Of a DNA stretch of 64,000 nucleotides, positions 1 to 64,000 are shown piece after piece. The stretch is taken from assembly GCA_038736355.1 (NCBI GenBank), contig JAVYML010000001.1, positions 396,252 to 460,251 of the forward strand. The letters are read 5' to 3'. Under the pieces are notes generated by a model. That model was not told where the DNA came from, searched no databases, and saw only the letters and a program-made list of their open reading frames with translations. Each line of letters opens with the position of its first letter. Within the stretch, counting starts at the first letter, position 1. The DNA is from Candidatus Hadarchaeales archaeon (GTDB lineage: Archaea > Hadarchaeota > Hadarchaeia > Hadarchaeales > WYZ-LMO6). The position numbers and the translations under genes were made by a program.

Positions 1-1
1 C

Positions 2-73
2 TACTCGGTGGTATTGCCCGAAAGGAGGGAGGAAGCCCTGGAGGTTCTGAAGAGGTTGGGGGAGCTCGGGTAG
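2..73 (+). CDS. 3' end of an unknown protein (partial)
   Basis: Only the last 23 codons are in the window, ending in TAG. They encode a charged, Leu/Glu-rich helix-like tail (ends LKRLGELG). Nothing here identifies the family. The stop codon abuts the stop codon of the convergent CBS gene with no base between. Reading frame inferred from the good codon pattern and the position of the stop. Confidence 0.45.
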   Translation, partial: YSVVLPERREEALEVLKRLGELG

Positions 74-1228
74 TCATTCCCAGATGAATTTTTCTAAGAG
101 TCTCTCCTCCAACCTGTGATCCTTTTCCCTCTCCCTGCTCCTCATGAGCCTCCTTTCCAAGTGTTCCATGGCGGCGGAAAGGGCCTGTGCGAAACCCCAT
201 CCCTCCCCCACCCCCACCAGCTGGCTCTTCCCCTTCACGGTGAGCCTACAGCTCACGAGGGGCTTATCCTTGCCCTTGCTTCCTATCCTCTTGAAGTGGG
301 CGGAGATCATTCCTCCCCTCACCAGCGTGGCATACTTCCTCACGAAACCCTTCAGATCCGAGAGCATGCGTTCGTATTCCAAATCGTCCACCGAGCTCCT
401 GTCGAGGGAAAGCTGGAGATAAACCCCTCCCCTTTCCTCTTTCCTCGCCAAGAAGGAAAGGAGATCGCTCTTCGTGAGGATTCCTTCCAGCCTTCCGTCC
501 TCCATCACCACCAAAGAAGCCACGTCCCTTTCCGCCATCAACTTCACCGCTTCCCTGAGGGTGGTTTCGGGACGAACCCAGAGGAGGGGCTCACTCATCA
601 AACCCCTCACGGGAGTGCCGAGGGGTTTGGGCTTTTCCCCAGCCAGATCCCCGAACCTCACCTGATCCTTGGGTCTTATGACGTTCACCACCAGATCGTG
701 CATGGTGATGATGCCCACCGGTTTGCCCTTCCTCGTCACGGGAAGCCTGGAGATTCCTTCCTCCCTCATCACCGCTAGGGCGGTGGCCAAAGTTTCGTTC
801 TCGTCTATTGTCCTCACCTCCTTCGTGGCCACCTCCTTGACCCGCCTCAAACCCTCCTCCCCCTCCACCATCTTCTGAAGGATGGCCATGTCCGTCACCA
901 CCCCCACGATCCTTCCCCCCTCCACGACCGGGAGATGCTTGAGGTCGTTTTCAACCATCAACCTCGCCGCTTCCTCCACCCTTTCTTCGGGTGAAAGGAA
1001 GGGGGAGGGACGGTAGACCGCCTTCACTTTGGTTTTACTGGGGTCCAGTCTGGACCTCACGATCATGCGCTCGGTGAGTACCCCCTTACATTTTCCCCTC
1101 CCATCCACCACGAGCAAGGCCCCTCCCGGTCTCACCTTTCCCTCCCTGAACATCCCCACCGCCTTGGAGAGGAAGTCCTCCTCTCCTATGGTCTGAAACT
1201 CTTTCGAAACCAGGTCCCTCACTTCCAT
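74..1228 (-). CDS. Four-CBS-domain protein with C-terminal HPF/S30EA-like domain
   Basis: A 384-residue soluble protein. Four CBS repeats cover roughly residues 1-260 as two Bateman modules; each shows the usual pattern of a hydrophobic strand, a G-x-(V/L)-T turn and a D-(L/M) helix start (for example GVVTDMAIL, GIITMHDLV, GILTKSDLL). CBS pairs typically bind adenosyl ligands such as AMP or ATP. Residues 270-384 resemble the sigma-54 modulation/ribosomal S30EA (hibernation-promoting factor) fold, suggesting energy-sensed ribosome binding; that role is inferred. The ATG at 1228 was chosen because it has a strong Shine-Dalgarno (ggagga) and begins the first CBS domain; the frame stays open further upstream but would run into the divergent gene's promoter. 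It shares the promoter region with the + gene at 1287. Confidence 0.8.
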   Translation of the reverse strand: MEVRDLVSKEFQTIGEEDFLSKAVGMFREGKVRPGGALLVVDGRGKCKGVLTERMIVRSRLDPSKTKVKAVYRPSPFLSPEERVEEAARLMVENDLKHLPVVEGGRIVGVVTDMAILQKMVEGEEGLRRVKEVATKEVRTIDENETLATALAVMREEGISRLPVTRKGKPVGIITMHDLVVNVIRPKDQVRFGDLAGEKPKPLGTPVRGLMSEPLLWVRPETTLREAVKLMAERDVASLVVMEDGRLEGILTKSDLLSFLARKEERGGVYLQLSLDRSSVDDLEYERMLSDLKGFVRKYATLVRGGMISAHFKRIGSKGKDKPLVSCRLTVKGKSQLVGVGEGWGFAQALSAAMEHLERRLMRSREREKDHRLEERLLEKFIWE

Positions 1229-1257
1229 CCCAAATCCTCCCCTTCCTCCACCATCAA

Positions 1258-1268
1258 GCTTAAAAAGG
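1258..1268. promoter_or_regulatory. Shared TATA-like box between divergent genes
   Basis: The A/T-rich element CTTAAAAAGG lies 25 bases before the ATG at 1287 on + and, read on the other strand as CTTTTTAAG, about 30 bases before the ATG at 1228. The near-symmetric core could serve both directions. The + gene would then be nearly leaderless. Confidence 0.45.
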
Positions 1269-1286
1269 TGGAGGGAAAGTGGAAGG

Positions 1287-1766
1287 ATGAAGTATTGGGG
1301 AATCCTGCTGGTCCTCGTGGTAGTGGTGGTGATAGCCGCTTCTTCCTTCGTGGTTTTCCGCTCTGAAAAGGAGGAAGGGGGAACTCCCCCAGGTTTTCCC
1401 ACCGAGTATTTTTCTATCGATAGGGTCTACTTTGACGACTGGATCGATTTCATGGGTAACGTCTCACCCTACGACTTCGCGGTGGTGGTGGAGATCACGA
1501 GTGGAGGAAGGGGGGTCACCTCCTGGTCGGTGGGCATCGATTACGGGAACGGCATAGGGTTCGTGGACAACGTCATCGAGACCGACTTCGGGGGCTTTCC
1601 CTCACCGGAGAACCACAAAATCGTGCTGAAGGAGGATATGGCGAAGTGGAACCTTCCGGGAGGGGAGCATCCCCAGAGGGGAAGACAGTACTACGTGAAG
1701 GTCCACCTCACCCTCAGCGACAATTCCTACCGCTCCTGGGAGGGCTACACGGGCTATCTCAGCTAA
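1287..1766 (+). CDS. Membrane-anchored extracytoplasmic protein of unknown function
   Basis: A 159-residue protein. Residues 4-26 form one hydrophobic segment (ILLVLVVVVVIAASSFVVF) followed by a Glu/Gly linker, so the rest is probably outside the cell on an N-terminal anchor or after signal cleavage. The remainder is rich in Tyr, Trp, Asp and Gly and looks like beta sandwich; no catalytic motif is visible and I do not recognise the family. Its TAA overlaps the stop of the convergent flavoprotein gene by four bases (CTAA). Confidence 0.65.
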   Translation: MKYWGILLVLVVVVVIAASSFVVFRSEKEEGGTPPGFPTEYFSIDRVYFDDWIDFMGNVSPYDFAVVVEITSGGRGVTSWSVGIDYGNGIGFVDNVIETDFGGFPSPENHKIVLKEDMAKWNLPGGEHPQRGRQYYVKVHLTLSDNSYRSWEGYTGYLS

Positions 1767-2863
1767 AGCTTCTTCAGTCTCTCCAAGGTTTCCTCGGCTT
1801 CCCTCATTATCCTCTCCACGAGTTCCTTCACGGTGGGAAGATCGTTGATCCTTTGGGCGCACTCACCTCCCGCGGTTAAGGCCCTCTCCCTGTCCCCGGC
1901 ATAGGTTGCCATGAAGCCCTCCATCTCCTTCATGAGGACCTCCACGGGAACGGTCGTAAGGTCGTCGGGCCTTCCGATGTAAACTCCCGGGGAATACTTC
2001 GCCGTCACTTCGGCCATCTCCTCCGCGAAGGGGGTCCTGATGTACCTGGCGGGACCCACTATTCCCCTGGCCACGATCGTTCCCCTGTCTCCCGCCTTCA
2101 GGATACTCTCCTTCCAGAGATCCACGAAATCGCTCTCCTGGGTACACAGGAACCTCGTCCCCATCTGCACCGCTTGGGCTCCCAGGGCCAGGGCCGCCAC
2201 GAGCGTTTTCCCATCGCAAAAGCCCCCTGCACCCACCACCGGAACCCCGGGACATGCCTCCACCACGGCGGGCAGGAGGACCATGCTGTGTAAGGGTTCC
2301 CAAGCCACATGGAAACCACCCTCATGCCCGGAAGCTATGATCCCATCCACCCCCGCCTCCAGGCACTTCTTGGCCGCCCTCACGGAAGGTACCACATGCA
2401 TCCAGAAGATATCGGAGGACTTTACCAGTTCCCTCCACGGAACCGGGTTGCCCGCGGAAGTAACCAGCACCCTGAGCCTCTTCTTCATCTCCGGATCTTC
2501 CTCCCTCACCTCCAGCGTGGCCCGGATCATCTCCTCGGCCGGCCCCCTCACCTCTTCGGAAACCATCACGTTTACCCCGAAGATCCCCTTCGACTCCCTG
2601 GTTTTCTCCAGGGTATGCCTGAAAATGTTCTTCAAGGTCTCCGCGGGGGTGGGACCCTCCATTCCAGGCTCAAAGGTCCTCTTGAACATCTCGTAGGTGT
2701 CCTCGGACATGAACTTGAACTCCAGCGCACTCGCACTTATCAATCCCAACACACCGGCATTGGCTGCAGCCACGGCCAGTTTATTGGTACCAAAGGGCCC
2801 CATCCCTGCCTGGATGATGGGGTATTTGATTCCCAGCTCCTCACAGAGCTCCGTTCTTATCAA
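1763..2863 (-). CDS. Nitronate monooxygenase (2-nitropropane dioxygenase) family FMN protein
   Basis: A 366-residue TIM-barrel flavoprotein. It opens with the family signature GIKYPIIQAGMG (residues 11-22), has SGHEGGFH around the usual active-site His, and GAGGFCDG plus MGTRFL for FMN phosphate binding. Members oxidise alkyl nitronates; some archaeal and bacterial relatives act as enoyl reductase-like or unknown oxidoreductases, so the substrate is open. The C-terminal part (Tyr/Lys/Glu-rich helix) matches the family's length. The start is TTG at 2863, set by the position of the conserved N-terminal strand; a weak Shine-Dalgarno lies upstream. It is transcribed alone, facing the lysine operon divergently. 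Confidence 0.8.
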   Translation of the reverse strand: MIRTELCEELGIKYPIIQAGMGPFGTNKLAVAAANAGVLGLISASALEFKFMSEDTYEMFKRTFEPGMEGPTPAETLKNIFRHTLEKTRESKGIFGVNVMVSEEVRGPAEEMIRATLEVREEDPEMKKRLRVLVTSAGNPVPWRELVKSSDIFWMHVVPSVRAAKKCLEAGVDGIIASGHEGGFHVAWEPLHSMVLLPAVVEACPGVPVVGAGGFCDGKTLVAALALGAQAVQMGTRFLCTQESDFVDLWKESILKAGDRGTIVARGIVGPARYIRTPFAEEMAEVTAKYSPGVYIGRPDDLTTVPVEVLMKEMEGFMATYAGDRERALTAGGECAQRINDLPTVKELVERIMREAEETLERLKKL

Positions 2864-2952
2864 GCTTCTTTCCTTTGAGAGGAGGCAAAAAAGGCTTTCG
2901 AACGTTGGAGGGGAGGAATTAAAAAGGGAGATAAAAAGGAAGAGGGAGGAAC

Positions 2953-4251
2953 GTGTTCGGGAACTTCTGGGTGGATGGGGAAGGGCGCCTGAGAGTGGGT
3001 GAGCTCAGGGTCTCGGAGCTGGCGGAAAGATTCGGAACCCCACTTTTCGTGATGGACGAGAACAGGATAAGGGAGAATTACAGACGCTTCAGGGAAGCCT
3101 TCGCAAGCAAATGGGAAAAAGTGATCGTGGCCTATGCCTATAAGGCCAACTCCCTCCTGGCCGTATGCAGGGTGCTCAGGGAGGAAGGGGCGGGGGCGGA
3201 AGTGGTTTCCGAGGGAGAACTCAGGATGGCCCTCAAGGTGGGTGTCCCCCCGGAGCTCATCTTCTTCAACGGAAACGCCAAGAGCGAGGCCGAGATAGAG
3301 CTGGCGGTGGAGAAGGGAATAAGGATCAACCTGGACAGCTTGGAGGAAGTAGAGGTGGTGGGGAGAATCTGCAGGAGAATGGGGAAGAAGGCTGGGGTGG
3401 GATTGAGGGTAAATCCGGGCATAGAGGTTCCAACCCATCCCTACATAGCGACGGGGGTGAAGGAGAGCAAGTTCGGAATGGAACTGGAAACGGGGGAGGC
3501 GTTGGAGGGTTTCCGTAGGGCGAAGGAAGAGGGGCTGAGAATAGAAGGCATCCACTTCCACCTGGGCTCCCAGTTGCTGGATCTGAGCCCCTTCGAGGAA
3601 GGGGTGAGGAAGGTGATGGACTTCCTGCTCCTCCTCAAGGAAAAACTGGGAATGGAGCTGGAATTCGTGGATATGGGTGGTGGGCTGGGGGTACCGGAAA
3701 GACCTGGGGAGAAGGGGCCCTCCCCAGAGGATCTGGCCTCAAGGGTGGTCCCCATCTTCAGGGAATATGTGGGGAAGGGACTGAAACCCTTCACGCTGGT
3801 CCTCGAACCGGGAAGGTATCTGGTGAACGATGCGGGAATCCTCCTCCTCAGGGTGGAATACGTGAAACCCAGGAGGGGAAGGCCCACCTGGCTCTGCGTG
3901 GACGGTGGTACCAACCTCCTCCTCCGTCCCGCCCTCCTCGGAACCTACTACCACATGGAGCTGGCGGATAGGATGGGGGAGGAGGAGAGGGAAACCGTGA
4001 ACGTGGGGGGACCCCTCTGCCAGGCGGGCGACGTCATAGGAAGGGAGAGGAAGTTGCCCAGGGCAAAAAGGGGGGAGGTGTTGGTCGTTTTTAACGCCGG
4101 AGCCTATACCCTCACGATGGCCAACCAATACAACTCCAGACCCAGGGCCGCAGTGGTGATGGTGAAGGGGGAAAGGGCTGAAATAATAAGAAAAAGGGAG
4201 ACCTGTGAGGATCTATGGAGGTATGACCTCCTTCCGAGTTGGTTGGGATGA
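2953..4251 (+). CDS. lysA: Diaminopimelate decarboxylase
   Basis: Decarboxylates meso-diaminopimelate to L-lysine, the last step of the DAP pathway; PLP-dependent fold III enzyme. The PLP lysine is K64 in AYAYKANS. Other visible marks are HFHLGSQ (PLP face), GGGLG phosphate loop, EPGRYLV (substrate-binding Arg), and the C-terminal GPLCQAGD and GAYTLTMANQYN with the active-site Cys and Tyr contributed across the dimer. At 432 residues it has the normal length. The start is GTG at 2953 preceded by agggagga. It is the first gene of an overlapping operon with aspartokinase and dapA. Confidence 0.95.
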   Translation: MFGNFWVDGEGRLRVGELRVSELAERFGTPLFVMDENRIRENYRRFREAFASKWEKVIVAYAYKANSLLAVCRVLREEGAGAEVVSEGELRMALKVGVPPELIFFNGNAKSEAEIELAVEKGIRINLDSLEEVEVVGRICRRMGKKAGVGLRVNPGIEVPTHPYIATGVKESKFGMELETGEALEGFRRAKEEGLRIEGIHFHLGSQLLDLSPFEEGVRKVMDFLLLLKEKLGMELEFVDMGGGLGVPERPGEKGPSPEDLASRVVPIFREYVGKGLKPFTLVLEPGRYLVNDAGILLLRVEYVKPRRGRPTWLCVDGGTNLLLRPALLGTYYHMELADRMGEEERETVNVGGPLCQAGDVIGRERKLPRAKRGEVLVVFNAGAYTLTMANQYNSRPRAAVVMVKGERAEIIRKRETCEDLWRYDLLPSWLG

Positions 4252-5477
4252 GGAGAATCGTGGTAAAGTTCGGTGGGACCTCCCTCGGGAACGGGGAAAG
4301 GATCAGGCTGGCCGCCAAATCCGTGGAAAGGGAATGGAGGAAAGGTGCTGAAATAGTGGTGACGGTTTCCGCGATGGGCCATACCACGGACGAGCTCTTG
4401 GAGGTGGCGAGGAAAGCTTCCGGGGAGAACCTCACGGCCAAGGATCTCGATGACATCCTCGCCATGGGGGAAAGGACCAGCGCCAGGATCTTCGCCGCCG
4501 CCCTGCGCAGCTTGGGGGTGAAGGCCAAAGCCATAGATCCCGAGATGAAGGAATGGCCCATCATCACGGATTCCTCCTTTTCGAAGGCAAGGGTGGATGA
4601 GAAGAGGACGGAGGAAAGGGTGAAGAAATACCTGGAACCCCTCCTCAAGGAGAGGATAGTACCGGTGGTCTGTGGCTTCCTGGGCAGGAACCTCAAGGGG
4701 GAGATCACCACCTTGGGGAGGGGTGGAAGCGACACCACCGCTTTCATCCTCGGGAAATACCTCAGGGCCTCCGAAGTGATCATCGTCACGGATGTGGAGG
4801 GTGTGATGACGGCAGATGTTAACGAATTCAAGGATGCCAAGCTGCTGAAATCCCTCACGGCCCTAGAGTTGAGGGAACTGGGAAGGTTTGGAGCCAGGGT
4901 GATGCACCCAGCTGCCATGAACTACAAACTCCCGGAAATGGATGCCAAGGTCATACACTTCAGGCATGGAGATTTATCTGCTCGGGGAACCACCATAAAG
5001 GGAGGCATCATGGAAAATGGAAAGATGAAGATCACCCTCCACGAAAAACCGATCGGGATGCTCACGGTGGTGGGGGAGGGAATGCAGGAAACGCCCGGTG
5101 TGCTCCTGCAGGCCATCTCCCCCCTGAGCAAGAGGGGTCTGAACATCCTGGGGGTATCCATAGGTCCCAGATCCTTCTCCCTCTACGTCTGGCAGAGGGA
5201 TCTGAGGAAGGCCGTGGAACTCGTTCACCAGCAGGTGAAGAGGAGCAAGGTGATGAAGTCGGTGACCAGCGAAGACAACCTGGCCTTGGTGGTGGTGGAG
5301 AGCGAGAAGTTCATAGACACTCCGGGAATGATCGCCAAGCTCACCGCCCCCCTTGCCAGGGAAGGAATCAACATCGTGGAAATCCTTTCCAGCAGGGCTT
5401 CCATAAGCTTCTTCTTCAGGTGGGAGGATAGGGAAAGGGCGGTGGAAACCCTCCGCAGGAGCTGTCTGGATGTTTGA
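4248..5477 (+). CDS. Aspartokinase
   Basis: Phosphorylates L-aspartate at the entry to lysine, threonine and methionine synthesis. The kinase domain shows KFGGTSLGN at the N terminus, a VSAMG loop, and GRGGSDTTA for Asp/ATP binding. Two C-terminal ACT domains (about residues 270-340 and 350-409) should give allosteric feedback control, most likely by lysine given the neighbours. I choose ATG at 4248, which overlaps the lysA stop as ATGA; an in-frame TTG nine bases earlier is possible. The 409-residue length fits a monofunctional enzyme, with no fused homoserine dehydrogenase. Confidence 0.93.
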   Translation: MRRIVVKFGGTSLGNGERIRLAAKSVEREWRKGAEIVVTVSAMGHTTDELLEVARKASGENLTAKDLDDILAMGERTSARIFAAALRSLGVKAKAIDPEMKEWPIITDSSFSKARVDEKRTEERVKKYLEPLLKERIVPVVCGFLGRNLKGEITTLGRGGSDTTAFILGKYLRASEVIIVTDVEGVMTADVNEFKDAKLLKSLTALELRELGRFGARVMHPAAMNYKLPEMDAKVIHFRHGDLSARGTTIKGGIMENGKMKITLHEKPIGMLTVVGEGMQETPGVLLQAISPLSKRGLNILGVSIGPRSFSLYVWQRDLRKAVELVHQQVKRSKVMKSVTSEDNLALVVVESEKFIDTPGMIAKLTAPLAREGINIVEILSSRASISFFFRWEDRERAVETLRRSCLDV

Positions 5478-6351
5478 GGGTGTGCTCACGGCAATGGTTA
5501 CCCCTTTCCTCGAGAACGGGGAGCTGAACGAGGAGGGTCTGAAGAAGAATGTGGAGTTCCAGATAAGGAGCGGAATAGACGGCCTCGTGCCGGTGGGGAC
5601 CACGGGGGAATGCTCCACCCTGAGTTACGAAGAACACCTAAGGGTGGTGGAGATAGTGGTGGAGGCGGCAGGGGGAAGGGTACCCGTGATCGCGGGGACG
5701 GGGAGCAACAGCACGAGGGAGGCCCTCATGCTCACGCGGGAAGCCAAGGAGAGGGGAGCCGATGGGGCACTGGTGGTGGTCCCCTACTACAACAGGCCGA
5801 CGCAGGAAGGTCTTTACCAGCACTTCAAGCGCCTGGCCGAAGAGGTGGATATACCCCAAATCCTCTACAACATTCCTTCCAGGACGGGCGTGAACCTAGC
5901 CCCCGAAACCGTGGCCAAGCTGGCCAAGCTGAAGAACGTGGTGGGGATAAAGGAAGCCAGCGGAAACTTCGACCAGATCTCCAAGATCATAGAGCTAACG
6001 AAGGGGGAGGACTTCATGGTGACCTCCGGAAACGATTCCCACACCCTACCCATGATGGCCCTTGGGGCCGTGGGAGTAATCTCCGTGGCTTCCAACCTCG
6101 TTCCCTCCCAAATGGTGAGGATGGTGAGGGCCTTCAGGGAAGGGAGGGTGGAAGATGCCAGGAGGATCCACTACGAACTTTCTCCCCTCTTCGAAGCCCT
6201 TTTCCTCGAAACCAATCCGTGCCCCGTGAAGGAAGCCATGGAAATGGTGGGTCTCCCAGCCGGTCCCCCCCGCCTTCCCCTCGTAAGGGTGGGAGAGGGA
6301 ACTAGGAAGAGATTGAGGGAAGTTCTTTCGGGTTTAGGACTCCTTAAGTAA
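5470..6351 (+). CDS. dapA: 4-hydroxy-tetrahydrodipicolinate synthase
   Basis: Condenses pyruvate with aspartate semialdehyde in the DAP pathway. A 293-residue TIM barrel with the complete active site: GTTGE (T44, T45), YNIPSRTG (Y133, R138) and the Schiff-base lysine K161 in GIKEASGN. Other class I aldolases of this family (KDG aldolase, N-acetylneuraminate lyase) look similar, but R138 and the lysA/aspartokinase neighbours support DapA. Its ATG lies eight bases inside the aspartokinase gene, so translation is probably coupled. Confidence 0.93.
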   Translation: MFEGVLTAMVTPFLENGELNEEGLKKNVEFQIRSGIDGLVPVGTTGECSTLSYEEHLRVVEIVVEAAGGRVPVIAGTGSNSTREALMLTREAKERGADGALVVVPYYNRPTQEGLYQHFKRLAEEVDIPQILYNIPSRTGVNLAPETVAKLAKLKNVVGIKEASGNFDQISKIIELTKGEDFMVTSGNDSHTLPMMALGAVGVISVASNLVPSQMVRMVRAFREGRVEDARRIHYELSPLFEALFLETNPCPVKEAMEMVGLPAGPPRLPLVRVGEGTRKRLREVLSGLGLLK

Positions 6352-6359
6352 CCTTGGGG

Positions 6360-6372
6360 CATATATTTTTAC
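6360..6372 (+). promoter_or_regulatory. TATA-like box for atpA-atpB
   Basis: CATATATTTTTAC lies just after dapA, with its centre about 34 bases before the TTG at 6400. No Shine-Dalgarno sequence precedes that start, so a very short leader is likely. This implies atpA-atpB is transcribed separately from the lysine operon. Confidence 0.5.
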
Positions 6373-6399
6373 GATCCTCACCCACTTCTTTAGATTGAC

Positions 6400-8157
6400 T
6401 TGGGCAAGATAGTGAGGATCACGGGTCCTGTGGTTCTGGCCGACGACATGAGGGGATCGGGGATGTACGAGCTCGTCAGGGTGGGAGAGGAGGGTCTCAT
6501 GGGTGAAATCATAGGACTGCAGGGCGAGAGGGCCATCATCCAGGTCTATGAGGAAACCTCGGGGCTGAAACCGGGAGAAAAGGTGGAGAGGACGGGAAGA
6601 CCCCTCTCGGTCGAGCTCGGTCCTGGACTGATAGGTACCATCTACGATGGGGTACAACGACCCCTCACGGAAATAAGTAAGAGGGTGGGCGAGATGGTGA
6701 AAAGGGGAATTTACGTCCCCGCCCTGGACAGGGAGAAAAAATGGGAGTTTGAGCCGAGGGTAAAGAAAGGGGATGAGGTGGTGGAGGGGGACGTGGTGGG
6801 GGTGGTGAAGGAAACCGAACTGGTGGAGCACCGCATCCTCGTCCCCCCGGGGATGAGGGGAAGGGTGGTGGAAGTGAGCGAGGGAAAACACACGGTGGAG
6901 GAGACGGTGGTGAGGGTGGAGGGACCGAAGGGGGAGGAGGAAGTGAAACTGATGCAGCTCTGGCCCGTTCGTAAGCCTAGGCCCTATAAGGAAAAGCTGG
7001 ATCCGAGGGAACCCCTCCTCATAGGGCAGCGCATAGCGGACACCTTTTTCCCCATAGCCAAGGGGGGAACGGGAGCCATCCCTGGAGGCTTTGGGACGGG
7101 GAAGACCGTTTTCCTCCATCAGGTGGCCAAGTGGGCCGACGCCAACATCGTGGTTTACGTGGGGTGTGGGGAGAGGGGAAACGAGATGTGCGATGTGTTG
7201 GTACACTTCCCGGAGCTGAGGGATCCGCGTACGGGTAGGCCCCTGATGGAGCGTACGGTGCTCATAGCCAACACCTCCAACATGCCCGTGGCGGCCAGGG
7301 AGGCCAGCGTCTACACGGGCATCACCTTGGGCGAGTACTTCAGGGACATGGGATACGATGTGGCCCTCATGGCCGACTCCACCTCCCGCTGGGCTGAGGC
7401 CATGAGGGAGATCTCGGGGAGGTTGGAGGAGATGCCCGGGGAGGAGGGCTTCCCGGCCTACCTTGCCTCCAGGCTGGCGGAGTTCTACGAGAGGGCGGGA
7501 TGGGTGAAGACCCTGGGGAGCGAGGAGAGGTATGGCTCCCTCACGGTATTGGGGGCGGTCTCGCCACCGGGAGGTGACCTCTCCGAGCCCGTTTCCACCA
7601 ATACCCTCAGGATCGTGAAGGTTTTCTGGGCCCTCGACACCGCCCTCGCCTACCGCCGTCACTTCCCCGCCATCAACTGGCTCACCAGCTATTCCCTCTA
7701 CGTGGATGGCGTGGAAGAGTGGTGGAGGAAGAGGCTAGGGGAGGACTGGAAAGCCTTGAGGGCGGAAGCCATGGCCCTCCTCCAGAAGGAGGCGGAGTTG
7801 GAGGAGATCGTGAAGTTGATAGGGGCGGATGCCCTTCCGGAGCCGGAGAGGGCCGTCCTCGAATCCGCCAGGATGATCAGGGAGAACTTCCTGCAACAAT
7901 TCGCCTTCGATGAGGTGGACAGCCACTGTCCGCCGGAGAAGCAGCTCGGAATGCTCAAGCTCCTGCTGAGGTTCTACCGGAAATGCATGGAGGCCGCAAG
8001 GGAGGGAATTTCCGTGACCGAGATAAGGAAGTTGCCGGTGAGGGAGGAACTCGCAAGGATGAAGAAACTCCCCCTTGCGGAGTTCAAGAAGGTGGAAAAG
8101 GAACTGGAGAGGAAAATAGATGAACAGTTCGAGGGATTGAGGAGGGGTAAGGGTTGA
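6400..8157 (+). CDS. atpA: A/V-type ATP synthase catalytic subunit A
   Basis: Catalytic nucleotide-binding subunit of the A1 head. 585 residues: N-terminal beta barrel, the A-specific bulge domain (about 110-190), P-loop GGFGTGKT at 229-236, the catalytic GERGNEM segment, Walker B region [14 protein letters not shown], and a helical C-terminal domain. No intein interrupts the P-loop region, as happens in some archaea. The TTG start is fixed by the conserved beginning [11 protein letters not shown]. It overlaps atpB by four bases. Confidence 0.96.
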
Positions 8158-9548
8158 AGGGTGAAAGCAAGGGTCTGGAGTATCTTTCGATAAAGGAGGT
8201 ATCCGGTCCTCTCCTGGTGGTGGAGGGAGTGAGGGGGGTGGCCTATGGGGAGGTGGTGGAGATCATTACCCCCACCGGGGAAAGGAGGAGGGGACAGGTT
8301 TTGGATGCCAGGGAGAACCTCGCGGTGGTGCAGGTTTATGAGGGGACGGGAGGAATAGACACCTCCAAGACGAAGGTGAGGTTCACGGGAGAAACCGTCA
8401 AGTTTGGAGTGGGAATGGATCTGGTTGGAAGGATCTTCAACGGAAGGGGGGAACCCATAGATGGAGGACCCAAGCCCATTCCCGAAGATGAATGGGATGT
8501 CCACGGGGCCCCCCTCAATCCAGCCGCGAGGGAATACCCATCCGAATTCATCCAGACGGGGATTTCGGCCATAGATGGGATGAACACCCTCGTGAGGGGA
8601 CAGAAGCTTCCCATCTTTTCGGGCTCCGGTCTCCCCCACAACGAACTGGCTGCCCAAGTGGCGAGGCAGGCAAAGGTGCTGGGGGAGGAAGAGAAGTTCG
8701 CGGTGGTCTTCTGCGGCATGGGCATCACCCATGAAGATGCCTCCTTCTTCATCAGGGACTTCGAGAGGACGGGCGCCCTCGAGAGGGCCGTGGTCTTCCT
8801 GAACCTGGCCAACGACCCCGCCATAGAACGCATCCTCACCCCCAGACTCGGTCTCACCACGGCAGAATACCTGGCCTTTGTGCAGGGGATGCACGTCCTG
8901 GTAATCCTGCTGGACATGACCAACTACGCGGAAGCCCTGAGGGAGCTCTCCGCTGCGAGGAGCGAGGTCCCGGGCAGGAGGGGCTATCCCGGCTACATGT
9001 ACACGGACCTTGCCACCATCTACGAGAGGGCTGGGAGGGTGAAGGGAAAGAGCGGTTCCGTGACCCAAATGCCCATCCTCACGATGCCCGGAGACGACAT
9101 CACCCATCCCGTCCCCGATCTCTCGGGCTACATCACGGAAGGACAGCTCGTGATGGAGAGGGAACTCCATCGAAAGGGGATCTATCCACCCATCAACGTC
9201 CTTCCCTCCCTTTCCAGGCTCATGAAGGATGGAATAGGGAAGGGAAAAACGAGGGAAGACCACTCGGATGTTTCCAACCAGCTCTATGCTGCCTATGCCG
9301 AAGGCAGGGACTTGAGGGCCCTCGTGGCGGTGGTGGGGGAGGAAGCCCTCACGGAGAGGGACAAGAAGTACTTGGAGTTCGCCGATGCCTTCGAACGCAG
9401 GTTCGTGAACCAAGGGAGGGACGAGGACCGATCCATAGAGAAGACGCTGGACCTGGGTTGGGAGCTGCTCAGCATGCTTCCCGAGGATGAGCTCACGAGG
9501 GTGGATCCCAAGTTCATCTCCAAGTACTTGCACAGGAAGGCTGCATAG
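8154..9548 (+). CDS. atpB: A/V-type ATP synthase regulatory subunit B
   Basis: Non-catalytic partner of AtpA in the A3B3 hexamer; 464 residues. It starts with the barrel sequence [15 protein letters not shown], contains [19 protein letters not shown] and the degenerate P-loop [12 protein letters not shown] typical of B subunits, then the ERAGRVKG and [20 protein letters not shown] segments. The start is TTG overlapping the atpA stop (TTGA). Its TAG abuts the stop codon of the convergent minus-strand ATPase operon, an arrangement unlike the usual co-directional A-B-D order. Confidence 0.96.
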
Positions 9549-9824
9549 TCAAAGGAGGGGTAGGAGGGAAAGGAGGGAAAGCAGTCCGAGCGTGAGGATG
9601 AAAAGGAAGAAGAGTCTTTCGAAACCGAACTTCCTGAGGATCCTGCGCGCCATCAGGTAGACGGAGAGGAAGGAAGCGAAGTAAAACCAGAGGACACACG
9701 GTACCAGGATTCTCTTCTCCACCCCCGCCAGGAGGAGAAGGAAGGCCAGAAGACCCGTCATCACCGTGACGAAGGAGAAGGGATAGAAGAGGAGGAGAAA
9801 GACCGACCATTTCCTTTCGCTCAT
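9549..9824 (-). CDS. Small membrane protein at the end of the ATPase operon
   Basis: 91 residues with three hydrophobic helices (about 8-30, 37-57 and 70-89) and basic loops between (RRILRKFG). I do not recognise a family. It is the last gene of the minus-strand ATPase operon, overlaps the UPF0216 gene by four bases, and abuts atpB. A role in assembling the membrane sector, like bacterial AtpI, is only a positional guess. Confidence 0.6.
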   Translation of the reverse strand: MSERKWSVFLLLFYPFSFVTVMTGLLAFLLLLAGVEKRILVPCVLWFYFASFLSVYLMARRILRKFGFERLFFLFILTLGLLSLLSLLPLL

Positions 9825-10210
9825 GGAAGGAAGAGGTAATGGGTGGTGGTGGGAAGCTTTCTCCTCACTTCCAAGAGCTCAGGACGATAGATGACCAGTT
9901 CCCCACCCCCCACCTCCTTCCCCAGCAGCTTCCCTATCGCCCTTGCCCCCAGTTTCTCCCCTATCCTCACCGCCCCCCTACCCAAGCCCGGATCCAGGAC
10001 TAGGAGGATGGGGAGTCTCAGGAGTTCCCTCTCCTCCTCCGGAACCAGTTTGGCGAGGAGCTCCAGCTCCTCCCTTTTGAAAACTAGGAAATCCCCGTTG
10101 GTCAGGGGAACACCCGGCCTCTCGCTGGAAAGGGCTTGCCTGAGGGAAATCCTTTCCTTCGGAAAGGGGGAATTGAGCTTGGCCAGCTCAGCCTTGAGTA
10201 CTTCCTCCAC
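9821..10210 (-). CDS. UPF0216 (DUF61) family protein
   Basis: A 129-residue soluble protein matching the archaeal UPF0216 pattern: an N-terminal helix ending in LNSPFPKERISL, the middle NGDFLVFKREELELLA, the GRGAVRIGEKLGA segment and the terminal YRPELLEVRRKLPTTTHY, where the R-x-L-P-T-T-T motif is very conserved. Function is unknown. The start is GTG at 10210, inside the 3' end of atpD (23-base overlap), so it belongs to the ATPase transcript. Confidence 0.8.
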   Translation of the reverse strand: MEEVLKAELAKLNSPFPKERISLRQALSSERPGVPLTNGDFLVFKREELELLAKLVPEEERELLRLPILLVLDPGLGRGAVRIGEKLGARAIGKLLGKEVGGGELVIYRPELLEVRRKLPTTTHYLFLP

Positions 10211-10841
10211 CTCCCTCCCTCCTCTCGAGCATGGCCTTAATCCTCTTCAACCTGAAGAAGTGCTCCCTTTCCATTTCGTCCAGCCTCATCGCTATGAACT
10301 TGAGTGCCGCCTCCAGTCTCGGGATGAGGATATACTCCAAGGCGTTGACCCTCCTCCTCGTCCTCTCCAGTTCCCAAGCCAGGGCCCTAGCGGCTTCCTC
10401 GAGTTCTGCCACCTCCACCAAGAGCTTGAGGGCCCTCTCGAAGTCCTCCGAAGCCCTATCCAGAAGGGAGGGGGAAGGATGGAGGGAATATCCTCTCCCA
10501 AAAGCGTTGCGCACCGTTTCACCCATTTCCACCATGGGCACGGGTACCCCCATGATGTACCTCAGGGAGGTTTCCAGGCCCACTTCCTTCCTCGCTTCCC
10601 TTGCCGCCTGTTCGGTCTCGGCCGTTCCCCAGACCGCCATGCAGGCGGAAAGGGAAAGATGGGCCCTGGCCAGTTGCTCGAAGGCCTTCTCCCTCGCCTC
10701 GTATACCTTTCTCAGAACCTCGAAGAACTCCATCACCAGAGCATCCATTTTTTCCCTGAGGAGATCGTGGCCTCTCTTGGCTAGGGCTATCCTCCTCCTC
10801 AGCTTGAGAAGCTCCATCCTGGTGGGAGAGAGGGCCATCAT
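10188..10841 (-). CDS. atpD: A/V-type ATP synthase subunit D (central rotor shaft)
   Basis: Forms the coiled-coil rotor axle inside the A3B3 head. 217 residues; N-terminal SPTRMELLKLRRRIALAKRGHDLL and C-terminal RRRVNALEYILIPRL are the hallmark antiparallel coiled-coil segments. Its ATG overlaps the atpF stop (ATGA). In many archaea D follows A and B; here it follows F directly. Confidence 0.93.
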   Translation of the reverse strand: MMALSPTRMELLKLRRRIALAKRGHDLLREKMDALVMEFFEVLRKVYEAREKAFEQLARAHLSLSACMAVWGTAETEQAAREARKEVGLETSLRYIMGVPVPMVEMGETVRNAFGRGYSLHPSPSLLDRASEDFERALKLLVEVAELEEAARALAWELERTRRRVNALEYILIPRLEAALKFIAMRLDEMEREHFFRLKRIKAMLERREGGGGSTQG

Positions 10842-11176
10842 TCCTCTTCCCTCCTCAGCACCACCTCCGCCCCCACCGTTCTCTTGACCATTTCCTCCAG
10901 CTCATCCCTTTCGGGACGGTAGCCCCTTCCATCCGGGATCCTGAGCACCATCGGAAAAGGACCCTTTTCCCTCACCATCCTCTCAAACTCCTCCCCCAGC
11001 TCCTCCGCCACCCTGTGGGTGAGGAGGATGAGACCCACCTTCTCCTCCTTAAGCAAATCCCTGAGGAGCTTAAGGGTCTCTTCCTTGGAGGAGTGGAGAT
11101 ACACCCTGCTCACCCCAGCCAGGGCGAAGCCCACCACCGTCTCCCTTTCCCCCACCACGACCACTTCACGCCTCAA
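10838..11176 (-). CDS. atpF: A/V-type ATP synthase subunit F
   Basis: Small rotor subunit bound to D, with a Rossmann-like N-terminal domain and regulatory C-terminal tail. 112 residues: VVVVGERETVVGFALAGV matches the usual V-(V/I)-G-(D/E)-x-x-T-x-x-G-F-x-L-A-G start, and VGLILLTHRVAEEL the middle strand-helix. The start is TTG at 11176, eleven bases inside atpC. Confidence 0.88.
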   Translation of the reverse strand: MRREVVVVGERETVVGFALAGVSRVYLHSSKEETLKLLRDLLKEEKVGLILLTHRVAEELGEEFERMVREKGPFPMVLRIPDGRGYRPERDELEEMVKRTVGAEVVLRREEE

Positions 11177-12284
11177 GTCCAGGCACCCTCACGAGCAGTT
11201 CCTTTATGCGTTCGGGTGGCGCCCCCTCCAGTTTGAGCCTGAGCAGGAGATGGAGGTTCCTCACCTCCACCTCCTTCCTCCTCACGTACGAATAGATGGG
11301 GGCAAGCGTGAAGGGTTTGGTGAGGGAGGCCCATCTGCAGAGCCTGAGGTGTTCCTCCTCCAGCGCCCTTTCCAGCGGGAAGAGGTCCCCCGCCTCCAGC
11401 TGGGGGAGGAGGGGGGAGAGGATCCTTCCGTAGGGGGTGTGGGAGAGGAGCTCCACACAGGTCCTGAGGTCCTCGGCGGAGATGAGGGCCTTCAAGAGTT
11501 CCTCCCCGAGCTGGTAGGGTGGACGGAGGCGTATTACGAGGGCATCTATCCTTTCCGGTGGAACCCCTTCCCTCTTCAGTCTGAGGATGAGCCTGAGGTT
11601 GAGGGAATCTATCTCGAAACCCACGAGGGGAACCAGAACGGACCTCTGCGCCTTCTTCCCCACCACCTCCTCCCAAAGGCGCGAATAATAGTGACGGTCG
11701 AGGGCGAAGAGGAGGGGGGAGAGACCTTCCCTCCCATATTCCTCCAGGGCGGAGGAGAGCACCCCGTAATACTCGCTCTCCTTCAGGAATTCCAGCAACT
11801 GTTCTAGGGTCTCGGCGGAAGCGAGGAACTCCAATCTTTCTTTGGGGAGGGTGGGACAGGGGAGGAGGCGCTTCCTCCTCTCCTCCTTGGATTCCTTCAG
11901 ATGGAGGGAAGTGAGGATGGCCTTCAGGTTCCAAACCTCCATTCTGGCCAAGATCCTGCGTACGGTCTCCCTCCTTTCCTCCGGCACCATTCCCAGGAGT
12001 TCCGCCAGCCTACCGCTGGAGACCTCGAGGAGGGACCTCTCCAGTTCCATCGGATCCATGCTCTCGGGGAGGGGATAACCCGCCTCACCCAAGGAGGACC
12101 TGAGCTCCTCGAACCTTTGAACTTCCGCCAGCTCCAACAGTCGGGCCTCGGGGAAGAGTTTGGCCTCCCAAGTACTCACCACCGCATTGCAGTAGAGGTA
12201 TCCGACCGTCCTCCTGGCGTGTAGGATGACCAGGAGGAAGAAGAAACCCACGAGGAAGAAAACGAGGAGGGGAACGGCGAGCAT
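11166..12284 (-). CDS. atpC: A/V-type ATP synthase subunit C with N-terminal membrane segment
   Basis: Socket subunit linking the rotor shaft to the c-ring. The 372-residue protein has the all-helical threefold repeat, ending in RNLHLLLRLKLEGAPPERIKELL, the usual V-ATPase C/d signature, and an internal copy (NLRLILRLKREGVPPERIDALV). Residues 1-22 (VPLLVFFLVGFFFLLVIL) are hydrophobic and look like a membrane anchor not needed by the fold. The ATG overlaps the atpE stop (ATGA). Confidence 0.88.
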   Translation of the reverse strand: MLAVPLLVFFLVGFFFLLVILHARRTVGYLYCNAVVSTWEAKLFPEARLLELAEVQRFEELRSSLGEAGYPLPESMDPMELERSLLEVSSGRLAELLGMVPEERRETVRRILARMEVWNLKAILTSLHLKESKEERRKRLLPCPTLPKERLEFLASAETLEQLLEFLKESEYYGVLSSALEEYGREGLSPLLFALDRHYYSRLWEEVVGKKAQRSVLVPLVGFEIDSLNLRLILRLKREGVPPERIDALVIRLRPPYQLGEELLKALISAEDLRTCVELLSHTPYGRILSPLLPQLEAGDLFPLERALEEEHLRLCRWASLTKPFTLAPIYSYVRRKEVEVRNLHLLLRLKLEGAPPERIKELLVRVPGLEA

Positions 12285-12895
12285 CAGGATCCTTCGAAGA
12301 GAAGCTTGGCAACCCTCACGCGGAGGGTTTCCCTCTCCCTCCTCATCCTGTTTTCTAGGGTCTCGTCGAGCTCTATCCTTCCATCCTTGGACCTCAGCCT
12401 TATCCCGCCGAGGGTTTCCAGTGGTCCACCGAAGGAAAGCCTTACCCCTTCCAGCCTCCTCACCAGCTCCTCCTCCCTTTCCTTCAGCCTCCGTAGATCC
12501 CTCTCGTTGGCTTCCACCACCACTTCCGTCGAACCCAATCCCTTACATGCCCTCACGGTGAGCTCCACCAAGTCCCTTTCGTATTCCTTGGAAGAAACGT
12601 ACTTCCTCAGCCTCTCCTCCGCCTTCCTGAAGACCTCCTCTATCAACTCTTCCTTCTTCTTCAGTATTTCCTTCCTCCCCTCCACCCTTCCCTTCGCCAC
12701 CCTCTCCTCGTACTGCTGTCTGGCCTTCTCCCTCATCCTCCCCAGTTCTTCCTCCCCTTCCCTCCTTCCCTCCCCTTCAGCCATCTCCAGCAGGGAGGAG
12801 GCTTCCTTCCTAGCCCTTTCCAGAATCTCCTCGGCCCTCTTTCTGGCCTCACCCAAGATATCCTGGGCTATCAGCTGGGCCCCCCTCTCCGCCAT
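12284..12895 (-). CDS. atpE: A/V-type ATP synthase subunit E (peripheral stalk)
   Basis: 203 residues. The first 110 residues are a charged Glu/Arg-rich helix that pairs with subunit H in the peripheral stalk; the C-terminal globular domain (GGIRLRSKDGRIELDETLENRM) binds the top of the A1 head. Preceded by a strong GGGAGGAA Shine-Dalgarno. Start ATG at 12895. Confidence 0.9.
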   Translation of the reverse strand: MAERGAQLIAQDILGEARKRAEEILERARKEASSLLEMAEGEGRREGEEELGRMREKARQQYEERVAKGRVEGRKEILKKKEELIEEVFRKAEERLRKYVSSKEYERDLVELTVRACKGLGSTEVVVEANERDLRRLKEREEELVRRLEGVRLSFGGPLETLGGIRLRSKDGRIELDETLENRMRRERETLRVRVAKLLFEGS

Positions 12896-12907
12896 TTCCT
12901 CCCTCCT

Positions 12908-13378
12908 TCACAAGGCCCCTATGAAGGTCAGGAGAAGGATGGTGGCGAGGAGTCCCAGGATGGCGTAAATCTCCACCATCACCGTGTACATCATGCCAGC
13001 CGCGAAAACCTCAGGTCTCTTGGCGAAGGAAGTGGCACTGGCCGAAGCCACCATTCCCTGCGGGTAAGAGGTGAAGCCCTGGAGGATGGAGGGTATGGCC
13101 GCACAGAGAACCGCCAATCCCGCTACTTCCGGTTTAACCGCTGCCCCCTTCGAAAGCCCAGTGCCCAAGATGATGAGGAAACCGGCCACGAAGCCATAGA
13201 AACCCTGCGTCCCAGGCATCACCTCGTACACGAAGACCCTGTATGCCTTTTTGGGATCCTCCCCCGCAATGGCTGCACAGGTAACACCGGTCATGCCCAC
13301 TCCGAGTCCTGCCATTACTCCGGGTACGGCAATGGCGAGGGAAGCCGCTAGAACCACCCAAACGCCTTCTGCTACCAT
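12908..13378 (-). CDS. atpK: A/V-type ATP synthase c-ring subunit K, duplicated hairpin
   Basis: Membrane rotor subunit of 156 residues with four helices, that is, two fused c hairpins as in V-type K subunits. The second hairpin carries the ion-binding Glu136 in MVEIYAILG. The first hairpin has PGTQGFYGF, giving T57, Q58 and Y61, and Q107 lies 29 residues before Glu136, the same spacing as Gln110 to Glu139 in the sodium-binding NtpK of Enterococcus hirae. These residues suggest Na+ (or Na+/H+) coupling. A further Glu52 sits just before the PGTQ turn. Confidence 0.93.
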   Translation of the reverse strand: MVAEGVWVVLAASLAIAVPGVMAGLGVGMTGVTCAAIAGEDPKKAYRVFVYEVMPGTQGFYGFVAGFLIILGTGLSKGAAVKPEVAGLAVLCAAIPSILQGFTSYPQGMVASASATSFAKRPEVFAAGMMYTVMVEIYAILGLLATILLLTFIGAL

Positions 13379-13379
13379 T

Positions 13380-15401
13380 TTATCTCCTCTTTACTCGTGT
13401 GAACATCCTTTTAACCTTGAAGGGTGAGAACTTTTCCCCTCCTCCCTCGTAGAACTTCGAAAAGAACTCCACGTAGTGGAGACGCATGGTATGGATGAAG
13501 GCCCCAAGGCTCTGTACGAAGAGGTTGAAACAGTGTCCCAAGAAAAAGACCAAGACCAACACGGCGAGGAAGAGGATGACCAGAACGGGGGAAATTCCCT
13601 GCAAGGGGGGAGCTATGCTCTCGTAGATCCAGCCCAAGATGTAGTTGATGGCGAAGGCTATGATGCTCGAGGAAATGCAGAGGGCGGTAAGCCTGGTGTA
13701 GGAGGCGGCATCCGCCACCAAACCCGTAATGCCGTAGGCGAAGTTGACGGAACTACCCACTCCGGAGAGAAGGGAGCCGGCGGTGAGGGCCGAACCCAGC
13801 ATACCCAGGAAGAGTCCCAGGTAGAAGAGGAGTCTGAAGAGCGGGACGGGGGAGGGAGCGGGGGAAAGGGGGCTGAAGGCCTCCACCAGGCTCAGCTTGG
13901 GAAAGCTGAAGGAAAGACCGAATTCCCTGAGACCCACGCCCAGGGAGCAAAGGGCCAAACCGAAGAAACCGAGCACCAAGAAGAGCTGGGGGAGATGCAC
14001 TAGGAAGAGTCTGGTCCATTCCTTCCTGAACGCATCCTTCAAACAGGCTCCCCCCACCACTCCCCACACGATCTGAAGGATGCCCAGGAAGACCGCGAGC
14101 TTGAGGATGGGGATGGGATTCTTCAGGGGATCCACCCAAAGGGGAGGGGCCCTGCCAAAGAGCCCACCGAACCATCCTCCCAGTAAGCACCCAACGGGAA
14201 CGGTGAGAAGGGAACCGGCGAGCACGATCTTCCTGAGCCTGGGAGGGAAGATCTTCGCCACCCAAAGGCCCGAGCCCATGACCAAAGCGAGGAGGAGGCC
14301 ATAGGCTGCATCGGAAAGGCAGATGGCGAAGAAGAGGGGAAAGGTCAGGGCGAGATAGGGGGTGGGATCCACCTCATCGTAGCGGGGAAGGCCATAGGTC
14401 TCGGTAAGGAGTTCGAAGTTCCTGAGGCCCGGAGGATTCTCCAGTTTCACGGGTGCCTCTCCCTCGGGTTCGTAAGTACGGAAGATCATCCTGCCGGAGG
14501 TGAGGGAACGAAGGAGGCCCTCCAAGCCCTCCTCCCTTGCGGGTACCCATCCTTCCAGAAGAACCGTGCTTTCGGTGTATCCCAAGAGGGAGGAGGCCCT
14601 GAGCCTCTCCACGTGGATCTCCAACAATTCCATCAGGGAACTCACCTCCCCGGCCCATTTCTTGGCCAGCTCCCTCCTCTTCCCCTCCAGCTCCTCCCTC
14701 TTCCCCTCCAGCCTTCCCAGTTCTTCCTCGATCTTTTTGAGAGCCTCCACCGGAGTCTCTTCCAGCGGAGGAAGCTCGAGGAGCTCCAACTCGAACCTGT
14801 AGATCAGGGGAGAAAGTTTCTGTTTCTCTCCTGTCCTACAAACCACCACCACCGTCCTCTTTTCCCCCTTCCCGACACTCCTCACGATGGCCCTCCCCTC
14901 CAGTGCCCCCTCCACCTCCCTGGAAAAGTTCACCACCTTCTCCGCCGCCATCCTTCCCACCAAAACGTGGATTTCCTGGGTGGAACGGAGGAGGTTCATC
15001 GGAACCTCCAGCTCCCTTATCCCCTCCAAGAGTTCCCTCCTCTTCAGGAGTTCTTCCCTCTCCCTCTCCAGTTCTTGCCAGGCGGACTTGAGGGGTCCCC
15101 ACTTGTCCTCCAGCTTTGAGAGGAGTTTTTCCGCCCTCTTCGCCGTTTGTTCCCCCGAGAGGGGTTTCACCTCGACCGGTCTGGAGGGGGGTCCCAGTGC
15201 CTCGTGTATCTCCCTCAACCTCACTAGGAGGGAAGAAAGTCTTTGCAGCTCCTCACCCGGAAACCTCCTACCCACCGCTGGCTCCGTCACTTCCTTGAGT
15301 TGAACCACACCCCTTTCATGCAGGGCTTCCAACACCCTTTCCCTGAAACGCTGGGGGAAGAGGACCCTGAACCTCCTCATCCTACAGGGTCTGAGCATCA
15401 T
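13380..15401 (-). CDS. atpI: A/V-type ATP synthase subunit I (a subunit)
   Basis: Stator membrane subunit forming the ion half-channels. 673 residues: a cytosolic N-terminal half (about 1-355) with long coiled coils that bind the peripheral stalks, then about eight membrane helices. Family marks include YDEVDPTPYLALTFPLFFA at the cytosol-membrane transition and SYTRLTALCI with the essential helix-7 arginine. Start ATG at 15401 overlaps the atpH stop; a second ATG follows three bases later. Confidence 0.93.
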   Translation of the reverse strand: MMLRPCRMRRFRVLFPQRFRERVLEALHERGVVQLKEVTEPAVGRRFPGEELQRLSSLLVRLREIHEALGPPSRPVEVKPLSGEQTAKRAEKLLSKLEDKWGPLKSAWQELEREREELLKRRELLEGIRELEVPMNLLRSTQEIHVLVGRMAAEKVVNFSREVEGALEGRAIVRSVGKGEKRTVVVVCRTGEKQKLSPLIYRFELELLELPPLEETPVEALKKIEEELGRLEGKREELEGKRRELAKKWAGEVSSLMELLEIHVERLRASSLLGYTESTVLLEGWVPAREEGLEGLLRSLTSGRMIFRTYEPEGEAPVKLENPPGLRNFELLTETYGLPRYDEVDPTPYLALTFPLFFAICLSDAAYGLLLALVMGSGLWVAKIFPPRLRKIVLAGSLLTVPVGCLLGGWFGGLFGRAPPLWVDPLKNPIPILKLAVFLGILQIVWGVVGGACLKDAFRKEWTRLFLVHLPQLFLVLGFFGLALCSLGVGLREFGLSFSFPKLSLVEAFSPLSPAPSPVPLFRLLFYLGLFLGMLGSALTAGSLLSGVGSSVNFAYGITGLVADAASYTRLTALCISSSIIAFAINYILGWIYESIAPPLQGISPVLVILFLAVLVLVFFLGHCFNLFVQSLGAFIHTMRLHYVEFFSKFYEGGGEKFSPFKVKRMFTRVKRR

Positions 15402-15706
15402 CCCACCAGGGCCTTCAGGAGTTCCTTCACCGCCTCCTCCATCCTTTCCCTGGCCCTTTTCTCTATCCTCTGCTTCTCCTTCTCCGTCTCTTCCCTCAGT
15501 TTCTCCAGTTCCCTTTCCGCCTTCTCCTCGAACTTCCTCCTCAGTTCCTCCCCCTTCCTCCTCATCTCCTCCCTTATCTCCTCCCTCCTCCTCGCGGCCT
15601 TTTCCCTCGCCTCCTCCAAAAGCCTGGCGGCCTCCCTCTCCGCCCCTTCCACGATTTCCCTGGCCTTCTTCTCTGCTTCGAAAACTAGGCGTAGGTCCTC
15701 CTCCAA
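15398..15706 (-). CDS. atpH: A/V-type ATP synthase subunit H (peripheral stalk)
   Basis: 102 residues, almost entirely a charged coiled coil (EAEKKAREIVEGAEREAARL and similar Arg/Glu/Ala heptads), which pairs with subunit E. First gene of the operon H-I-K-E-C-F-D. The start is TTG at 15706 since an in-frame stop lies five codons upstream and no ATG is available. Confidence 0.85.
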   Translation of the reverse strand: MEEDLRLVFEAEKKAREIVEGAEREAARLLEEAREKAARRREEIREEMRRKGEELRRKFEEKAERELEKLREETEKEKQRIEKRARERMEEAVKELLKALVG

Positions 15707-15737
15707 CCCATCAACCTGCTAAGATAGAGAAGGAAGT

Positions 15738-15750
15738 GTTAAAAAGATTA
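15738..15750 (-). promoter_or_regulatory. TATA-like box for the minus-strand ATPase operon
   Basis: On the minus strand this reads TAATCTTTTTAAC, centred about 37 bases before the TTG of atpH, implying a leader of roughly ten bases. No other promoter-like element lies between atpH and the upstream Lrp-like gene. Confidence 0.5.
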
Positions 15751-15795
15751 CAAAGGAAAGGGGCTGAAGCAGCGAACCAAGCTTTGTCCCCTGGA

Positions 15796-16056
15796 TCACT
15801 CGAGATGGGTATCGAAGGCTGTGAGGGTGATGGTCTTCATGACGTTGGGGAGCTTCCTTATCGCGAGCACGGCCTTGTCTATTTCCTCATAACTGCCCTC
15901 CAGAACACAAACCACATCGTACTCCCCGTGCACGAAATCGGAGAGCTTCACGTTTGGAACCCTCTCTATTTCCGAAACCACCGAAGCTTCGTATCCAGGC
16001 CTGACCGTGACCAATACGTAAGCCCTCTTCTTGAAGGCCGCCAACCCTCCAGCCAT
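15796..16056 (-). CDS. Stand-alone Lrp/AsnC ligand-binding (RAM) domain protein
   Basis: 86 residues, matching only the C-terminal effector-binding domain of Lrp/AsnC regulators: strand AYVLVTVRPG, helix EASVVSEIERVPNV, strand LSDFVHGEYDVVCVLEG, helix and the final IRKLPNVMKTITLTAF. There is no DNA-binding helix-turn-helix, so it may assemble with full-length Lrp proteins or act as an amino-acid sensor. ATG at 16056 is chosen; a TATA-like TTTTAAAG lies 25 bases upstream. It precedes the atpH operon in the same direction. Confidence 0.85.
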   Translation of the reverse strand: MAGGLAAFKKRAYVLVTVRPGYEASVVSEIERVPNVKLSDFVHGEYDVVCVLEGSYEEIDKAVLAIRKLPNVMKTITLTAFDTHLE

Positions 16057-16077
16057 CGTTATAGAATGGGCTTTCAC

Positions 16078-16087
16078 CTTTAAAATC
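16078..16087 (-). promoter_or_regulatory. TATA-like box for the Lrp-like gene
   Basis: GATTTTAAAG on the minus strand, about 26 bases before the ATG at 16056, with no Shine-Dalgarno in between at the usual distance; fits a leaderless start. Confidence 0.45.
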
Positions 16088-16091
16088 ATTT

Positions 16092-16150
16092 GGGGCGCTC
16101 CGCACTCAACATCCTCATCACCCTTCAGCTCAGCCTCTTCATCGCGCCCC
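16092..16150 (-). ncRNA. Candidate box C/D guide sRNA
   Basis: A 59-base element between the Lrp-like gene and adk. On the minus strand, ends GGGGCGC and GCGCCCC can pair as a 7-bp closing stem. Inside, in order: box C-like CGATGA, a 10-base spacer, CTGA (D'), three bases, a perfect C' box GTGATGA, a 12-base spacer, and CGGA in the D position. Sizes and spacers match archaeal C/D sRNAs that guide 2'-O-methylation. A TATA-like CTTTTTAATTA sits about 22 bases before the 5' end, shared with adk. Boxes C and D each deviate by one base, so this stays a candidate. Confidence 0.55.
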
Positions 16151-16165
16151 AACCCCATCGGAAAA

Positions 16166-16178
16166 GTAATTAAAAAGC
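16166..16178. promoter_or_regulatory. Bidirectional TATA-like box (adk and candidate sRNA)
   Basis: GTAATTAAAAAGC lies about 24 bases before the adk ATG at 16196 on + and about 21 bases before the sRNA 5' end at 16150 on the minus strand. The adk start has no upstream Shine-Dalgarno, consistent with a leaderless mRNA. Confidence 0.5.
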
Positions 16179-16195
16179 TTGATTCAGGGGTAAAG

Positions 16196-16834
16196 ATGAG
16201 GCTCATCATCTTTGGTCCTCCGGGCGCAGGAAAGGGAACGTACGGAAAGAAAATCTCTGAAAGGTATGGCATTCCCCACATAGCCTCTGGGGACCTGATA
16301 AGGGAGGAGATAGGAAAGGGAACTCCCCTGGGAAGGAAGTTCAAGGAATATGTGGAAAAGGGATTGCTGGGACCGGACGAGGATGTCATAGAACTCGTAA
16401 AGGAAAGACTTTCCCTTCCGGACTGTTCCAAGGGATTCATCCTGGACGGTTTTCCCCGGACGCTCCGCCAGGCGGAGACCCTCGAACTCCTCTGTCCCCC
16501 CGACCTCGTACTCAACCTCGACGTGGGGGAGGAAATCCTCGTGAAGAGGCTCTCTTCCCGCAGGATTTGCAGCAAATGTGGGGCCATCTACAACCTCGTC
16601 TCCCTTCCCCCCAAGGAGCCCGGGAAGTGTGATAGGTGTGGGGGGGAACTCTATCAACGGGAGGACGACAAACCCGAAGTCATCAGGAAAAGACTGGAGG
16701 AATACCAGAAATTGACCAAACCCCTCTTGGACTTCTACGCACGTAAGGGCATTCTGAAAACCATCACCCTGCATGAGGAAGTAGGGGTGGAGGAAGGTGT
16801 GGCAAGGGTGATGAAGGTTTTGGAAGGGAGATGA
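16196..16834 (+). CDS. adk: Adenylate kinase with zinc-binding lid
   Basis: Converts 2 ADP to ATP + AMP. 212 residues, P-loop GPPGAGKGT near the N terminus, NMP-binding SGDLIREE, DGFPRTLRQAE, and a long LID domain with two Cys pairs (CSKC and CDRC) that bind structural zinc. This is the bacterial-type long Adk, as in some archaea, not the short archaeal AdkA. The ATG at 16196 is right before the P-loop strand; the frame is open further upstream but that region carries the sRNA and promoter. The stop abuts the next gene's stop as the palindrome TGATCA. Confidence 0.94.
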   Translation: MRLIIFGPPGAGKGTYGKKISERYGIPHIASGDLIREEIGKGTPLGRKFKEYVEKGLLGPDEDVIELVKERLSLPDCSKGFILDGFPRTLRQAETLELLCPPDLVLNLDVGEEILVKRLSSRRICSKCGAIYNLVSLPPKEPGKCDRCGGELYQREDDKPEVIRKRLEEYQKLTKPLLDFYARKGILKTITLHEEVGVEEGVARVMKVLEGR

Positions 16835-17305
16835 TCATTTTACCCTTATTCTTCCCACCCGAACATCTAGCAAACGATCGAACTTCAGCTTCCTGTTCCA
16901 TCCCCTCTTTTCTAGGACGCCCATGAAGCTGAAGCCCACCACTTTACCTCCCTTCTTCAAAAGGGAGGGGAAGAGCCCCTTTATTTTTTCCACCTCCACT
17001 CCGCTCGCTGGAAGGGCCAAACCACCCATCACCACCAGGATGTCCGCCTTTCCTGGTTTGACCCTTCTCCCCGTCTGGAAACCGTAAGGTGACCTGTACC
17101 TCAGCTCCACCGCCTTTCCCGGCTCCCCGCCGGGGGCGAAGTAGAAGGAGTCTCCCAGGTCCCTGCAGGCGTACGCCAAGAGTTCGGCGAAGGGAAGACA
17201 GACGGCCTCGGAGCCCAAGAAAAGAATCTTCTTTCCGGTTCCAAACTCCTCCATCATCTTTCTAAAGGCCTTGGTCATTCCCGCTATCCCCTTCTGACCA
17301 CCCAT
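16835..17305 (-). CDS. DUF2124-like protein of unknown function
   Basis: 156 residues, soluble alpha/beta protein. Strand GKKILFLGSEAVCLPFAELL, strand ADILVVMGGLALP and strand GGKVVGFSFMGVLEKRGW give a Rossmann-like order, resembling the archaeal DUF2124 family, where the function is unknown. ATG at 17305 begins the conserved part. A longer frame continues upstream but would run backwards through the tRNA-Arg gene and is not credible. Confidence 0.7.
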   Translation of the reverse strand: MGGQKGIAGMTKAFRKMMEEFGTGKKILFLGSEAVCLPFAELLAYACRDLGDSFYFAPGGEPGKAVELRYRSPYGFQTGRRVKPGKADILVVMGGLALPASGVEVEKIKGLFPSLLKKGGKVVGFSFMGVLEKRGWNRKLKFDRLLDVRVGRIRVK

Positions 17306-17346
17306 CTTCTCCCGCAGCTTAATACTCCCAGTCCCAAAAAAATAAG

Positions 17347-17423
17347 GGGCCCGTGGTCTAGCCTGGATAAGACACAGGCCTGCGGAGCCTGCAACTCGGG
17401 TTCGAATCCCGACGGGCCCGCCA
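17347..17423 (+). tRNA. tRNA-Arg (anticodon GCG)
   Basis: Complete cloverleaf: acceptor GGGCCCG pairs with CGGGCCC, anticodon arm CAGGC-CTGCGGA-GCCTG giving GCG (reads CGC/CGT), T arm TCGGG-TTCGAAT-CCCGA, discriminator G and an encoded CCA. No intron is visible. It sits in the short space between the DUF2124-like gene and the deacetylase gene. Confidence 0.95.
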
Positions 17424-17466
17424 GTACAAACGGAAACCTTTTCAACCGTCATGCGTAGAAAAGGGG

Positions 17467-18303
17467 GTGAAGCTGGTCTTCTCGGAAAAGTGTCTGGAGT
17501 ACGGTAGCCCGTATCACCTGGAAAACCCGAGGAGACTGAAGAAGGCCTATGAAATCCTGAAGGAACTGGGGTACGAATTCGTGGAACCCAAACCCGCAAG
17601 CGAGGAGGACCTCCTCCTAGTCCACTCCAAGAGATACATAGATATCATAAAGAGCGGGAAGTTCTTCGACCCCGACACCCCCGCCTATCCCAACATCTAC
17701 GAATACGCCAGACTGGCTGTGGGAGGGGCCATCAAGGCCTCCGAGATCCAAGGTTTTTCCCTCATGCGTCCTCCCGGACACCATGCGGGAAGGAATGGAC
17801 TGGCACTGGGTGCACCCACCCTAGGCTTCTGCTACTTCAACAACATAGCCGTGGCTGTAAAGAAATTGGGCCTTTCCACCCTCATCGTGGACATAGACGG
17901 ACACCATGGAAATGGCACCCAGGAAATCTTCATGGGAGATCCCAAGGTAAGGTTCCTTTCCCTCCACAGGATGGGAATCTATCCGGGGACGGGATGGGAC
18001 TCCGGACCCAACTTCGTAAACATTCCTTTGGATGAGGTTGGAGATGAAGGTTACCTCAGATGCCTCGAAAAGGGACTGAGAAAGGTGAGGGCTGAGGAAT
18101 GCGAGGTGATAGGAATTTCCGCGGGTTTCGATTCCCACGCGGGGGACCTCTCCTCTCTCGGTCTCACCCCCGAAGGCTTCAGGAGGATAGGAAAGAAGCT
18201 TGCAGAATATGGAAAACCCATCTTTGGAGTGCTGGAGGGGGGATACGTGGGGGAGAACTTGGCCAGGAGTTTACACGCCCTCATCGAGGGACTGGAAGAC
18301 TAA
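17467..18303 (+). CDS. Histone deacetylase / acetylpolyamine amidohydrolase family protein
   Basis: Zinc-dependent deacetylase of the arginase-like HDAC fold, 278 residues. All key residues are present: H105 and H106 in RPPGHHA, zinc ligands D144 and H146 in VDIDGHHGNG and D222 in AGFDSHAGD, and the LEGGY loop near the C terminus. Targets in archaea can be acetyl-lysine on chromatin proteins or acetylpolyamines; sequence alone does not decide. GTG at 17467 is the start, preceded by AAAAGGG. A second deacetylase, a sirtuin, is encoded at 31395. Confidence 0.9.
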   Translation: MKLVFSEKCLEYGSPYHLENPRRLKKAYEILKELGYEFVEPKPASEEDLLLVHSKRYIDIIKSGKFFDPDTPAYPNIYEYARLAVGGAIKASEIQGFSLMRPPGHHAGRNGLALGAPTLGFCYFNNIAVAVKKLGLSTLIVDIDGHHGNGTQEIFMGDPKVRFLSLHRMGIYPGTGWDSGPNFVNIPLDEVGDEGYLRCLEKGLRKVRAEECEVIGISAGFDSHAGDLSSLGLTPEGFRRIGKKLAEYGKPIFGVLEGGYVGENLARSLHALIEGLED

Positions 18304-18638
18304 ACCCCAGAACATTCCTTGAGGATCCTTTCCAATCTCTCCCTCTTCTCCTCCAAGATCCTCCCCACACCCTCCAGGAACTGGATCAGGTCGAGGGAAT
18401 AGAAGCATACCTTCCTCCTTTTCTCCGTCCTTCCCATCCTCTTCCTGAGAAGCCCCATCCTCACCAAATGGCCCAGATGTTGGCGCAGGGCCCTTTCAGA
18501 CCTCTTCGTTTTCTTCAGGAGATGGGAGATGGGGAGCTCCCTGCCTTCCCTAACCAGCACCAGGAGGAGGAGCTGGGCGGTGGGTGGCAAACCCAAAAGG
18601 AGGGAAGCCTCCCTCACCGCTCTATGCTTCCTGTCCAT
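18300..18638 (-). CDS. Winged-helix transcriptional regulator
   Basis: 112 residues. Residues 15-75 form a winged helix-turn-helix: TAQLLLLVLVREGRELPISH, recognition helix RSERALRQHLGHLVRMGLL and a basic wing RKRMGRTEKRRKVCFYSL. The tail is a helix (LEGVGRILEEKRERLERIL) suited to dimerisation. It resembles ArsR/MarR/TrmB-type archaeal regulators without a sensor domain. Its stop overlaps that of the deacetylase gene by CTAA; it diverges from the radical SAM gene, a possible target. Confidence 0.75.
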   Translation of the reverse strand: MDRKHRAVREASLLLGLPPTAQLLLLVLVREGRELPISHLLKKTKRSERALRQHLGHLVRMGLLRKRMGRTEKRRKVCFYSLDLIQFLEGVGRILEEKRERLERILKECSGV

Positions 18639-18657
18639 CTCCTCCCTTCCTCATCAT

Positions 18658-18670
18658 CCTTTTAAACTTC
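18658..18670 (+). promoter_or_regulatory. TATA-like box for the B12/radical SAM gene
   Basis: CCTTTTAAACTTC is centred about 28 bases before the ATG at 18692, with no clear Shine-Dalgarno between them. Overlaps the divergent promoter region of the winged-helix gene. Confidence 0.45.
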
Positions 18671-18691
18671 TCTGCAAAATCTTTTGCATAG

Positions 18692-20173
18692 ATGCCTGAG
18701 GTAGTTCTGACCGCCGACCGCAACCTGATGTCGGATTATGGGGGATCCGTGTTCGTGGGCTTTGCCGCCTGTGCCCCCAAGCTCCTACCCGACCCACTCT
18801 TCCGTCTCTTCCTCTGTCCTCCCGTCCCCCACCGAAAAGGGGTGGCACTCTTCGCCCCTTCAGGAACTAGGAAGATCGAAGCCGTTCTCTTGGAGGAAGG
18901 TTTTGATGTGGTGGTAGGGCATCCGGAGCACCTGGAAGAGGTGGTGGATGAAAGGACCAGGGCCATAGGGATTACCACCAACGATCCACTGGGACTGGGA
19001 CCCGCCTCTTCCACCTTCAGCAGCTTGGTGGGTAGGGAGACCTATTCGGCCATTCACTTCAGGGAACTGATCACCCATAGGATCTTCCGGAGGAAGGACC
19101 TGAAGGTAATCGTGGGTGGACAGGGTGCCTGGCAACTGGCAGAGAGCAGGATGATGGCAAAGTATGGAATAGACTGCGTAGTGCTTGGAGAAGGAGAAAC
19201 CGTGGCACCGGAGCTCTTCCGCAAGGCGGTAAGGGGTGAACCCCTTCCACCCATCGTTCAGGGAGGACCGACTCCTCTCGAGAAGATTCCCGCCATCAAG
19301 AACCCCACCGTGGATGGAATAGTGGAGGTGGCTAGGGGATGCGGAAGGGGATGTAAGTTCTGTGTCCCCACCCAGCGCTACCTGCGCTCCCTCCCCCTCG
19401 AGAAGATCAGGGAAGAAATGAGGGTGAACGCGGTGGTAGGTCACCTCGTAATCCATGCGGAGGATGTGCTGAGATATGGGGCAAACGGCATCCTGCCGGA
19501 GGAAGAGAAGGTGATGGCCCTTTTCCAGGAAGTGGCCAAGACGGGAATGGACGCCAGCGTTTCCCACGTTGCCTTTGCCTCCGTGGTCTCCGCCCCTTCC
19601 CTGGTACAGAAAATCACGGAACTCTTGGGCATAGGGACCAAACAAAAACCCTTTTTCGGGGTCCAGATGGGGATAGAAACGGGATCCCCTTCCCTGATCG
19701 AGAAGCACATGAGGGGGAAAACCCTTCCCTTCAAACCAGAGGAATGGCCGGAAGTGGTGGTAAAGGCCCACCAGATCCTGGCGGATCACCACTGGGTTCC
19801 CTGCTCCACGCTGGTAATGGGTCTTCCCGGAGAAACCCCCGAAGATGTGGAAAGGACGAGGGAACTCGTGGAAAGGCTGAAGGAGTTCAAATCCCTGATC
19901 GTCCCCCTCTTCTTTGTTCCCCTGAGCTTCCTGAGCGGGGAGAGGTTCTTCACCGCAAAGGACATGAGGGAGGAGCACTGGAAACTCTACGCCGCTTGCC
20001 TCAGACATGACTTCAAATGGATAAAGGAGCTCGCAAGGGACCACTTCAAAGACAGCAGGATCAAGAGGATGATGATGGGAATTCTGACGAACTTCATCAG
20101 GAAAAGACTGGAACCTTATCTCAAGCTGATGGAAGAGGGAAAAAGCCCCTTCAGAGACGGGAGCAGCGCCTGA
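18692..20173 (+). CDS. B12-binding-domain radical SAM protein
   Basis: 493 residues. The N-terminal half (about 50-200) has the layout of a cobalamin-binding Rossmann domain (GFDVVVGHPE, DLKVIVGGQGAWQL, DCVVLGEGE), without an obvious DxHxxG motif. The radical SAM cluster is C217, C221 and C224 in CGRGCKFC, followed by the MGIETGS and MGLPGET strands. Related proteins do methylations and other radical chemistry or are uncharacterised. It is a single gene; its 3' end overlaps the convergent LLM gene by 23 bases. Confidence 0.85.
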   Translation: MPEVVLTADRNLMSDYGGSVFVGFAACAPKLLPDPLFRLFLCPPVPHRKGVALFAPSGTRKIEAVLLEEGFDVVVGHPEHLEEVVDERTRAIGITTNDPLGLGPASSTFSSLVGRETYSAIHFRELITHRIFRRKDLKVIVGGQGAWQLAESRMMAKYGIDCVVLGEGETVAPELFRKAVRGEPLPPIVQGGPTPLEKIPAIKNPTVDGIVEVARGCGRGCKFCVPTQRYLRSLPLEKIREEMRVNAVVGHLVIHAEDVLRYGANGILPEEEKVMALFQEVAKTGMDASVSHVAFASVVSAPSLVQKITELLGIGTKQKPFFGVQMGIETGSPSLIEKHMRGKTLPFKPEEWPEVVVKAHQILADHHWVPCSTLVMGLPGETPEDVERTRELVERLKEFKSLIVPLFFVPLSFLSGERFFTAKDMREEHWKLYAACLRHDFKWIKELARDHFKDSRIKRMMMGILTNFIRKRLEPYLKLMEEGKSPFRDGSSA

Positions 20174-21251
20174 CCACCTCGTCTATGAGCCTGTAGGAGG
20201 TTCCAGTTTTGGAGGGATCAGCGAAGGGGGTCTGGTTCCAGAGCACCACTACCTCCGCCCCCTTCTCCGCATAAAGCTTAAGGGTCTCCACCACCTCTTC
20301 CGGAGTACCGTAAACGAAGCTCTCCGCGGCGAGATCGGTGGGTATGTGCTGTACCGCCTCCACCACCCTTTCGGAGAGTTCGGTGAAGATGAAATCGGCA
20401 AAGGGGTTGAAACGTTCACCCAGAGGATGTTTCAGTCCCCTACGCTCGTAGGCGGAAGGTGGGAGGGTAAGGGCATATCCCTTGAGTACGGGATTTTCCA
20501 TCATCTTTAGACACTCCTCTCTGGTCTCCGCTATGACGAGGGGGGCGTAGAGGGCCAGAGTGATTTCCGCGGCCTTCCTTCCCACCCTCTCAGCTGCTTC
20601 CCTTATCACCTCCGCCTTCTCCCCGTACTCCTGCGGGGTCATCATCATGGGCAACCAACCATCCGCAAGTTCCCCCACCACCTTCAGCATTCTGGGACCA
20701 TGCGCTGCCACCCAAATGGGTGGGGGTTTTTCTCCGTAAGGCAAGAGATCGAAGGGAGCGTTCTTCAGCTTCCAAAATTTTCCCTCAAAGTTCACCAAGT
20801 TTCCCCTACCCGCCTCCCAGCTGAGCCTTATGATCCTCAGGGCCTCCTCGAATTTTCCCACCTGTTTTGAGTACTCCATCCCATAGGGGGTGTAGTTCAT
20901 GGCTTCACCCGTTCCCAAACCGAAAATACACCTTCCCCTGGAAATGTGGTCCAGGGTTAGCATACTCTGGGAAAGCATCACTGGGTTCCTCCTGATGGGA
21001 TCGGTGACGGAGGTCCCTATTTTGATCTTTTCGGTTCTGGAAGCCACGAAGGCCAGGGTGGCTATGGGATCATAGAAATCGTGGGGCGGGAACCAACCCA
21101 TTAAATGATCCGCGTACCAAACCGAATGATATCCCTTTTCCTCACAACTCTTAGCTACCCTCCAAACGGTATCTACTTGGGGACGACCTTGCTCGTCCAC
21201 CCGGAAAAGGGAAGGATTGATAGGACCCACCGTCCCTATTCCCAGCCCCAT
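20151..21251 (-). CDS. F420-dependent LLM-class oxidoreductase
   Basis: A 366-residue luciferase-like TIM barrel. YADHLMGWFPPHDFYDP, GTSVTDPIRRNPVMLSQ, GRCIFGLGTGEAMN and IWVAAHGPRMLKV follow the pattern of F420-dependent glucose-6-phosphate dehydrogenase, F420 alcohol dehydrogenase and Mer-like enzymes. Residue choice fits a deazaflavin enzyme but the substrate cannot be told. ATG at 21251, preceded by GGGGGAGGAA, starts right at the first barrel strand; the upstream open frame would swallow the TATA box. Confidence 0.85.
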   Translation of the reverse strand: MGLGIGTVGPINPSLFRVDEQGRPQVDTVWRVAKSCEEKGYHSVWYADHLMGWFPPHDFYDPIATLAFVASRTEKIKIGTSVTDPIRRNPVMLSQSMLTLDHISRGRCIFGLGTGEAMNYTPYGMEYSKQVGKFEEALRIIRLSWEAGRGNLVNFEGKFWKLKNAPFDLLPYGEKPPPIWVAAHGPRMLKVVGELADGWLPMMMTPQEYGEKAEVIREAAERVGRKAAEITLALYAPLVIAETREECLKMMENPVLKGYALTLPPSAYERRGLKHPLGERFNPFADFIFTELSERVVEAVQHIPTDLAAESFVYGTPEEVVETLKLYAEKGAEVVVLWNQTPFADPSKTGTSYRLIDEVVRRCSRL

Positions 21252-21275
21252 TTCCTCCCCCTTTTTCCAGTCGGA

Positions 21276-21288
21276 GCATATATATTCC
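21276..21288 (-). promoter_or_regulatory. TATA box for the LLM gene
   Basis: GGAATATATATGC on the minus strand, about 30 bases before the ATG at 21251; the clearest TATA box in the window. Leader would be short and include the Shine-Dalgarno GGGGGAGG. Confidence 0.55.
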
Positions 21289-21417
21289 TCACCTAAAAAG
21301 GAGTTTGCTTTTGCCAAGAGGAGTTCAAGATAAGCCTTTTCAAAAGGAAAAACAAAATTATTTTGGGGAACGAGACCGCAAGACCCTCTCGAAGGAGGTG
21401 ATAAAAGGGCAAACGAT

Positions 21418-21819
21418 ATGAAATTCGGAGTAAATCAAGTGGGAATAGTGGTGGAGGATTTGGATAGGGCGAGAGAGGCCTGTATCCAGTTCTTTGGGGA
21501 AGAAAGTCTTCCTCCGCTGGAGTTCGAGACGGGTGGTGCCAGACTGAAATTGGCTTTCTTTCAGGCGGGTGAAATACAATTGGAACTCATCCAAGTGCTG
21601 GAAGGAGAAACCATCCATTCCAAATTTTTGAAGGAAAAGGGTGAGGGTTTGCACCATCTCGGATACTTCGTGGAAGATCTGGAAAAGAGTCTCTCACTCC
21701 TCGAGAAGGAAGGGATAAAGGTTCTTTGGAAGGGGGAAGTGCCGGGGGCTGCGAAGTTCGCCTATTTGGACACGGAAAAGATGCTGGGTATTGTACTCGA
21801 ACTCATCCAGTTGGGATAG
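21418..21819 (+). CDS. VOC-family (glyoxalase / methylmalonyl-CoA epimerase-like) protein
   Basis: 133 residues with two beta-alpha-beta-beta-beta modules: VNQVGIVVEDLDRA and GLHHLGYFVEDLEKSL. Three metal-ligand positions look intact (Glu in IQLELIQV, His in LHHLG, Glu in IVLELIQLG), but the first, normally the His of a D-H-(I/V)-(G/A) motif, is Gln7 here. Closest general resemblance is to methylmalonyl-CoA epimerase. It lies 40 bases before the thiamine-diphosphate enzyme gene in the same direction, probably one transcript. Confidence 0.75.
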   Translation: MKFGVNQVGIVVEDLDRAREACIQFFGEESLPPLEFETGGARLKLAFFQAGEIQLELIQVLEGETIHSKFLKEKGEGLHHLGYFVEDLEKSLSLLEKEGIKVLWKGEVPGAAKFAYLDTEKMLGIVLELIQLG

Positions 21820-21859
21820 TCAAACCTAAATTCTCCCCTTCAAAAAAGAAAAGGGGAGA

Positions 21860-23572
21860 TTGCCCGTCCTGACGGGAGGGGAGATCCTAACCAAGTGTCT
21901 GGTCCAAGAAGGAATAGACAAGGTCTTCGGTGTGCCCGGTGGGGAGCTCACCCCTTTCCTGGAAGCCCTGAGGAAGGAACCGGGCATAGATTTCTTCCTC
22001 ACCAGGCATGAACAGGCTGCCGCCCATATGGCTGACGCCTGTTACCGCCTCACGGGAAAGGTGGCCGCCTGCGTGGGAACGGTTGGACCAGGGGCCGCCG
22101 ACCTGGTTCCAGGAGTTTACCCTGCCTTCGCCGATGGCATCCCCCTGATAGTACTCACCGCCCAACACCAGAGCTGGAAGTGCTACCCGGACAGGGCAAG
22201 TATGCAGAGCCTAGACCAGCTTCAGCTTCTCAAGGCCGTCACCAAATGGAGTGCCGTGATCTATCATGGAGAAAGGATTCCAGAGCTTCTGGACAGGGGA
22301 CTGAGGGCAGCCTTCCGCGGGAGGACGGGACCTATCCATTTGGATCTCCCCGTGGACTTGCTCTTCAAGCGCTTTGAGGTCCCTTCCGATCAGTTTATCC
22401 CGCCTTCTCACCGATACGATGCTCTCCAGCCACCGGTGGGAAGGAAAGAGTTGGTGGAGAAGGCCGTGGAAATGCTCCTACAAGCGGAGAACCCCCTCAT
22501 CCATGCCGGGGGAGGAGCCCTGTGGTCCGGAGCCTACGAAGAGTTGAGGGAACTGGTGGAGTACCTCTCCATTCCCCTCACCCCAAGTCATGCTGCTAAA
22601 GGAATCCTTCCCGAAGATCATCCCCTCTATCTCATACCAGATTCTCCGGCGGCATTGGGAGCCCAAGCGAGTGCGGATCTGGTGCTGGTGGTGGGATGCA
22701 GGATGGGGGACCTGGACTTCTTCGGCAGACCCCCCGCTTGGGGTGAACCCGGTGTCCAGAAGGTGGTCCAGATCGATTTGGATCCCGAAAATCTGGCCTT
22801 AAACCGGCAGGTGGACTTGGCCATCTTGGGAGATGCGAAAGCCACCCTGAGACTCATGTTGGAAGAAGTGAAAAAGAGGAGCGATCCCAGGAAGAGAGAC
22901 CTTTCTCACTGGAAGAGGGAAGAGGAGGAGTGGATTAAGGAGAACGAAAGGATAGCGTTGGGAAGTTATGAGGGTGTTCATCCGATGAGGGTGGTGTACG
23001 AAGTAAGGAAATTCTTCCCAAGAAACGCTATCACGGTGGTAGATGGAGGAAACGTGGGGCTTTGGGCCCATTATCTGAACCGTGTCTACGAACCAAGAAC
23101 CTTCCTTTGGGCGGCCGATTCCGGTCACCTCGGTACCGGATTGCCCTACGCCATTGCAGCCAAACTCGTTCGTCCGGAGAGGGAGGTCTATCTCCTCACG
23201 GGTGATGGTTCCCTCATGTTCAACGTACAGGAAATGGAAACGGCTGCAAGGTTGGGGACCAAAATCTACGTGATCGTTCTCAACGATCGTTCCTACGGAA
23301 TGATAAGGGGGGTCCAACACCTTTTGTATAAAGGTGAGTATTATGGAGTGGATTTCTCGGACGTGGACTATGCGAGAGTGGCAGAAGGAATGGGATGGTT
23401 CGGGAGGAGAATAAGGGAGCCCGAAGAAATCCCCAGGGCACTGGAAGAAGCCAAGGCCCAAAATAAGCCTGCCCTCTTAGACGTGATCAATCCAAAGGAG
23501 CTCAGCATGCTCCCCCCAGACCTGGAGATGCTGGGTGCCATCTGGATGGAGGGAGTGGAGTTTCCCACTTGA
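21860..23572 (+). CDS. Thiamine-diphosphate enzyme, acetolactate synthase/decarboxylase-like
   Basis: 570 residues with the three-domain POX/ALS layout: PYR domain at the N terminus with the ThDP-activating Glu in TRHEQAAAHMAD, a central domain, and the PP domain with GDGSLMFNVQEMETA followed by LNDRSYG, the GDG-x(n)-N metal/diphosphate motif. Acetolactate synthase, benzoylformate decarboxylase and sulfoacetaldehyde acetyltransferase share this. No FAD-specific or regulatory subunit evidence is seen nearby, so I leave the reaction open. The start is TTG after AAGGGGAGA. The stop abuts the stop of the next, convergent gene. Confidence 0.85.
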   Translation: MPVLTGGEILTKCLVQEGIDKVFGVPGGELTPFLEALRKEPGIDFFLTRHEQAAAHMADACYRLTGKVAACVGTVGPGAADLVPGVYPAFADGIPLIVLTAQHQSWKCYPDRASMQSLDQLQLLKAVTKWSAVIYHGERIPELLDRGLRAAFRGRTGPIHLDLPVDLLFKRFEVPSDQFIPPSHRYDALQPPVGRKELVEKAVEMLLQAENPLIHAGGGALWSGAYEELRELVEYLSIPLTPSHAAKGILPEDHPLYLIPDSPAALGAQASADLVLVVGCRMGDLDFFGRPPAWGEPGVQKVVQIDLDPENLALNRQVDLAILGDAKATLRLMLEEVKKRSDPRKRDLSHWKREEEEWIKENERIALGSYEGVHPMRVVYEVRKFFPRNAITVVDGGNVGLWAHYLNRVYEPRTFLWAADSGHLGTGLPYAIAAKLVRPEREVYLLTGDGSLMFNVQEMETAARLGTKIYVIVLNDRSYGMIRGVQHLLYKGEYYGVDFSDVDYARVAEGMGWFGRRIREPEEIPRALEEAKAQNKPALLDVINPKELSMLPPDLEMLGAIWMEGVEFPT

Positions 23573-23935
23573 TTAAGCTCTTTTTCTCCCTTTACCCGTT
23601 TTGGGTTTCACGACCTCGGCCTTCTTTTTCTCGATGAGCGCCCTCAGCTTTTGGATATCTCTTTCACCCCTCTCCAGCAAAGGACCTGAAGGGTGGAAGA
23701 GTCTGCGATAACGTTCCAACAAGGCCTCGGACTTTTCCATGGAGCTCCTCCACCTTTCCAGCTTCCTGATCCTCCTTTCCAACCTTTCCAATTGGGCGGA
23801 GAGTTTCTTTTCCAGCAACCTTTCAGAATTCCCAAGAAAGATGACCCTCCTTTCTTCATCCACCTTCCAATAAGGGGAGAGCCTCTTGCTGATCTCCTCT
23901 AGGCTCCTCTCCCACCCAGAAATCTTTTCACCCAT
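23573..23935 (-). CDS. Basic coiled-coil protein of unknown function
   Basis: 120 residues from the ATG at 23935. It contains a predicted long coiled coil (LEKKLSAQLERLERRIRKLE and the following Glu/Arg/Leu stretch) and a very basic tail, KPKTGKGRKRA, that could bind nucleic acid. No family recognised. A longer start at TTG 23962 is possible. It is a single gene facing the thiamine-diphosphate enzyme gene. Confidence 0.55.
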   Translation of the reverse strand: MGEKISGWERSLEEISKRLSPYWKVDEERRVIFLGNSERLLEKKLSAQLERLERRIRKLERWRSSMEKSEALLERYRRLFHPSGPLLERGERDIQKLRALIEKKKAEVVKPKTGKGRKRA

Positions 23936-24065
23936 TCCATTCTTACCCTTCCCTGCTCTCAAAAAGGGGTCGTGGATTTCCAGTCCGAAAAAGGGATGTG
24001 TCTTTCAGTTTCGTAACACTTGCTCCCTTGTTGTCTTTCTGTTTATCTTTGTTTATTCCACAGGA

Positions 24066-24084
24066 CAATAAAAAAAGAAAAAAA
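24066..24084 (-). terminator. Oligo-T terminator after the tautomerase gene
   Basis: On the minus strand the tautomerase stop is followed directly by a run of seven Ts, a C and seven more Ts, typical of archaeal intrinsic termination, which needs T-runs and no hairpin. Confidence 0.55.
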
Positions 24085-24288
24085 TTAGGGAGGCATCACT
24101 TCTTTCAATTTTTCGCTGGCCTGTTCTCCACTAACACCCCAGTTCTCCTTTGGGATCTCGTGGAGAATTACCTCCACTGCCTCTGCGGGTACCCCCATAT
24201 CGGTGAAGACCTTAGTAATACCTCCTATCACCCTTTTCTTGGCGGCATTAGAAAATCCCTTCCAAACCATTACATGAACCACGGGCAC
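24085..24288 (-). CDS. 4-oxalocrotonate tautomerase family protein
   Basis: 67 residues. The start is GTG at 24288, directly before a proline codon, giving after Met removal the N-terminal Pro1 that is the catalytic base of this superfamily. PVVHVMVWKGFS, the helix AAKKRVIGGITKVFTDMGV and VILHEIPKENWGVSG match the family closely. It isomerises 2-hydroxymuconate-like dienols in known members; the substrate here is unknown. A TATA-like TTTTTAAAACC lies about 26 bases upstream, fitting a leaderless GTG. A longer frame would run into tRNA-Phe and is rejected. Confidence 0.85.
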   Translation of the reverse strand: MPVVHVMVWKGFSNAAKKRVIGGITKVFTDMGVPAEAVEVILHEIPKENWGVSGEQASEKLKEVMPP

Positions 24289-24306
24289 GTGTTTAACTCT
24301 ACATCC

Positions 24307-24321
24307 GGTTTTAAAAAGATG
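24307..24321 (-). promoter_or_regulatory. TATA-like box for the tautomerase gene
   Basis: CATCTTTTTAAAACC on the minus strand, centred about 26 bases upstream of the GTG at 24288. Confidence 0.45.
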
Positions 24322-24342
24322 CATAAAACCTAACTCGTTGAG

Positions 24343-24416
24343 TGCGGGGGGTGGGATTTGAACCCACGACATTCCGGTCTTCAGCCGGACACTCTCCCAG
24401 GCTGAGTTACCCCCGC
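24343..24416 (-). tRNA. tRNA-Phe (anticodon GAA)
   Basis: Read on the minus strand: acceptor GCGGGGG pairs with CCCCCGC, anticodon arm TCCGG-CTGAAGA-CCGGA with anticodon GAA, T arm GTGGG-TTCAAAT-CCCAC, discriminator A. The CCA end is not encoded (CTC follows), unlike the two tRNA-Arg genes in this window. No intron. Confidence 0.95.
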
Positions 24417-24473
24417 CTTTTTTCTTTCAATGCACCGAAAAAAATACTTTCCGGGGGGGAGAAAAAGAAAAGA

Positions 24474-25223
24474 ATGGTAGAGATACTGGTGGGGTGCTGT
24501 GGGTACCCTTGCTCTCGCCCCAAGTATTACGAGAAATTCAAAACCGTGGAAATTCAATCCACCTTTTATAAGCTTCCCAAACCCGAGACCGCTTCCAAGT
24601 GGAGGGAGGAGGCCCCCGAAGGGTTCGTCTTCACCTTCAAGGCCTTTCAGGGCATCACCCATCCCACCACCAGTCCAACTTGGCGTCGTTCTGGTCTAAG
24701 CCAGGAAGAACTGAAGGGCAAAGAATATGGATGGCTGCGTCCCACCGAAGATAACTTCGAGGCCTGGGAAAGAACGGTGGAGATAGGGGAACTGCTCGGT
24801 GCGAGGGTATGTGTGGTCCAGTGTCCACCCAACTTCAAATACACGAAGGAAAATGTAGAGAACATGAAAAAATTTTTCAAGAAGGTGAAGAGGAAGTTTT
24901 CCATAGCCTGGGAACCGAGGGGGGATTGGGAGAAGTATCCGGAAGAAATACGAAAACTCTGCAGGGAGCTGGACCTCATCCATTGCGTGGATCCCTTCCG
25001 TCAGGAACCCCTCCATTTCTCCAGGGGCATGGCCTACTTCAGGCTCCATGGCCTAGGCAAGCCTTCCATATACAAGTACAAGTTTTCCGATGGGGAATTG
25101 GGGGAGCTCGCCGAAAGGGCAAGGAAAATGGAAAGGGAAGTGAAGGAAGTCTATTTCATGTTCAACAACGTTTATATGCTGGAGGACGCCCTTCGGTTCC
25201 TCAAGCTTATGGAAGGTGCTTAA
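24474..25223 (+). CDS. DUF72 family protein
   Basis: 249 residues, a TIM-barrel-like protein of the widespread DUF72 family: N-terminal VGCCGYPCSRPKYYEKFKTV, EIQSTFYKLPKPETASKW, FTFKAFQGITHP, and the C-terminal YFRLHGLG and YFMFNNVYMLEDA. Function is unknown in all organisms. ATG at 24474 chosen because it directly precedes the first strand; upstream lies tRNA-Phe on the other strand. Confidence 0.88.
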   Translation: MVEILVGCCGYPCSRPKYYEKFKTVEIQSTFYKLPKPETASKWREEAPEGFVFTFKAFQGITHPTTSPTWRRSGLSQEELKGKEYGWLRPTEDNFEAWERTVEIGELLGARVCVVQCPPNFKYTKENVENMKKFFKKVKRKFSIAWEPRGDWEKYPEEIRKLCRELDLIHCVDPFRQEPLHFSRGMAYFRLHGLGKPSIYKYKFSDGELGELAERARKMEREVKEVYFMFNNVYMLEDALRFLKLMEGA

Positions 25224-25260
25224 AAGGGATTATAACCTCCCTCATCCTTTCCCTCTGAAC

Positions 25261-26340
25261 ATGAAAACCGCCTACCTCCTCACCCTGCTTTCCAACACGG
25301 GAGTGGCCTTCTCCTCCATCCTCATTCCCCTCCTGAGCAAAGAGTTGGGACTCTCCTTTTTCCAACTGGGTCTGGTGGTGATGGGGTACGGTCTAGCCTC
25401 CGCCCTTTCTTATTTTATTTTCGGGAGGTTTTCGGACGCGATAGGAAGAAGGACCATCTTCGTTAAGATGGGTCTGCTCCTCTGCTTCCCAACCTTTCTT
25501 TCCCAAGTACTGATAAGGGGCTTTGGCTCCATGCTCCTCATAAGGACCCTGGCCGGCTTTTGTTTGGGGATAGGTACTTTCCCCCTCCTAGCCTACCTTT
25601 CGGGGCTTCCGAGATACGAAGCCAGGGTTTGGCTCTTTGCAGGTTTCACCTCTCTGGGCTGGGCAGTGGGATATTTGGGCGCAGGTTTTCTTCCGAGTTA
25701 TGGAGCGGCCTTCTTCCTTTCCTCCCTTTCCTTCCTCCTGGGCTTCTTCTTTTCCCTCTCTTTACCCGAAGTAAGAGCGGAGAGGAAAAATTTCTCTTTC
25801 CTAGCGGTGGTCAGGCGCAACTCAAAGATCTACCTCCATTACCTGTTGAGGCATACGGGGGCCCAGTGCGTTTGGACGGTCTTTCCCATCTACCTGGTGG
25901 AACTGGGGGCAAGCAGGGGCTGGGTAGGCCTCCTCTATGCGCTGAATTGCGGCCTTCAGTTCTTCATCATGGCGGCCTTCAGCAGGATGAGGGAACCCCC
26001 AGACGACAGGATGCTGGTGAGGACGGGACTCATTCTTTCCACCGTCACCTTTTTAGCCTATTCCCTCGCCACTTCCTACCTCCACATCCTTCCCGTTCAG
26101 CCAGTGTTAGCCATCGCCTGGAGCACCCTCTATGTAGGTTCGCTGCTCTACCTCCTGAGGAGGAACGTGGAAAAAGCCACCTCCACGAGCCTCTTGGGAT
26201 CCACCATCAGCGTGGCTGGGGTGATAGGACCCTTTTTGGGGGGTGCAGTTTCAGAGGTCTTCGGACTCAGAGCAGTGATGTTGACTGCCTTCGGTCTGAA
26301 CTTAACAGCCACTTTACTGGCCCTTGGGGAAAAGGGCTAA
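25261..26340 (+). CDS. Major facilitator superfamily transporter
   Basis: 359 residues with 11-12 membrane helices. The loop between helices 2 and 3 has GRFSDAIGRRTIF, the MFS motif G-x-x-x-D-x-x-G-R-R/K. Probably an efflux or uptake carrier; substrate not identifiable. ATG at 25261 is used. It shortly follows the DUF72 gene and precedes the flavodoxin gene by 32 bases. Confidence 0.88.
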   Translation: MKTAYLLTLLSNTGVAFSSILIPLLSKELGLSFFQLGLVVMGYGLASALSYFIFGRFSDAIGRRTIFVKMGLLLCFPTFLSQVLIRGFGSMLLIRTLAGFCLGIGTFPLLAYLSGLPRYEARVWLFAGFTSLGWAVGYLGAGFLPSYGAAFFLSSLSFLLGFFFSLSLPEVRAERKNFSFLAVVRRNSKIYLHYLLRHTGAQCVWTVFPIYLVELGASRGWVGLLYALNCGLQFFIMAAFSRMREPPDDRMLVRTGLILSTVTFLAYSLATSYLHILPVQPVLAIAWSTLYVGSLLYLLRRNVEKATSTSLLGSTISVAGVIGPFLGGAVSEVFGLRAVMLTAFGLNLTATLLALGEKG

Positions 26341-26372
26341 GCCTTTAAGCTTTTCTCTATCTTTCTTTACTG

Positions 26373-26804
26373 ATGCCCGCAGTTGTCATTTACTATTCCA
26401 AAACGGGCAACACCAAGAAGATAGCGGAGGCCATAGCGAGGGGTGCCAAGGCTAGATGCGAACCCGTGGAAAAAGCAGAGGAAGTCATGAAGGGGGCCGA
26501 CCTCTTCTTCATAGGCACCCCCGTCCACTCCTTTGGACCTTCCAAGCCCATCCTGGAGTTTCTGAGGAAGACGGACTGGAGTGGAAAGAAGGTGGCCCTT
26601 TTCTGTACCTATGCTGGTCTGGGCAACAAGAGGACCCTGGGGAAGATGGCCAGGGAAATAGAGAAGAGGGGAGGGAAGGTAGTGGGGGAGTTCTGGTGCA
26701 AGGGGAGGTTCAAGTTCCTTAGGAAGGGAAAACCCGACGCGGAAGACGAAAGGAAGGCGGAGGAGTTCGGTAGGAAAGTGGTCTCCGGTCAAGGAACATC
26801 CTGA
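26373..26804 (+). CDS. Flavodoxin-family protein
   Basis: 143 residues. The FMN phosphate loop is YYSKTGNTKKIAEAI at the N terminus; FFIGTPVHSFGPSKP and CTYAGLGNKRTL are the other two FMN-contacting loops. It is a short-chain electron carrier or part of a flavodoxin-like reductase. The 3' end overlaps the convergent DUF134 gene by 16 bases. Confidence 0.88.
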   Translation: MPAVVIYYSKTGNTKKIAEAIARGAKARCEPVEKAEEVMKGADLFFIGTPVHSFGPSKPILEFLRKTDWSGKKVALFCTYAGLGNKRTLGKMAREIEKRGGKVVGEFWCKGRFKFLRKGKPDAEDERKAEEFGRKVVSGQGTS

Positions 26805-27112
26805 TCCGACAAGATCACTATTCCCCTTCCCTCCACCAGCGCCCTCGCCAGCTTTTCCCTGGCGCCCTCCACCAGCCTCCAGGCCGTGTTTCTGGAGACC
26901 CCCATTCTCTTTCCCACCTCCTCTAGGGGGAGCTTCTCCAGCTCCGTCAGCCTGAGGGCTTCCACCTCCGCCACCTCCAGCGAGATAGGATCCCCACCGC
27001 AGCGTGGGAAGGGATGAAGCCTGCGAAGGGGAGGTAGGCATCCTACAACCACGGGCTTGGGGGGTCTTCCCACCCCTTTCCCACACCTCCTGCACCACCT
27101 GGGTCCCATCAT
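26789..27112 (-). CDS. UPF0251 (DUF134) helix-turn-helix protein
   Basis: 107 residues. N-terminal Cys-containing MGPRWCRRCGKGVGRPPKP, then ISLEVAEVEALRLTELEKLP and a sigma-70 region 4-like helix-turn-helix (LEEVGKRMGVSRNTAWRLVE). This family is usually found beside iron-molybdenum-cofactor-type NifX/NifB-domain genes and small DUF5320 proteins, exactly as here, and is presumed to regulate them, possibly through metal or Fe-S sensing by its Cys residues. Two adjacent ATGs at 27112 and 27109 are both possible starts. Confidence 0.88.
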   Translation of the reverse strand: MMGPRWCRRCGKGVGRPPKPVVVGCLPPLRRLHPFPRCGGDPISLEVAEVEALRLTELEKLPLEEVGKRMGVSRNTAWRLVEGAREKLARALVEGRGIVILSDQDVP

Positions 27113-27120
27113 ATTGGGAT

Positions 27121-27168
27121 TTATCACAAAACTTAAAAACCCCTCCGAGAACTTATGTGAAATATCAC
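27121..27168. promoter_or_regulatory. Divergent promoter with candidate operator
   Basis: Between the DUF134 and DUF5320-like genes. ACTTAAAAAC (27131-27140) is a TATA-like core usable in both directions. GTGAAATATCAC at 27157-27168 is a near-perfect inverted repeat, and its half TATCAC occurs again at 27122-27127, flanking the TATA box. This layout suits binding by the DUF134 protein itself (autoregulation), which is inferred only. Confidence 0.4.
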
Positions 27169-27183
27169 GAAAGAGGGGAGAGA

Positions 27184-27387
27184 ATGTGGTGGGAGAAAAG
27201 GGGATGGTGGTGCCCCAGACATCCCTGGCCCCCGGCCTGGGCAAGGTGCTGGCAGCCTGGATGGTACCCGCCCGCCTACCCTAGCAAGGAGGAGGAGCTG
27301 AGGGTCCTCGAGGAGATGAAGGAGGAACTGGGGAAAGAACTCAGGGAGATAAGCAGGAAAATAGAGGAACTGAAGGGCGGGAAGTGA
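27184..27387 (+). CDS. DUF5320-like small protein
   Basis: 67 residues. Trp/Pro/Cys-rich N-terminal half (WCPRHPWPPAWARCW) followed by a helix (KEEELRVLEEMKEELGKELR) ending RKIEELKGGK. This short composition, and its place between a DUF134 regulator and a NifX-like fragment, match DUF5320-type proteins. Strong Shine-Dalgarno GAGGGGAGAG before the ATG. Function unknown; the helix suggests oligomerisation. Confidence 0.65.
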   Translation: MWWEKRGWWCPRHPWPPAWARCWQPGWYPPAYPSKEEELRVLEEMKEELGKELREISRKIEELKGGK

Positions 27388-27462
27388 ATGCTGGTGGCGG
27401 TGGCGACGCTGGACAAGGAAGGTCCGGAGGCTAGGATTTCCCCCGAATTCGGGGGGAGGTAG
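27388..27462 (+). pseudogene. Truncated NifX/MTH1175-like dinitrogenase-cofactor domain
   Basis: An ATG follows the DUF5320-like stop directly and opens a 24-codon frame: a strand like LVAVATLDKEG, then EARISPEFGG, before a TAG. The first strand plus S-P-x-F-G is the start of the NifX/NifB/MTH1175 domain (normally about 110 residues), and the other members of its usual gene cluster are next door. The rest of the domain is missing in all frames. Likely a deletion remnant; it could instead be a short leader peptide. Confidence 0.45.
27440..27455. repeat. Perfect 16-bp palindrome
   Basis: CCCCCGAATTCGGGGG lies within the NifX-like remnant, 36 bases before the permease ATG. As RNA it could form a 5-bp GC hairpin with a six-base loop. 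It could be a regulatory hairpin, a protein-binding site, or a deletion junction. Confidence 0.5.
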
Positions 27463-27490
27463 GGCCTGGGGGTCGAACCAGGGGAAAAGG

Positions 27491-28518
27491 ATGCCGAACC
27501 GCAAGACTCTCCTGACCGTACTCGCCTGGTTCCTCCTCCTCTTCGGTCTCTTCACCATAGTTTACCACAGGGTAACGGGACATCCCCTCGCACCCGTCTA
27601 CAGGTACGGGGACCTAAAGTCCTACCACCCCGTTCTCATTCCCTTCGTGTACCTCGCCAGCTACCTCACCAGAGCCTGGGGGGCCTTCCTCTTCGCCTTC
27701 ATGCTGGGGGGCATGATAGAGGCCTTCGTCCCCAGGGAGAAAATGAAGGGCTACCTCTCAAGCAAGAGCCTCAGGTCCTACGTGCTGGCCGCCCTCTTCG
27801 CCCCCGTTCTGGCCGTGTGCTCCTGCGCCATGATTCCCATCTTCGGGGGCATCCTAGCCGCGGGAGCGGGCATAGGGCCGGCCCTGACCTTTCTCCTGAT
27901 GGCCCCCGCCGGAAACTTCCTCGCCATCCTGTTCACCTCCGAGCTCATCTCCCCTGTAATGGCGGGAGCACGCTTCGCCTTCGCCTTCCTGGGAGCCGTC
28001 TTTTCATCGGCCTGCTGACGGCCAGGACGAACTGGGCCAAGAAAGTAGAGGAGAAGTTCGCCGGGATTTCCATAGCGAAAGCGGAGGAAATGGGGGAAAG
28101 GGACTTCCGAGAAAAGTCCATCAGCTCCCTATACGAGGCGTACGCCCTTCTGAGAATGATCCTGCCCTACCTGCTCCTGGGAGTGGCGGTGGTGAGCTTC
28201 ATCGACGCCTACCTTCCAAGGGAGGCTGTGGGGAACTACCTGAGGGGAGGCCTAGGCATCTTTCTAGGGGCGACGATAGGGGTTCCCCTCTACACCCCCA
28301 CGCTGGTGGAGGTGTTCTTCGTAAAGGCCCTTCTGAACTCAGGGATGTCTTCCAGCGCCGCCCTGGCCTTCCTGCTCGGTGCCCCCATGTCCTCCGTGCC
28401 CTCCATGATGGGGGTCTCGAGGATCGTGGGGTGGAGGACGGTGGCGACCTATGCCCTGCTCGCAGTCCTCTGGGCCATGATAGCGGGCTTCGCATACTTC
28501 ATATTAACAGAAGGATAG
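27491..28518 (+). pseudogene. ArsP/DUF318-type permease, single frameshift
   Basis: Two frames together encode a permease of about 343 residues. The first part (27491-28018) has four to five membrane helices including APVLAVCSCAMIPIFGGIL, with the CSC motif typical of this family, and ends FLGAVFSSAC*. The second frame continues with GLLTARTNWAKKV, more helices, and GAPMSSVPSMMGVSRIVGW, the matching second half repeat. The break is at TTTTC, 28001-28005; one extra T restores an intact reading. It may be a real mutation, a sequencing error in a homopolymer, or a slip site. Usually paired with the thioredoxin-like protein that follows. Confidence 0.8.
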
Positions 28519-28534
28519 AAGGGAGGTGAGAGGA

Positions 28535-28771
28535 ATGAAAATAGAAGTCTTCGGAGTGGGATGCCCCAAGTGCAAGAAGACCGAGGAGAACTGCAGGCGA
28601 GCGGTGAAGGAACTGGGTCTCAAAGCGGAGGTAACGCACGTGTACGACCAAGCGGAGATGGTGAAGAGGGGGATCACGAGCAGCCCCGCGGTGGTGATCG
28701 ACGGGAAGCTGAAGGTGGCTGGAAGGGTTCCTGAGGTGGAGGAAATCAAGAAGTGGCTGGCCTCCAAGTAG
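28535..28771 (+). CDS. Thioredoxin-like small redox protein (MTH895 type)
   Basis: 78 residues. KIEVFGVGCPKCKKTEEN carries a CPKC redox pair after strand 1; GITSSPAVVIDGKLKVAGRVP gives the cis-Pro loop. Such proteins are commonly encoded next to DUF318/ArsP permeases, as here, and probably act with them in thiol/metal handling. ATG at 28535 has GGGAGGTGAG at the right distance; an in-frame GTG nine bases earlier is less likely. Confidence 0.85.
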   Translation: MKIEVFGVGCPKCKKTEENCRRAVKELGLKAEVTHVYDQAEMVKRGITSSPAVVIDGKLKVAGRVPEVEEIKKWLASK

Positions 28772-28836
28772 AAACAACTTGGGGTGAGGGGGAGGAGTAC
28801 CAGAGTCTGAGGGTCTGGCCGGCTTAAATCTCGGGA

Positions 28837-28848
28837 TTTTATTTATAC
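28837..28848 (+). promoter_or_regulatory. TATA-like box for the DUF5661 gene
   Basis: TTTTATTTATAC, about 26 bases before the ATG at 28869; the space includes a GGCAGGAG Shine-Dalgarno-like stretch. Confidence 0.45.
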
Positions 28849-28868
28849 TCTAAGCCCTCAGGCAGGAG

Positions 28869-29159
28869 ATGGTGAGAAAAAAGATCAGTCTGGAGGAGGC
28901 GAGGAAGATCGGGGAGCAACTGGGACTGGACTGGAAGGACTTCGACGTGGAGCAGTTCAGGTACGGAATGGAGGTGGAGCTAGAGCATGGAAAGAGGGAT
29001 CCCGAAACCAATGTCACGAACGACGACCTTCTCCTCACCGGAAAAATCGCCCTGGCCCACCTGCGCGAGTTCCCCGACTACTACTTCAGGCTGAAGAAGA
29101 TGGAAAAGGAAGCAGAGGAGTACTGGAAGAGGAGGAAGGGTCGAGGGAAAAAGAAATGA
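28869..29159 (+). CDS. DUF5661 family protein
   Basis: 96 residues. KKISLEEARKIGEQLGLDW, DFDVEQFRYGMEVELEHG, RDPETNVTNDDLLLTGKIA and HLREFPDYYFRLKKMEKEAE match a small conserved helical family seen in archaea, bacteria and phages; no function is known. Its ATGA overlap with the alcohol dehydrogenase gene suggests co-translation, though a functional link is not obvious. Confidence 0.78.
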   Translation: MVRKKISLEEARKIGEQLGLDWKDFDVEQFRYGMEVELEHGKRDPETNVTNDDLLLTGKIALAHLREFPDYYFRLKKMEKEAEEYWKRRKGRGKKK

Positions 29160-30172
29160 GGGCGGCGGTCCTCAGGAGGACGGCCCCAGCGGAGGAGTCC
29201 CCCCTCTCGCTGGAGGAGCTTCCCACGCCTTCACCCGATGAGGGGGAGATCCTGATCAGGATCTCGGTGTGTGGAATTTGCAGGACCGAGCTCGACGAGG
29301 TGGAAGGAAGGCTCAAACCAAAGCTTCCCGTCATCCCCGGGCACCAGGTGGTGGGGAGGGTGGAGGAACTGGGTCGGGGTGCCTCGGGTTACGAGAAGGG
29401 GGAGAGGGTGGGGGTAGCCTGGATCTACTGGGCCTGCGGGAAGTGCAGGTTCTGCACCCGGGGGATGGAGAACCTCTGTCCCGAGTTCATGGGGACGGGG
29501 TGTGATGTCGATGGGGGGTACGCGGAGTACATGGTGGTACCGCAAGGTTTCGCCTATCCCCTTCCACCCACCTTTCGGGACACGGAGGCTGCCCCCCTCC
29601 TCTGCGGAGGGGCCATTGGGTACCGGGCCCTGAGACTGACGGGAATGAAGGATGGGGATATCATAGGACTATACGGATACGGTTCCTCCGCCCATCTCGT
29701 CCACCAACTCATCAGATACCTCTTTCCTTCTTCTGAGGTCTACGTTTTCACCAGGAGGAGAGGGGACGGGCCGAGTGAGCTGGCTAGAAGGCAAGGGGCC
29801 GATTGGGTGGGGGAAACGGGGGATACACCCCCCAAGAAACTCCACTGCGCCATCGACACCACTCCGACCGGAGAAACGGTGAAGGAGGCCCTGAGGAACC
29901 TGGAAAAGGGAGGAAGGTTGGTGATGAACCTGATAAGGAAGGAAACACCCATCCCCGAACTCGACTATACCTCACACCTCTGGGAGGAAAAGGAGATGAA
30001 GAGCGTCGCCAACATCACCAGGGAGGATGTGAAGGAGTTCCTGAAGGTTGCCGCGGAAATCCCCTTGAGGCCAGAGGTGAAGGAATTCAGGCTGGAGGAA
30101 GCCAATCGGGCCCTGCTCGCCTTGAAGAGGGGGGAATACAGGGGGAGCGGGGTACTGAGGATAAGGGCTTAA
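29156..30172 (+). CDS. Zinc-dependent alcohol dehydrogenase family protein
   Basis: Medium-chain dehydrogenase, 338 residues. Catalytic zinc ligands C42 (CGICRTEL), H63 (PGHQVVG) and C150 (PLLCGG); structural zinc C94, C97, C100 and C108 (CGKCRFC...C). The cofactor loop is YGYGSSAHL, a slightly altered G-x-G-x-x-G, so NAD(P) preference is unclear. It oxidises alcohols or reduces aldehydes; its operon partners (DUF5661, ferredoxin-rich radical SAM protein) give no substrate clue. Confidence 0.9.
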   Translation: MRAAVLRRTAPAEESPLSLEELPTPSPDEGEILIRISVCGICRTELDEVEGRLKPKLPVIPGHQVVGRVEELGRGASGYEKGERVGVAWIYWACGKCRFCTRGMENLCPEFMGTGCDVDGGYAEYMVVPQGFAYPLPPTFRDTEAAPLLCGGAIGYRALRLTGMKDGDIIGLYGYGSSAHLVHQLIRYLFPSSEVYVFTRRRGDGPSELARRQGADWVGETGDTPPKKLHCAIDTTPTGETVKEALRNLEKGGRLVMNLIRKETPIPELDYTSHLWEEKEMKSVANITREDVKEFLKVAAEIPLRPEVKEFRLEEANRALLALKRGEYRGSGVLRIRA

Positions 30173-30187
30173 GCTCCTCCCAAAAAT

Positions 30188-31408
30188 ATGGGGAGGAAAT
30201 TTTCCGGGAAGTTCAAGATTTCGAACCGACTCGACTCCTGCCTGGATTGTGGCTTCTGCACCCTTCAAATCGCCTGCCCTGGAGAGAGCAAGTGCACCGG
30301 TTGTGGTGCCTGTGTATTGGCTTGTCCCCACTCCTCCAAGGTATTGGAAGAAAGGGAAGAGGAAAGGGAAGGTGTGAGGATCTCGGTAAACGGTGAGAGT
30401 TTCCATGTTCCGGAGCGTGTGACGGTTTTGAGGGCTTTGGAGTTCCTCGGATTCAAGGTCTCCTCCCTCCCTTGGGAGGAAGGGATTTTCGCCCCCTGCA
30501 GGACGGGAGGTTGCTGGGCCTGCTCGGTGGTGATCGATGGGGAACTCAAACCCAGCTGTATTACCCCCGTTCGTGAGGGTATGTCCATCCTGACGGATAC
30601 TTCAGGCTTCAAACCCCTCCGCCTGGTTTCGGGTTTTCAGGGGCATCCCGTTGGAGGGGTGGGGACACCTTACTGGCTCAAGTCGGGACTCAGGTATGTG
30701 GAGGCTGCTTGCTTCGCCCACGGATGTATCCTGCGCTGCCCCAGCTGCCAGAACTGGCACCTCACCTATTCCTCGATCGAGAGCCCGCTCACCCCGGAAA
30801 GAGCGGCTGCCCTCATGAAGAAAACGAGGGAAAGGTTTGGGGTGAACAGGATGGCCATAAGCGGTGGGGAACCCACCCTTAACAGGAAATGGTTACTCGA
30901 GTATCTCAGGAATCTGAAGGGGATGAACCAGGATCCCGAGGCCAGATTGCACGTGGATACCAATGCGACGGTACTGACGAGGGACTACATAGACGAACTG
31001 GTTGAGGCCGGCATGACCGACATAGGGGTGGATCTCAAGGGATTGGAGCTGGAGACCTTCTGCAGGATAACGGGGGTGGAAGAAAGGCTTGCCCGTGAAC
31101 TCCAAAAGACCGAGTGGAGTGCGGCCGAATACTTCATCAAAGAATACTATCCAGAAGTCTTCGTGGGGATAGGGATTCCCTACAACCCTTCCTTCATCTC
31201 CCTCGAAGAGGTGGAGAGGATGGGGGAGAAAATAGCCAAGTGGGACCCGGAGGTTCAGGTCTGTGCCCTCGATTACAGGGCCGAGTTCAGGGCCAGGGGA
31301 CTCAGAAAACCCACTTATCAGCAAATGCTGGAAGTCAAGAGGGTTTTAGAAGAAGCCGGATTGAGATGTGTCATCTGTCAGACGGAGCGCGGTCATGTCG
31401 GTCCTTGA
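30188..31408 (+). CDS. Radical SAM protein with dicluster and 2Fe-2S ferredoxin domains
   Basis: 406 residues with four predicted Fe-S clusters. Residues 18-46 hold two four-Cys sets (C18, C21, C24, C30 and C36, C39, C42, C46). Residues 65-135 form a 2Fe-2S ferredoxin domain with C104, C109, C112 and C124 (CRTGGCWAC). The radical SAM motif is C180, C184, C187 in CILRCPSC, followed by SGGEPTLNRKWL and a pyruvate formate-lyase-activase-like barrel (DIGVDLKGLE). It probably activates or modifies something by SAM radical chemistry; no glycyl-radical partner is nearby. It overlaps the sirtuin gene by 14 bases. Confidence 0.85.
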   Translation: MGRKFSGKFKISNRLDSCLDCGFCTLQIACPGESKCTGCGACVLACPHSSKVLEEREEEREGVRISVNGESFHVPERVTVLRALEFLGFKVSSLPWEEGIFAPCRTGGCWACSVVIDGELKPSCITPVREGMSILTDTSGFKPLRLVSGFQGHPVGGVGTPYWLKSGLRYVEAACFAHGCILRCPSCQNWHLTYSSIESPLTPERAAALMKKTRERFGVNRMAISGGEPTLNRKWLLEYLRNLKGMNQDPEARLHVDTNATVLTRDYIDELVEAGMTDIGVDLKGLELETFCRITGVEERLARELQKTEWSAAEYFIKEYYPEVFVGIGIPYNPSFISLEEVERMGEKIAKWDPEVQVCALDYRAEFRARGLRKPTYQQMLEVKRVLEEAGLRCVICQTERGHVGP

Positions 31409-32147
31409 AGGTTGGATGGAAAGGCTGGGCTTGAAACCCAGCCGGAAACTCGTGGCGGTGGTGCTAACGGGGGCCGGGGTTTCGGCCGAAAGCGGGGTAC
31501 CCATCTTCAGGGGACCCGGATCCCTTTGGGAACTTCCGGAAGCGAGAAAACTCGCGGCCAGGGCCAGACCCCCTTGGAACAACCGGGGCACTTGGGAGTT
31601 TTACGAGTGGAGGAGGCAGCTCGTTTCCAGATGTAAACCCAATCCTGCCCATTTGGTGATAGCGGAGATGGAAAGGTACTTCGAGGATTTCACCCTGATC
31701 ACCCAGAACGTGGACGGTCTCCATCAGAGGGCGGGAAGCAGGAGGGTTTTCGAGTTACATGGGAGCATGTGGAAGGGAAGGTGTCCGAAGTGCGAGGAAA
31801 TCGTGGATCTCCCGGAAACCCCCCTTCCCGAGCTTCCTCCCAAACACTCCTGTGGAACCCCCATGCGACCCCATGTGGTCCAGTTCGGGGAACCCGTCGA
31901 TCGGCTGGCCCTCACGGAAGGAATAAAAGCCAGCTCCAAGGCCGACCTCTTCTTCGTGGTGGGTACCTCGGCCGTTGTTCACCCGGCCGCTGGACTCCCC
32001 TTCCTAGCCCTGGAAAGCGGGGCAAAGGTGATAGAAATCAATCCCACGGAAACTCCCCTAACCCCGTACGTCACCCTTTCTCTGAGGGGGAAGGCTGGGG
32101 AAATCTTGCCCAAGCTCTGGAGGGAATTCCTTTCGAAGGAAGCCTGA
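31395..32147 (+). CDS. cobB: NAD-dependent protein deacylase (sirtuin)
   Basis: Removes acyl groups from lysine using NAD. 250 residues from ATG at 31395. Motifs: GAGVSAESGVPIFRG (NAD), TQNVDGLHQRAG, catalytic His in ELHGS, and VQFGEPVD. The zinc module has one normal pair CPKC, but the second pair is reduced to H-S-C (KHSCGTPMRP), so the fourth ligand would be His. Probably coupled to the radical SAM gene by overlap. Together with the HDAC-like enzyme at 17467 it gives this genome two deacetylase types. Confidence 0.9.
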   Translation: MSVLEGWMERLGLKPSRKLVAVVLTGAGVSAESGVPIFRGPGSLWELPEARKLAARARPPWNNRGTWEFYEWRRQLVSRCKPNPAHLVIAEMERYFEDFTLITQNVDGLHQRAGSRRVFELHGSMWKGRCPKCEEIVDLPETPLPELPPKHSCGTPMRPHVVQFGEPVDRLALTEGIKASSKADLFFVVGTSAVVHPAAGLPFLALESGAKVIEINPTETPLTPYVTLSLRGKAGEILPKLWREFLSKEA

Positions 32148-32154
32148 GGCAAGA

Positions 32155-33390
32155 TCACTCGTAGACCTTTTCCTCGGTTCTATCTGCCTCTGCAGCATCG
32201 GCCTCCACATCCCTAGAAGCTTGGGGGGCCTGCAAGAATTCCCTGTAGAATTCGTGTTGGATGATGAGATCCATGATCTCGTTAGTTCCCGTCCAAATCA
32301 TGGCCAGCCTCATGTCCCTCAACAGGCGTTCCACGGGAAAGACCGTGGTGTAACCTATCCCCCCGAGGATCTGCATGGCATGGTTCACCACCTGCCAAGC
32401 GGCCTCTGTGGAAAACTTCTTGGACTCAGAAACCAACCTCCTCACACGTCCAGGTTCTTCCCCCGCATCTATGGCCCTAGCGGTGAGATGGACCAAGCCC
32501 CTAGCCGCATCCAAGAGGGTGAGGCTATCCGCTATCTTGAAGCTCACCGCCTGAAAACTCCTTATCTTCTGTCCGAAGGCCTTTCGCTTGTCGGCGTACC
32601 TAGCAGCCACCTCGAGGGCTGCCCTCGCCATGCCGATGGAACCTGCGGCCGTGGTCATCCTTTCCGGGATCATCATGTGCCAGAACACTTCCGCCCCACC
32701 GTTTTCCTTCCCTATTATGTTCTCCGCCGGTACCTTCACATCCCTGAAGTATACCCTTCCGGCACCCCCTCCCCTCGTACCCATCAGTCCATAGATGTAC
32801 TGAACCTCTACGCCGGGCCCCCTTTCCACCACGAAACAGGTAAGGGCCTTGTGGGAGGGTGCGGAAGGATCCGTACGGGCGTAAACGAGGAAGAGATCCG
32901 CCCCTTCGGCTCCTACGATGAAGCGCTTCTGTCCGTGAAGAATATAGGTATCTCTCTCCTTTCTGGCGACGGTAGTGGTCCCAAAAAAATCCGAACCTCC
33001 CCTGGGTTCCGTGAGGGCCTCGGCCACCGTCAACTTTCCCTCCAGCACGGGACGCAACCATTTTTCCTTCTGCTCCGGGGTACCGAACTTGTTCAGGGCC
33101 TCACCCACGATGCTCACAAGGGAATAGAGACAGGCCAGGGAGGCTCCCAGCACCCCCACTTCCTCCAGCGCTATGACTTCTTCCTCCCATCCCAGTCCCC
33201 TTCCTCCGTATTCCTTGGGGAAACGAAGACCCAGTAGCCTGCGACGGGCAGCCTCCTCCAGGAAGACCCTGGGATAACGCACCCTTTCGGCATCCATGTC
33301 CAGGAGAAGTTGTCTGGGAACCCATTTCACGAACTCACGCACTTCTTCCCTGAGCTTTCTCTGCTCCGGTGAGAGGAGGGCTTCAATCAT
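32155..33390 (-). CDS. Acyl-CoA dehydrogenase
   Basis: FAD enzyme that introduces an alpha-beta double bond into an acyl-CoA. 411 residues: [16 protein letters not shown] (FAD/substrate), [39 protein letters not shown] and [11 protein letters not shown], where the Glu is in the position of the catalytic base. An unusually acidic tail ([16 protein letters not shown]) follows the fold. ATG at 33390. It is divergent from the sRNA and dehydratase genes, whose products act on similar CoA esters. Confidence 0.92.
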
Positions 33391-33415
33391 TCTCCCAAGT
33401 TCAAAACCGTTGGAG

Positions 33416-33427
33416 GATATTTATCCC
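33416..33427 (+). promoter_or_regulatory. TATA-like box for the candidate sRNA
   Basis: GATATTTATCCC is centred about 24 bases before the predicted sRNA 5' end at 33445, the standard archaeal TATA-to-start distance. Confidence 0.5.
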
Positions 33428-33444
33428 TATTCCATAGAAAGGGA

Positions 33445-33508
33445 GGGGAGCGATGAAGAGAAGAGGGTTAGGCGATCCATGAGCTCGCAAGGTATTTCTG
33501 AGCTCCCC
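33445..33508 (+). ncRNA. Candidate box C/D guide sRNA
   Basis: A 64-base element in the 237-base gap between the acyl-CoA dehydrogenase and dehydratase genes. Ends GGGGAGC and GCTCCCC pair as a 7-bp stem; box C-like CGATGA (33451-33456) follows the 5' strand and a perfect box D CTGA (33498-33501) precedes the 3' strand. Internal D' (TTAG) and C' (CATGAG) are degenerate. Box C has the same one-base change and context (GCGATGAAGAG) as the other candidate at 16092-16150. A TATA-like box is at the right distance upstream. Probably guides 2'-O-methylation of rRNA or tRNA. Confidence 0.6.
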
Positions 33509-33590
33509 TTCTAACAAATCGTTTATCGCCATCATCCAAACGAGGATTAAGGCTGTGATCTTCGGGAATACGGAACGTCCAATTCCTCAG

Positions 33591-33603
33591 CATTTTATAC
33601 ACC
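33591..33603 (+). promoter_or_regulatory. TATA-like box for the dehydratase gene
   Basis: CATTTTATACACC, about 30 bases before the ATG at 33628; a Shine-Dalgarno-like AAAGAGAGG lies between. Confidence 0.45.
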
Positions 33604-33627
33604 ATTTCCAAAGGTAAAGAGAGGAAC

Positions 33628-35106
33628 ATGGGAAGGCTGATGAACGGAAGGGAATACATCCAGAGCCTCAGGAGGCTGAAACCCACCCTCTACTTCATGG
33701 GGAGGAAAATCGAAAGCGTGGCGGACGAGCCCATGCTCAGGCCGCATGTGCAGGCGGCTGCCATGACCTATGAACTGGCGCACGACCCAAGGTATGAGGA
33801 GATCATGACTGCCGTTTCCCACCTCACGGGTGAAAGGATCAATCGCTTCACCCACATTCACCAGAGCACAGAGGATTTGGTGAAGAAAGTCATGATGATG
33901 AGGCTTCTGGGAAGGAAGACGGGAAGCTGCTTCCAGAGGTGTGTGGGGCTTGATGCCTTGAACTCCCTCTACATCGTCACTTACGAGATCGACCAGAAAC
34001 TTGGAACGGATTATCACCGCCGCTTCGTGGAATACCTGAAAAAGGTGCAGAGGGAGGATCTGATGTGCACGGGCTCCGTCACCGATGTAAAGGGCGATAG
34101 GAGCTTGAGACCCCATCAGCAACCTGATCCGGATCTCTACGTCAGGGTGGTAGAGAGGAGGGAGGATGGAATAGTGGTGAGGGGGGCCAAAGCCCATCAG
34201 ACCGGGGCCGCCAATTCCCACGAAGTAGTGGTCTTACCCACTCGCGCCCTGGGTCCAGAGGATAAAGACTACGCTGTGGCCTTTTCCGTTCCCATCGATA
34301 CACCAGGTCTCATCCAAATCTTCGGAAGGCAAACCAACGATACTCGAAGATTGGATGGAGAAATAGATTGCGGAAACCCGAACTACGGAATCGTGGGGGG
34401 AGAAACCCTGATGATCTTCGACAACGTTTTCGTACCCTGGGAGAGGGTGTTCATGTGCGGGGAGTACGAGTTCGCCGGAAGGTTGGTAGAAGTCTTCGCT
34501 ACCTTCCATCGTCAAAATTACGGTGGATGTAAGGTGGGCGTCGCCGATGTCCTCATAGGTGCTTCCGCCTTGCTGGCGGAGTACAGCGGAATAGCGGGCT
34601 CCTCCCATGTGGAGGACAAGCTCACGGAAATGGTCCATCTTTCCGAGACCTGCTGGTGTTGCTCGCTGGCTTGTTCTTACCTAGGGCACAGGACCCCATC
34701 CGGAGCCTATCTGGCCGATCCCCTGCTGGCCAACGTGGTGAAGCTCAACATCACTAGGTTACCCTACGAGTGGTCCAGACTGGCACAGGATCTGGCAGGG
34801 GGACTGGTGACCACCGCACCTTCGGAGAAGGATCTGAAGAATCCAGAGATAGGGAGGCTGGTGGAGAAGTACTTGGCCAGGAAAAAGGGGGTACCCACAG
34901 AACACATCCTCAAGCTCTTCAGGCTGATAGAGAATCTTTCCCTTGGAGGACAGCTTCCGGAATGCATGCATGGGGCCGGTTCACCCCAAGCCCAGAAGAT
35001 CGTGATAAGGAGGAGGGCCGGAATCGAGGAAAAAAAGGAGTTCGCCAAGAAAATCGTGGGTTTGGAAAGGGACGAACACTTGGAAAAAATCAGGGGGTCC
35101 AAATAA
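33628..35106 (+). CDS. 4-hydroxybutyryl-CoA dehydratase / vinylacetyl-CoA isomerase family protein
   Basis: A flavin and [4Fe-4S] enzyme that dehydrates 4-hydroxybutyryl-CoA to crotonyl-CoA by radical chemistry. 492 residues. All four cluster ligands are present: C101 and C105 (SCFQRC), H294 and C301 (HRQNYGGC), with the same spacing as C99, C103, H292 and C299 in the Clostridium aminobutyricum enzyme. This separates it from flavin hydroxylases of the HpaB fold, which lack these Cys. It may serve aminobutyrate or hydroxybutyrate metabolism or a carbon-fixation cycle; pathway partners other than the nearby acyl-CoA dehydrogenase are not in view. Confidence 0.9.
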   Translation: MGRLMNGREYIQSLRRLKPTLYFMGRKIESVADEPMLRPHVQAAAMTYELAHDPRYEEIMTAVSHLTGERINRFTHIHQSTEDLVKKVMMMRLLGRKTGSCFQRCVGLDALNSLYIVTYEIDQKLGTDYHRRFVEYLKKVQREDLMCTGSVTDVKGDRSLRPHQQPDPDLYVRVVERREDGIVVRGAKAHQTGAANSHEVVVLPTRALGPEDKDYAVAFSVPIDTPGLIQIFGRQTNDTRRLDGEIDCGNPNYGIVGGETLMIFDNVFVPWERVFMCGEYEFAGRLVEVFATFHRQNYGGCKVGVADVLIGASALLAEYSGIAGSSHVEDKLTEMVHLSETCWCCSLACSYLGHRTPSGAYLADPLLANVVKLNITRLPYEWSRLAQDLAGGLVTTAPSEKDLKNPEIGRLVEKYLARKKGVPTEHILKLFRLIENLSLGGQLPECMHGAGSPQAQKIVIRRRAGIEEKKEFAKKIVGLERDEHLEKIRGSK

Positions 35107-35122
35107 TCCGGTGCGGTGGGGA

Positions 35123-36208
35123 CTAGAGGAAGTAATAGAATTCGAGGGGACGAAGTTCCCTGAATTCTTTCGTCTGTTTTACGAGGTGTCTCCGGATATC
35201 GAGGCAGAGGTGACACGCCGAAACATATCCCTCCTTCCTCTCCCTATAACCATGTTCCTTTCCAAGTTCCAACAGTTTTCCCAGACTGGTGGCCAAGGCC
35301 CGGAGAACGGGAAAATCCTCCAACTTTAGCTCTGCTGGAAACTCCAGATGTCTAGCATCACCCAGCGAAATTCCACCACAATAGCCGGGAAGATAGTTGA
35401 AGTAATTGTCCACATGCACATGCCAGGGTCTGGTAAGCTCTCCCAAACAGGAACGGTGGAGAAAGTGTTCGGCTGGATAGTGAGCACAGAGGTGTCCCAA
35501 TCTGAAGGGAAACCTACCCATCGGTAAAAGCTCCAGTTCTGCTAGGATTTCTTCCCCCTCCAACTCCAACAGCTTCTCCAGTCTGAGGATTCCACGAAAG
35601 CCCCTCCTGAAAGCCCAGCGGAAAAAACCTTCCTGGTAAACCAGCAAATTCCTCCCGAAGATCTCCCCTCCCACCCTCACCGCCAACTCGGCACGCTCGA
35701 AGGGAACGTGCTCCAAAACGAAGGGATTGGTGCTTACCAGCAAACCGTCCAGTCCTTCCTCCTTGAGGGCGAGGAGCCTCTCCTTAGTTTCCTCTTCCTC
35801 CACACACCAGAAGGCGTTGGTTTCAACAAAGGTGGCCGGAATCTCCAGCTCACTCGCTATCTTCACCAACTTACGGAGAAGGGAGAAATTGAGAAAGGGT
35901 TCCCCACCCGTGAAGTGTAGACCAAGGTTCACCCCCACCCTGCTGAAACCAGGTGGATATTGCTCCCGGAAAGCGGCTGCAAGTTTGGCGAGGACCTTCT
36001 CGGCTCCAGTTGGATCGATCCAATCCTCTTTCCTGTGCGGGGAACAGGCGTACATGCAATGCCTGCATTCACCCACGCACCTGTACGTGAGGAAAAGTCC
36101 GCAGGAGAAAGGTGGAGGTATTCTCAGGACCTGCATCCTTTTTTCTCGAAGACCCAAAAGAAGAGCCTTCCTAAAGGACTGGATTGGATCTGATCTTCTC
36201 AAATTCAT
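35123..36208 (-). CDS. Radical SAM protein of unknown function
   Basis: 361 residues. The [4Fe-4S]-SAM motif is C44, C48, C51 in CVGECRHC, with GLHFTGGEPFLNFSLL as the SAM-contacting GGE strand and TFVETNAFW after it. The C-terminal part has further Cys (HLCAHYP, HRSCLGE, YCGGIS, SACHLCLDI) that could bind auxiliary clusters in SPASM/twitch style. No partner peptide is seen nearby. ATG at 36208. Its promoter region is divergent to the PLD-like gene. Confidence 0.82.
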   Translation of the reverse strand: MNLRRSDPIQSFRKALLLGLREKRMQVLRIPPPFSCGLFLTYRCVGECRHCMYACSPHRKEDWIDPTGAEKVLAKLAAAFREQYPPGFSRVGVNLGLHFTGGEPFLNFSLLRKLVKIASELEIPATFVETNAFWCVEEEETKERLLALKEEGLDGLLVSTNPFVLEHVPFERAELAVRVGGEIFGRNLLVYQEGFFRWAFRRGFRGILRLEKLLELEGEEILAELELLPMGRFPFRLGHLCAHYPAEHFLHRSCLGELTRPWHVHVDNYFNYLPGYCGGISLGDARHLEFPAELKLEDFPVLRALATSLGKLLELGKEHGYRERKEGYVSACHLCLDIRRHLVKQTKEFRELRPLEFYYFL

Positions 36209-36255
36209 GCGGAGCTCCGAGTTGCTTTTTTTTTACTCTAGATAGAAGTGAGGAA

Positions 36256-36831
36256 GTGGAGCCTTCCCCCATTAGGGTGGGAAAAGGAGCTGGTGAAGAA
36301 GTTCTAAAGATAATTCAACAAGCCAACAAGAGTCTCTTCGTGGTCTCGCCCTGGATTTCACCTTCTTTGGCAGACTTGTTGGTCAGAAGGGAGAGGGAAG
36401 GAATCAGGGTTGAAGTGGTTACCCTAAACGATCCTTCAACCAATAAAGAGGCTCTACGCCGCCTTTTCCGCACGGAAAGGAAATTAAGACTTCCCTTGTT
36501 AATCTGTGGTAGTCTCCTTACCCTGCTCGGTCTGGTCTTTCTACAGAAGTTTCTTTACCCGAGCTTACTCCTCCTGTTTACAGGACTTTTCGCGATGCTC
36601 TTGGGCAGGGGAAAAGGCAGGATGATTGCGAATGTCACGCGTGCTGTTGTCCTCCCACCCTCTTCCGGCCTCCATGCCAAAATTTACTTGGCCGATGAAA
36701 ACGTCCTCCTCGTAGGCTCCCCAAATCTGACAATAGCTGGAATCCGCTCTAACCTAGAAGCTGTAGCAAAGCTGAAAATCTCGGAGGAAGAGGCGAAGAA
36801 AATTAGGGCAATATTCTTTCCTCAGGGTTGA
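36256..36831 (+). CDS. Membrane protein with a single phospholipase D-like domain
   Basis: 191 residues from a GTG at 36256 (upstream in-frame ATG at 36184 would overlap the divergent gene's start). The HKD motif is HAKIYLADENVLLVGSPNLT near residues 145-164, following a VSPWISPSLADLL strand pattern. Two membrane helices (about 87-127) split the PLD fold into two halves. Only one HKD motif is present, so activity would need a dimer. Could cleave phosphodiesters in lipid or nucleic acid, or be a nuclease facing one side of the membrane; function unknown. Confidence 0.7.
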   Translation: MEPSPIRVGKGAGEEVLKIIQQANKSLFVVSPWISPSLADLLVRREREGIRVEVVTLNDPSTNKEALRRLFRTERKLRLPLLICGSLLTLLGLVFLQKFLYPSLLLLFTGLFAMLLGRGKGRMIANVTRAVVLPPSSGLHAKIYLADENVLLVGSPNLTIAGIRSNLEAVAKLKISEEEAKKIRAIFFPQG

Positions 36832-37091
36832 TTTTTAGTCAAGTAAAGAGAATCCACTATCCCTACCAAGCAAGACTCGGAGGTTATCGACCGGTGACTC
36901 ATAGTCCCCCTTAACCCCGGAGGCCGAGACACAGTTCTCCACCACTCCTCCACTCCCTCTCCTGGAATTTCCTCGAAGTGGACAAAGTTCCTCTGAACAC
37001 AAGCTCGACATCCTGGCCCAGAAGACCAATGGATGAGTTTGTCGAAGGTCCAGTCGCTTAGAAGGAATAATAAAACAGGGAAAAAGAAGAG
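36832..37091. other. 260-base gap with a possible decayed minus-strand frame
   Basis: No clear gene. On the minus strand a frame ending at 36822 is open across the gap and reads like protein (WSSGPGCRACVQRNFVHFEE, then a Trp-Trp segment) but has no start codon and uses rare CGN arginine codons. It may be the remains of an inserted gene or chance. Nothing else is supported. Confidence 0.25.
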
Positions 37092-37976
37092 ATGATGCGG
37101 AAGTTCCTGAAGACGGTCGCCGGGATCCTGGCCTCCGGGGCAGTCTTCTCCCTCTCCCTCCTCCTCCTGGTCCGGCTCTTCGGCTGGCCCGGGCTCACCC
37201 CTCCCCTGATGGGGATGCTGGCGGTGGCCTGGGTGGCCGGGGCCTCGGCGGGAGGGAAGCTGGCCGGGGGATGGGCTGCCGGGATCAGCCTCCTGCTGGC
37301 CGTGGGGCTGGTGGGGGCGGTGGCCTACCGGGCCTGGAGGGAGGAGGCAGGGGAGCCGGTGACCTGGAGGGTGGATGCGACCTTCGCCTACGTGGGCTCA
37401 CCGGAGAACAAACCGCTCGAGAACGTGGCCGTGTTCTTCCCCGTTCCCAGGGCGGAGAACGGGGGTCCGGTGGGTGAGTACTTCATAGGGTGGAAGCTCT
37501 ACAAGGTGGACGAGAACGGGGTCTGGCACCTCCAGCACACCTGCAACTACGACAACTCTTACGAGCCCGTGAACCTCTATCCTCCGAGGGAGAGCCTGCT
37601 GGTGGAGATCAAGGGGGGAACAGGGCCAGGTGGTACTACGAATGGTCTTAGAATGATGGAGGGCGGTTTCTATTTCGACAGGCTCTACCCCGGCGAGGTT
37701 ATTTGGGCTTACGGATGGACAGTAACCCGCAAAAAGAAGGTAACCTTGCGCCTCCCCAACGACAACAGGAGCGGAGGAGGAATGCTTGGTTTTGCCACTC
37801 TAGGAGAGTTCAGGAGGTTTGAGTTTCCTGTCCACGTGATCATTTGGGCCAGCCTTTCAAAGCTTGTCAAAGGCGAGAACGGGATGTACTTCCAAAAAGT
37901 GGAAGGAGAAGAATACAGGAGGGAAGTGGAGGACCACACTGGGGAAACTGGCTTCTACCTTTACTTATACAAATAG
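37092..37976 (+). CDS. Membrane-anchored surface protein of unknown function
   Basis: 294 residues. Three hydrophobic segments fill residues 5-80 (rich in Ala, Gly, Val), then an extracytoplasmic domain (about 85-294) with VDATFAYVGSPENKPLENV and many Tyr, Trp and Gly residues, probably beta-rich. The first 400 bases are distinctly richer in G+C than the neighbours. It converges on the long aromatic-rich protein gene with a 16-base overlap. Not recognised. Confidence 0.6.
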   Translation: MMRKFLKTVAGILASGAVFSLSLLLLVRLFGWPGLTPPLMGMLAVAWVAGASAGGKLAGGWAAGISLLLAVGLVGAVAYRAWREEAGEPVTWRVDATFAYVGSPENKPLENVAVFFPVPRAENGGPVGEYFIGWKLYKVDENGVWHLQHTCNYDNSYEPVNLYPPRESLLVEIKGGTGPGGTTNGLRMMEGGFYFDRLYPGEVIWAYGWTVTRKKKVTLRLPNDNRSGGGMLGFATLGEFRRFEFPVHVIIWASLSKLVKGENGMYFQKVEGEEYRREVEDHTGETGFYLYLYK

Positions 37977-40240
37977 GGTGGATTTTCTATCGCCTCTCTC
38001 TCAGCCATTTCCCTCAGCGCAGGATCCCAGTAGTTCAGGTAGACTATTGTACCCTCGGGCGGGTTGGAGATGCGGGGATCACCCGGCAACAGGTACTCGA
38101 CCTTCCCGGTCCGCAGGTCTTTGAGCACATACGGGAGGTCCCAGTTTATGGCTTCCGCCTGGGTGGGCGGACCACCGGCCGTTCCCCCGTCGTAGACGCC
38201 CAGGAGCCGCTTGAACTGGTCATCCGGAGGAACAACGGTGCCTCCAACACCCCTTCCCTCCACCCACATGGTGATCTCGTAGTTGTCGTCCGGCAACAGG
38301 TTTTCCACCCCCACGAACCTGGAAGACCCCTCGGCCGTCACCTGGAGGGAGGAAGAAGCCACCTCCCTCCTCCTCCCGCTCAGGTCCACGGCGTAGGCCT
38401 TCACGGTTGCCGTGTAGGTGCCCGGAGAACCCGGGGAAACGGTCAGGATGGTGGAGGCGGGACTGGAGAACCGGAGCTCGGAGTCCTTCAGGCTCCCCCC
38501 CGAGGCCTCCAGGTAGACCGGTCCCGCGTACCCGTTCTTCGGACTCACGGTCACGGTGGCGGAGACCGGTGACCAGGAGGCGGGGACCTCGTAGACTTTG
38601 TAGGCGGTGTAGTTCTCCGTCTCCACGATGGGGATCTTCACGACCGTGTAAACTTCCTGGAGCTCCGTCACGTACCCGGGCTGGGGTGGCCCCACCTCAA
38701 AGGTGGCAGGGTACTCCACCTTCCCGTTGGAAACCCTTCCTATCCGGCCGTTGTCGCCGGAGAAGGTGATGGGTTCCCAATAAACGGTCCCGTCAGCCGG
38801 CGGGCGCTCGCTCCTCCTCTCCACCCACCCGTAGACCGGCTCCGCCCTAGTGGCCAGGTAGCCGGTGAGCTCCTGCCTGGTGGAGGAGGTGACGTTCCGG
38901 TAGTCCCACCCGTTCCCGCTCACCGGTGGGGAGGAGAAGGTCTGCCTCCCCTTGAAAACCCAGTCGTAAACATCCACCGTGATGATGTCCCTTGAGTAGG
39001 TGTCGTATCCGTAATTGTAATAGGTGCGAACGGTGGTCTCGGTATAGGTTCCAAGGTATTGATACACTACCTTGTCCTCCCCCTTCAGAAAGTCCCCTCC
39101 CTGGGTGAAGGAAGAACCTCTGTATTCGGTGAAGAGGACCGTTCCGCTTTCAATTGGCTCCCATCCGGCATAGTACCAGTCCCACCTGTACCTGGTGTAC
39201 TGATACCTGTAGTAGGTGGTGCCTACGACAGTTTGATAGGAGGTCATCCACCACCTCAGGGCCGAAGTCGAGGAGTAGTATTCCCACCTTTCGCTGGTTG
39301 AAAGGGGAGGACTGGTGAGGTTGGTACCGAGAACGACGGTGGATGTCCTGTACCATGGACCGTATTCGGTTCTCGTACCCACCTTCTCCCAGTGGTAGAC
39401 GTCCGCTTGATACTCGGTAACGATCCGGTACTGGGGAGTAACGGTCCAGCCCTCGGCCTTTAGAACCTCCACCTCGTTCCTTTCCTCCCGGTAGGTGTCG
39501 TAAAGGATCCCGCTGTCTATCTTCACCCATCTGTATCCGTCAGGAAGGGGGGGAAGGGAATCCAGGATCTTGGCCTTCTCGTAGGTTCTCCCGGTGGGCA
39601 CCCAATTTCCCGCTTCCGGTTCCAGGCTCCGGCTTTCGGTCCTGGTTCCCGTCTGGGCCCACTCCTTCCACCTCCAGCCCGAGGCGATTTTCTCCTCTCG
39701 ATAATCCGTGACGATGAGTCTAGCGGTTTGGAAGGGAATTTCTACCCTTTTGAAGGAGGCGACCGGTGAAAACTTAGAAGGTTCGGAAAGGGAAATGTCA
39801 AAGGGATCGAAAAGAAGGTTTAACACTCCAATATCCTTGACCTTACCCGTGGTAAGAAAACCGTGCACCACAAGTTCACCCCTTTCCCGATAAATCTCCA
39901 AGTTTTCCTTTTCCAGACGCTTCAAGAGGGAAGGGGAAGGCTTATAGCCGGGAACAGGGAGCCTCAGCCAGAACTCATGAACTCCTGGCTCCAACCCCTC
40001 GAGCTTAAAGGAAAAATTACCACCCTGGCCGGAACTGGTGGAGTAAAACCTGGGAGAAGAATGAACTTCCAAGGACAGGGGAAGGGAAAGACCTCCGAAC
40101 TCATCCTCCACCGTTCCTTCCAGCGAGGTGGTGAGGTCGGAGTAGTAAGAAACGTATTCACGATGAAGGGAAAGGGCAGGGGGAGAAGAAAGGAGCACGA
40201 AGAAAAGGGAAAGCGTCGCGAGAGTCAACCTCCGTATCAT
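37961..40240 (-). CDS. Large secreted protein with aromatic Tyr/Trp repeats
   Basis: 759 residues with a signal peptide (RRLTLATLSLFFVLLSSPPA). Residues 25-160 look like an Ig/carboxypeptidase-regulatory-type beta domain. Residues 180-540 are extremely rich in Tyr, Trp, Thr and Arg, with repeated units around W-x-x-x-G-T-R (GWRWKEWAQTGTRTE, YHWEKVGTRTEYGPW, YRWDWYYAGWEPIESG, YDWVFKGRQTF, YGWVERRSERP), each followed by Ser/Pro and a T-E-Y strand. Residues 590-680 include an Ig-like domain (ATVTVSPKNGYAGPVYL). Probably a surface or S-layer-associated protein. No catalytic motif; not recognised. Confidence 0.7.
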   Translation of the reverse strand: MIRRLTLATLSLFFVLLSSPPALSLHREYVSYYSDLTTSLEGTVEDEFGGLSLPLSLEVHSSPRFYSTSSGQGGNFSFKLEGLEPGVHEFWLRLPVPGYKPSPSLLKRLEKENLEIYRERGELVVHGFLTTGKVKDIGVLNLLFDPFDISLSEPSKFSPVASFKRVEIPFQTARLIVTDYREEKIASGWRWKEWAQTGTRTESRSLEPEAGNWVPTGRTYEKAKILDSLPPLPDGYRWVKIDSGILYDTYREERNEVEVLKAEGWTVTPQYRIVTEYQADVYHWEKVGTRTEYGPWYRTSTVVLGTNLTSPPLSTSERWEYYSSTSALRWWMTSYQTVVGTTYYRYQYTRYRWDWYYAGWEPIESGTVLFTEYRGSSFTQGGDFLKGEDKVVYQYLGTYTETTVRTYYNYGYDTYSRDIITVDVYDWVFKGRQTFSSPPVSGNGWDYRNVTSSTRQELTGYLATRAEPVYGWVERRSERPPADGTVYWEPITFSGDNGRIGRVSNGKVEYPATFEVGPPQPGYVTELQEVYTVVKIPIVETENYTAYKVYEVPASWSPVSATVTVSPKNGYAGPVYLEASGGSLKDSELRFSSPASTILTVSPGSPGTYTATVKAYAVDLSGRRREVASSSLQVTAEGSSRFVGVENLLPDDNYEITMWVEGRGVGGTVVPPDDQFKRLLGVYDGGTAGGPPTQAEAINWDLPYVLKDLRTGKVEYLLPGDPRISNPPEGTIVYLNYWDPALREMAEREAIENPPYLYK

Positions 40241-40331
40241 CCCCCCACGACCCCCTTGCGCCCGAAAAGATGATTTCTACAAACTTTTAATGCTATCGCT
40301 TACCCGGAGATTTTTTTCCTTCAGTTTTCCC

Positions 40332-40345
40332 AAACATTAATCTTT
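40332..40345 (+). promoter_or_regulatory. TATA-like box for the DNA ligase gene
   Basis: CAAACATTAATCTT, about 26 bases before the ATG at 40364, with no Shine-Dalgarno in the spacer. Confidence 0.4.
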
Positions 40346-40363
40346 CCTTTTCCATATGAGTTG

Positions 40364-42010
40364 ATGGAATTCAGAAGATTGGCGGAACTCTGTGAAAGAT
40401 TGGAACAGACCAGCAAGAGAAAGGAAAAGATGAAAATGGTTTCCTCTTACCTTTCCTCCCTCTCGAAGGAGGAGGTGGAACCCTTCTGCCATCTCCTCCT
40501 CGGAAGGCCCCTTCCCCCCTCCAGTCCCCTCACGCTCGGTGTGGATTGGGCTACCCTGAAGGGGATTCTCCTCAGAGTCACCGGATTAACTTCCTCTGAC
40601 CTCTTTCAGGCCTTCCACTCCACCGGTGACTTGGGGGAAGCAGCCAAGCTCCTCTTCCAACGCAGGAAATATTTCTCCCCCACCCTAGACAGCAAACCTC
40701 TCGAACTCCTCGAAGTTTGGAAGGTCCTGGAAAGGGTAGCGCTGGAGAACGAGAGGGAGAAAAAGGAAAGACTGTTGGAAGGTGTATTGAATCGCTGCAC
40801 TCCGGAGGAGGCCAAGCTACTGGTCAAAACGATAACGGGAGAGATGAGGACGGGATTCAAGGAGGAGATGCTCCTCTCCTCCCTCGCGATGACCTTTGGA
40901 ATGGGGGAGGAAGAAATAAGGAAGGCCTTCGCCCTCTCCTCCGATGCAGGAAGGCTGGCGGGAATGCTGGTGGAGGGAGGAAGGGAAAGGCTCATCTCCC
41001 TAGAAGTCGTTCCCTTTCAACCCCTCGAACCCATGCTGGCCCAGCCTGCAGATGGAATAGAGGAGATCTTGAAGGAACATGGCACTTCCTCGCTGGAAGT
41101 GAAGCTGGATGGAGCAAGGGTACAAATCCACAAGTCGGGAAAGGAGGTGAAAATCTTCAGCAGGGGGTCCAAGGAGGTGACGGGGAGCCTCCCGGAAGTG
41201 GTGGAGGAGGTGAAAGGACTTGAAGTCGACAGGGTCATCCTGGATGGAGAGGTCATAGCGGTGGATGAGAAGGGGAAGCCCCTCCCCTTCCAGTACCTCC
41301 TCAGGAGGTTCAGGAGGAAGTGGGGAGTGGAGGAGAAGAAGAAGGAGGTACCGGTGAGGCTACAGCTCTTCGATCTCCTCTATCTCAACGGTCAAACCTT
41401 CCTCCACCTTCCCTATTCGGAAAGGAGGGAGAGGTTGGAAGAGGTTTGTGGGGGAAAAGTAACTGAAAGGATCCTCACCTCGAGCCTGGAGGAGGCAGAG
41501 GAATTCCTGAAAAGGGCCAGAAAGGAAGGACACGAGGGGATAGTGGCCAAGCTTCCGAACAGTCCCTACCTGCCCGGGGCCAGGGGAAAACTTTGGCTCA
41601 AGTTCAAGCCCGTTCCCGAGACCTTGGACTTGGTGATCGTGGGGGCGGAATGGGGACATGGGAGGAGGGCCAAATACCTTTCCGATTATTACCTGGCCGC
41701 TTGGGATCGGGAAAAGGGGAAGTTCGAGATAGTGGGAAAGACCTTCAAGGGGTTGACGGATGAGGAGCTTGCGGAAATGACTGAGAGGCTGAAGGCCCTG
41801 GAAACCTCCACCGAGGGAAGGAGGATTTGGGTCAGACCGGAGGTGGTGGTGGAGGTGGCTTACAACGAAATACAGAAAAGCCCAAGGTACCCCTGCGGCA
41901 TGGCACTCAGGCTGGCTAGGATCGTGAGGATAAGGGAAGACAAAAGGGCCCAGGAAGCGGACACCATCCAGAGGATGAGGGAACTCTTCGAGAGGCAGGG
42001 AAGGGAATGA
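40364..42010 (+). CDS. lig: ATP-dependent DNA ligase
   Basis: Seals nicks in replication and repair. 548 residues with the archaeal three-domain layout: helical DNA-binding domain (about 1-215), adenylation domain with nucleotidylated K247 in VKLDGARVQIH, and OB domain. Other nucleotidyltransferase motifs: FSRGSKEVTG (III), ILDGEVIA (IIIa), EGIVAKLPNSPY (IV), WLKFKP (V). Start: ATG at 40364, although TTG three bases earlier is also in frame. It overlaps the downstream ABC gene by ATGA, an unexpected operon partner. Confidence 0.95.
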   Translation: MEFRRLAELCERLEQTSKRKEKMKMVSSYLSSLSKEEVEPFCHLLLGRPLPPSSPLTLGVDWATLKGILLRVTGLTSSDLFQAFHSTGDLGEAAKLLFQRRKYFSPTLDSKPLELLEVWKVLERVALENEREKKERLLEGVLNRCTPEEAKLLVKTITGEMRTGFKEEMLLSSLAMTFGMGEEEIRKAFALSSDAGRLAGMLVEGGRERLISLEVVPFQPLEPMLAQPADGIEEILKEHGTSSLEVKLDGARVQIHKSGKEVKIFSRGSKEVTGSLPEVVEEVKGLEVDRVILDGEVIAVDEKGKPLPFQYLLRRFRRKWGVEEKKKEVPVRLQLFDLLYLNGQTFLHLPYSERRERLEEVCGGKVTERILTSSLEEAEEFLKRARKEGHEGIVAKLPNSPYLPGARGKLWLKFKPVPETLDLVIVGAEWGHGRRAKYLSDYYLAAWDREKGKFEIVGKTFKGLTDEELAEMTERLKALETSTEGRRIWVRPEVVVEVAYNEIQKSPRYPCGMALRLARIVRIREDKRAQEADTIQRMRELFERQGRE

Positions 42011-42939
42011 AGGATTATTCCATCGAAACCTTTGGACTAACGAAAATCTTCAACGGTTTACCGGCGGTGGAGGACCTCACGCTAAAGGTAAGAAAGGGGG
42101 AAGTGGTGGGTCTACTCGGGCCCAACGGGGCTGGAAAGACCACCACGGTGAGGATGCTCTGTTGTCTTCTCAAACCCACTTCCGGAAAGGCCTTCGTGGT
42201 AGGCTATGAAGTGGGAAAGGATTCCCTCGAGATAAGGGAAAGGATAGGTCTCCTCCCCGAAGTACCGGGTCTTTACGGAGAACTGAGCGCCCTGAGGAAC
42301 CTTGAGTTCCATGCCAGGTTGCATGGAATGCCGAAGGAAAAGGCTAGGAAAAGGGCCGAAGAGCTCCTGCGGATTTTCGGTCTCTGGAAGAGAAGAGAAG
42401 ATCCCGTGGCTACTTTTTCCAAGGGAATGCAGCAAAAGATCGCCCTCGCGAGGGCAATGATTCACGAACCCGAGGTCCTTTTCCTAGACGAGCCCACTTC
42501 TGCCCTAGATCCGGAGGCGGCAAGGATGGTGAGGGACCTCATCCTGGAGCTCAGGAAAGAGAAAAGGACCATCCTCCTCTGCACCCACAACCTCCACGAG
42601 GCGGAGGAACTCTGCGATGGAGTGGCCATCCTCAACCATAGGATGCTGGCCTTTGGTCCTCCTAGGGAACTGGAAAGAACCTTCGGGAAAAAAGAAGTGG
42701 AAATCCAGGTGGAAGGGATGAGCAGGAGGATGGTGGAGGCCCTCAGGAAGATAGAAGGGGTGAGGAGCCTGAGGAAAGAGGGAAACAGGTGGCTGGTGGA
42801 AGTGGAGAATCCGGAAAAAACCAATCCAGAAATCGTGGAGGTTTTGGTGAAGATGGGTGGAAGGGTAAAGTACGTCAAACCGATCTCTGGAGGGCTGGAG
42901 GAAGTTTACCTCAAACTGGTGAGAAGCGATGAGGTTTGA
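42007..42939 (+). CDS. ABC transporter ATP-binding protein (ABC-2/DrrA type)
   Basis: 310 residues. Walker A GPNGAGKTTT, Q-loop region GLLPEVPGLYGEL, signature TFSKGMQQKIALARAM (S-K-G-M variant typical of ABC-2/NatA subunits), Walker B VLFLDEPTSALDP and H-loop LCTHNLHEAEELC. A C-terminal extension (about 230-310) with ISGGLEEVYLKLV matches DrrA/CcmA-like ATPases. Pairs with the overlapping permease to export an unknown substrate. Confidence 0.92.
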   Translation: MKDYSIETFGLTKIFNGLPAVEDLTLKVRKGEVVGLLGPNGAGKTTTVRMLCCLLKPTSGKAFVVGYEVGKDSLEIRERIGLLPEVPGLYGELSALRNLEFHARLHGMPKEKARKRAEELLRIFGLWKRREDPVATFSKGMQQKIALARAMIHEPEVLFLDEPTSALDPEAARMVRDLILELRKEKRTILLCTHNLHEAEELCDGVAILNHRMLAFGPPRELERTFGKKEVEIQVEGMSRRMVEALRKIEGVRSLRKEGNRWLVEVENPEKTNPEIVEVLVKMGGRVKYVKPISGGLEEVYLKLVRSDEV

Positions 42940-43711
42940 AAGGGTCTGGGAGGTCGCACGTAAGGACATGGAAAGCGCCAGAAAGCACAAATACGTACTC
43001 TACGGATTCATTGGAATCCCACTCATTTTTGCCCTCCTCGTTCCCCTCACCACCCTCTATCCCGTGTTGGGGGGAGAAACCCCTTCAGAAAATGAACTAC
43101 CACCCTTCGCCCCTCCAGGGATGGAACCAAAGCAAGCATTGGTGGCTGGATTGGTGGACACCACCATTCTGATGTTCATGTTTCTTCCCTCCTTCATACC
43201 CTCGGTGATAGCCTCCTATACCTTCGTGGGGGAAAAGGTCAACCGCCAGCTCGAACCCCTGCTGGCAACTCCCTTGACCGATCTGGAGCTATTACTGGGC
43301 AAGGTTCTAGGGGCTTTCCTCCCTTCCCTTTTCGTGACCTGGGGCTCCTTCCTCCTATTCGTGCTGGTGGTGGACCTCCTCACCTTCCCCCTCTTCGGTC
43401 ATCTCCTCCTCCCCAATCCCCTCTCCACAGTGGTACTTTTGGTGTACTGCCCGCTGGTTTCCCTCCTCTCCATTTCTTGGTCGGTACTCATTTCCTCCAG
43501 GGTAAGCGACGTGAGGGCATCCATGCAATTGGGGGGAGTAGCCATCCTCCCCGTTCTTGCCTTTTACTTCCTCTGCATGGGGGGAATCCTACCCCTGGGA
43601 AAGCTCGCCCTCGCCGGATTCGGGGTCTTGCTGGCCTCCGCCGCATCTGGACTTTTCCTGCTGGGAAAAAGAACTTTCAGAAGGGAGGAAATCCTTACCC
43701 GATGGAAATGA
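42929..43711 (+). CDS. ABC-2 type transporter permease
   Basis: 260 residues with about six membrane helices; VGEKVNRQLEPLLATPLTDLELLLGKVLGA is split here as EKVNRQLEPLLATPLTD and GKVLGAFLPSLF, the coupling loop typical of ABC-2/NatB permeases. A long outside loop lies between helices 1 and 2 (GGETPSENELPPFAPP). Overlaps the ATPase gene by 11 bases. Substrate unknown. Confidence 0.88.
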   Translation: MRFERVWEVARKDMESARKHKYVLYGFIGIPLIFALLVPLTTLYPVLGGETPSENELPPFAPPGMEPKQALVAGLVDTTILMFMFLPSFIPSVIASYTFVGEKVNRQLEPLLATPLTDLELLLGKVLGAFLPSLFVTWGSFLLFVLVVDLLTFPLFGHLLLPNPLSTVVLLVYCPLVSLLSISWSVLISSRVSDVRASMQLGGVAILPVLAFYFLCMGGILPLGKLALAGFGVLLASAASGLFLLGKRTFRREEILTRWK

Positions 43712-43740
43712 ACCGATCCCTTTGAACCCAAAAGGACGAA

Positions 43741-44232
43741 TTAGGTTTTTTCGGTTTCTTTTCTGTACAGCTCCGGAAGGAACCTCGGTAGATTCCCCAT
43801 CTCCTCCCTGCAGTGCTTGTACAGGTTCTTCGCGAATTCCTCCGGAACGATAGGAGGCAGCCTAAAAGTCGACCGCATCCTCGTTCCCTTAGGGGTCCTT
43901 TCGTACTGATGCACCAACCATGCCATGGGCTCACCATCTTCACCTATGATGCTGGCTGCAATGGCGTGCGGCATGGTGATCGGTATAGGTACCTTCTTTG
44001 GATCCTCCCAACGAATGCGCAGCGTCATCGTCGCCTCCCCGATATCCTCCTCTGCCACATGAATGGCCTGCTCGTGACCAAACCTTGGATGGGCCTCCCA
44101 TCTGAAACTCTTATGGTCTTTGGGATGCCAGAGTTTGTATCTCTCCGGATCTATGTTGTACCACCACCAGTCTATCATCTCAGGCGTCACACCCTCAAGG
44201 TCGTGGTCCACCACCACTTCCACGTACTCCAT
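43741..44232 (-). CDS. PhlG-like (DAPG/phloretin hydrolase family) C-C hydrolase
   Basis: 163 residues. TPEMIDWWWYNIDPERYKLW followed by HPKDHKSFRWE, then RFGHEQAIHVAEEDIGE and PHAIAASIIGEDGEPMAW, correspond to the PhlG fold, a zinc enzyme that cleaves a C-C bond in acylphloroglucinols; His and Glu zinc-ligand candidates are within HPKDH, FGH and AEED. It is shorter than PhlG (about 290 residues), so a minimal catalytic version. ATG at 44232 preferred over TTG at 44244, with GGTGG eight bases upstream. Substrate unknown; perhaps aromatic or polyketide degradation. Confidence 0.72.
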   Translation of the reverse strand: MEYVEVVVDHDLEGVTPEMIDWWWYNIDPERYKLWHPKDHKSFRWEAHPRFGHEQAIHVAEEDIGEATMTLRIRWEDPKKVPIPITMPHAIAASIIGEDGEPMAWLVHQYERTPKGTRMRSTFRLPPIVPEEFAKNLYKHCREEMGNLPRFLPELYRKETEKT

Positions 44233-44259
44233 TTGGTCCACCAAAGATGTTACCGCTTT

Positions 44260-44271
44260 GGGTTAAAAAAC
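44260..44271 (-). promoter_or_regulatory. TATA-like box for the PhlG-like gene
   Basis: GTTTTTTAACCC on the minus strand, about 33 bases before the ATG at 44232; it overlaps the last codon of the upstream DUF1614 gene by one base. Confidence 0.4.
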
Positions 44272-44945
44272 TAAACCAGCAGAACCGAGAAAATCCCCGT
44301 GAGGAAGATTCCGTCGAAAGTACCCGCTCCACCTATGCTGACTACCGGAGCTCCCAGCCTCTCCACCTTGTTCAAATTCATGAGGTCCGCTCCTACCAGC
44401 GTACCAAGGGTTCCCGAGAGATAGGCTAAGGGGGCTGCGTTTTCCCCACCGAATAGAAGGGCCACGAGGGCGGAGAAAAGGGGGGGAAGGAAAGCCGGCA
44501 TCACGATCCCCACCCCCTTCACGGGACGGGCCAGCTTCCAGCAGAAAAGGGCCACAAGTCCCACGCTCAGGGGAATTCTCCATCCGAGCTCGGAACCGAA
44601 CCTTAGGAGGAGGAAGAAAGAGAGGAGAAGGGGAAGGAGGGCACCTCCCACGTTCACCGCGATCACCGTCTTCCTCTCCTCCCTTCCCGTGACCAGCACG
44701 GGGTAGAGAAAGCCGTAAATTCCCCTCACCTCTATTTTCAACACCTCCTCCTCCCATTTCAGGGTCCTGACCGGAAGGTTGATCGCACTCCCCAAGAGGG
44801 AAAGGAGGAGGAGTTGGAGGGCCACGAAGGGGGGCAAACCCAGCTTGCGAAAGGCCTCCCCCAGCAGAAAGGGGAAGAGGAAGGCGAGGAAAACTAGGAA
44901 GAGAAAGAGGGGGAGGGCGAGAGGGAGATAGAAAAGCCTTCTCAC
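44271..44945 (-). CDS. DUF1614 membrane protein
   Basis: 224 residues, about six or seven membrane helices. The C-terminal end GADLMNLNKVERLGAP followed by VSIGGAGTFDGIFLTGI is the unmistakable DUF1614 signature. Function unknown. The start is GTG at 44945, with GGTGAAGGAG provided by the end of the transaldolase gene four bases upstream, so the two are co-transcribed. Confidence 0.9.
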   Translation of the reverse strand: MRRLFYLPLALPLFLFLVFLAFLFPFLLGEAFRKLGLPPFVALQLLLLSLLGSAINLPVRTLKWEEEVLKIEVRGIYGFLYPVLVTGREERKTVIAVNVGGALLPLLLSFFLLLRFGSELGWRIPLSVGLVALFCWKLARPVKGVGIVMPAFLPPLFSALVALLFGGENAAPLAYLSGTLGTLVGADLMNLNKVERLGAPVVSIGGAGTFDGIFLTGIFSVLLV

Positions 44946-44949
44946 TCCT

Positions 44950-45843
44950 TCACCTAAAGAGCTCTCTATAACCTGCCTTCTCCGCGTCTTGGGAGAAGAG
45001 TCTTATTCCCTCCTCCGTCTTGGGGTGCCTGAGCATGGCCCTCAAAACGGAAAAGGGTACCGTGGCCACATCTGCTCCCGCCTCAGCCACCTCACGGACC
45101 TGTCTTGGATGCCTGAGGCTGGAAGCTATGATCTTCGTCTTGAACTTATAGTACCTCAGGATTTTCACGGTGATCCTTACGAGTTCCACCCCGCTGAGGA
45201 TTCCATCGTTTTGTCCCGGGTCCATGAGGGCTCTCAGCTCCCCATCCTGGTATAACATGCCCAAACCCTCCTGCCTTCCCCCCACTCTTTCTTCCAGCCT
45301 GATCCTGCTTATCTCCCTCAGGAGGCTGAAATCGAAGTAATCGTACTTCCCAAAGGGTATGCCCAACCTGCTCCTGACGAGATCATCTATCCTTCCGGCG
45401 AAGGGACTCACGTATTTGGCCCCTGCCTTGGCGGCCAGCAGAGCCTGTTCTGGGGTCATCACGAGCGTGGCGTTGGTGGGTATCTTGAGTCTCGAGAGTT
45501 CCTTGAGGGCCCTCAATCCCTCTTCCACTCTTCCCTCCCCTGTAGAAGTACACACGGGAATCTTGATCACCACGTTCCTTGCCACCGGGTTGAATTTCCG
45601 GTAAAGGATCTTGGCCTCTTCCACCATTTCTTCGGCCTTCAACCCCATCACCTCTAGACTCACTGGTTTGCCCCTTCCAGCCAGCCTGCAGATCTCCCTC
45701 ACATGGGCCTCCAAGGACTCCGATTTTTCCTCCTCCATCGCCGCCCTCAGGAGGGAGGGATTGGTGGTTATACCATCCACCACCCCCCAATCCATCGCCT
45801 CCCTGATCTCGGAGAGTTTGGCGGTGTCCAGGAAGAGCTGCAT
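44950..45843 (-). CDS. Transaldolase / fructose-6-phosphate aldolase family protein with insertion
   Basis: 297 residues. FLDTAKLSEIREAM, GITTNPSLL, VSLEV, Schiff-base K94 in VVIKIP, TNATLV and YVSPFAGRIDD follow the short TalC/FSA pattern (about 215-220 residues). Between YVSPFAGRIDD and ILSGVELVRITVKIL lie roughly 60 extra residues with RLGIPFGKYDYFDFSLLREI, not present in the standard family. The end KTKIIASSLRHPRQVREVAE and ADVATVPFSVL is normal. Likely an aldolase or transaldolase in sugar-phosphate exchange; the insertion may change the oligomer or substrate. Confidence 0.85.
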   Translation of the reverse strand: MQLFLDTAKLSEIREAMDWGVVDGITTNPSLLRAAMEEEKSESLEAHVREICRLAGRGKPVSLEVMGLKAEEMVEEAKILYRKFNPVARNVVIKIPVCTSTGEGRVEEGLRALKELSRLKIPTNATLVMTPEQALLAAKAGAKYVSPFAGRIDDLVRSRLGIPFGKYDYFDFSLLREISRIRLEERVGGRQEGLGMLYQDGELRALMDPGQNDGILSGVELVRITVKILRYYKFKTKIIASSLRHPRQVREVAEAGADVATVPFSVLRAMLRHPKTEEGIRLFSQDAEKAGYRELFR

Positions 45844-45864
45844 CCTTTTTCCTTCTCCCGCCCT

Positions 45865-45874
45865 CTTTAAAACC
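45865..45874 (-). promoter_or_regulatory. TATA-like box for transaldolase-DUF1614
   Basis: GGTTTTAAAG on the minus strand about 26 bases before the ATG at 45843; no obvious Shine-Dalgarno, fitting a leaderless start. Confidence 0.45.
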
Positions 45875-45889
45875 TGTTACTCGGAAGGC

Positions 45890-48814
45890 TCAAGGCTCGA
45901 AGAAGTAGACTCCGCCAGTCGAGTCTCCTACCACTACCCTTCCATCGGAAAAGACTCCCATGGAATCGGGAGAGGTGAGAGAAGAAACGGTATATTTCCA
46001 GAGAAGATTTCCCTTCTCGTCAAAGGAGTAGATTTTTCCTTCCATATCCCCCACGACGAGGTATCCGGCAACCCTGGAAACACAGGCTACAGGACCGACG
46101 GTACGAATCCATTCTGGCGTTCCCTTTTCGGTGAGTAGAAGGTAAATCTTCCCCTCGAACCTCCTCTCCGTCACTATCTCGTACATGTCGCCCACCGCCA
46201 AGAAGAATCCCCCTGCAAGGCTCAAATCTTGAACTGAACCCTCCGTCCGGTAACTCCAGAAGGGAACGTTCTCCAACCTAGAGAAGAGATGGACCCAGTT
46301 GCGACCTCCTGCCGCCAAGTAGGTACCATCCCAACTCAGATCTAGGGAGAAAACTGTGTCAAGTCCCTCCAACTCGTAAGTCCAGAGGGGTGAGGGAGAG
46401 TCCGTGGAAAAGAAGAAGATGGTCCGATGGTCTTCGTTCTGGAGAAAGACCGCCACGTACTTACCGTTCCGAGAGAGTCTCAGCAGGGGCCTAGAACTAC
46501 CCATGGGACCCAGCTTCCGCTTCCAGAGGAGAGTACCGTCACGGGAGAAAAGGTAAAGCGTGGCCTCACCCTCTGACATTCCCACGGCCGCCGCCGTTGT
46601 GCCGTTGCTGCTGAGAGCCACAGGACAGGGATAATAACCCACCTCACACCTCCACAATTCACGTCCAGAAGAATCCAGCAAGAAGAGATAGGGATTGAAA
46701 TGGGGCAAACCGGAGGCTAAAACATAGGAGCCTTCCTTGCTGATCGCTGCCGATCCGATCAAATCCTTGACCCACAGGGGCCTATTCTCATCCACGGAGA
46801 AGAAATACAGGGGGTGGGCCCTGCTCCCCTCATCGGCCACGACCACGAAGTGGGAGCCTTCCTCCGCCACCCTCACCTCCTCGATCACGCCAAAAATCCT
46901 GTAAACCCAACGGGGTGGAAGGGAAAATTCCGCCAAGACGGTGGGGGAGGAAATCACTCCCGTAACGGGCCATCTAGCCGTTTCCCTCCAGTCACTGGTC
47001 TCAAAGTAATAGGTATGGGGACCCAAATCTGAATGAGTGGTGGTCCACTCGTATCGATAAAGGGCACCCGTTTTGTAGTTCCCCTCCACCCATCTCATCT
47101 CCAAGGGACGGTTATCGATGAAGCACCTAACGTACTTCGGGGGATCACCTTCCTCATCCCAATAAACCACCTCGTAGACAACGGTGGTATCCAATCCCAC
47201 GCGCGGGGGAGGTCCTGTTCTTTGGGAGAGTCGCGGCGGGGTATTCGGACCGGAGGGGGGTATCCCTTCACCCGAAACTGTGACTAAAGGTGTCCTCCAA
47301 CTGTAAAGGGTGGTAGACCAATCCCCGATACCCAACCAATCGGTTAGAATCCCCAGACAAACCCCTCCGTCCACATCGAACCCTGCTTTCAGCGACCAGT
47401 TCTCCAGGCTACAGGTATCCAGCTCCAGCAAGGGTTTGAAGGAAAGGTAGGGGCCTGCCATGGAATAGAAGTATGCTCCCATTTCAAAGTCCAGATAGGG
47501 TTGGGCATAGGCCAGTCCCTCCATGCAGGGACCAGAACGGGAGAAGGAGGGTATGATTTCCGCCACTGGACCCCATCCTTTTTGCCTCGTCCATTGTACT
47601 CCCAGCTTGAAGGTGGTGGAGGAAGTCATGCTTGCCTTTAAGGAAAAATCTCCTCTCGTTCCCACCTCTAGGCCTCCGCTCACGGTCACGTTCAGACTCA
47701 CTTCCACTGGAACGTTGAAGAGCACACAGAAAATCAGATAATTCCACTCGTACACCTTTTTGTTCCAATCATAGGAGAGCCTCCCTTGAATGTTCCAATC
47801 CAAAGAGAGGGAGAGGGAAGGATCCACTTCCGCGTAAGCTCTGAACAACTGTAGCTTTCCTTCCTCGAAGTCCCATTCCACCACCCAATTCAAGCCCAAA
47901 CCCACGGATCCTGCAACATCGGCTTTTGCCGAAACCTCCTCCGAGAAAAAGCAGAAGGGTAGGGCGAAGTGAAAAGAAAGCCTTGCACCCTCTTTCCAAT
48001 AGAAGTCGCTTTCCTCTTCCTCACCCTCCTCAACTTGGGGAATTCCCTCCGTTCCTGCCAGCACGTATTTGGCGGTGAAGCTCCTGTACTCCTGCAGGGA
48101 AAGGAGGAGTTCGGGAGTGATTTCCGGCGGGTTCTCCGTTACCACCACCTTCTCCGTCAGCTTTAGCTCAGAGCCCTGTAGGTCGAGATGGGCTTCCCTG
48201 TAATTCCCTCCCCCGAAATCCACCCTCCACTTCTTACCGGAAAGCTCCCCAGCGTTGACCAAGATGGCCCGTTCCGGCAACTTTATGGGTAGAACGGTGA
48301 CACGTTCCACCCTTTGGCCCTTTTCAGGCATGGACTTGAGCATGAGCTGCATGAACATCATTTGCCCCAGGATGAAACCCACCCCTTTATCTCCCCTCTT
48401 GGGACCCACTTTCACTTCCCAGAGATTCTCGGAAGGATTGAACTTGGAAGCCCTCACGACCGAGCCCTCCACTGAGATCCTCAACCCATTTTCCTTTCCA
48501 CCTTCCACCCTGGAGAGAAGGGGAGCAGCTTTCGTCCCCGTGAGCATTTCGTATTCTTCCAGCATTCCCGCCACAAGCATTTCCTCGAATTTTTCACCCA
48601 CTTCTTCCTGAAACTCGCGGTAGAAAGTCAGGAGGGAACCTTCCGCCGTTGTGGAAAGCTGCAACGTGGCATCCCCGTTATCGAAGATGCAAATTCCACC
48701 TCCCAAAAGCAAGGAGGCCTTGGATCCGGCCTTAGATCTCCCGAAAATTAGAAATCCTGAAAGGGTTCCCACCAACAAAAGAACGAGGAAAATGCCTACC
48801 TGAATACCACGCAT
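45890..48814 (-). CDS. Large membrane-anchored protein with C-terminal beta-propeller
   Basis: 974 residues. One N-terminal helix (QVGIFLVLLLVGTLSGFLIF) anchors it outside the cell. Residues 40-520 are beta-strand rich with alternating hydrophobics (LSLSLDWNIQGRLSYDW, GGLEVGTRGDFSLKAS) and scattered Cys. Residues 540-640 look like a fibronectin/Ig-type domain (VVYEVVYWDEEGDPPKYVRC). Residues 640-974 have about seven WD40/PQQ-like blades of the form YLLVSSNG...LW (for example GTLLWKRKLG, NLLWKYTVSS). A surface sensor or structural role is possible; no enzyme motif is seen. Confidence 0.72.
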   Translation of the reverse strand: MRGIQVGIFLVLLLVGTLSGFLIFGRSKAGSKASLLLGGGICIFDNGDATLQLSTTAEGSLLTFYREFQEEVGEKFEEMLVAGMLEEYEMLTGTKAAPLLSRVEGGKENGLRISVEGSVVRASKFNPSENLWEVKVGPKRGDKGVGFILGQMMFMQLMLKSMPEKGQRVERVTVLPIKLPERAILVNAGELSGKKWRVDFGGGNYREAHLDLQGSELKLTEKVVVTENPPEITPELLLSLQEYRSFTAKYVLAGTEGIPQVEEGEEEESDFYWKEGARLSFHFALPFCFFSEEVSAKADVAGSVGLGLNWVVEWDFEEGKLQLFRAYAEVDPSLSLSLDWNIQGRLSYDWNKKVYEWNYLIFCVLFNVPVEVSLNVTVSGGLEVGTRGDFSLKASMTSSTTFKLGVQWTRQKGWGPVAEIIPSFSRSGPCMEGLAYAQPYLDFEMGAYFYSMAGPYLSFKPLLELDTCSLENWSLKAGFDVDGGVCLGILTDWLGIGDWSTTLYSWRTPLVTVSGEGIPPSGPNTPPRLSQRTGPPPRVGLDTTVVYEVVYWDEEGDPPKYVRCFIDNRPLEMRWVEGNYKTGALYRYEWTTTHSDLGPHTYYFETSDWRETARWPVTGVISSPTVLAEFSLPPRWVYRIFGVIEEVRVAEEGSHFVVVADEGSRAHPLYFFSVDENRPLWVKDLIGSAAISKEGSYVLASGLPHFNPYLFLLDSSGRELWRCEVGYYPCPVALSSNGTTAAAVGMSEGEATLYLFSRDGTLLWKRKLGPMGSSRPLLRLSRNGKYVAVFLQNEDHRTIFFFSTDSPSPLWTYELEGLDTVFSLDLSWDGTYLAAGGRNWVHLFSRLENVPFWSYRTEGSVQDLSLAGGFFLAVGDMYEIVTERRFEGKIYLLLTEKGTPEWIRTVGPVACVSRVAGYLVVGDMEGKIYSFDEKGNLLWKYTVSSLTSPDSMGVFSDGRVVVGDSTGGVYFFEP

Positions 48815-48831
48815 CTTTACCTTCTGACGAA

Positions 48832-48845
48832 CCGTTTTATAATTT
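48832..48845 (-). promoter_or_regulatory. TATA-like box for the beta-propeller gene
   Basis: AAATTATAAAACGG on the minus strand, about 25 bases before the ATG at 48814. It overlaps the stop codon of the epimerase gene, so this large gene probably has its own transcript. Confidence 0.45.
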
Positions 48846-49776
48846 AGCGGTGCCAGAAGCGTAAGACTTCCTTCAATCCTTCCTCCAGGGTGGTTTTGGC
48901 TTCGAATCCCAGCACTTCCTTTGCCTTCCTCACATCCGCCACACTCCTCTTGATATCACCCCTCCTCGGCGAACCGTGGATGGGCTTCATTCCCTCCTTT
49001 CCCGTCAGCTTGAGCAAAAGGGAACACAGCTCCAGGATGCTGGTCTCCCTTCCCGTTCCTATGTTCAGCACCTGACCAGGCGCCCTTGGGGAGGTAAGGG
49101 CAAGGAGGTTGGCCCGTGCCACATCCCCCACATACACGAAATCCCTCGTCTGCTCCCCGGTTCCATGGATGAGGGGGGGAAGATCCTTTTTCAATCTTTC
49201 CAAAAATCTCACGATCACCCCAGCATACTCTCCCCCTCCTTGCCTGGGGCCATAAACGTTGAAGTACCTGAGACAGACCGTCTCCAGACCCCTCTCCCTG
49301 AAGAACCTCAGACACTCCCATTCCGCCCTTAGCTTGGACTCGGCATAGGGTGAAAGGGGGGAAGGGGGATGGTCTTCAGCCACGGGTAGATGTTTGGGCT
49401 CCCCATAAACCGAGGCGGAGGAGGCATAAATGAACCTCCTCACCCCCTTCCTCGCGCAAGCTTCCAAAAGATGGAGGGTACCCATCACGTTTATTTCCCT
49501 TACCCTTTCCGGTCTCTCGAAGGAAAGGGGAACGCTGACCAGTGCGGCCTCATGGATCACCGCCTCCACACCCTCCATTGCCTTCCCCACCGCCTCCGAA
49601 TCCCTGATGTCCCCCCTTACCAGCTTGAAAGAAGGTTTTTCCAGATGGACTGCCAAATTTTCCCTTTTTCCGGAAGAGAAATCGTCCAGTACCGTCACTT
49701 CGTACCCCTGGGAGAGAAGGAGATCCACCGTGTGGGAACCTATGAAACCAGCCCCTCCCGTCACCAGTATCCTCAT
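48844..49776 (-). CDS. NAD-dependent sugar-nucleotide epimerase (GalE-like)
   Basis: 310-residue extended short-chain dehydrogenase: GGAGFIGSHTVDLLL (NAD), LDDFSSGKRENL, the catalytic triad from SSASVYG and YAESKLRAE (Y-x-x-x-K), and YFNVYGPRQ. Typically UDP-glucose/galactose or UDP-GlcNAc 4-epimerase. Its ATG overlaps the stop of the last pilin-like gene (ATGA), so it is translated with that cassette; the sugar might decorate the pilin-like proteins or surface glycans. Confidence 0.9.
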   Translation of the reverse strand: MRILVTGGAGFIGSHTVDLLLSQGYEVTVLDDFSSGKRENLAVHLEKPSFKLVRGDIRDSEAVGKAMEGVEAVIHEAALVSVPLSFERPERVREINVMGTLHLLEACARKGVRRFIYASSASVYGEPKHLPVAEDHPPSPLSPYAESKLRAEWECLRFFRERGLETVCLRYFNVYGPRQGGGEYAGVIVRFLERLKKDLPPLIHGTGEQTRDFVYVGDVARANLLALTSPRAPGQVLNIGTGRETSILELCSLLLKLTGKEGMKPIHGSPRRGDIKRSVADVRKAKEVLGFEAKTTLEEGLKEVLRFWHR

Positions 49777-50393
49777 TCCACGACCACCCTTCTCCCCGCT
49801 TGGTAATCCGTCAGTTTCAACCTTCCGTTCTCCTCCTCGAAGAGAATTCCCTCCTGGGAGAAAAGGGAATTCAGTTCCTCCACCGACTTTCCCAGAGGGA
49901 TGGAAGCCAGATGTTTGAGGCGGAGGAAACGCTCCCTTGCCTCCACCCTCAGCTCCAGACCGAAGAGCTTACAACCGCCAGAATGCTCAAAGGAGGCTGG
50001 CAACCATCCCCTCACCTCCAAGCTACCATCTGGCCTCCAGAGGAAGAGGAGGTTCTCCACCACCGGCACTTTTACTTCGACGCTCGGATACATCCAACCC
50101 TCCAAAATCCTGGCGTTGAGGAGGGAGAGGACCTTTTTCTCCACTTCCTCTTCCCCTCCCCCCCTTCTTCCCGCCTCATACATCGCCAGGGGAAGGGTAT
50201 CCTCCAACAGGCCCTCCAACTCCCCCTTCACACTCAACGAAACAGCACGGGTGAAGTCGGAGGCGAGAAGGATCCTCGATGTACCCACTTCCTCTTCCCA
50301 GAGACGGTTGAAGGTCCAAAGGGCAGCCCAAGAACAAAGGATCAGGAAAAGTGCGAAAACCGCCACCGTCTCCGCCGCACCCCTATGGTCCAA
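49773..50393 (-). CDS. Pilin-like protein 5 of the cassette
   Basis: 206 residues from a TTG at 50393. The N terminus MDHRG then AAETVAVFALFLILCSW resembles a class III (type IV pilin) signal, cut after RG, with Glu at +3 and a hydrophobic helix. The large C-terminal domain has SFEHSGGCKLFGLELRVEA. It is the largest of five consecutive N-terminally anchored genes, in the way GspK is the largest minor pseudopilin of type II secretion. Overlaps gene 4 by 11 bases. Confidence 0.6.
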   Translation of the reverse strand: MDHRGAAETVAVFALFLILCSWAALWTFNRLWEEEVGTSRILLASDFTRAVSLSVKGELEGLLEDTLPLAMYEAGRRGGGEEEVEKKVLSLLNARILEGWMYPSVEVKVPVVENLLFLWRPDGSLEVRGWLPASFEHSGGCKLFGLELRVEARERFLRLKHLASIPLGKSVEELNSLFSQEGILFEEENGRLKLTDYQAGRRVVVE

Positions 50394-50823
50394 GCAGGCC
50401 CACCTCCACCCTCACCATCACGAGACCCCCCGTGGTGGCCAAGGTGAGGGCCCCCCTTCTGGTGGCCAAGACCCTCTCTCCCCTCCCCACCTCCACCCTT
50501 TTGAACGCATTCTCCGTCCTCATCTCCAGGAAGGCTCCCAAATTCTCGGGACAGAGAAACTCGAGCACTTCGGAGAGGGGAAGCTCGTTTTCGGGAACGG
50601 TGGGATCGTCTAGGAGAAGGATCTCGGCCACCGCCCTCAAGTAACCTACTCCGGGAACCACCTCAGAGGATTCCAGAGTACGGTAGAGTTGCTCCGCCTT
50701 GAGCTCCATGTACCTGTGGGGGGAGAGACCGAAGGAGGAAAGGGAGAGATAAAGGATACTGGAGGCCGTGAGGAGGAGGAAAAACATGGAAGCGATGGCG
50801 AGGAGATCGGCCACCCCCTTCAT
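50383..50823 (-). CDS. Pilin-like protein 4 of the cassette
   Basis: 146 residues from ATG at 50823, which overlaps the stop of gene 3 (ATGA). Begins MKG then VADLLAIASMFFLLLTASSI, a good class III prepilin signal with cleavage after G. The rest is a mixed domain ending GALTLATTGGLVMVRVEV. Not assigned to a family. Confidence 0.6.
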   Translation of the reverse strand: MKGVADLLAIASMFFLLLTASSILYLSLSSFGLSPHRYMELKAEQLYRTLESSEVVPGVGYLRAVAEILLLDDPTVPENELPLSEVLEFLCPENLGAFLEMRTENAFKRVEVGRGERVLATRRGALTLATTGGLVMVRVEVGLLGP

Positions 50824-51224
50824 GCCCACCAGACCTCCAGCCCCAACCTTCCGGGCTGGGGAAAGTTCTCAAGCAAGGAAACGGGGGCGAGGAGGGAACA
50901 CTTCCGTTTACCCTCTGGAGGAAGGGGACCAAAGGGACCCCACTTCCTCCCCCTCAAATCCTCCGCCCAAATCCTAAACTCCACCTCCCTTTCTCCCACC
51001 TTCCTCCTGAACTCCAGGGAGGAAAGGGAGGAGGGATCCACCACATAGGGCTTTCCGGAGGAAAGCTCCTCCGCGCAAAGGCGGATGAGGAGAGAACAGG
51101 AAGAATCGGCCAGGACTTCCATTCCTGCCAGTTCTTTTACCCTCAGGTATGAAGAGCCCAGGAGGAAAGAAAAGGAGAGGAAAAAGAGGAAGGCGAAGAG
51201 CACCCTGAGGAGCTTGGGGTTCAT
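50820..51224 (-). CDS. Pilin-like protein 3 of the cassette
   Basis: 134 residues. N-terminal helix LLRVLFAFLFFLSFSFLLG after MNPK; no clear prepilin cleavage site, so it may be a plain anchored protein. Two Cys pairs candidates (SSCSLLIRLC and KRKC) could form a disulfide outside the cell. Overlaps gene 2 by four bases. Confidence 0.55.
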   Translation of the reverse strand: MNPKLLRVLFAFLFFLSFSFLLGSSYLRVKELAGMEVLADSSCSLLIRLCAEELSSGKPYVVDPSSLSSLEFRRKVGEREVEFRIWAEDLRGRKWGPFGPLPPEGKRKCSLLAPVSLLENFPQPGRLGLEVWWA

Positions 51225-51580
51225 ACTTCCCTCACCACCATTTCCCAGCCCGAAGGTCCCTTCTCCAACCTCAGCTCCAGCCTGAGCCTTCCCCTGAAGG
51301 ATTCTGGAGTCCTGATGGGGTACTCAAGCTCCAGCCTCTTCCCAGCCAGCCTGACCTCCTTTCCCTCGAAGATCAGTTCCTGATCCTCGGGGAGATCCAG
51401 GACCACCGTCTGGGGATTTCCCGTGGTTCCAAGGACCCCCAGGGCCTCTCGAAGGGAAAGGAGGGCCTTTTCCGCTTTGGCCTCAGAGGAAAGGGAAGTG
51501 AGGAGCTCAATCCCCAAGAAAAGAACCAGCAATACGAAGGAGGAGAGGAGGACCAGCGCAACCAGCTTCAGAACTTCCAT
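51221..51580 (-). CDS. Pilin-like protein 2 of the cassette
   Basis: 119 residues. N-terminal helix LKLVALVLLSSFVLLVLFLG, then a small beta-rich domain (VVLDLPEDQELIFEGKEVRL, GRLRLELRLEKGPSGWEMVV), the size of a minor pilin. One base separates it from gene 1. No family match. Confidence 0.58.
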   Translation of the reverse strand: MEVLKLVALVLLSSFVLLVLFLGIELLTSLSSEAKAEKALLSLREALGVLGTTGNPQTVVLDLPEDQELIFEGKEVRLAGKRLELEYPIRTPESFRGRLRLELRLEKGPSGWEMVVREV

Positions 51581-51581
51581 G

Positions 51582-52025
51582 TCATTCCAGCTTCAGCTCG
51601 AGGGGGCAGGAACGCTCGGTTCCATCCTCTCCCTTTGCCTTCACGGTTAGGGAAATGGTGGTGGGTGAGGCGGAAGGGGTCACCCTGATCACCAGAGTGG
51701 AGTAAAAATCGGGTGTTCCAGAGGATGGGTTGAACTGGAGGGAAACTCCCCCGAGGGAGGGGGAAGCGGAGAGCTGGACCAAGCGGTCGTAACCCGCTAT
51801 CCTAGTGATGGACACCCTAACTGTCACCTGGTTCTCCCCGTTCTCGGGAATCCCGATCCTAAGGGAAGAGGGTTCGACGGAGAGATGGAAGGCGGTGGAA
51901 GAGGTCACGCCCTTCCCAAGCTGGGTGTAGAGGGCCACACCTATGGTGAGGGCCAGGCCGAAGAAGACCACTCCGGCCAAGAGCTTCATCACGAGGGGCT
52001 CTACCCCTTTCTGCTCTAGACCCAT
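51582..52025 (-). CDS. Pilin-like protein 1 of the cassette (class III signal)
   Basis: 147 residues. MGLEQKG then VEPLVMKLLAGVVFFGLALT is a typical archaeal type IV pilin N terminus: basic residue, Gly cleavage point, a Pro at +3 and a hydrophobic helix. The C-terminal domain is an Ig-like beta sandwich (FHLSVEPSSLRIGIPENGEN, VTVRVSITR, STLVIRVTPSASPTTISLTV). First gene of the operon, likely the major subunit. No prepilin peptidase, assembly ATPase or TadC-like platform gene occurs in the window. Confidence 0.72.
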   Translation of the reverse strand: MGLEQKGVEPLVMKLLAGVVFFGLALTIGVALYTQLGKGVTSSTAFHLSVEPSSLRIGIPENGENQVTVRVSITRIAGYDRLVQLSASPSLGGVSLQFNPSSGTPDFYSTLVIRVTPSASPTTISLTVKAKGEDGTERSCPLELKLE

Positions 52026-52054
52026 TTTCTCAGACTTTTTCTCTTACTCCCCAA

Positions 52055-52066
52055 GGGTTTAAAAAC
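52055..52066 (-). promoter_or_regulatory. TATA-like box for the pilin-like operon
   Basis: GTTTTTAAACCC on the minus strand, centred about 35 bases before the ATG at 52025. Confidence 0.45.
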
Positions 52067-52115
52067 ATGGAGGAAGCACCATTTTCGGATTTTAGGAAGA
52101 AAAAGAGGGGACATT

Positions 52116-52131
52116 CTCTTTTTAAAAAAGC
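52116..52131 (+). promoter_or_regulatory. TATA-like box for the zinc-ribbon gene
   Basis: CTCTTTTTAAAAAAGC is centred about 27 bases before the ATG at 52151, and there is no Shine-Dalgarno before that ATG. It supports the shorter start. Confidence 0.45.
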
Positions 52132-52150
52132 TGACGGCCCCATCCCTTGG

Positions 52151-52264
52151 ATGAGAAAACTCAGATGTCCCATGTGTGGTTCCGAGAAAGTCAAACCGGT
52201 GAAAAGAGGCTTTGGGGATGTTAAGTGCTTGAGCTGTGGATACCGCTGGGTCATCACACTTTAG
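52151..52264 (+). CDS. Very small zinc-ribbon protein
   Basis: 37 residues from ATG at 52151: two CxxC knuckles, CPMC and CLSC, 18 residues apart, with basic residues between, as in zinc ribbons of transcription or RNA-binding proteins and transposases. An earlier in-frame ATG at 52067 would give 65 residues with a basic tail, but the TATA-like box within that extension argues against it. The stop shares four bases with the stop of the convergent nuclease gene (TTAG). Confidence 0.6.
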   Translation: MRKLRCPMCGSEKVKPVKRGFGDVKCLSCGYRWVITL

Positions 52265-53211
52265 AGCTCTAGTTTTACTCCTTTCAGCAATTCCTCAAAG
52301 GTATGGGGCGAAGAAAGATCGATGGCGAAAGAATAAGGAATCAGATGAATTCTTTCTGGCGGGCTCACATGCTTTGGTACCCTTTCGGCCAGTAGAACAC
52401 CTGCCTTACATTCTTCCCCTAATTCTTCCACATATCTCTCGAGCTGCTCGATATCGCTTCTTTCCGCAGAGCCAAGCTTGACTTCAATCGCAATCATCAC
52501 CTTCTTTCCCTTTGGATATGATTCTTTAATGAAGATATCCACATATCCCTCAGAAAGTGCCTTTTCTCCCAGCACTTCCAGCTCCCCCACCCCCTCAACA
52601 CCAAGAAGATTGAGTAACTTCTTCAAAACTTCTCGCCTGAGGAGGTGGTGGCGGAGAACGGACTGGACTATGACCTCACGTAGGGGATAGGCCCCTTCCA
52701 CCTTTTTTCTACTCCTGACGAACCTAGGCTCAAACAGGTCCGGTGAGATCCCCTCTCTCCTCCTCACCTCGTCTCTCCAAACTTCTCCCATTCCTGAAAC
52801 TTGTTGCAAAGTAGTTTGGTCCGCTTGGAAATGTGTTTTCCAGTAACCACCCCTCTGAAGAAGGTTTTCCGCGATGTAGGAGAACTCATGTCTGATCAAG
52901 GGTTCCTCCAGTCTCCTCAACGGCTCCAGTTCTAATCGGAAGGGAAAATGACAAACTTTACCTGAGGTTTGAAAGAAGATGGGTTTCCAGGGCGGGGGAA
53001 GAACTTGGGGATTCTTTACTGCTTCCTTTCTGATCACTCGGTAAAGGTTGTAGGCTTTTGCCCCATAGAGGAAAGTCAGAAAATCTCCTGGTTTTATGTC
53101 ACAATATGCCCAAACTCCATTGATGGTGTCCGGGAAACCAGCCATGGCCCATTCCAGGCATAATTCCAGATTTTCTTTGTTCGAAACTGCAACGAAAAAA
53201 TACTCTTCCAT
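52261..53211 (-). CDS. EVE-like domain fused to PD-(D/E)XK nuclease
   Basis: 316 residues. Residues 3-65 (FFVAVSNKENLELCLEWAM, WAYCDIKPGDFLTFLYG, YNLYRVIRKE) resemble EVE/YTH-type PUA-like domains, which flip out and read modified bases. Residues 175-316 form a NucS/DUF91-like nuclease core: D225 in EGYVDIFI, E243 and K245 in IEVK, and Q256 with Y260 in QLERY, ending in PYSFAID. Reader plus nuclease suggests a type IV, modification-dependent restriction enzyme. Single gene, start ATG at 53211. Alternatives are a repair nuclease or a Holliday-junction-type enzyme. Confidence 0.68.
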   Translation of the reverse strand: MEEYFFVAVSNKENLELCLEWAMAGFPDTINGVWAYCDIKPGDFLTFLYGAKAYNLYRVIRKEAVKNPQVLPPPWKPIFFQTSGKVCHFPFRLELEPLRRLEEPLIRHEFSYIAENLLQRGGYWKTHFQADQTTLQQVSGMGEVWRDEVRRREGISPDLFEPRFVRSRKKVEGAYPLREVIVQSVLRHHLLRREVLKKLLNLLGVEGVGELEVLGEKALSEGYVDIFIKESYPKGKKVMIAIEVKLGSAERSDIEQLERYVEELGEECKAGVLLAERVPKHVSPPERIHLIPYSFAIDLSSPHTFEELLKGVKLEL

Positions 53212-53369
53212 CTTAGAAAAAAGGGAATAAGATCTTAAATCTTCGCAGAACTCATGACCACCAACGACGATGCCAATTTTCGCAAGCTTTAGAAACTCGA
53301 GGAAGATCTCCAGAAAAATTTCACGCTACGAGAAAGCTGAACCAAGGCTAGACTAGGCTTAAGAGAAAA

Positions 53370-53526
53370 ATGCTAGAGGAACTAACACCGTCTTTTCGAG
53401 GGGGCCAAGGTCCTCTGCCATAGGGAGGACGCCCCTGCCGTTAGGTCGGTGAAGAGGTTGGAAGCCCTCTATGGCTGCCCCAACGAGGAAATAGGAAATG
53501 GCATGATGGAATTCCTCATCGGTATG
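53370..53526 (+). pseudogene. Truncated partial copy of the downstream metallo-beta-lactamase gene
   Basis: Within the 478-base gap between the nuclease and the next gene. Positions 53370-53386 resemble the first codons of the MBL gene with several changes (ATGCTAGAGGAACTAAC against ATGCTGGAGGAGCTAGC). Then, after a deletion of about 190 bases, 53387-53526 are identical over all 140 bases to 54301-54440. The frame is broken soon after (TAG after 17 codons). On the opposite strand a frame beginning about 53598 (KKREFTPAEVYAFEDKLADF) looks like an unrelated gene fragment cut by this copy. The remaining bases of the gap show nothing else. Confidence 0.85.
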
Positions 53527-53658
53527 GTTCGTGGGGAAGTCTGCCAATTTGTCTTCAAACGCGTAAACTTCAGCGGGCGTGAACTCCCTTTTCTTCACTT
53601 ACACAGAGAGTACATCGGCCAGCCAACCACGGGAATGAGAGGTCCAATTGGGGATCAT

Positions 53659-53670
53659 CCTTAAATAGTT
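53659..53670 (+). promoter_or_regulatory. TATA-like box for the 124-residue gene
   Basis: CCTTAAATAGTT, about 26 bases before the GTG at 53690; no Shine-Dalgarno in the spacer. Confidence 0.45.
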
Positions 53671-53689
53671 CTTGCGGAACGATCGGATC

Positions 53690-54064
53690 GTGAAGGAGCC
53701 TCCCTTGCTGAAGGGAAGGATTAGGAGGGTAGAACCACCCTTACATGCCGAAGCCAAGGAACTGGATAGCGGGGACGAATACCTCTGGAGGGCCACGAGA
53801 GTAGACCTCGAAACCATGTCCCTCGTGGTGGTGGAGTGTGCACATCCCAACGTGGGCTACTACGAGGAGATGTGCCTCTTCATCAGCACCATGCATTACC
53901 CTGACTGGGAATGTGTACCCCTCTCCGAGTTCTGGCCCCAGTGGAAGGATGTTAAAAAATTCGTGAGGAGCTTTCCGGCTTTCAAGGAGCTCTTCAAACA
54001 CAGAGACTGGAAGGGGGAAATCCTGGGGAAAATCTTCCTCGAGTCCCCATCTCCCAAAACTTAA
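53690..54064 (+). CDS. Conserved-looking protein of unknown function
   Basis: 124 residues from a GTG at 53690 chosen by the TATA distance; TTG at 53672 is also in frame. Soluble, with many aromatics: DSGDEYLWRATRV, VVVECAHPNVGYYEEMCL, STMHYPDWECVPLSEFWP, ending FPAFKELFKHRDWKGEIL. Possible metal ligands His, Cys and Glu are present but there is no motif I can name. It ends 25 bases before the MBL gene, whose TATA-like box overlaps its stop. Confidence 0.55.
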   Translation: MKEPPLLKGRIRRVEPPLHAEAKELDSGDEYLWRATRVDLETMSLVVVECAHPNVGYYEEMCLFISTMHYPDWECVPLSEFWPQWKDVKKFVRSFPAFKELFKHRDWKGEILGKIFLESPSPKT

Positions 54065-54089
54065 GGGGTACGTCCTCCTTAAGGAGAGG

Positions 54090-54983
54090 ATGCTGGAGGA
54101 GCTAGCGCCCGGGATTTACTTCGTGGAGGGGGAGAACCGGGGAAGATATCCCTTCTCCAATTCCCTCCTCCTGAAGGGGAGGAACCTCACGGCTCTGATA
54201 GACACCGGAATAGGGCCGGAGAAGGCGAGGGAGCTGGCCAAGGAAGAGAAGGTTGATCTTCTACTGGTAAGCCATGGACACGAGGACCACTTCTGCCAGA
54301 ACCGTCTTTTCGAGGGGGCCAAGGTCCTCTGCCATAGGGAGGACGCCCCTGCCGTTAGGTCGGTGAAGAGGTTGGAAGCCCTCTATGGCTGCCCCAACGA
54401 GGAAATAGGAAATGGCATGATGGAATTCCTCATCGGTATGTTCGACCTCAGGGACTCAAGGGTGGACGTGGAGCTGGAAGGTGGGGAGGTGTTGGATCTG
54501 GGGGGACTGGAAGTGGAAGTCCTGCACACACCCGGTCATTCGTCGGGTCACTGTTGCTTCTGGATCCCTTCGGAGAGGCTGCTCTTCCTGGCCGACATAG
54601 ACCTAACTTCCTTCGGTCCGTGGTACGGGTGTGTGGACTCAGACATCGATCAGTTCCTTTCCTCCCTGAAGAGGGTGAAGGAATTCCCAACCGAGGTGGC
54701 GGTGACCAGCCACAAAGGAGTGGTGAGGGGGAGGGAAGAGATAAGGGAGAAGCTGGAGGAGTACGGGAAGAAGATCGAGGAGAGAGAGAAAAGACTGCTC
54801 GCTTTCCTGGAGGAGGAGAGAACCCTCAAGGAAATCGTGGATGCGGCCCTCATCTATGGGAGGTTTCCAGAGCCACAGGTCTTCTACAGGCTCTTCGAGC
54901 GGATGATGGTGGAAAAACACCTCAGGAGGATGGAGGAGAGAGGAGAAGTGGTTAGGACGGAAAGGGGCTTCAGGAGGGCCTAG
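54090..54983 (+). CDS. Metallo-beta-lactamase fold hydrolase with winged-helix tail
   Basis: 297 residues. Metal ligands: HGHEDH (H62, H64, D66, H67), His in HTPGHSSGHC, Asp in FLADIDL and His in VTSHKG. After the MBL fold, residues 205-297 form helices and a winged-helix-like end (RRMEERGEVVRTERGF), as in the MBL subfamily related to LACTB2. Possible hydrolase of thioesters, lactones or RNA; unknown. AAGGAGAGG precedes the ATG. Residues 71-117 are encoded by the segment duplicated upstream. Confidence 0.87.
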   Translation: MLEELAPGIYFVEGENRGRYPFSNSLLLKGRNLTALIDTGIGPEKARELAKEEKVDLLLVSHGHEDHFCQNRLFEGAKVLCHREDAPAVRSVKRLEALYGCPNEEIGNGMMEFLIGMFDLRDSRVDVELEGGEVLDLGGLEVEVLHTPGHSSGHCCFWIPSERLLFLADIDLTSFGPWYGCVDSDIDQFLSSLKRVKEFPTEVAVTSHKGVVRGREEIREKLEEYGKKIEEREKRLLAFLEEERTLKEIVDAALIYGRFPEPQVFYRLFERMMVEKHLRRMEERGEVVRTERGFRRA

Positions 54984-54987
54984 ACTT

Positions 54988-55413
54988 CTAACCCTCTATC
55001 CACCTTCCCTCCCTTCCGTAGACTTCCTTCTTCCAGATGGGTACTTCACTCTTCAGCCTGTCCATCAACCTCGGAAGGAGGGAGAAGGCCTCCTTCCTGT
55101 GCCTTGAAGCTATGACCACGTAAAGGGCCTCCTCCCCCGGTTTCAAATCCCCCACCACATGGTGAATGGATACCTCCAAAATCCCCTCTTTCCCTTCCCC
55201 TTCCTTCGCTATTCTCCTGAGGGTGTCCAGGGCCTCCTTCTCAGCACTCTCGTAATGGAGGTACTTCACCCTCCTTCCCCCTTCCGACCTCCCCCTCACC
55301 ATGCCCACGAAGCAGGTGAAGGCCCCTGCCCTTCCTTTCCATTTCTTTCTCATCCTGCGCAGGAGGAGCTCAAGACTCACTTCACCTTTTTTGTGGAGAC
55401 CTACGTCCACCAT
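54988..55413 (-). CDS. moaE: Molybdopterin synthase catalytic subunit
   Basis: Transfers sulfur from the MoaD thiocarboxylate to precursor Z in molybdopterin synthesis. 141 residues from the ATG at 55413: GAFTCFVGMVRGRSEGGRR, LHYESAEKEALDTL, SIHHVVGDLKPGEEALYVV, ASRHRKEAF and the end VPIWKKEVYGREGRW, with the catalytic Lys in PIWKKE. Overlaps moeB by 32 bases. No moaD is adjacent. Confidence 0.92.
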   Translation of the reverse strand: MVDVGLHKKGEVSLELLLRRMRKKWKGRAGAFTCFVGMVRGRSEGGRRVKYLHYESAEKEALDTLRRIAKEGEGKEGILEVSIHHVVGDLKPGEEALYVVIASRHRKEAFSLLPRLMDRLKSEVPIWKKEVYGREGRWIEG

Positions 55414-56125
55414 GCCCCTCACCGCAAACTGGACAGTTGGGATTCCTTTTGACCTCCACCTCCTCAAAGGTCATGCCCTTTCCCTCGAAAAGCAGGAGCC
55501 TGCCCACGAGGGGCTTTCCCAGTCCGGTGAGGAGTTTGATGACCTCCAAAGCCTGTAAGCATCCCATCACTCCGGGGACGGGACCGAGCACTGGAAAGAG
55601 GGGTTTGGGGGGAGGAGGCTCCGGGATCACACAGCGAAGACAAGGCCCCTTCCCCGGAACTACGGTCAGGAGCTGTCCTATGAAACCCTCCACCGCCGCA
55701 TGTACAAAGGGAATCCCCTTCTTCACGCAATGGGAGTTCACAAGATATCTGGTCTCGTAGTTGTCCAGACCATCAACCACCACATCCCCTTTCAGGATCT
55801 CTCCCACATTTTCCTCCCCCAGCTTCTCTTCCACTACCTCCACGCCCACGCTCGGATTCAGCTCCCTGAGTTTTTCCGCCGCCGATCCTGCCTTTGATCT
55901 TCCCACATCCCTCGTCCAATGTAGAACCTGCCTGTTCAGGTTGCTCTCCTCCACCCTCTCCGCATCCACCAGCGTAATCCTTCCCACACCTGCCGCCGCC
56001 AAATATAGGGAGGAGGGACAGCCCAATCCTCCCAAACCCACCACTATTACGTGTGCCTTTCCCAGTTTCTCCTGCGCCCTTTTTCCAAACCCTGGAATCA
56101 TCATCTGCCTGCTGTATCTCTCCAT
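55382..56125 (-). CDS. moeB: ThiF/MoeB/HesA-family adenylyltransferase
   Basis: E1-like enzyme that adenylates the C terminus of a sulfur-carrier protein, here presumably MoaD for MoaE. 247 residues: RYSRQMMIPGFG start, ATP loop VGLGGLGCPSSLYLAAAGVG, the Asp and Arg motif VDAERVEESNLNRQ, VDGLDNYETRYLVN, and the zinc Cys pairs CLRC and CPVC. ATG at 56125 with GGGGAGAGGAGAGG. May also serve thiamine or other sulfur carriers. Same operon as moaE. Confidence 0.92.
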   Translation of the reverse strand: MERYSRQMMIPGFGKRAQEKLGKAHVIVVGLGGLGCPSSLYLAAAGVGRITLVDAERVEESNLNRQVLHWTRDVGRSKAGSAAEKLRELNPSVGVEVVEEKLGEENVGEILKGDVVVDGLDNYETRYLVNSHCVKKGIPFVHAAVEGFIGQLLTVVPGKGPCLRCVIPEPPPPKPLFPVLGPVPGVMGCLQALEVIKLLTGLGKPLVGRLLLFEGKGMTFEEVEVKRNPNCPVCGEGHGGRRSPQKR

Positions 56126-56169
56126 CTCCTCTCCTCTCCCCAACTACTAAAAAAAGCAGGGGGATCGGA

Positions 56170-56247
56170 TGGCGGGCCCGGTGGGATTTGAACCCACGAT
56201 TTGCAGCTTAGGAGGCTGCTGCCTTATCCTGACTTGGCCACGGGCCC
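56170..56247 (-). tRNA. tRNA-Arg (anticodon CCT)
   Basis: On the minus strand: acceptor GGGCCCG with CGGGCCC, anticodon arm GCAGC-CTCCTAA-GCTGC giving CCT (reads AGG, the commonest Arg codon here), T arm GTGGG-TTCAAAT-CCCAC, discriminator G, encoded CCA. It shares its acceptor stem with tRNA-Arg(GCG). No intron. Confidence 0.95.
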
Positions 56248-56362
56248 CCACCATACTCCCCCTTTCGGTTTTTAGGATTATGCGCCGGGCGGGGAGACGA
56301 ACGATTTGGGTGAACCTACGGTAGGATTAAATAAGAAGAGTAAAAAGGAGGGAGGTGAAAAC

Positions 56363-57145
56363 TTGGCTTACCAAACCATTATAGTAGAAAAGAAGGACGG
56401 GGTTGCTAAGATTACTCTGAACCGACCGGACAGGATGAACGCCATCAATCCTACCCTCGCTACGGAACTAAGGGATGCCATGGAGGAAATAAAAAAGGAC
56501 GACAGCGTGAAAGTGGTGGTGATAACGGGGGCTCCCAGGATAAGGGAAAAAGAAGGGAAGACGGAAATAAGATACGTGTTCTCGGCCGGATGGGACATGT
56601 CCGAAGCCGCACCCCTTCCCTTCTCCCTGACCGACTACATCCAAGACTACGAAAAGCCGGTGATAGCCATGGTCAACGGATACGCCCTGGGAGGAGGAAA
56701 TGAACTTGCCCTAGCCTGCGATTTCATCTTCGCTTCGGAGAATTCGGAGCTGGGACAACCCGAGGTCCTAAGGGGCTTCCTTCCTGGGTGGGGGGGAACC
56801 CAAAGGCTTCCCAGGAGGATCGGTCTTCCCAAGGCGAAGATGCTAATCCTCACCGGAAAAACGGTGAGCGGTAAAGAAGCCGAGCGCCTGGGCATGGTGG
56901 ATGTCTGTGTTCCGATGGAGAAACTTGAAGAAACGGTGATGGAGTTCGCCAAAGACTTGGCGAAGAAGGCCCCGTTGGCCGTGAAGAAGATCAAGGAAGT
57001 GATGAACAAGGGAATCGAAATGGACTTGAAATCCGCACTGAAACTGGAAGAAGAAGCGCTGAACTTCCTCACCCAGACCGAAGACTTCCAAGAGGGGCTG
57101 ATGGCCTTCCTCGAGAAGAGGGAACCCCAGTGGAAGGGGAGGTAG
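56363..57145 (+). CDS. Enoyl-CoA hydratase/isomerase family protein
   Basis: Crotonase-fold enzyme, 260 residues. Oxyanion-hole segments FSAGWDMSE and YALGGGNELALACD; both hydratase glutamates are present, E114 in GGNELA and E134 in QPEVLRGF. It probably hydrates crotonyl-CoA or longer enoyl-CoA. The start is taken as TTG at 56363, right after a GGAGGTGA Shine-Dalgarno and at the beginning of the fold; an ATG 57 bases upstream is in frame but poorly placed. Confidence 0.9.
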   Translation: MAYQTIIVEKKDGVAKITLNRPDRMNAINPTLATELRDAMEEIKKDDSVKVVVITGAPRIREKEGKTEIRYVFSAGWDMSEAAPLPFSLTDYIQDYEKPVIAMVNGYALGGGNELALACDFIFASENSELGQPEVLRGFLPGWGGTQRLPRRIGLPKAKMLILTGKTVSGKEAERLGMVDVCVPMEKLEETVMEFAKDLAKKAPLAVKKIKEVMNKGIEMDLKSALKLEEEALNFLTQTEDFQEGLMAFLEKREPQWKGR

Positions 57146-57158
57146 AACCTTTCCCTTT

Positions 57159-57171
57159 CCTTTCTTTTTTT
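57159..57171 (+). terminator. T-rich terminator after the enoyl-CoA hydratase gene
   Basis: TTTCTTTTTTTAA follows 13 bases after the stop, itself in a pyrimidine-rich stretch; fits archaeal intrinsic termination. Confidence 0.45.
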
Positions 57172-57189
57172 AACTTTCCAAAGGGCGGT

Positions 57190-57201
57190 AAAGTTAAAAG
57201 G
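57190..57201 (+). promoter_or_regulatory. TATA-like box for nitroreductase-ABC genes
   Basis: AAAGTTAAAAGG, about 27 bases before the GTG at 57222; no Shine-Dalgarno within the usual window, suggesting a leaderless start. Confidence 0.45.
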
Positions 57202-57221
57202 AGGCCGGGGCTATTGCCAAC

Positions 57222-57773
57222 GTGGATGTACTAAAAGCCATAAAGGAAAGAAGGTCCATACGGAAATACCTCCCAAAGGAAGTGGAAGAGGAGAAGCTGA
57301 GGGAACTTCTGGAGGCAGCCCGTTGGGCACCTTCTTGGGCCAACACCCAATGTTGGGAATTCATCGTGGTGAAGGAGCCCTCCACTAAGGAAAAGCTCTC
57401 GGAAACCCTTCCACCCGGAAACCCTGCTAGAGAAGCCGTAAGAACGGCGCCCGTGGTCCTTGTGGCCTGCGGGAGAACGGGAGTCTCGGGCTTTTACAAG
57501 GGAAAACCCGTAACAGACAAAGGCGATTTCTATCTCTTCGATGTGGCCCTCGCCCTCCAGAACCTGTGCCTCGCCGCCCATGCATTGGGCTTGGGAACCG
57601 TGCACGTGGGGTACTTCGACAGTGTGGCCGTGGAGAAATTGCTCGGAGTGCCCGAGGGAGTGAGGGTGGTGGAACTCGTTCCCATAGGCTACCCAGCCGA
57701 GGAACCCAAGGCCCCCCGTCGGAAAGAACTTTCAGAGTTCGTATACTGGGAAAAATATGGTCAAAGGAAATGA
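57222..57773 (+). CDS. Nitroreductase-family FMN oxidoreductase
   Basis: 183 residues. KERRSIRKYLPKEVEE gives the FMN phosphate Arg residues; RWAPSWANTQCWEFIVV and LGLGTVHVGYFD are the other conserved FMN-contacting parts. Reduces nitro compounds, quinones or unsaturated substrates; unknown here. GTG start. The last 17 bases overlap the ABC ATPase gene. Confidence 0.88.
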   Translation: MDVLKAIKERRSIRKYLPKEVEEEKLRELLEAARWAPSWANTQCWEFIVVKEPSTKEKLSETLPPGNPAREAVRTAPVVLVACGRTGVSGFYKGKPVTDKGDFYLFDVALALQNLCLAAHALGLGTVHVGYFDSVAVEKLLGVPEGVRVVELVPIGYPAEEPKAPRRKELSEFVYWEKYGQRK

Positions 57774-58473
57774 GTTTGCTTCACCAGCGGTTGAAACCAA
57801 GAACCTGAAGAAGGTCTATCAGCTTGGCAAAGTGAGGGTACCGGCCCTGAGGGGGGTAACGGTGAAGTTCTTCAGGGGGGAAATGACTGCCATCATGGGA
57901 CCCTCCGGCTCGGGAAAAACTACCCTCCTCAACCTCATAGGCACCTTCGATCGTCCAACCAGTGGAAGGATCTACATCGATGGACAGGATTTGACCAAGA
58001 TGAGTGAAAAGGAATTGACCCGTCTCAGGAGGGAAAAGATAGGCTTTGTATTCCAATTTTACAACCTCATCCCCGTCCTCACGGCCTTTGAAAACGTGGA
58101 ACTCCCCATGCTCATTTCTGGAAAACCGAAGGAGGAAAGGAGGAGGAGAACGGAAGAACTTCTGGAGCTGGTGGGCCTCTCCCACAGGGCCCACCATCGT
58201 CCCGACGAGCTCAGCGGGGGAGAACAGCAGAGGGTGGCCATTGCTAGGGCTCTCGCCAACCACCCCTCCATTCTCTTGGCCGACGAACCCACCGGAGATC
58301 TAGACACGAAAACGGGAAAGGAAGTGGTAGAGGCCCTCAGAAAAGCGGCGAAGGAAGAAGGAGTGGCGGTAATCGTGGTAACCCACGATCCCGTGGTAGC
58401 TGGCATGGCGGATAGAACGCTGAAGATAAGGGATGGAAGGATCGTGGGGGAGATGAGAAACAGGGGGAAATGA
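57757..58473 (+). CDS. ABC transporter ATP-binding protein (MacB/LolD type)
   Basis: 238 residues. Walker A GPSGSGKTTLLN, Q-loop FVFQFYNLIPVLTAFEN, signature LSGGEQQRVAIARAL, Walker B ILLADEPTGDLD and H-loop VTHDPVV. These details, especially QFYNLIPVLTAFENVELP, place it in the MacB/LolD/FtsE group that drives FtsX-type permeases. The partner permease starts two bases after its stop. Confidence 0.93.
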   Translation: MVKGNEFASPAVETKNLKKVYQLGKVRVPALRGVTVKFFRGEMTAIMGPSGSGKTTLLNLIGTFDRPTSGRIYIDGQDLTKMSEKELTRLRREKIGFVFQFYNLIPVLTAFENVELPMLISGKPKEERRRRTEELLELVGLSHRAHHRPDELSGGEQQRVAIARALANHPSILLADEPTGDLDTKTGKEVVEALRKAAKEEGVAVIVVTHDPVVAGMADRTLKIRDGRIVGEMRNRGK

Positions 58474-58474
58474 T

Positions 58475-61045
58475 TTGTCCCTCCTCAAGATCCCCTTCCG
58501 CAGCTTTCCCAGAAGGAAAACCAGGAATCTGTTGACTGCCCTGGCGGTAGCGGTAAGCGTCTCCCTCTTCATAGGGGTGAACCTGGCCACGGGAAGCGCT
58601 CTTGAAGCCTTTAAGGAGTACCTGGAAAGGGGGTGGGGCGAAACCGACCTCATCGTGACTTATGGCTCGCCCTCACCCTTCGATCAGGATAACCTTATCC
58701 TCTTGGAAAGGGTGGAGGGCATAAAAGAAGTGGCTAAGGTTCTTTATCTGGCGGCCTTCATCGAGGGAAATCCGGGAGAAGTGGTGGGGGCCAGGGGAGT
58801 GGATCCCTCCGAATATTACTACACGAGCCTGTTGGAAACCATCTCTGGAGGAGGGGAATTAAAAGGGGAAAATGTGGTGATCACGAAGGCACTGGCGGAG
58901 AACTACGGATTGAGGATAGGTGATTGGTTCCCCGTGAGTTTCGTAAAGAGCTTGGCCGAGAATGGTACCCTCCATTACCTCAGGGTCTCAGGCATCTACG
59001 AACCGAAGGAAAGGGTGGAGTTCAACCAGAAGTATTTCTTCATCTGCTTGGAAAAATTGCAGGAACTTTCGGGTATGGAGGGAAAACTCTCTTCTCTTTG
59101 GATCAAACTCGAGCGCGTGGAGGATACCCGAAAGGTAAGGGATGAACTGGAGGAAGTTTTTGGTACGGAGTTCGAAATCCATGCTCCAAAGATAGAGGCG
59201 ATAGAGGTGATGAAAAGGCAAACAGCCAGCTTCAGACAGGGACTCGATGCGATGGTAGTAGTCTCACTTGTCGTTTGTCTCTTCTTGGTGTTCAACACCA
59301 TGTTCATCACCGTGAGGGAGAGAATTAGTGAAATAGGCATCCTCCGGTCGGTGGGGGCCTCCAGTCCCCAAATCTTTTCCGTCTTCTTCGCAGAGAGCTT
59401 CCTGCTGGGAATTCTGGGAGTCTCCTTGGGAATCCTTCTGGGCCTTCTGCTGGGAAGAGGTTTCCTCCTCCTCTTCGTGGGGGTGGAGGGCATGGGTGGG
59501 AAACTCTACTTCACTCCCTCCATCAAAACCCTTCTTCAAGGGATTCTGGCTGGGATGCTCGCGGTACTGGGTGGAGCCTTCTACCCATCCCTCGCAGCTT
59601 GCAGGGTGACGGTGGACCAAGCCCTCCGTCCCGAGATGAGAAGGGAAGGGGTGAAACAGGGGAGGTTGTTACTGGCTGGACTCTCCCTTTTCTCTCTAGG
59701 TTCTTCCCTCCAACTAGGTCTGCTCCCCTCACCCACTCCTGGACTGGATTTCTTCATCATGGCGGTGGGTGCCATCATCCTAGCTGCCCTTTTCCTGAGT
59801 TTCTCCTCCCTCCACCTGTCCGGTTTTGGGGGGATGGGAAGGTTGGTTTCGAAAAACTTGGGAAGGAAAATCCTACGAACGGCGGTGTGCTTTGGGATCG
59901 TGGGGATGAGTCTCAGCTTCGTGGTGATGCTGGGCGGTCTTAAAACTGGGATTAGAGAAGCGATGGAAGAAAGTGTGAAGGAGTCCTTGGGTGCTGACCT
60001 AATCCTGATTTCTGAAAAGAATCTCCCCGTGGAATTCGTGGAAAACCTTAGGGGGATAGAAGGGGTAAAGGAAGCTGTCCCAGTAAGCATAGTTTATCCA
60101 GGAACCAAATGTTTGGAGCCCTCCAGTAGGTCCATAGGAGTCTTCGTGGTGGATCCGCAACTCCTACCCAAGGTGATAAAACAGGATTTTGTGGATCCCC
60201 CGGGTCTCCCCCCCGAGGAAGCCTACCTTCAGCTTTCCCAGGATCCCAAGACCCTGCTCCTTCCCAAGCATCTGGCGGAAAAGCTGGGTGTAAGAGCTGG
60301 AGACTACCTAACACTGGAAACCTGGAGACTCACGGAAAGGGGGATGGTACCTGGGAAAGAAAACTTCAGGGTGGTGGGCATCTTCACCGGAGCGGTGCTG
60401 GAGCATGTTTGGATAGGAAGTCATCCCCTCTCCGAGTCAGCGGTGATCAGCTTCCTCGCCCAGGACGAGTATTTCTATCCCGTTTGGGGCAAGGGTAGGG
60501 CTTGGGGTTTCCTCGTGAACGTGAAGGAGGGTTTCAACCCTTCTGAAATAAGGGAGAGAATCGACCGTCAGTATCCAAATTGTGGCTTTTCCACCCATTC
60601 CATTACCCAAGAGGAAATCCTGGAATACGCCAGGGAAAGCATAGACAGGGTATTCAACATCCTCTTTGCCGTCCTTTACTTCTCCGTCCTAATAGGAGCG
60701 ATAGCCATCGCGGTGGTGATGCTCATGAACGTGACGGAAAGAAGGAGGGAGATAGGAATCCTCCGCTCCCAAGGAATGAGCGGTTCCCAAGTCCTTCTGA
60801 TGTTCCTGGGGGAAGCCGTGGCAGTGGGGCTGGTGGGTTTAGTCATAGGATTGGTCTGCGGTCCCATCCTCCTCAAGGGTGTGACCTCTTCCATGTCCTT
60901 CGCCGGTTTCACCGTTGAGATGGTCTTACCTTTACAAGCTATCCTCCACGCTTCCCTCTTGGCCTTCGTCGCCGCCATCTCCGGAGGTCTTTACCCCTCT
61001 TACAAGGCTTCCAAACTCACGATCGTGGAGGCCTTACGGAGGTAG
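58475..61045 (+). CDS. FtsX-like ABC permease with two modules
   Basis: 856 residues, TTG start. Two MacB/FtsX units in tandem: N-terminal helix, outside domain (about 40-245), three helices with RERISEIGILRSVGASSPQI; then a second helix, outside domain (480-680) and three helices with ERRREIGILRSQGMSGSQV. Total about 8-10 membrane helices. MacB-type pumps work by mechanotransmission, moving lipoproteins, peptides or drugs outside the membrane without passing them through. In an archaeon without an outer membrane the substrate is unclear. Confidence 0.9.
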   Translation: MSLLKIPFRSFPRRKTRNLLTALAVAVSVSLFIGVNLATGSALEAFKEYLERGWGETDLIVTYGSPSPFDQDNLILLERVEGIKEVAKVLYLAAFIEGNPGEVVGARGVDPSEYYYTSLLETISGGGELKGENVVITKALAENYGLRIGDWFPVSFVKSLAENGTLHYLRVSGIYEPKERVEFNQKYFFICLEKLQELSGMEGKLSSLWIKLERVEDTRKVRDELEEVFGTEFEIHAPKIEAIEVMKRQTASFRQGLDAMVVVSLVVCLFLVFNTMFITVRERISEIGILRSVGASSPQIFSVFFAESFLLGILGVSLGILLGLLLGRGFLLLFVGVEGMGGKLYFTPSIKTLLQGILAGMLAVLGGAFYPSLAACRVTVDQALRPEMRREGVKQGRLLLAGLSLFSLGSSLQLGLLPSPTPGLDFFIMAVGAIILAALFLSFSSLHLSGFGGMGRLVSKNLGRKILRTAVCFGIVGMSLSFVVMLGGLKTGIREAMEESVKESLGADLILISEKNLPVEFVENLRGIEGVKEAVPVSIVYPGTKCLEPSSRSIGVFVVDPQLLPKVIKQDFVDPPGLPPEEAYLQLSQDPKTLLLPKHLAEKLGVRAGDYLTLETWRLTERGMVPGKENFRVVGIFTGAVLEHVWIGSHPLSESAVISFLAQDEYFYPVWGKGRAWGFLVNVKEGFNPSEIRERIDRQYPNCGFSTHSITQEEILEYARESIDRVFNILFAVLYFSVLIGAIAIAVVMLMNVTERRREIGILRSQGMSGSQVLLMFLGEAVAVGLVGLVIGLVCGPILLKGVTSSMSFAGFTVEMVLPLQAILHASLLAFVAAISGGLYPSYKASKLTIVEALRR

Positions 61046-61093
61046 GAAAACCCTTAGTGTCCACAACCTTTAAATTACGCACGAGAAAATAGA

Positions 61094-62599
61094 ATGCAAA
61101 TGGAAGTCCAGACTCTCTCCCAGCTTCCAAAAAGGGCGGCGGAAGAATTCAAGGAAAAACCCTTCCTCCTTTATCCTTCCCTTTTCACTTTTCAGCAACT
61201 GGACAAGGAATCCGACAAGATAGCCTCGGGTCTGGCGGAGCTGGGAATAGGAAAGGGTGATAGGGTAGCCCTATACCTTTGGAACAGACCGGAATTCGTT
61301 TATGCCCTCTTAGGAATCCTAAAAGCGGGTGCAATTGCAGTACCCATTGACCCTGCCTTCAGGGAAAGGGAAGTTCGCAATCTTTTAGCCGATTCGGGCG
61401 CCAAGGCAATCTTCTTCGAAGAAGCCACTTCGAGTGTGTTACTGAACGTGAGAGAAGAACTGCCGGAATTAAAGCATCTTATTTCCATAAGTGGAGATCT
61501 TGGAACAATTACCCTTCAAGAACTCCAGAAAACCTCTCCTCCGCCTCCCGTAAACATCTCTCCGGACGATCCTGCCATTTTGATGTATGCTGCCAGGGAG
61601 AAGGGATATCTTGGAGCCGTGCTCACCCACAACAACCTCCTTTCCGTGATCAAGCGTCTGGCCTCTCCAGAGCTCTCCTTCGGTAAACCTGATGATAGGG
61701 TCGCCCTCATTCACCTCATGTATTCCATCTTCAGCCTTGACGAACTTTTCCTCTCCCTCTACCTGGGCAACTCCGTAGTGTTGGAGAAGAGCTTTGATAT
61801 CGAAGTTTTCCTTTCCCATGTAGAACAGCTGTGGGTTTCCAAGGTTCTTCTCCCCATGAGCAACATCATGCTCCTAACGGATCTTCCCAACGTGATCACA
61901 AGGTATGACCTTTCCTCCCTCCGCTTCGTCTGCAACGTGGAAGAGGCTTACAACAAGGAAGTGGCTGAGGAATTCCATTCCCTCACCGGAGTCCCCGTAA
62001 TCAACTCCTATGGGCTTGCGGAAGCCTCAGGTTTCGTGAATCTTCCCAAGGTTGGGGAAGCTCCCTCGGGCTCTCTAGGGCCAGCTACGGGAATGGAGGA
62101 GAAGGTGGTGGACGAGCAGGGAAGGGAAGTAAAGCCCGGGGAAGTGGGAGAACTGATAGTAAGGGGTCCGCAAGTGATGAAAGGATACTGGAACCGACCG
62201 GAAGAAACTGCCAAGGTATTGAGGGACGGCTGGCTCTACACGGGTGATCTGGCTAGGATGGATGCCCTAGGAAACTTGGAGCTGGTGGGAAGGAAGAAGA
62301 GGATGATCAAGTTCAGGGGTTTCGGTATTTCCCCAGAAGAAGTGGAGGGGGTGCTCAAAGAACATGAAGCCGTTCTGGATGCGGTGGTGGCAGGAAAACC
62401 GGGACTGGCGGGTGGTGAAATTCCGGTGGCTTTTGTGGTCTTGAAACCAGGAATGAGGGTCACGGCGGGAGAACTCATGAGATGGGTGGAGGAAAAGCTC
62501 GCCCCCTTCAAGAGGGTTAGGGAAGTGGAGTTCGTTCCTCTCATTCCCAGGGATAGACTCCAAGAGTTCATTCAAAGGATGACCAGGAGGAGGAGATGA
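61094..62599 (+). CDS. Acyl-CoA synthetase-like (ANL) protein lacking key catalytic motifs
   Basis: 501 residues with the ANL fold from end to end: DKIASGLAELGIGKGDRVAL, NSYGLAEASGF (A5), YTGDLARMD (A7) and the hinge GRKKRMIKFRGFGISPEEVE (A8). Yet the ATP phosphate loop, normally YTSGTTGxPKG, reads YAAREKGYLG and is one residue short, and the A10 lysine (usual P-x-T-x-x-G-K) is replaced in PRDRLQEFIQ. It should therefore be unable to make acyl-adenylates. It might bind CoA esters or regulate a partner. It overlaps the downstream unknown gene by four bases (ATGA). ATG at 61094. Confidence 0.82.
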   Translation: MQMEVQTLSQLPKRAAEEFKEKPFLLYPSLFTFQQLDKESDKIASGLAELGIGKGDRVALYLWNRPEFVYALLGILKAGAIAVPIDPAFREREVRNLLADSGAKAIFFEEATSSVLLNVREELPELKHLISISGDLGTITLQELQKTSPPPPVNISPDDPAILMYAAREKGYLGAVLTHNNLLSVIKRLASPELSFGKPDDRVALIHLMYSIFSLDELFLSLYLGNSVVLEKSFDIEVFLSHVEQLWVSKVLLPMSNIMLLTDLPNVITRYDLSSLRFVCNVEEAYNKEVAEEFHSLTGVPVINSYGLAEASGFVNLPKVGEAPSGSLGPATGMEEKVVDEQGREVKPGEVGELIVRGPQVMKGYWNRPEETAKVLRDGWLYTGDLARMDALGNLELVGRKKRMIKFRGFGISPEEVEGVLKEHEAVLDAVVAGKPGLAGGEIPVAFVVLKPGMRVTAGELMRWVEEKLAPFKRVREVEFVPLIPRDRLQEFIQRMTRRRR

Positions 62600-64000
62600 T
62601 GTCGGAGCATCTGGAAGGCGTGAGAAAGATCCTGAGCAGGGAGGCTTTCGAGGACTTCAAGCAAAGGGTTCAACCCATCCTCTCCATGAGGGAAGACATT
62701 ATCAAGAAGTTCAGGGATGTGTATCCTCCCGGACATGAGCACCTGGCCCCCGAAGGTTTCTGCGTAGATCCCTGGATCGTGATTTGGATCAGGGAGAGGG
62801 GAGGATTAGACCTGAAGACTTGGCATAGGCTGGAATATGAGGAGTTCGTAGAGTGGGCTCATCGCAACTTCTACGCCATTTCCCTATGCAAGGAAGCCCT
62901 TTCCAGAAACCTCCCACCCGAGGAGGCCATCGAAGCCAAATGGCTTTGTCATCTGGCCCAGCCCCCAGCCTATCTGGTGAGACCCGATCTGGGCTTCGCC
63001 AGCATGAGGTATTTGTACGGTGAGTATGCCACCACCCTCTGGCTACATGTGGACTACTGGAAAGGGGAATTCGATTGGATAGAAGGTTTTCATAACGAGA
63101 AGGGAATACCCACCCAATACTGGTTGGTGGGAACTAGTGAAGAAATTGCCCAGCACTTTGACGAGGATGACCGTGAAAGGCTTCTCACTCCTAGCGAGAG
63201 CGTGGCTGCACCTAAGGATTTGACTTATCAGCTCAACATACGAGATCCCGTCACCGGAGTGAAGGTAAGGGAGCTTCCCAAGCATATGCCTTATGTGTTG
63301 GAGGAATGGGTACGCCCGGCTAGGGAAATCATGATGGATCTAAGACAAGAAATGTTCAGAAAGTGGATACATGCCAATCTCTATCTCTCCATCTCTCCGG
63401 GCCATTGGGGAGTGGGGACCCAGTTGAATTTCTGGAGTGTTTCGGGTTTCTGGGGGGATCCCTGGATGGCCGTCAACAACACCAGACTCTTTGGCCACCC
63501 CCTCCAATACTATATCCAGTATCCAGCCCCGCCGGGCTTTGAAAGCGCCATGAAGCTGACCAAGGAAGGGTGTGTTAGGGCCATGGCAGAGCTTTTCCTG
63601 CAGGGACCCAAAGGACTTCTCTGCGATGCCATCAACAAAATAGTCACCCCTCCGAAGAAGACCCCCCTTCTTCACTCCATCTTAAAACTCTTCTTGGAAG
63701 GAAAGATGTTCAAAGGGTTTGCCGAACCCTTCGATGAAGGAATACCTCCCCCCAGAGCCCTGCTTACAGCCATGCCCGCTCCCCTCTACACTGAAACCAC
63801 TATATGGGACGCCCAGATGGTTGAAAATCCGGACACCATCATCAAAGATCCTTCTCTAAAGCCCTTTAGAGAACTCATGGAAGCGGAGGGAGGAATAGAT
63901 TTCAAGACGGGAAGGGTCCCACCCTACGACGAAGTGCCGAGGCTGAAGTGGCTCTTCGATCCCACGATAGAGTGGCTGAAGCCAAAGGACTTCCCACCCA
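62596..64000 (+). CDS. Unknown Trp-rich protein (partial, runs off the window)
   Basis: At least 468 residues, no stop before the end. GGAGGAGGAG precedes two consecutive ATGs; the first overlaps the stop of the ligase-like gene. The sequence is soluble and rich in Trp, His and Pro: HEHLAPEGFCVDPWIVIWI, EWAHRNFYAISLCKEAL, WLHVDYWKGEFDWIEGFH, SISPGHWGVGTQLNFWSVSG, GHPLQYYIQYPAPPGFES. Several conserved-looking His/Glu/Asp/Cys residues could bind metal, but I recognise no family. Its tight coupling to a disabled CoA ligase suggests both act together on a CoA-linked or aromatic substrate; this is inference. Confidence 0.75.
   Translation, partial: MMSEHLEGVRKILSREAFEDFKQRVQPILSMREDIIKKFRDVYPPGHEHLAPEGFCVDPWIVIWIRERGGLDLKTWHRLEYEEFVEWAHRNFYAISLCKEALSRNLPPEEAIEAKWLCHLAQPPAYLVRPDLGFASMRYLYGEYATTLWLHVDYWKGEFDWIEGFHNEKGIPTQYWLVGTSEEIAQHFDEDDRERLLTPSESVAAPKDLTYQLNIRDPVTGVKVRELPKHMPYVLEEWVRPAREIMMDLRQEMFRKWIHANLYLSISPGHWGVGTQLNFWSVSGFWGDPWMAVNNTRLFGHPLQYYIQYPAPPGFESAMKLTKEGCVRAMAELFLQGPKGLLCDAINKIVTPPKKTPLLHSILKLFLEGKMFKGFAEPFDEGIPPPRALLTAMPAPLYTETTIWDAQMVENPDTIIKDPSLKPFRELMEAEGGIDFKTGRVPPYDEVPRLKWLFDPTIEWLKPKDFPP

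What the first reader, a model, noticed from the sequence alone, without database searches (positions are those of the whole stretch)
48844..52025. Five-gene pilin-like cassette with its own epimerase and no assembly machine
Five small proteins in a row each have an N-terminal hydrophobic helix, at least three with class III prepilin-like signals (QKG/VEPL, MKG/VADL, HRG/AAET). The genes overlap or nearly touch, and the last is coupled to a sugar-nucleotide epimerase. Size order, with a large final member, recalls the GspH-I-J-K pseudopilin tip complex. No ATPase or platform gene is in the window, so the set may use a shared machine or form a new surface filament or tip complex that is glycosylated.
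Basis: partly seen in the sequence, partly recalled or inferred. Interest (0 to 1): 0.62.

Follow-up and report, generated by a model that had tools for sequence, protein, structure and literature searches.

The report
Five-gene pilin cassette, machine encoded elsewhere
This is a conserved set of five pilus-subunit genes in an uncultured deep-branching archaeon (Hadarchaeota); its assembly motor and membrane platform do exist but lie in another part of the genome, and two of the five subunits (plus a sixth, large one elsewhere) appear to be made already 'trimmed', without the leader that pilins normally need cut off.

Summary
Five short overlapping genes (52025 to 49773, minus strand) all have an N-terminal hydrophobic helix. 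P1, P4 and P5 carry class III prepilin-like sites (KG|VEP, KG|VAD, RG|AAE). P2 and P3 cannot: no start codon precedes their helix.

The genome is a Hadarchaeota genome. P1-P5 recur as a block across the order. 'No assembly machine' is true only of the window. In six genomes of four genera (two families) a diverged secretion ATPase (ATPA) and a TadC-like protein (TADCA) lie immediately upstream of P1. The window genome keeps both on contig C2, beside a sixth pilin-like gene (CL8). It also has one A24 prepilin peptidase. So this is a lineage-specific archaeal type IV pilus system whose operon was split.

The epimerase is linked only in the window's genus, so 'its own epimerase' and glycosylation are weak. 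A GspH-I-J-K tip complex is not supported.

The unusual part is leader loss. P2 homologues in another archaeal family and CL8 homologues in other Hadarchaeota genera have ordinary KG| leaders; Hadarchaeota P2 and the window genus's CL8 start near the would-be mature N-terminus. Function (adhesion pilus most likely) is inferred.

The parts
51582..52025 (-). P1, probable major pilin: class III-like leader MGLEQKG|VEPLVMKLLAG, hydrophobic helix, Ig-like beta head
   Evidence: weak profile hit to a chain named flagellin, 8fk7_A, E 0.12 over helix and start of head; weak Ig-like Pfam hits
51221..51580 (-). P2, leaderless minor-pilin-like protein (N-terminal helix plus beta domain with TG..QTV..IP.GY motif)
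   Evidence: homologues in family f16 have a KG|IES class III leader
50820..51224 (-). P3, leaderless pilin-like protein; AlphaFold2 model: 51-residue N-terminal helix plus antiparallel beta strands (pLDDT 92)
50383..50829 (-). P4, minor-pilin-like protein with class III-like site MKG|VADLLAIASMF
49773..50393 (-). P5, largest member of the cassette, class III-like site HRG|AAETVAVFALF; model: long helix 4-76, second helix, beta strands (pLDDT 86); found convincingly only in Hadarchaeota among 297 genomes searched
48844..49776 (-). NAD-dependent sugar-nucleotide epimerase family protein, start codon overlaps P5 stop (ATGA); linkage is genus-specific
45890..48814 (-). 974-aa predicted exported protein with C-terminal PQQ-type beta-propeller, next to the epimerase in both genomes where it was seen; association with the pili unproven
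52050..52066 (-). TATA-like stretch (GTTTTTAAACCC) upstream of P1, possible promoter of the operon
   Evidence: read from sequence; not tested

Best explanation
P1-P5 are the pilin set of an archaeal type IV pilus system of Hadarchaeota. ATPA (diverged TadA/FlaI-like ATPase) and TADCA (diverged TadC platform) extract the subunits from the membrane and stack their N-terminal helices into a filament. P1 is the likely major pilin (shown: conserved KG|VEP leader, helix, exchangeable head that is Ig-like here and missing in two genera; inferred: that it is the bulk subunit). P4 and P5 are processed minor pilins. P2, P3 and CL8 are minor pilin-like subunits; in the window's genus they are translated without a leader and so would enter assembly without peptidase cleavage. 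The single A24 peptidase matures P1, P4 and P5. In the window genus a rearrangement separated the pilin operon (contig C1, with an epimerase and a beta-propeller protein appended) from ATPA-TADCA-CL8 (contig C2). The most likely use is a surface adhesion or aggregation pilus, with P5 and/or CL8 as the large, variable distal subunits. Shown: gene content, conservation, synteny, motifs, P2 homology. Inferred: filament formation, subunit roles, function.
For: ATPA and TADCA lie immediately upstream of P1 in G004, G008, G013 and G014 (L036, L040, L045, L046) and in G011 and G023 (L179, L178): six genomes of four genera in two families. The own-genome orthologue G000:C2:355932-358010 is 47% identical to the G008 ATPase, passes the Pfam T2SSE cut-off (29.0 vs 24.9 bits) and matches solved GspE2/FlaI/CpaF ATPases (E 1.9e-13 to 4.8e-10). 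TADCA overlaps its 3' end and is related to TadC-like proteins of other archaea (phmmer 9e-18 to 8e-29; 5e-42 and 3e-44). CL8 (321 aa, pilin-like) is divergently adjacent to ATPA in G000 and G001 and adjacent to P5 in genera g10 and g12, linking the two loci. Peptidase_A24 is present. G003 (94% complete, same family) lacks P1, P5, ATPA and CL8 together. The P2 profile matches proteins with class III leaders next to TadC-like genes in family f16 (E 1e-6 to 5e-5 per genome; hhalign probability 93%; neighbourhoods). In G009 a carbohydrate-binding module (CBM96, E 7e-63) sits inside the CL8-like gene.
Against: No filament has been seen. P3, P4 and P5 have no detected homologue outside the order, and fold searches of P3 and P5 returned no pilin. 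Genome-wide co-occurrence of cassette and ATPA is only suggestive because the genomes are incomplete (19 both, 3 cassette only, 2 ATPA only, 3 neither; Fisher p 0.056). The genome has four other T4P-type ATPase/TadC loci, so use of ATPA is inferred from synteny in relatives.
Confidence: 0.82

Rival explanations
1. P1, P4 and P5 are filament subunits, but the leaderless P2, P3 and CL8 are uncleaved, membrane-anchored base or stator proteins (working like ArlF/ArlG of the archaellum or GspL/GspM-PilN/PilO), not pilins.
For: P2 and P3 have no leader and no upstream start codon and begin with a short, often basic tail before the helix, as uncleaved anchors do. The best structural neighbours of the P3 model are membrane-anchored sensor domains (best Z 7.4, 78 aligned, rmsd 2.8).
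Against: P2 homologues elsewhere have ordinary KG| class III leaders, and CL8 has a KG| leader in genera g7 and g11, so for these two the leaderless state looks derived. The P3 model has a pilin-like plan (51-residue helix plus antiparallel strands). Z under 8 may mean only a common arrangement.
Confidence: 0.3
2. The set is a short endopilus of a secretion system (working like a type II secretion pseudopilus) that exports a substrate such as the neighbouring 974-aa beta-propeller protein, rather than a surface fibre.
For: Minor-pilin-rich operon; an exported large protein is encoded directly downstream in the window's genus.
Against: That neighbour is not found next to the cassette in the other genera. 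No GspH/I/J/K similarity was found. Archaea of this kind are not known to have the outer membrane that a T2SS crosses (general knowledge, not tested).
Confidence: 0.12
3. One reading: a glycosylated tip complex or new filament that borrows a generic shared machine.
For: The epimerase start overlaps the P5 stop in the window, and an orthologue is present in G001. Several other ATPase/TadC loci exist in the genome.
Against: A dedicated machine is syntenic in relatives and present in this genome. Epimerase linkage is confined to one genus. No tip-complex homology found.
Confidence: 0.08

Closest known systems
Euryarchaeal clade 2 type IV pili, PilB4-type loci (Makarova, Koonin and Albers 2016, PMC4858521)
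   Same: One ATPase, a TadC-like platform and their own set of several pilins; the paper reports ATPase/TadC modules that evolve independently of, and act in trans on, pilin sets.
   Different: ATPA forms its own long-branched clade with a Cys-rich N-terminus; P3-P5 have no detected relatives outside the order; three subunits leaderless. No reference PilB4 sequence was available, so clade membership is untested.
ATPase/TadC/pilin loci of archaeal family f16 (G061, G101, G226; unnamed here)
   Same: Related ATPase and TadC-like protein (E 3e-46 and 3e-44 in G061), a P2 homologue, and in G101 and G226 a 60-62-aa P1-like leader plus helix (P1 profile E about 1e-3), in one locus.
   Different: P2 there keeps a KG|IES leader (G061, G101); the gene between ATPase and TadC and the other minor pilins show no detected homology to P3/P4; no P5.
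GspH-GspI-GspJ-GspK pseudopilin tip complex
   Same: Consecutive small N-helix proteins ending in a larger member.
   Different: No sequence similarity found; the P5 model gave no GspK match; the members do not map one to one.
Archaellum (ArlF/ArlG)
   Same: FlaI-type ATPase is a distant relative of ATPA; possible unprocessed accessory subunits.
   Different: ATPA groups with the Cys-N-terminal pilus ATPases; no archaellum gene was recognised beside the cassette or ATPA.

Membership tests
Archaeal type IV pilus system | VirB11/TadA-type assembly ATPase | tested here: met
   ATPA over Pfam T2SSE cut-off (29.0 vs 24.9 bits); matches GspE2, FlaI, CpaF structures; adjacent to TADCA-P1 in six relatives
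Archaeal type IV pilus system | TadC-like membrane platform | tested here: met
   TADCA is related to TadC-like proteins next to related ATPases; such second-machine proteins hit T2SSF in several genomes, e.g. G007:C34 2.0e-9, G004:C20 1.7e-8 (G004's is L088 4734-6494, TADCA phmmer 1e-23). Pfam T2SSF does not recognise TADCA directly
Archaeal type IV pilus system | Prepilin peptidase (A24) in the genome | tested here: met
   One match, E 3.9e-13, C1:34174; 20 of 27 order genomes
Archaeal type IV pilus system | Class III prepilin signals on the subunits | tested here: inconclusive
   P1, P4 and P5 by motif and conservation; absent from P2, P3 and the window genus's CL8. No trained predictor was available
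Archaeal type IV pilus system | N-terminal helix packed on a beta-rich head | tested here: inconclusive
   P3 and P5 models show a long helix plus antiparallel strands, but no solved pilin among the matches
Archaeal type IV pilus system | Forms an extracellular filament | not testable with these tools
   needs microscopy and proteomics
GspH-I-J-K pseudopilin complex | Sequence or fold homology of the members to GspH/I/J/K | tested here: inconclusive
   No PDB profile hit of P1, P2, P4 or P5 to a pseudopilin; P5 and P3 fold searches without pseudopilin rows
Bindosome assembly system (BasB) | NCBIfam NF053670 match above cut-off | tested here: not met
   P4 scores 13.2 bits against a cut-off of 230
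Euryarchaeal clade 2 (PilB3/PilB4-type) | ATPase falls in clade 2 | not tested
   No reference sequences of known clade could be fetched; the tree lacks them
GalE (UDP-glucose 4-epimerase) | NCBIfam galE above cut-off | tested here: not met
   211.5 bits against 262.3; Pfam Epimerase 238.9 bits, so epimerase/dehydratase family, exact substrate unknown

The most novel reading that the evidence does not exclude
Hadarchaeota assemble a type IV filament in which some pilins (P2, P3, and CL8 in several genera) are translated directly at the mature N-terminus, bypassing the prepilin peptidase that is otherwise taken as obligatory for entry into a type IV filament.
Probability: 0.35. Interest if true: 0.62.

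Novelty: new variant of a known kind. Interest (0 to 1): 0.42.

Why it matters
It shows a complete, lineage-specific type IV pilus system in an uncultured archaeal phylum; two searches of the open-access paper library turned up no paper that looked to be about pili in Hadarchaeota (hits not read in full). Its parts escape Pfam almost entirely: the pilins have no significant matches, TADCA has none, and ATPA scores just above or below the cut-off. It resolves 'cassette without a machine' into operon splitting. The leaderless minor pilins, with leader-bearing relatives in sister lineages, give a direct test of whether peptidase cleavage is needed for a subunit to enter a type IV filament.

Tried and rejected
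Pfam and NCBIfam on all five proteins: nothing significant. BasB hit to P4 (13 bits, hydrophobic helix only): rejected. GspK analogy for P5: the P5 fold search gave no solved structure with E below 0.001, and the best Z was 6.4 to a pantoate-beta-alanine ligase domain (3q10_A, 84 aligned, rmsd 3.3); not used. P3 fold search: best Z 7.4 to sensor domains (9nj8_B, 78 aligned, rmsd 2.8) and many ribosomal protein domains around 6; treated as a common arrangement; pilins did not appear among the rows, which proves nothing. Counting the 974-aa protein as a class III substrate (MRG|IQVG) was rejected because the G001 orthologue lacks the site. Minor-pilin-like proteins next to a related ATPase in G057 (L100) as homologues of P3, P4, P5: not significant; same for f16 proteins against P3 and P4. 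The Cys-N-terminal paralogue ATPB (G000:C3:69363) was considered as the machine, but no pilin-like genes were seen beside it in the three Hadarchaeota loci mapped and it is not the one syntenic with P1.
Full report
WHAT IS THERE. Transcription runs on the minus strand: P1 (147 aa), P2 (119), P3 (134), P4 (148), P5 (206), then a sugar-nucleotide epimerase whose ATG overlaps the P5 stop, then a 974-aa predicted exported beta-propeller protein. Pfam and NCBIfam recognise none of P1-P5. A hydrophobic N-terminal segment is found in all five; in 147 gene-like ORFs sampled from the same genome it is found in 29, so five in a row is unlikely by chance, and conservation settles the point.

WHOSE GENOME. 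The named genomes found to encode a P5 relative are nearly all Hadesarchaea / Hadarchaeota assemblies, including Candidatus Hadarchaeum yellowstonense; the closest one with a lineage name is Hadesarchaea archaeon WYZ-LMO6. The window is the end of contig C1 of a 1.27 Mb genome held here as G000.

CONSERVATION. Searches in up to 297 genomes and neighbourhood maps show P1-P2-P3-P4-P5 as a block in the same order across the taxonomic order. P5 occurs in 20 of 27 genomes of the order and convincingly in none of the other 270. In genus g12 P5 lies some 8-10 kb from P1-P4 (L052, L053). In genera g8 and g13 P1 is only about 60-73 aa (leader plus helix, no Ig head), while P5 is 430-508 aa. The epimerase and the beta-propeller protein follow P5 only in G000 and G001; G002 is cut by a contig end. 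They are a genus-level addition, not part of the core system.

THE MACHINE. In G004, G008, G013 and G014, and in G011 and G023 (L179, L178), the gene directly upstream of P1 is a roughly 660-aa membrane protein (TADCA), and upstream of that a roughly 745-aa ATPase (ATPA; cut by contig ends in some). That is six genomes of four genera in two families. ATPA is so diverged that Pfam T2SSE scores it just under the cut-off in G008 (24.3 bits), but the own-genome orthologue passes (29.0 bits against 24.9) and matches solved GspE2, FlaI and CpaF ATPases. TADCA is not recognised by T2SSF, but it is related to TadC-like proteins beside related ATPases in other archaea. In the window genome ATPA is at C2:355932-358010, TADCA overlaps its end, and a 321-aa pilin-like gene (CL8) starts divergently next to ATPA. 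CL8 sits beside P5 in genera g10 and g12, so it ties the two loci together. One A24 prepilin peptidase is present. The cassette therefore has a likely dedicated machine, separated from it by rearrangement. Genome-level co-occurrence agrees but is weak statistically (19 both, 3 cassette only, 2 ATPA only, 3 neither; Fisher p 0.056); G003, 94% complete and of the same family, lacks all of it. A tree of 34 ATPases puts ATPA in one fully supported, long-branched clade within the Cys-N-terminal group, apart from the paralogue ATPB.

LEADERS. P1 has an invariant G-V-E-P after a charged or polar leader; P4 has a conserved G|V/I/M-A/S-D; P5 mostly R/N-G|A-A. P2 and P3 have none, and in the window no ATG, GTG or TTG lies upstream in frame before a stop. 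The P2 profile finds homologues in family f16 and one other; in G061 and G101 the homologue has an ordinary KG|IES-PFYLILSS leader and sits by a related TadC-like gene. In the alignment the Hadarchaeota start Met falls about three or four residues after that cleavage site. CL8 has a KG|AETF or KG|AHNL leader in genera g7 and g11 but starts M-DLPFYFLFG in the window's genus. So P2 and CL8 look like pilins that lost the leader and begin near the mature N-terminus. For P3 this is an analogy. An uncleaved-anchor role is the main rival.

STRUCTURE. The P3 model (pLDDT 92) is a 51-residue N-terminal helix followed by five strands. The P5 model (pLDDT 86) is a long helix 4-76, a second helix and strands. 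Both fit a pilin plan, but no solved pilin or pseudopilin was among the matches, so this test is inconclusive. P1 has an Ig-like head by weak hits and a weak profile hit to a chain named flagellin (E 0.12).

FUNCTION. Inferred: a surface filament for adhesion or aggregation, P1 as the bulk, P2-P5 and CL8 as minor subunits. The only hint at a ligand is a CBM96 carbohydrate-binding module inside the CL8-like gene of G009. That gene is broken into two frames in the assembly, so the fusion needs checking.

KNOWN KIND. Makarova et al. 2016 (PMC4858521) describe archaeal T4P in which ATPase/TadC modules and pilin sets recombine and can act in trans, and in which PilB4-type loci bring their own pilins. 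The present system fits that description and is a new variant of it. I could not place ATPA in their clades because no reference sequences were available. Two searches of the paper library turned up no paper that looked to be about pili in Hadarchaeota; the library covers open-access papers only and the hits were not read in full.

Noticed in passing
window 53387-53526 and 54301-54440: An exact 140-bp direct repeat, copies 914 bp apart: a piece of the metallo-beta-lactamase-like gene (54090-54983) is duplicated upstream, leaving a gene fragment at about 53449. Recent duplication or assembly artefact.
   Followed up: partly
L083:6843-12914 (G000:C1 about 26.8-32.9 kb): Another T4P ATPase, with PilB3-like C-terminus, is a 2023-aa ORF interrupted by two intein-splicing regions with LAGLIDADG domains, next to two single-domain TadC genes and the genome's only A24 peptidase.
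   Followed up: partly
L085:7334-9466 (G000:C3): A paralogous Cys-N-terminal ATPase/TadC pair (ATPB), widespread in the order and with relatives in many small-genome archaea, has no pilin-like genes beside it in the Hadarchaeota loci mapped; its filament is unknown.
   Followed up: no
window 52261-53211: A 316-aa protein with a NucS_C-like nuclease C-terminal domain (23.0 bits, just under the cut-off) and a separate N-terminal domain lies upstream of the cassette, same strand.
   Followed up: no
L176:3523-5995 (G009:C19) and G018:C4:32170-34662: CL8 in two genera is enlarged to open frames of 696 and 861 aa; in G009 the added part includes a CBM96 carbohydrate-binding module and the frame is broken.
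   Followed up: partly
window 45890-48814: 974-aa predicted exported protein with PQQ-type beta-propeller repeats, with a clear orthologue in G001; unknown role.
   Followed up: no
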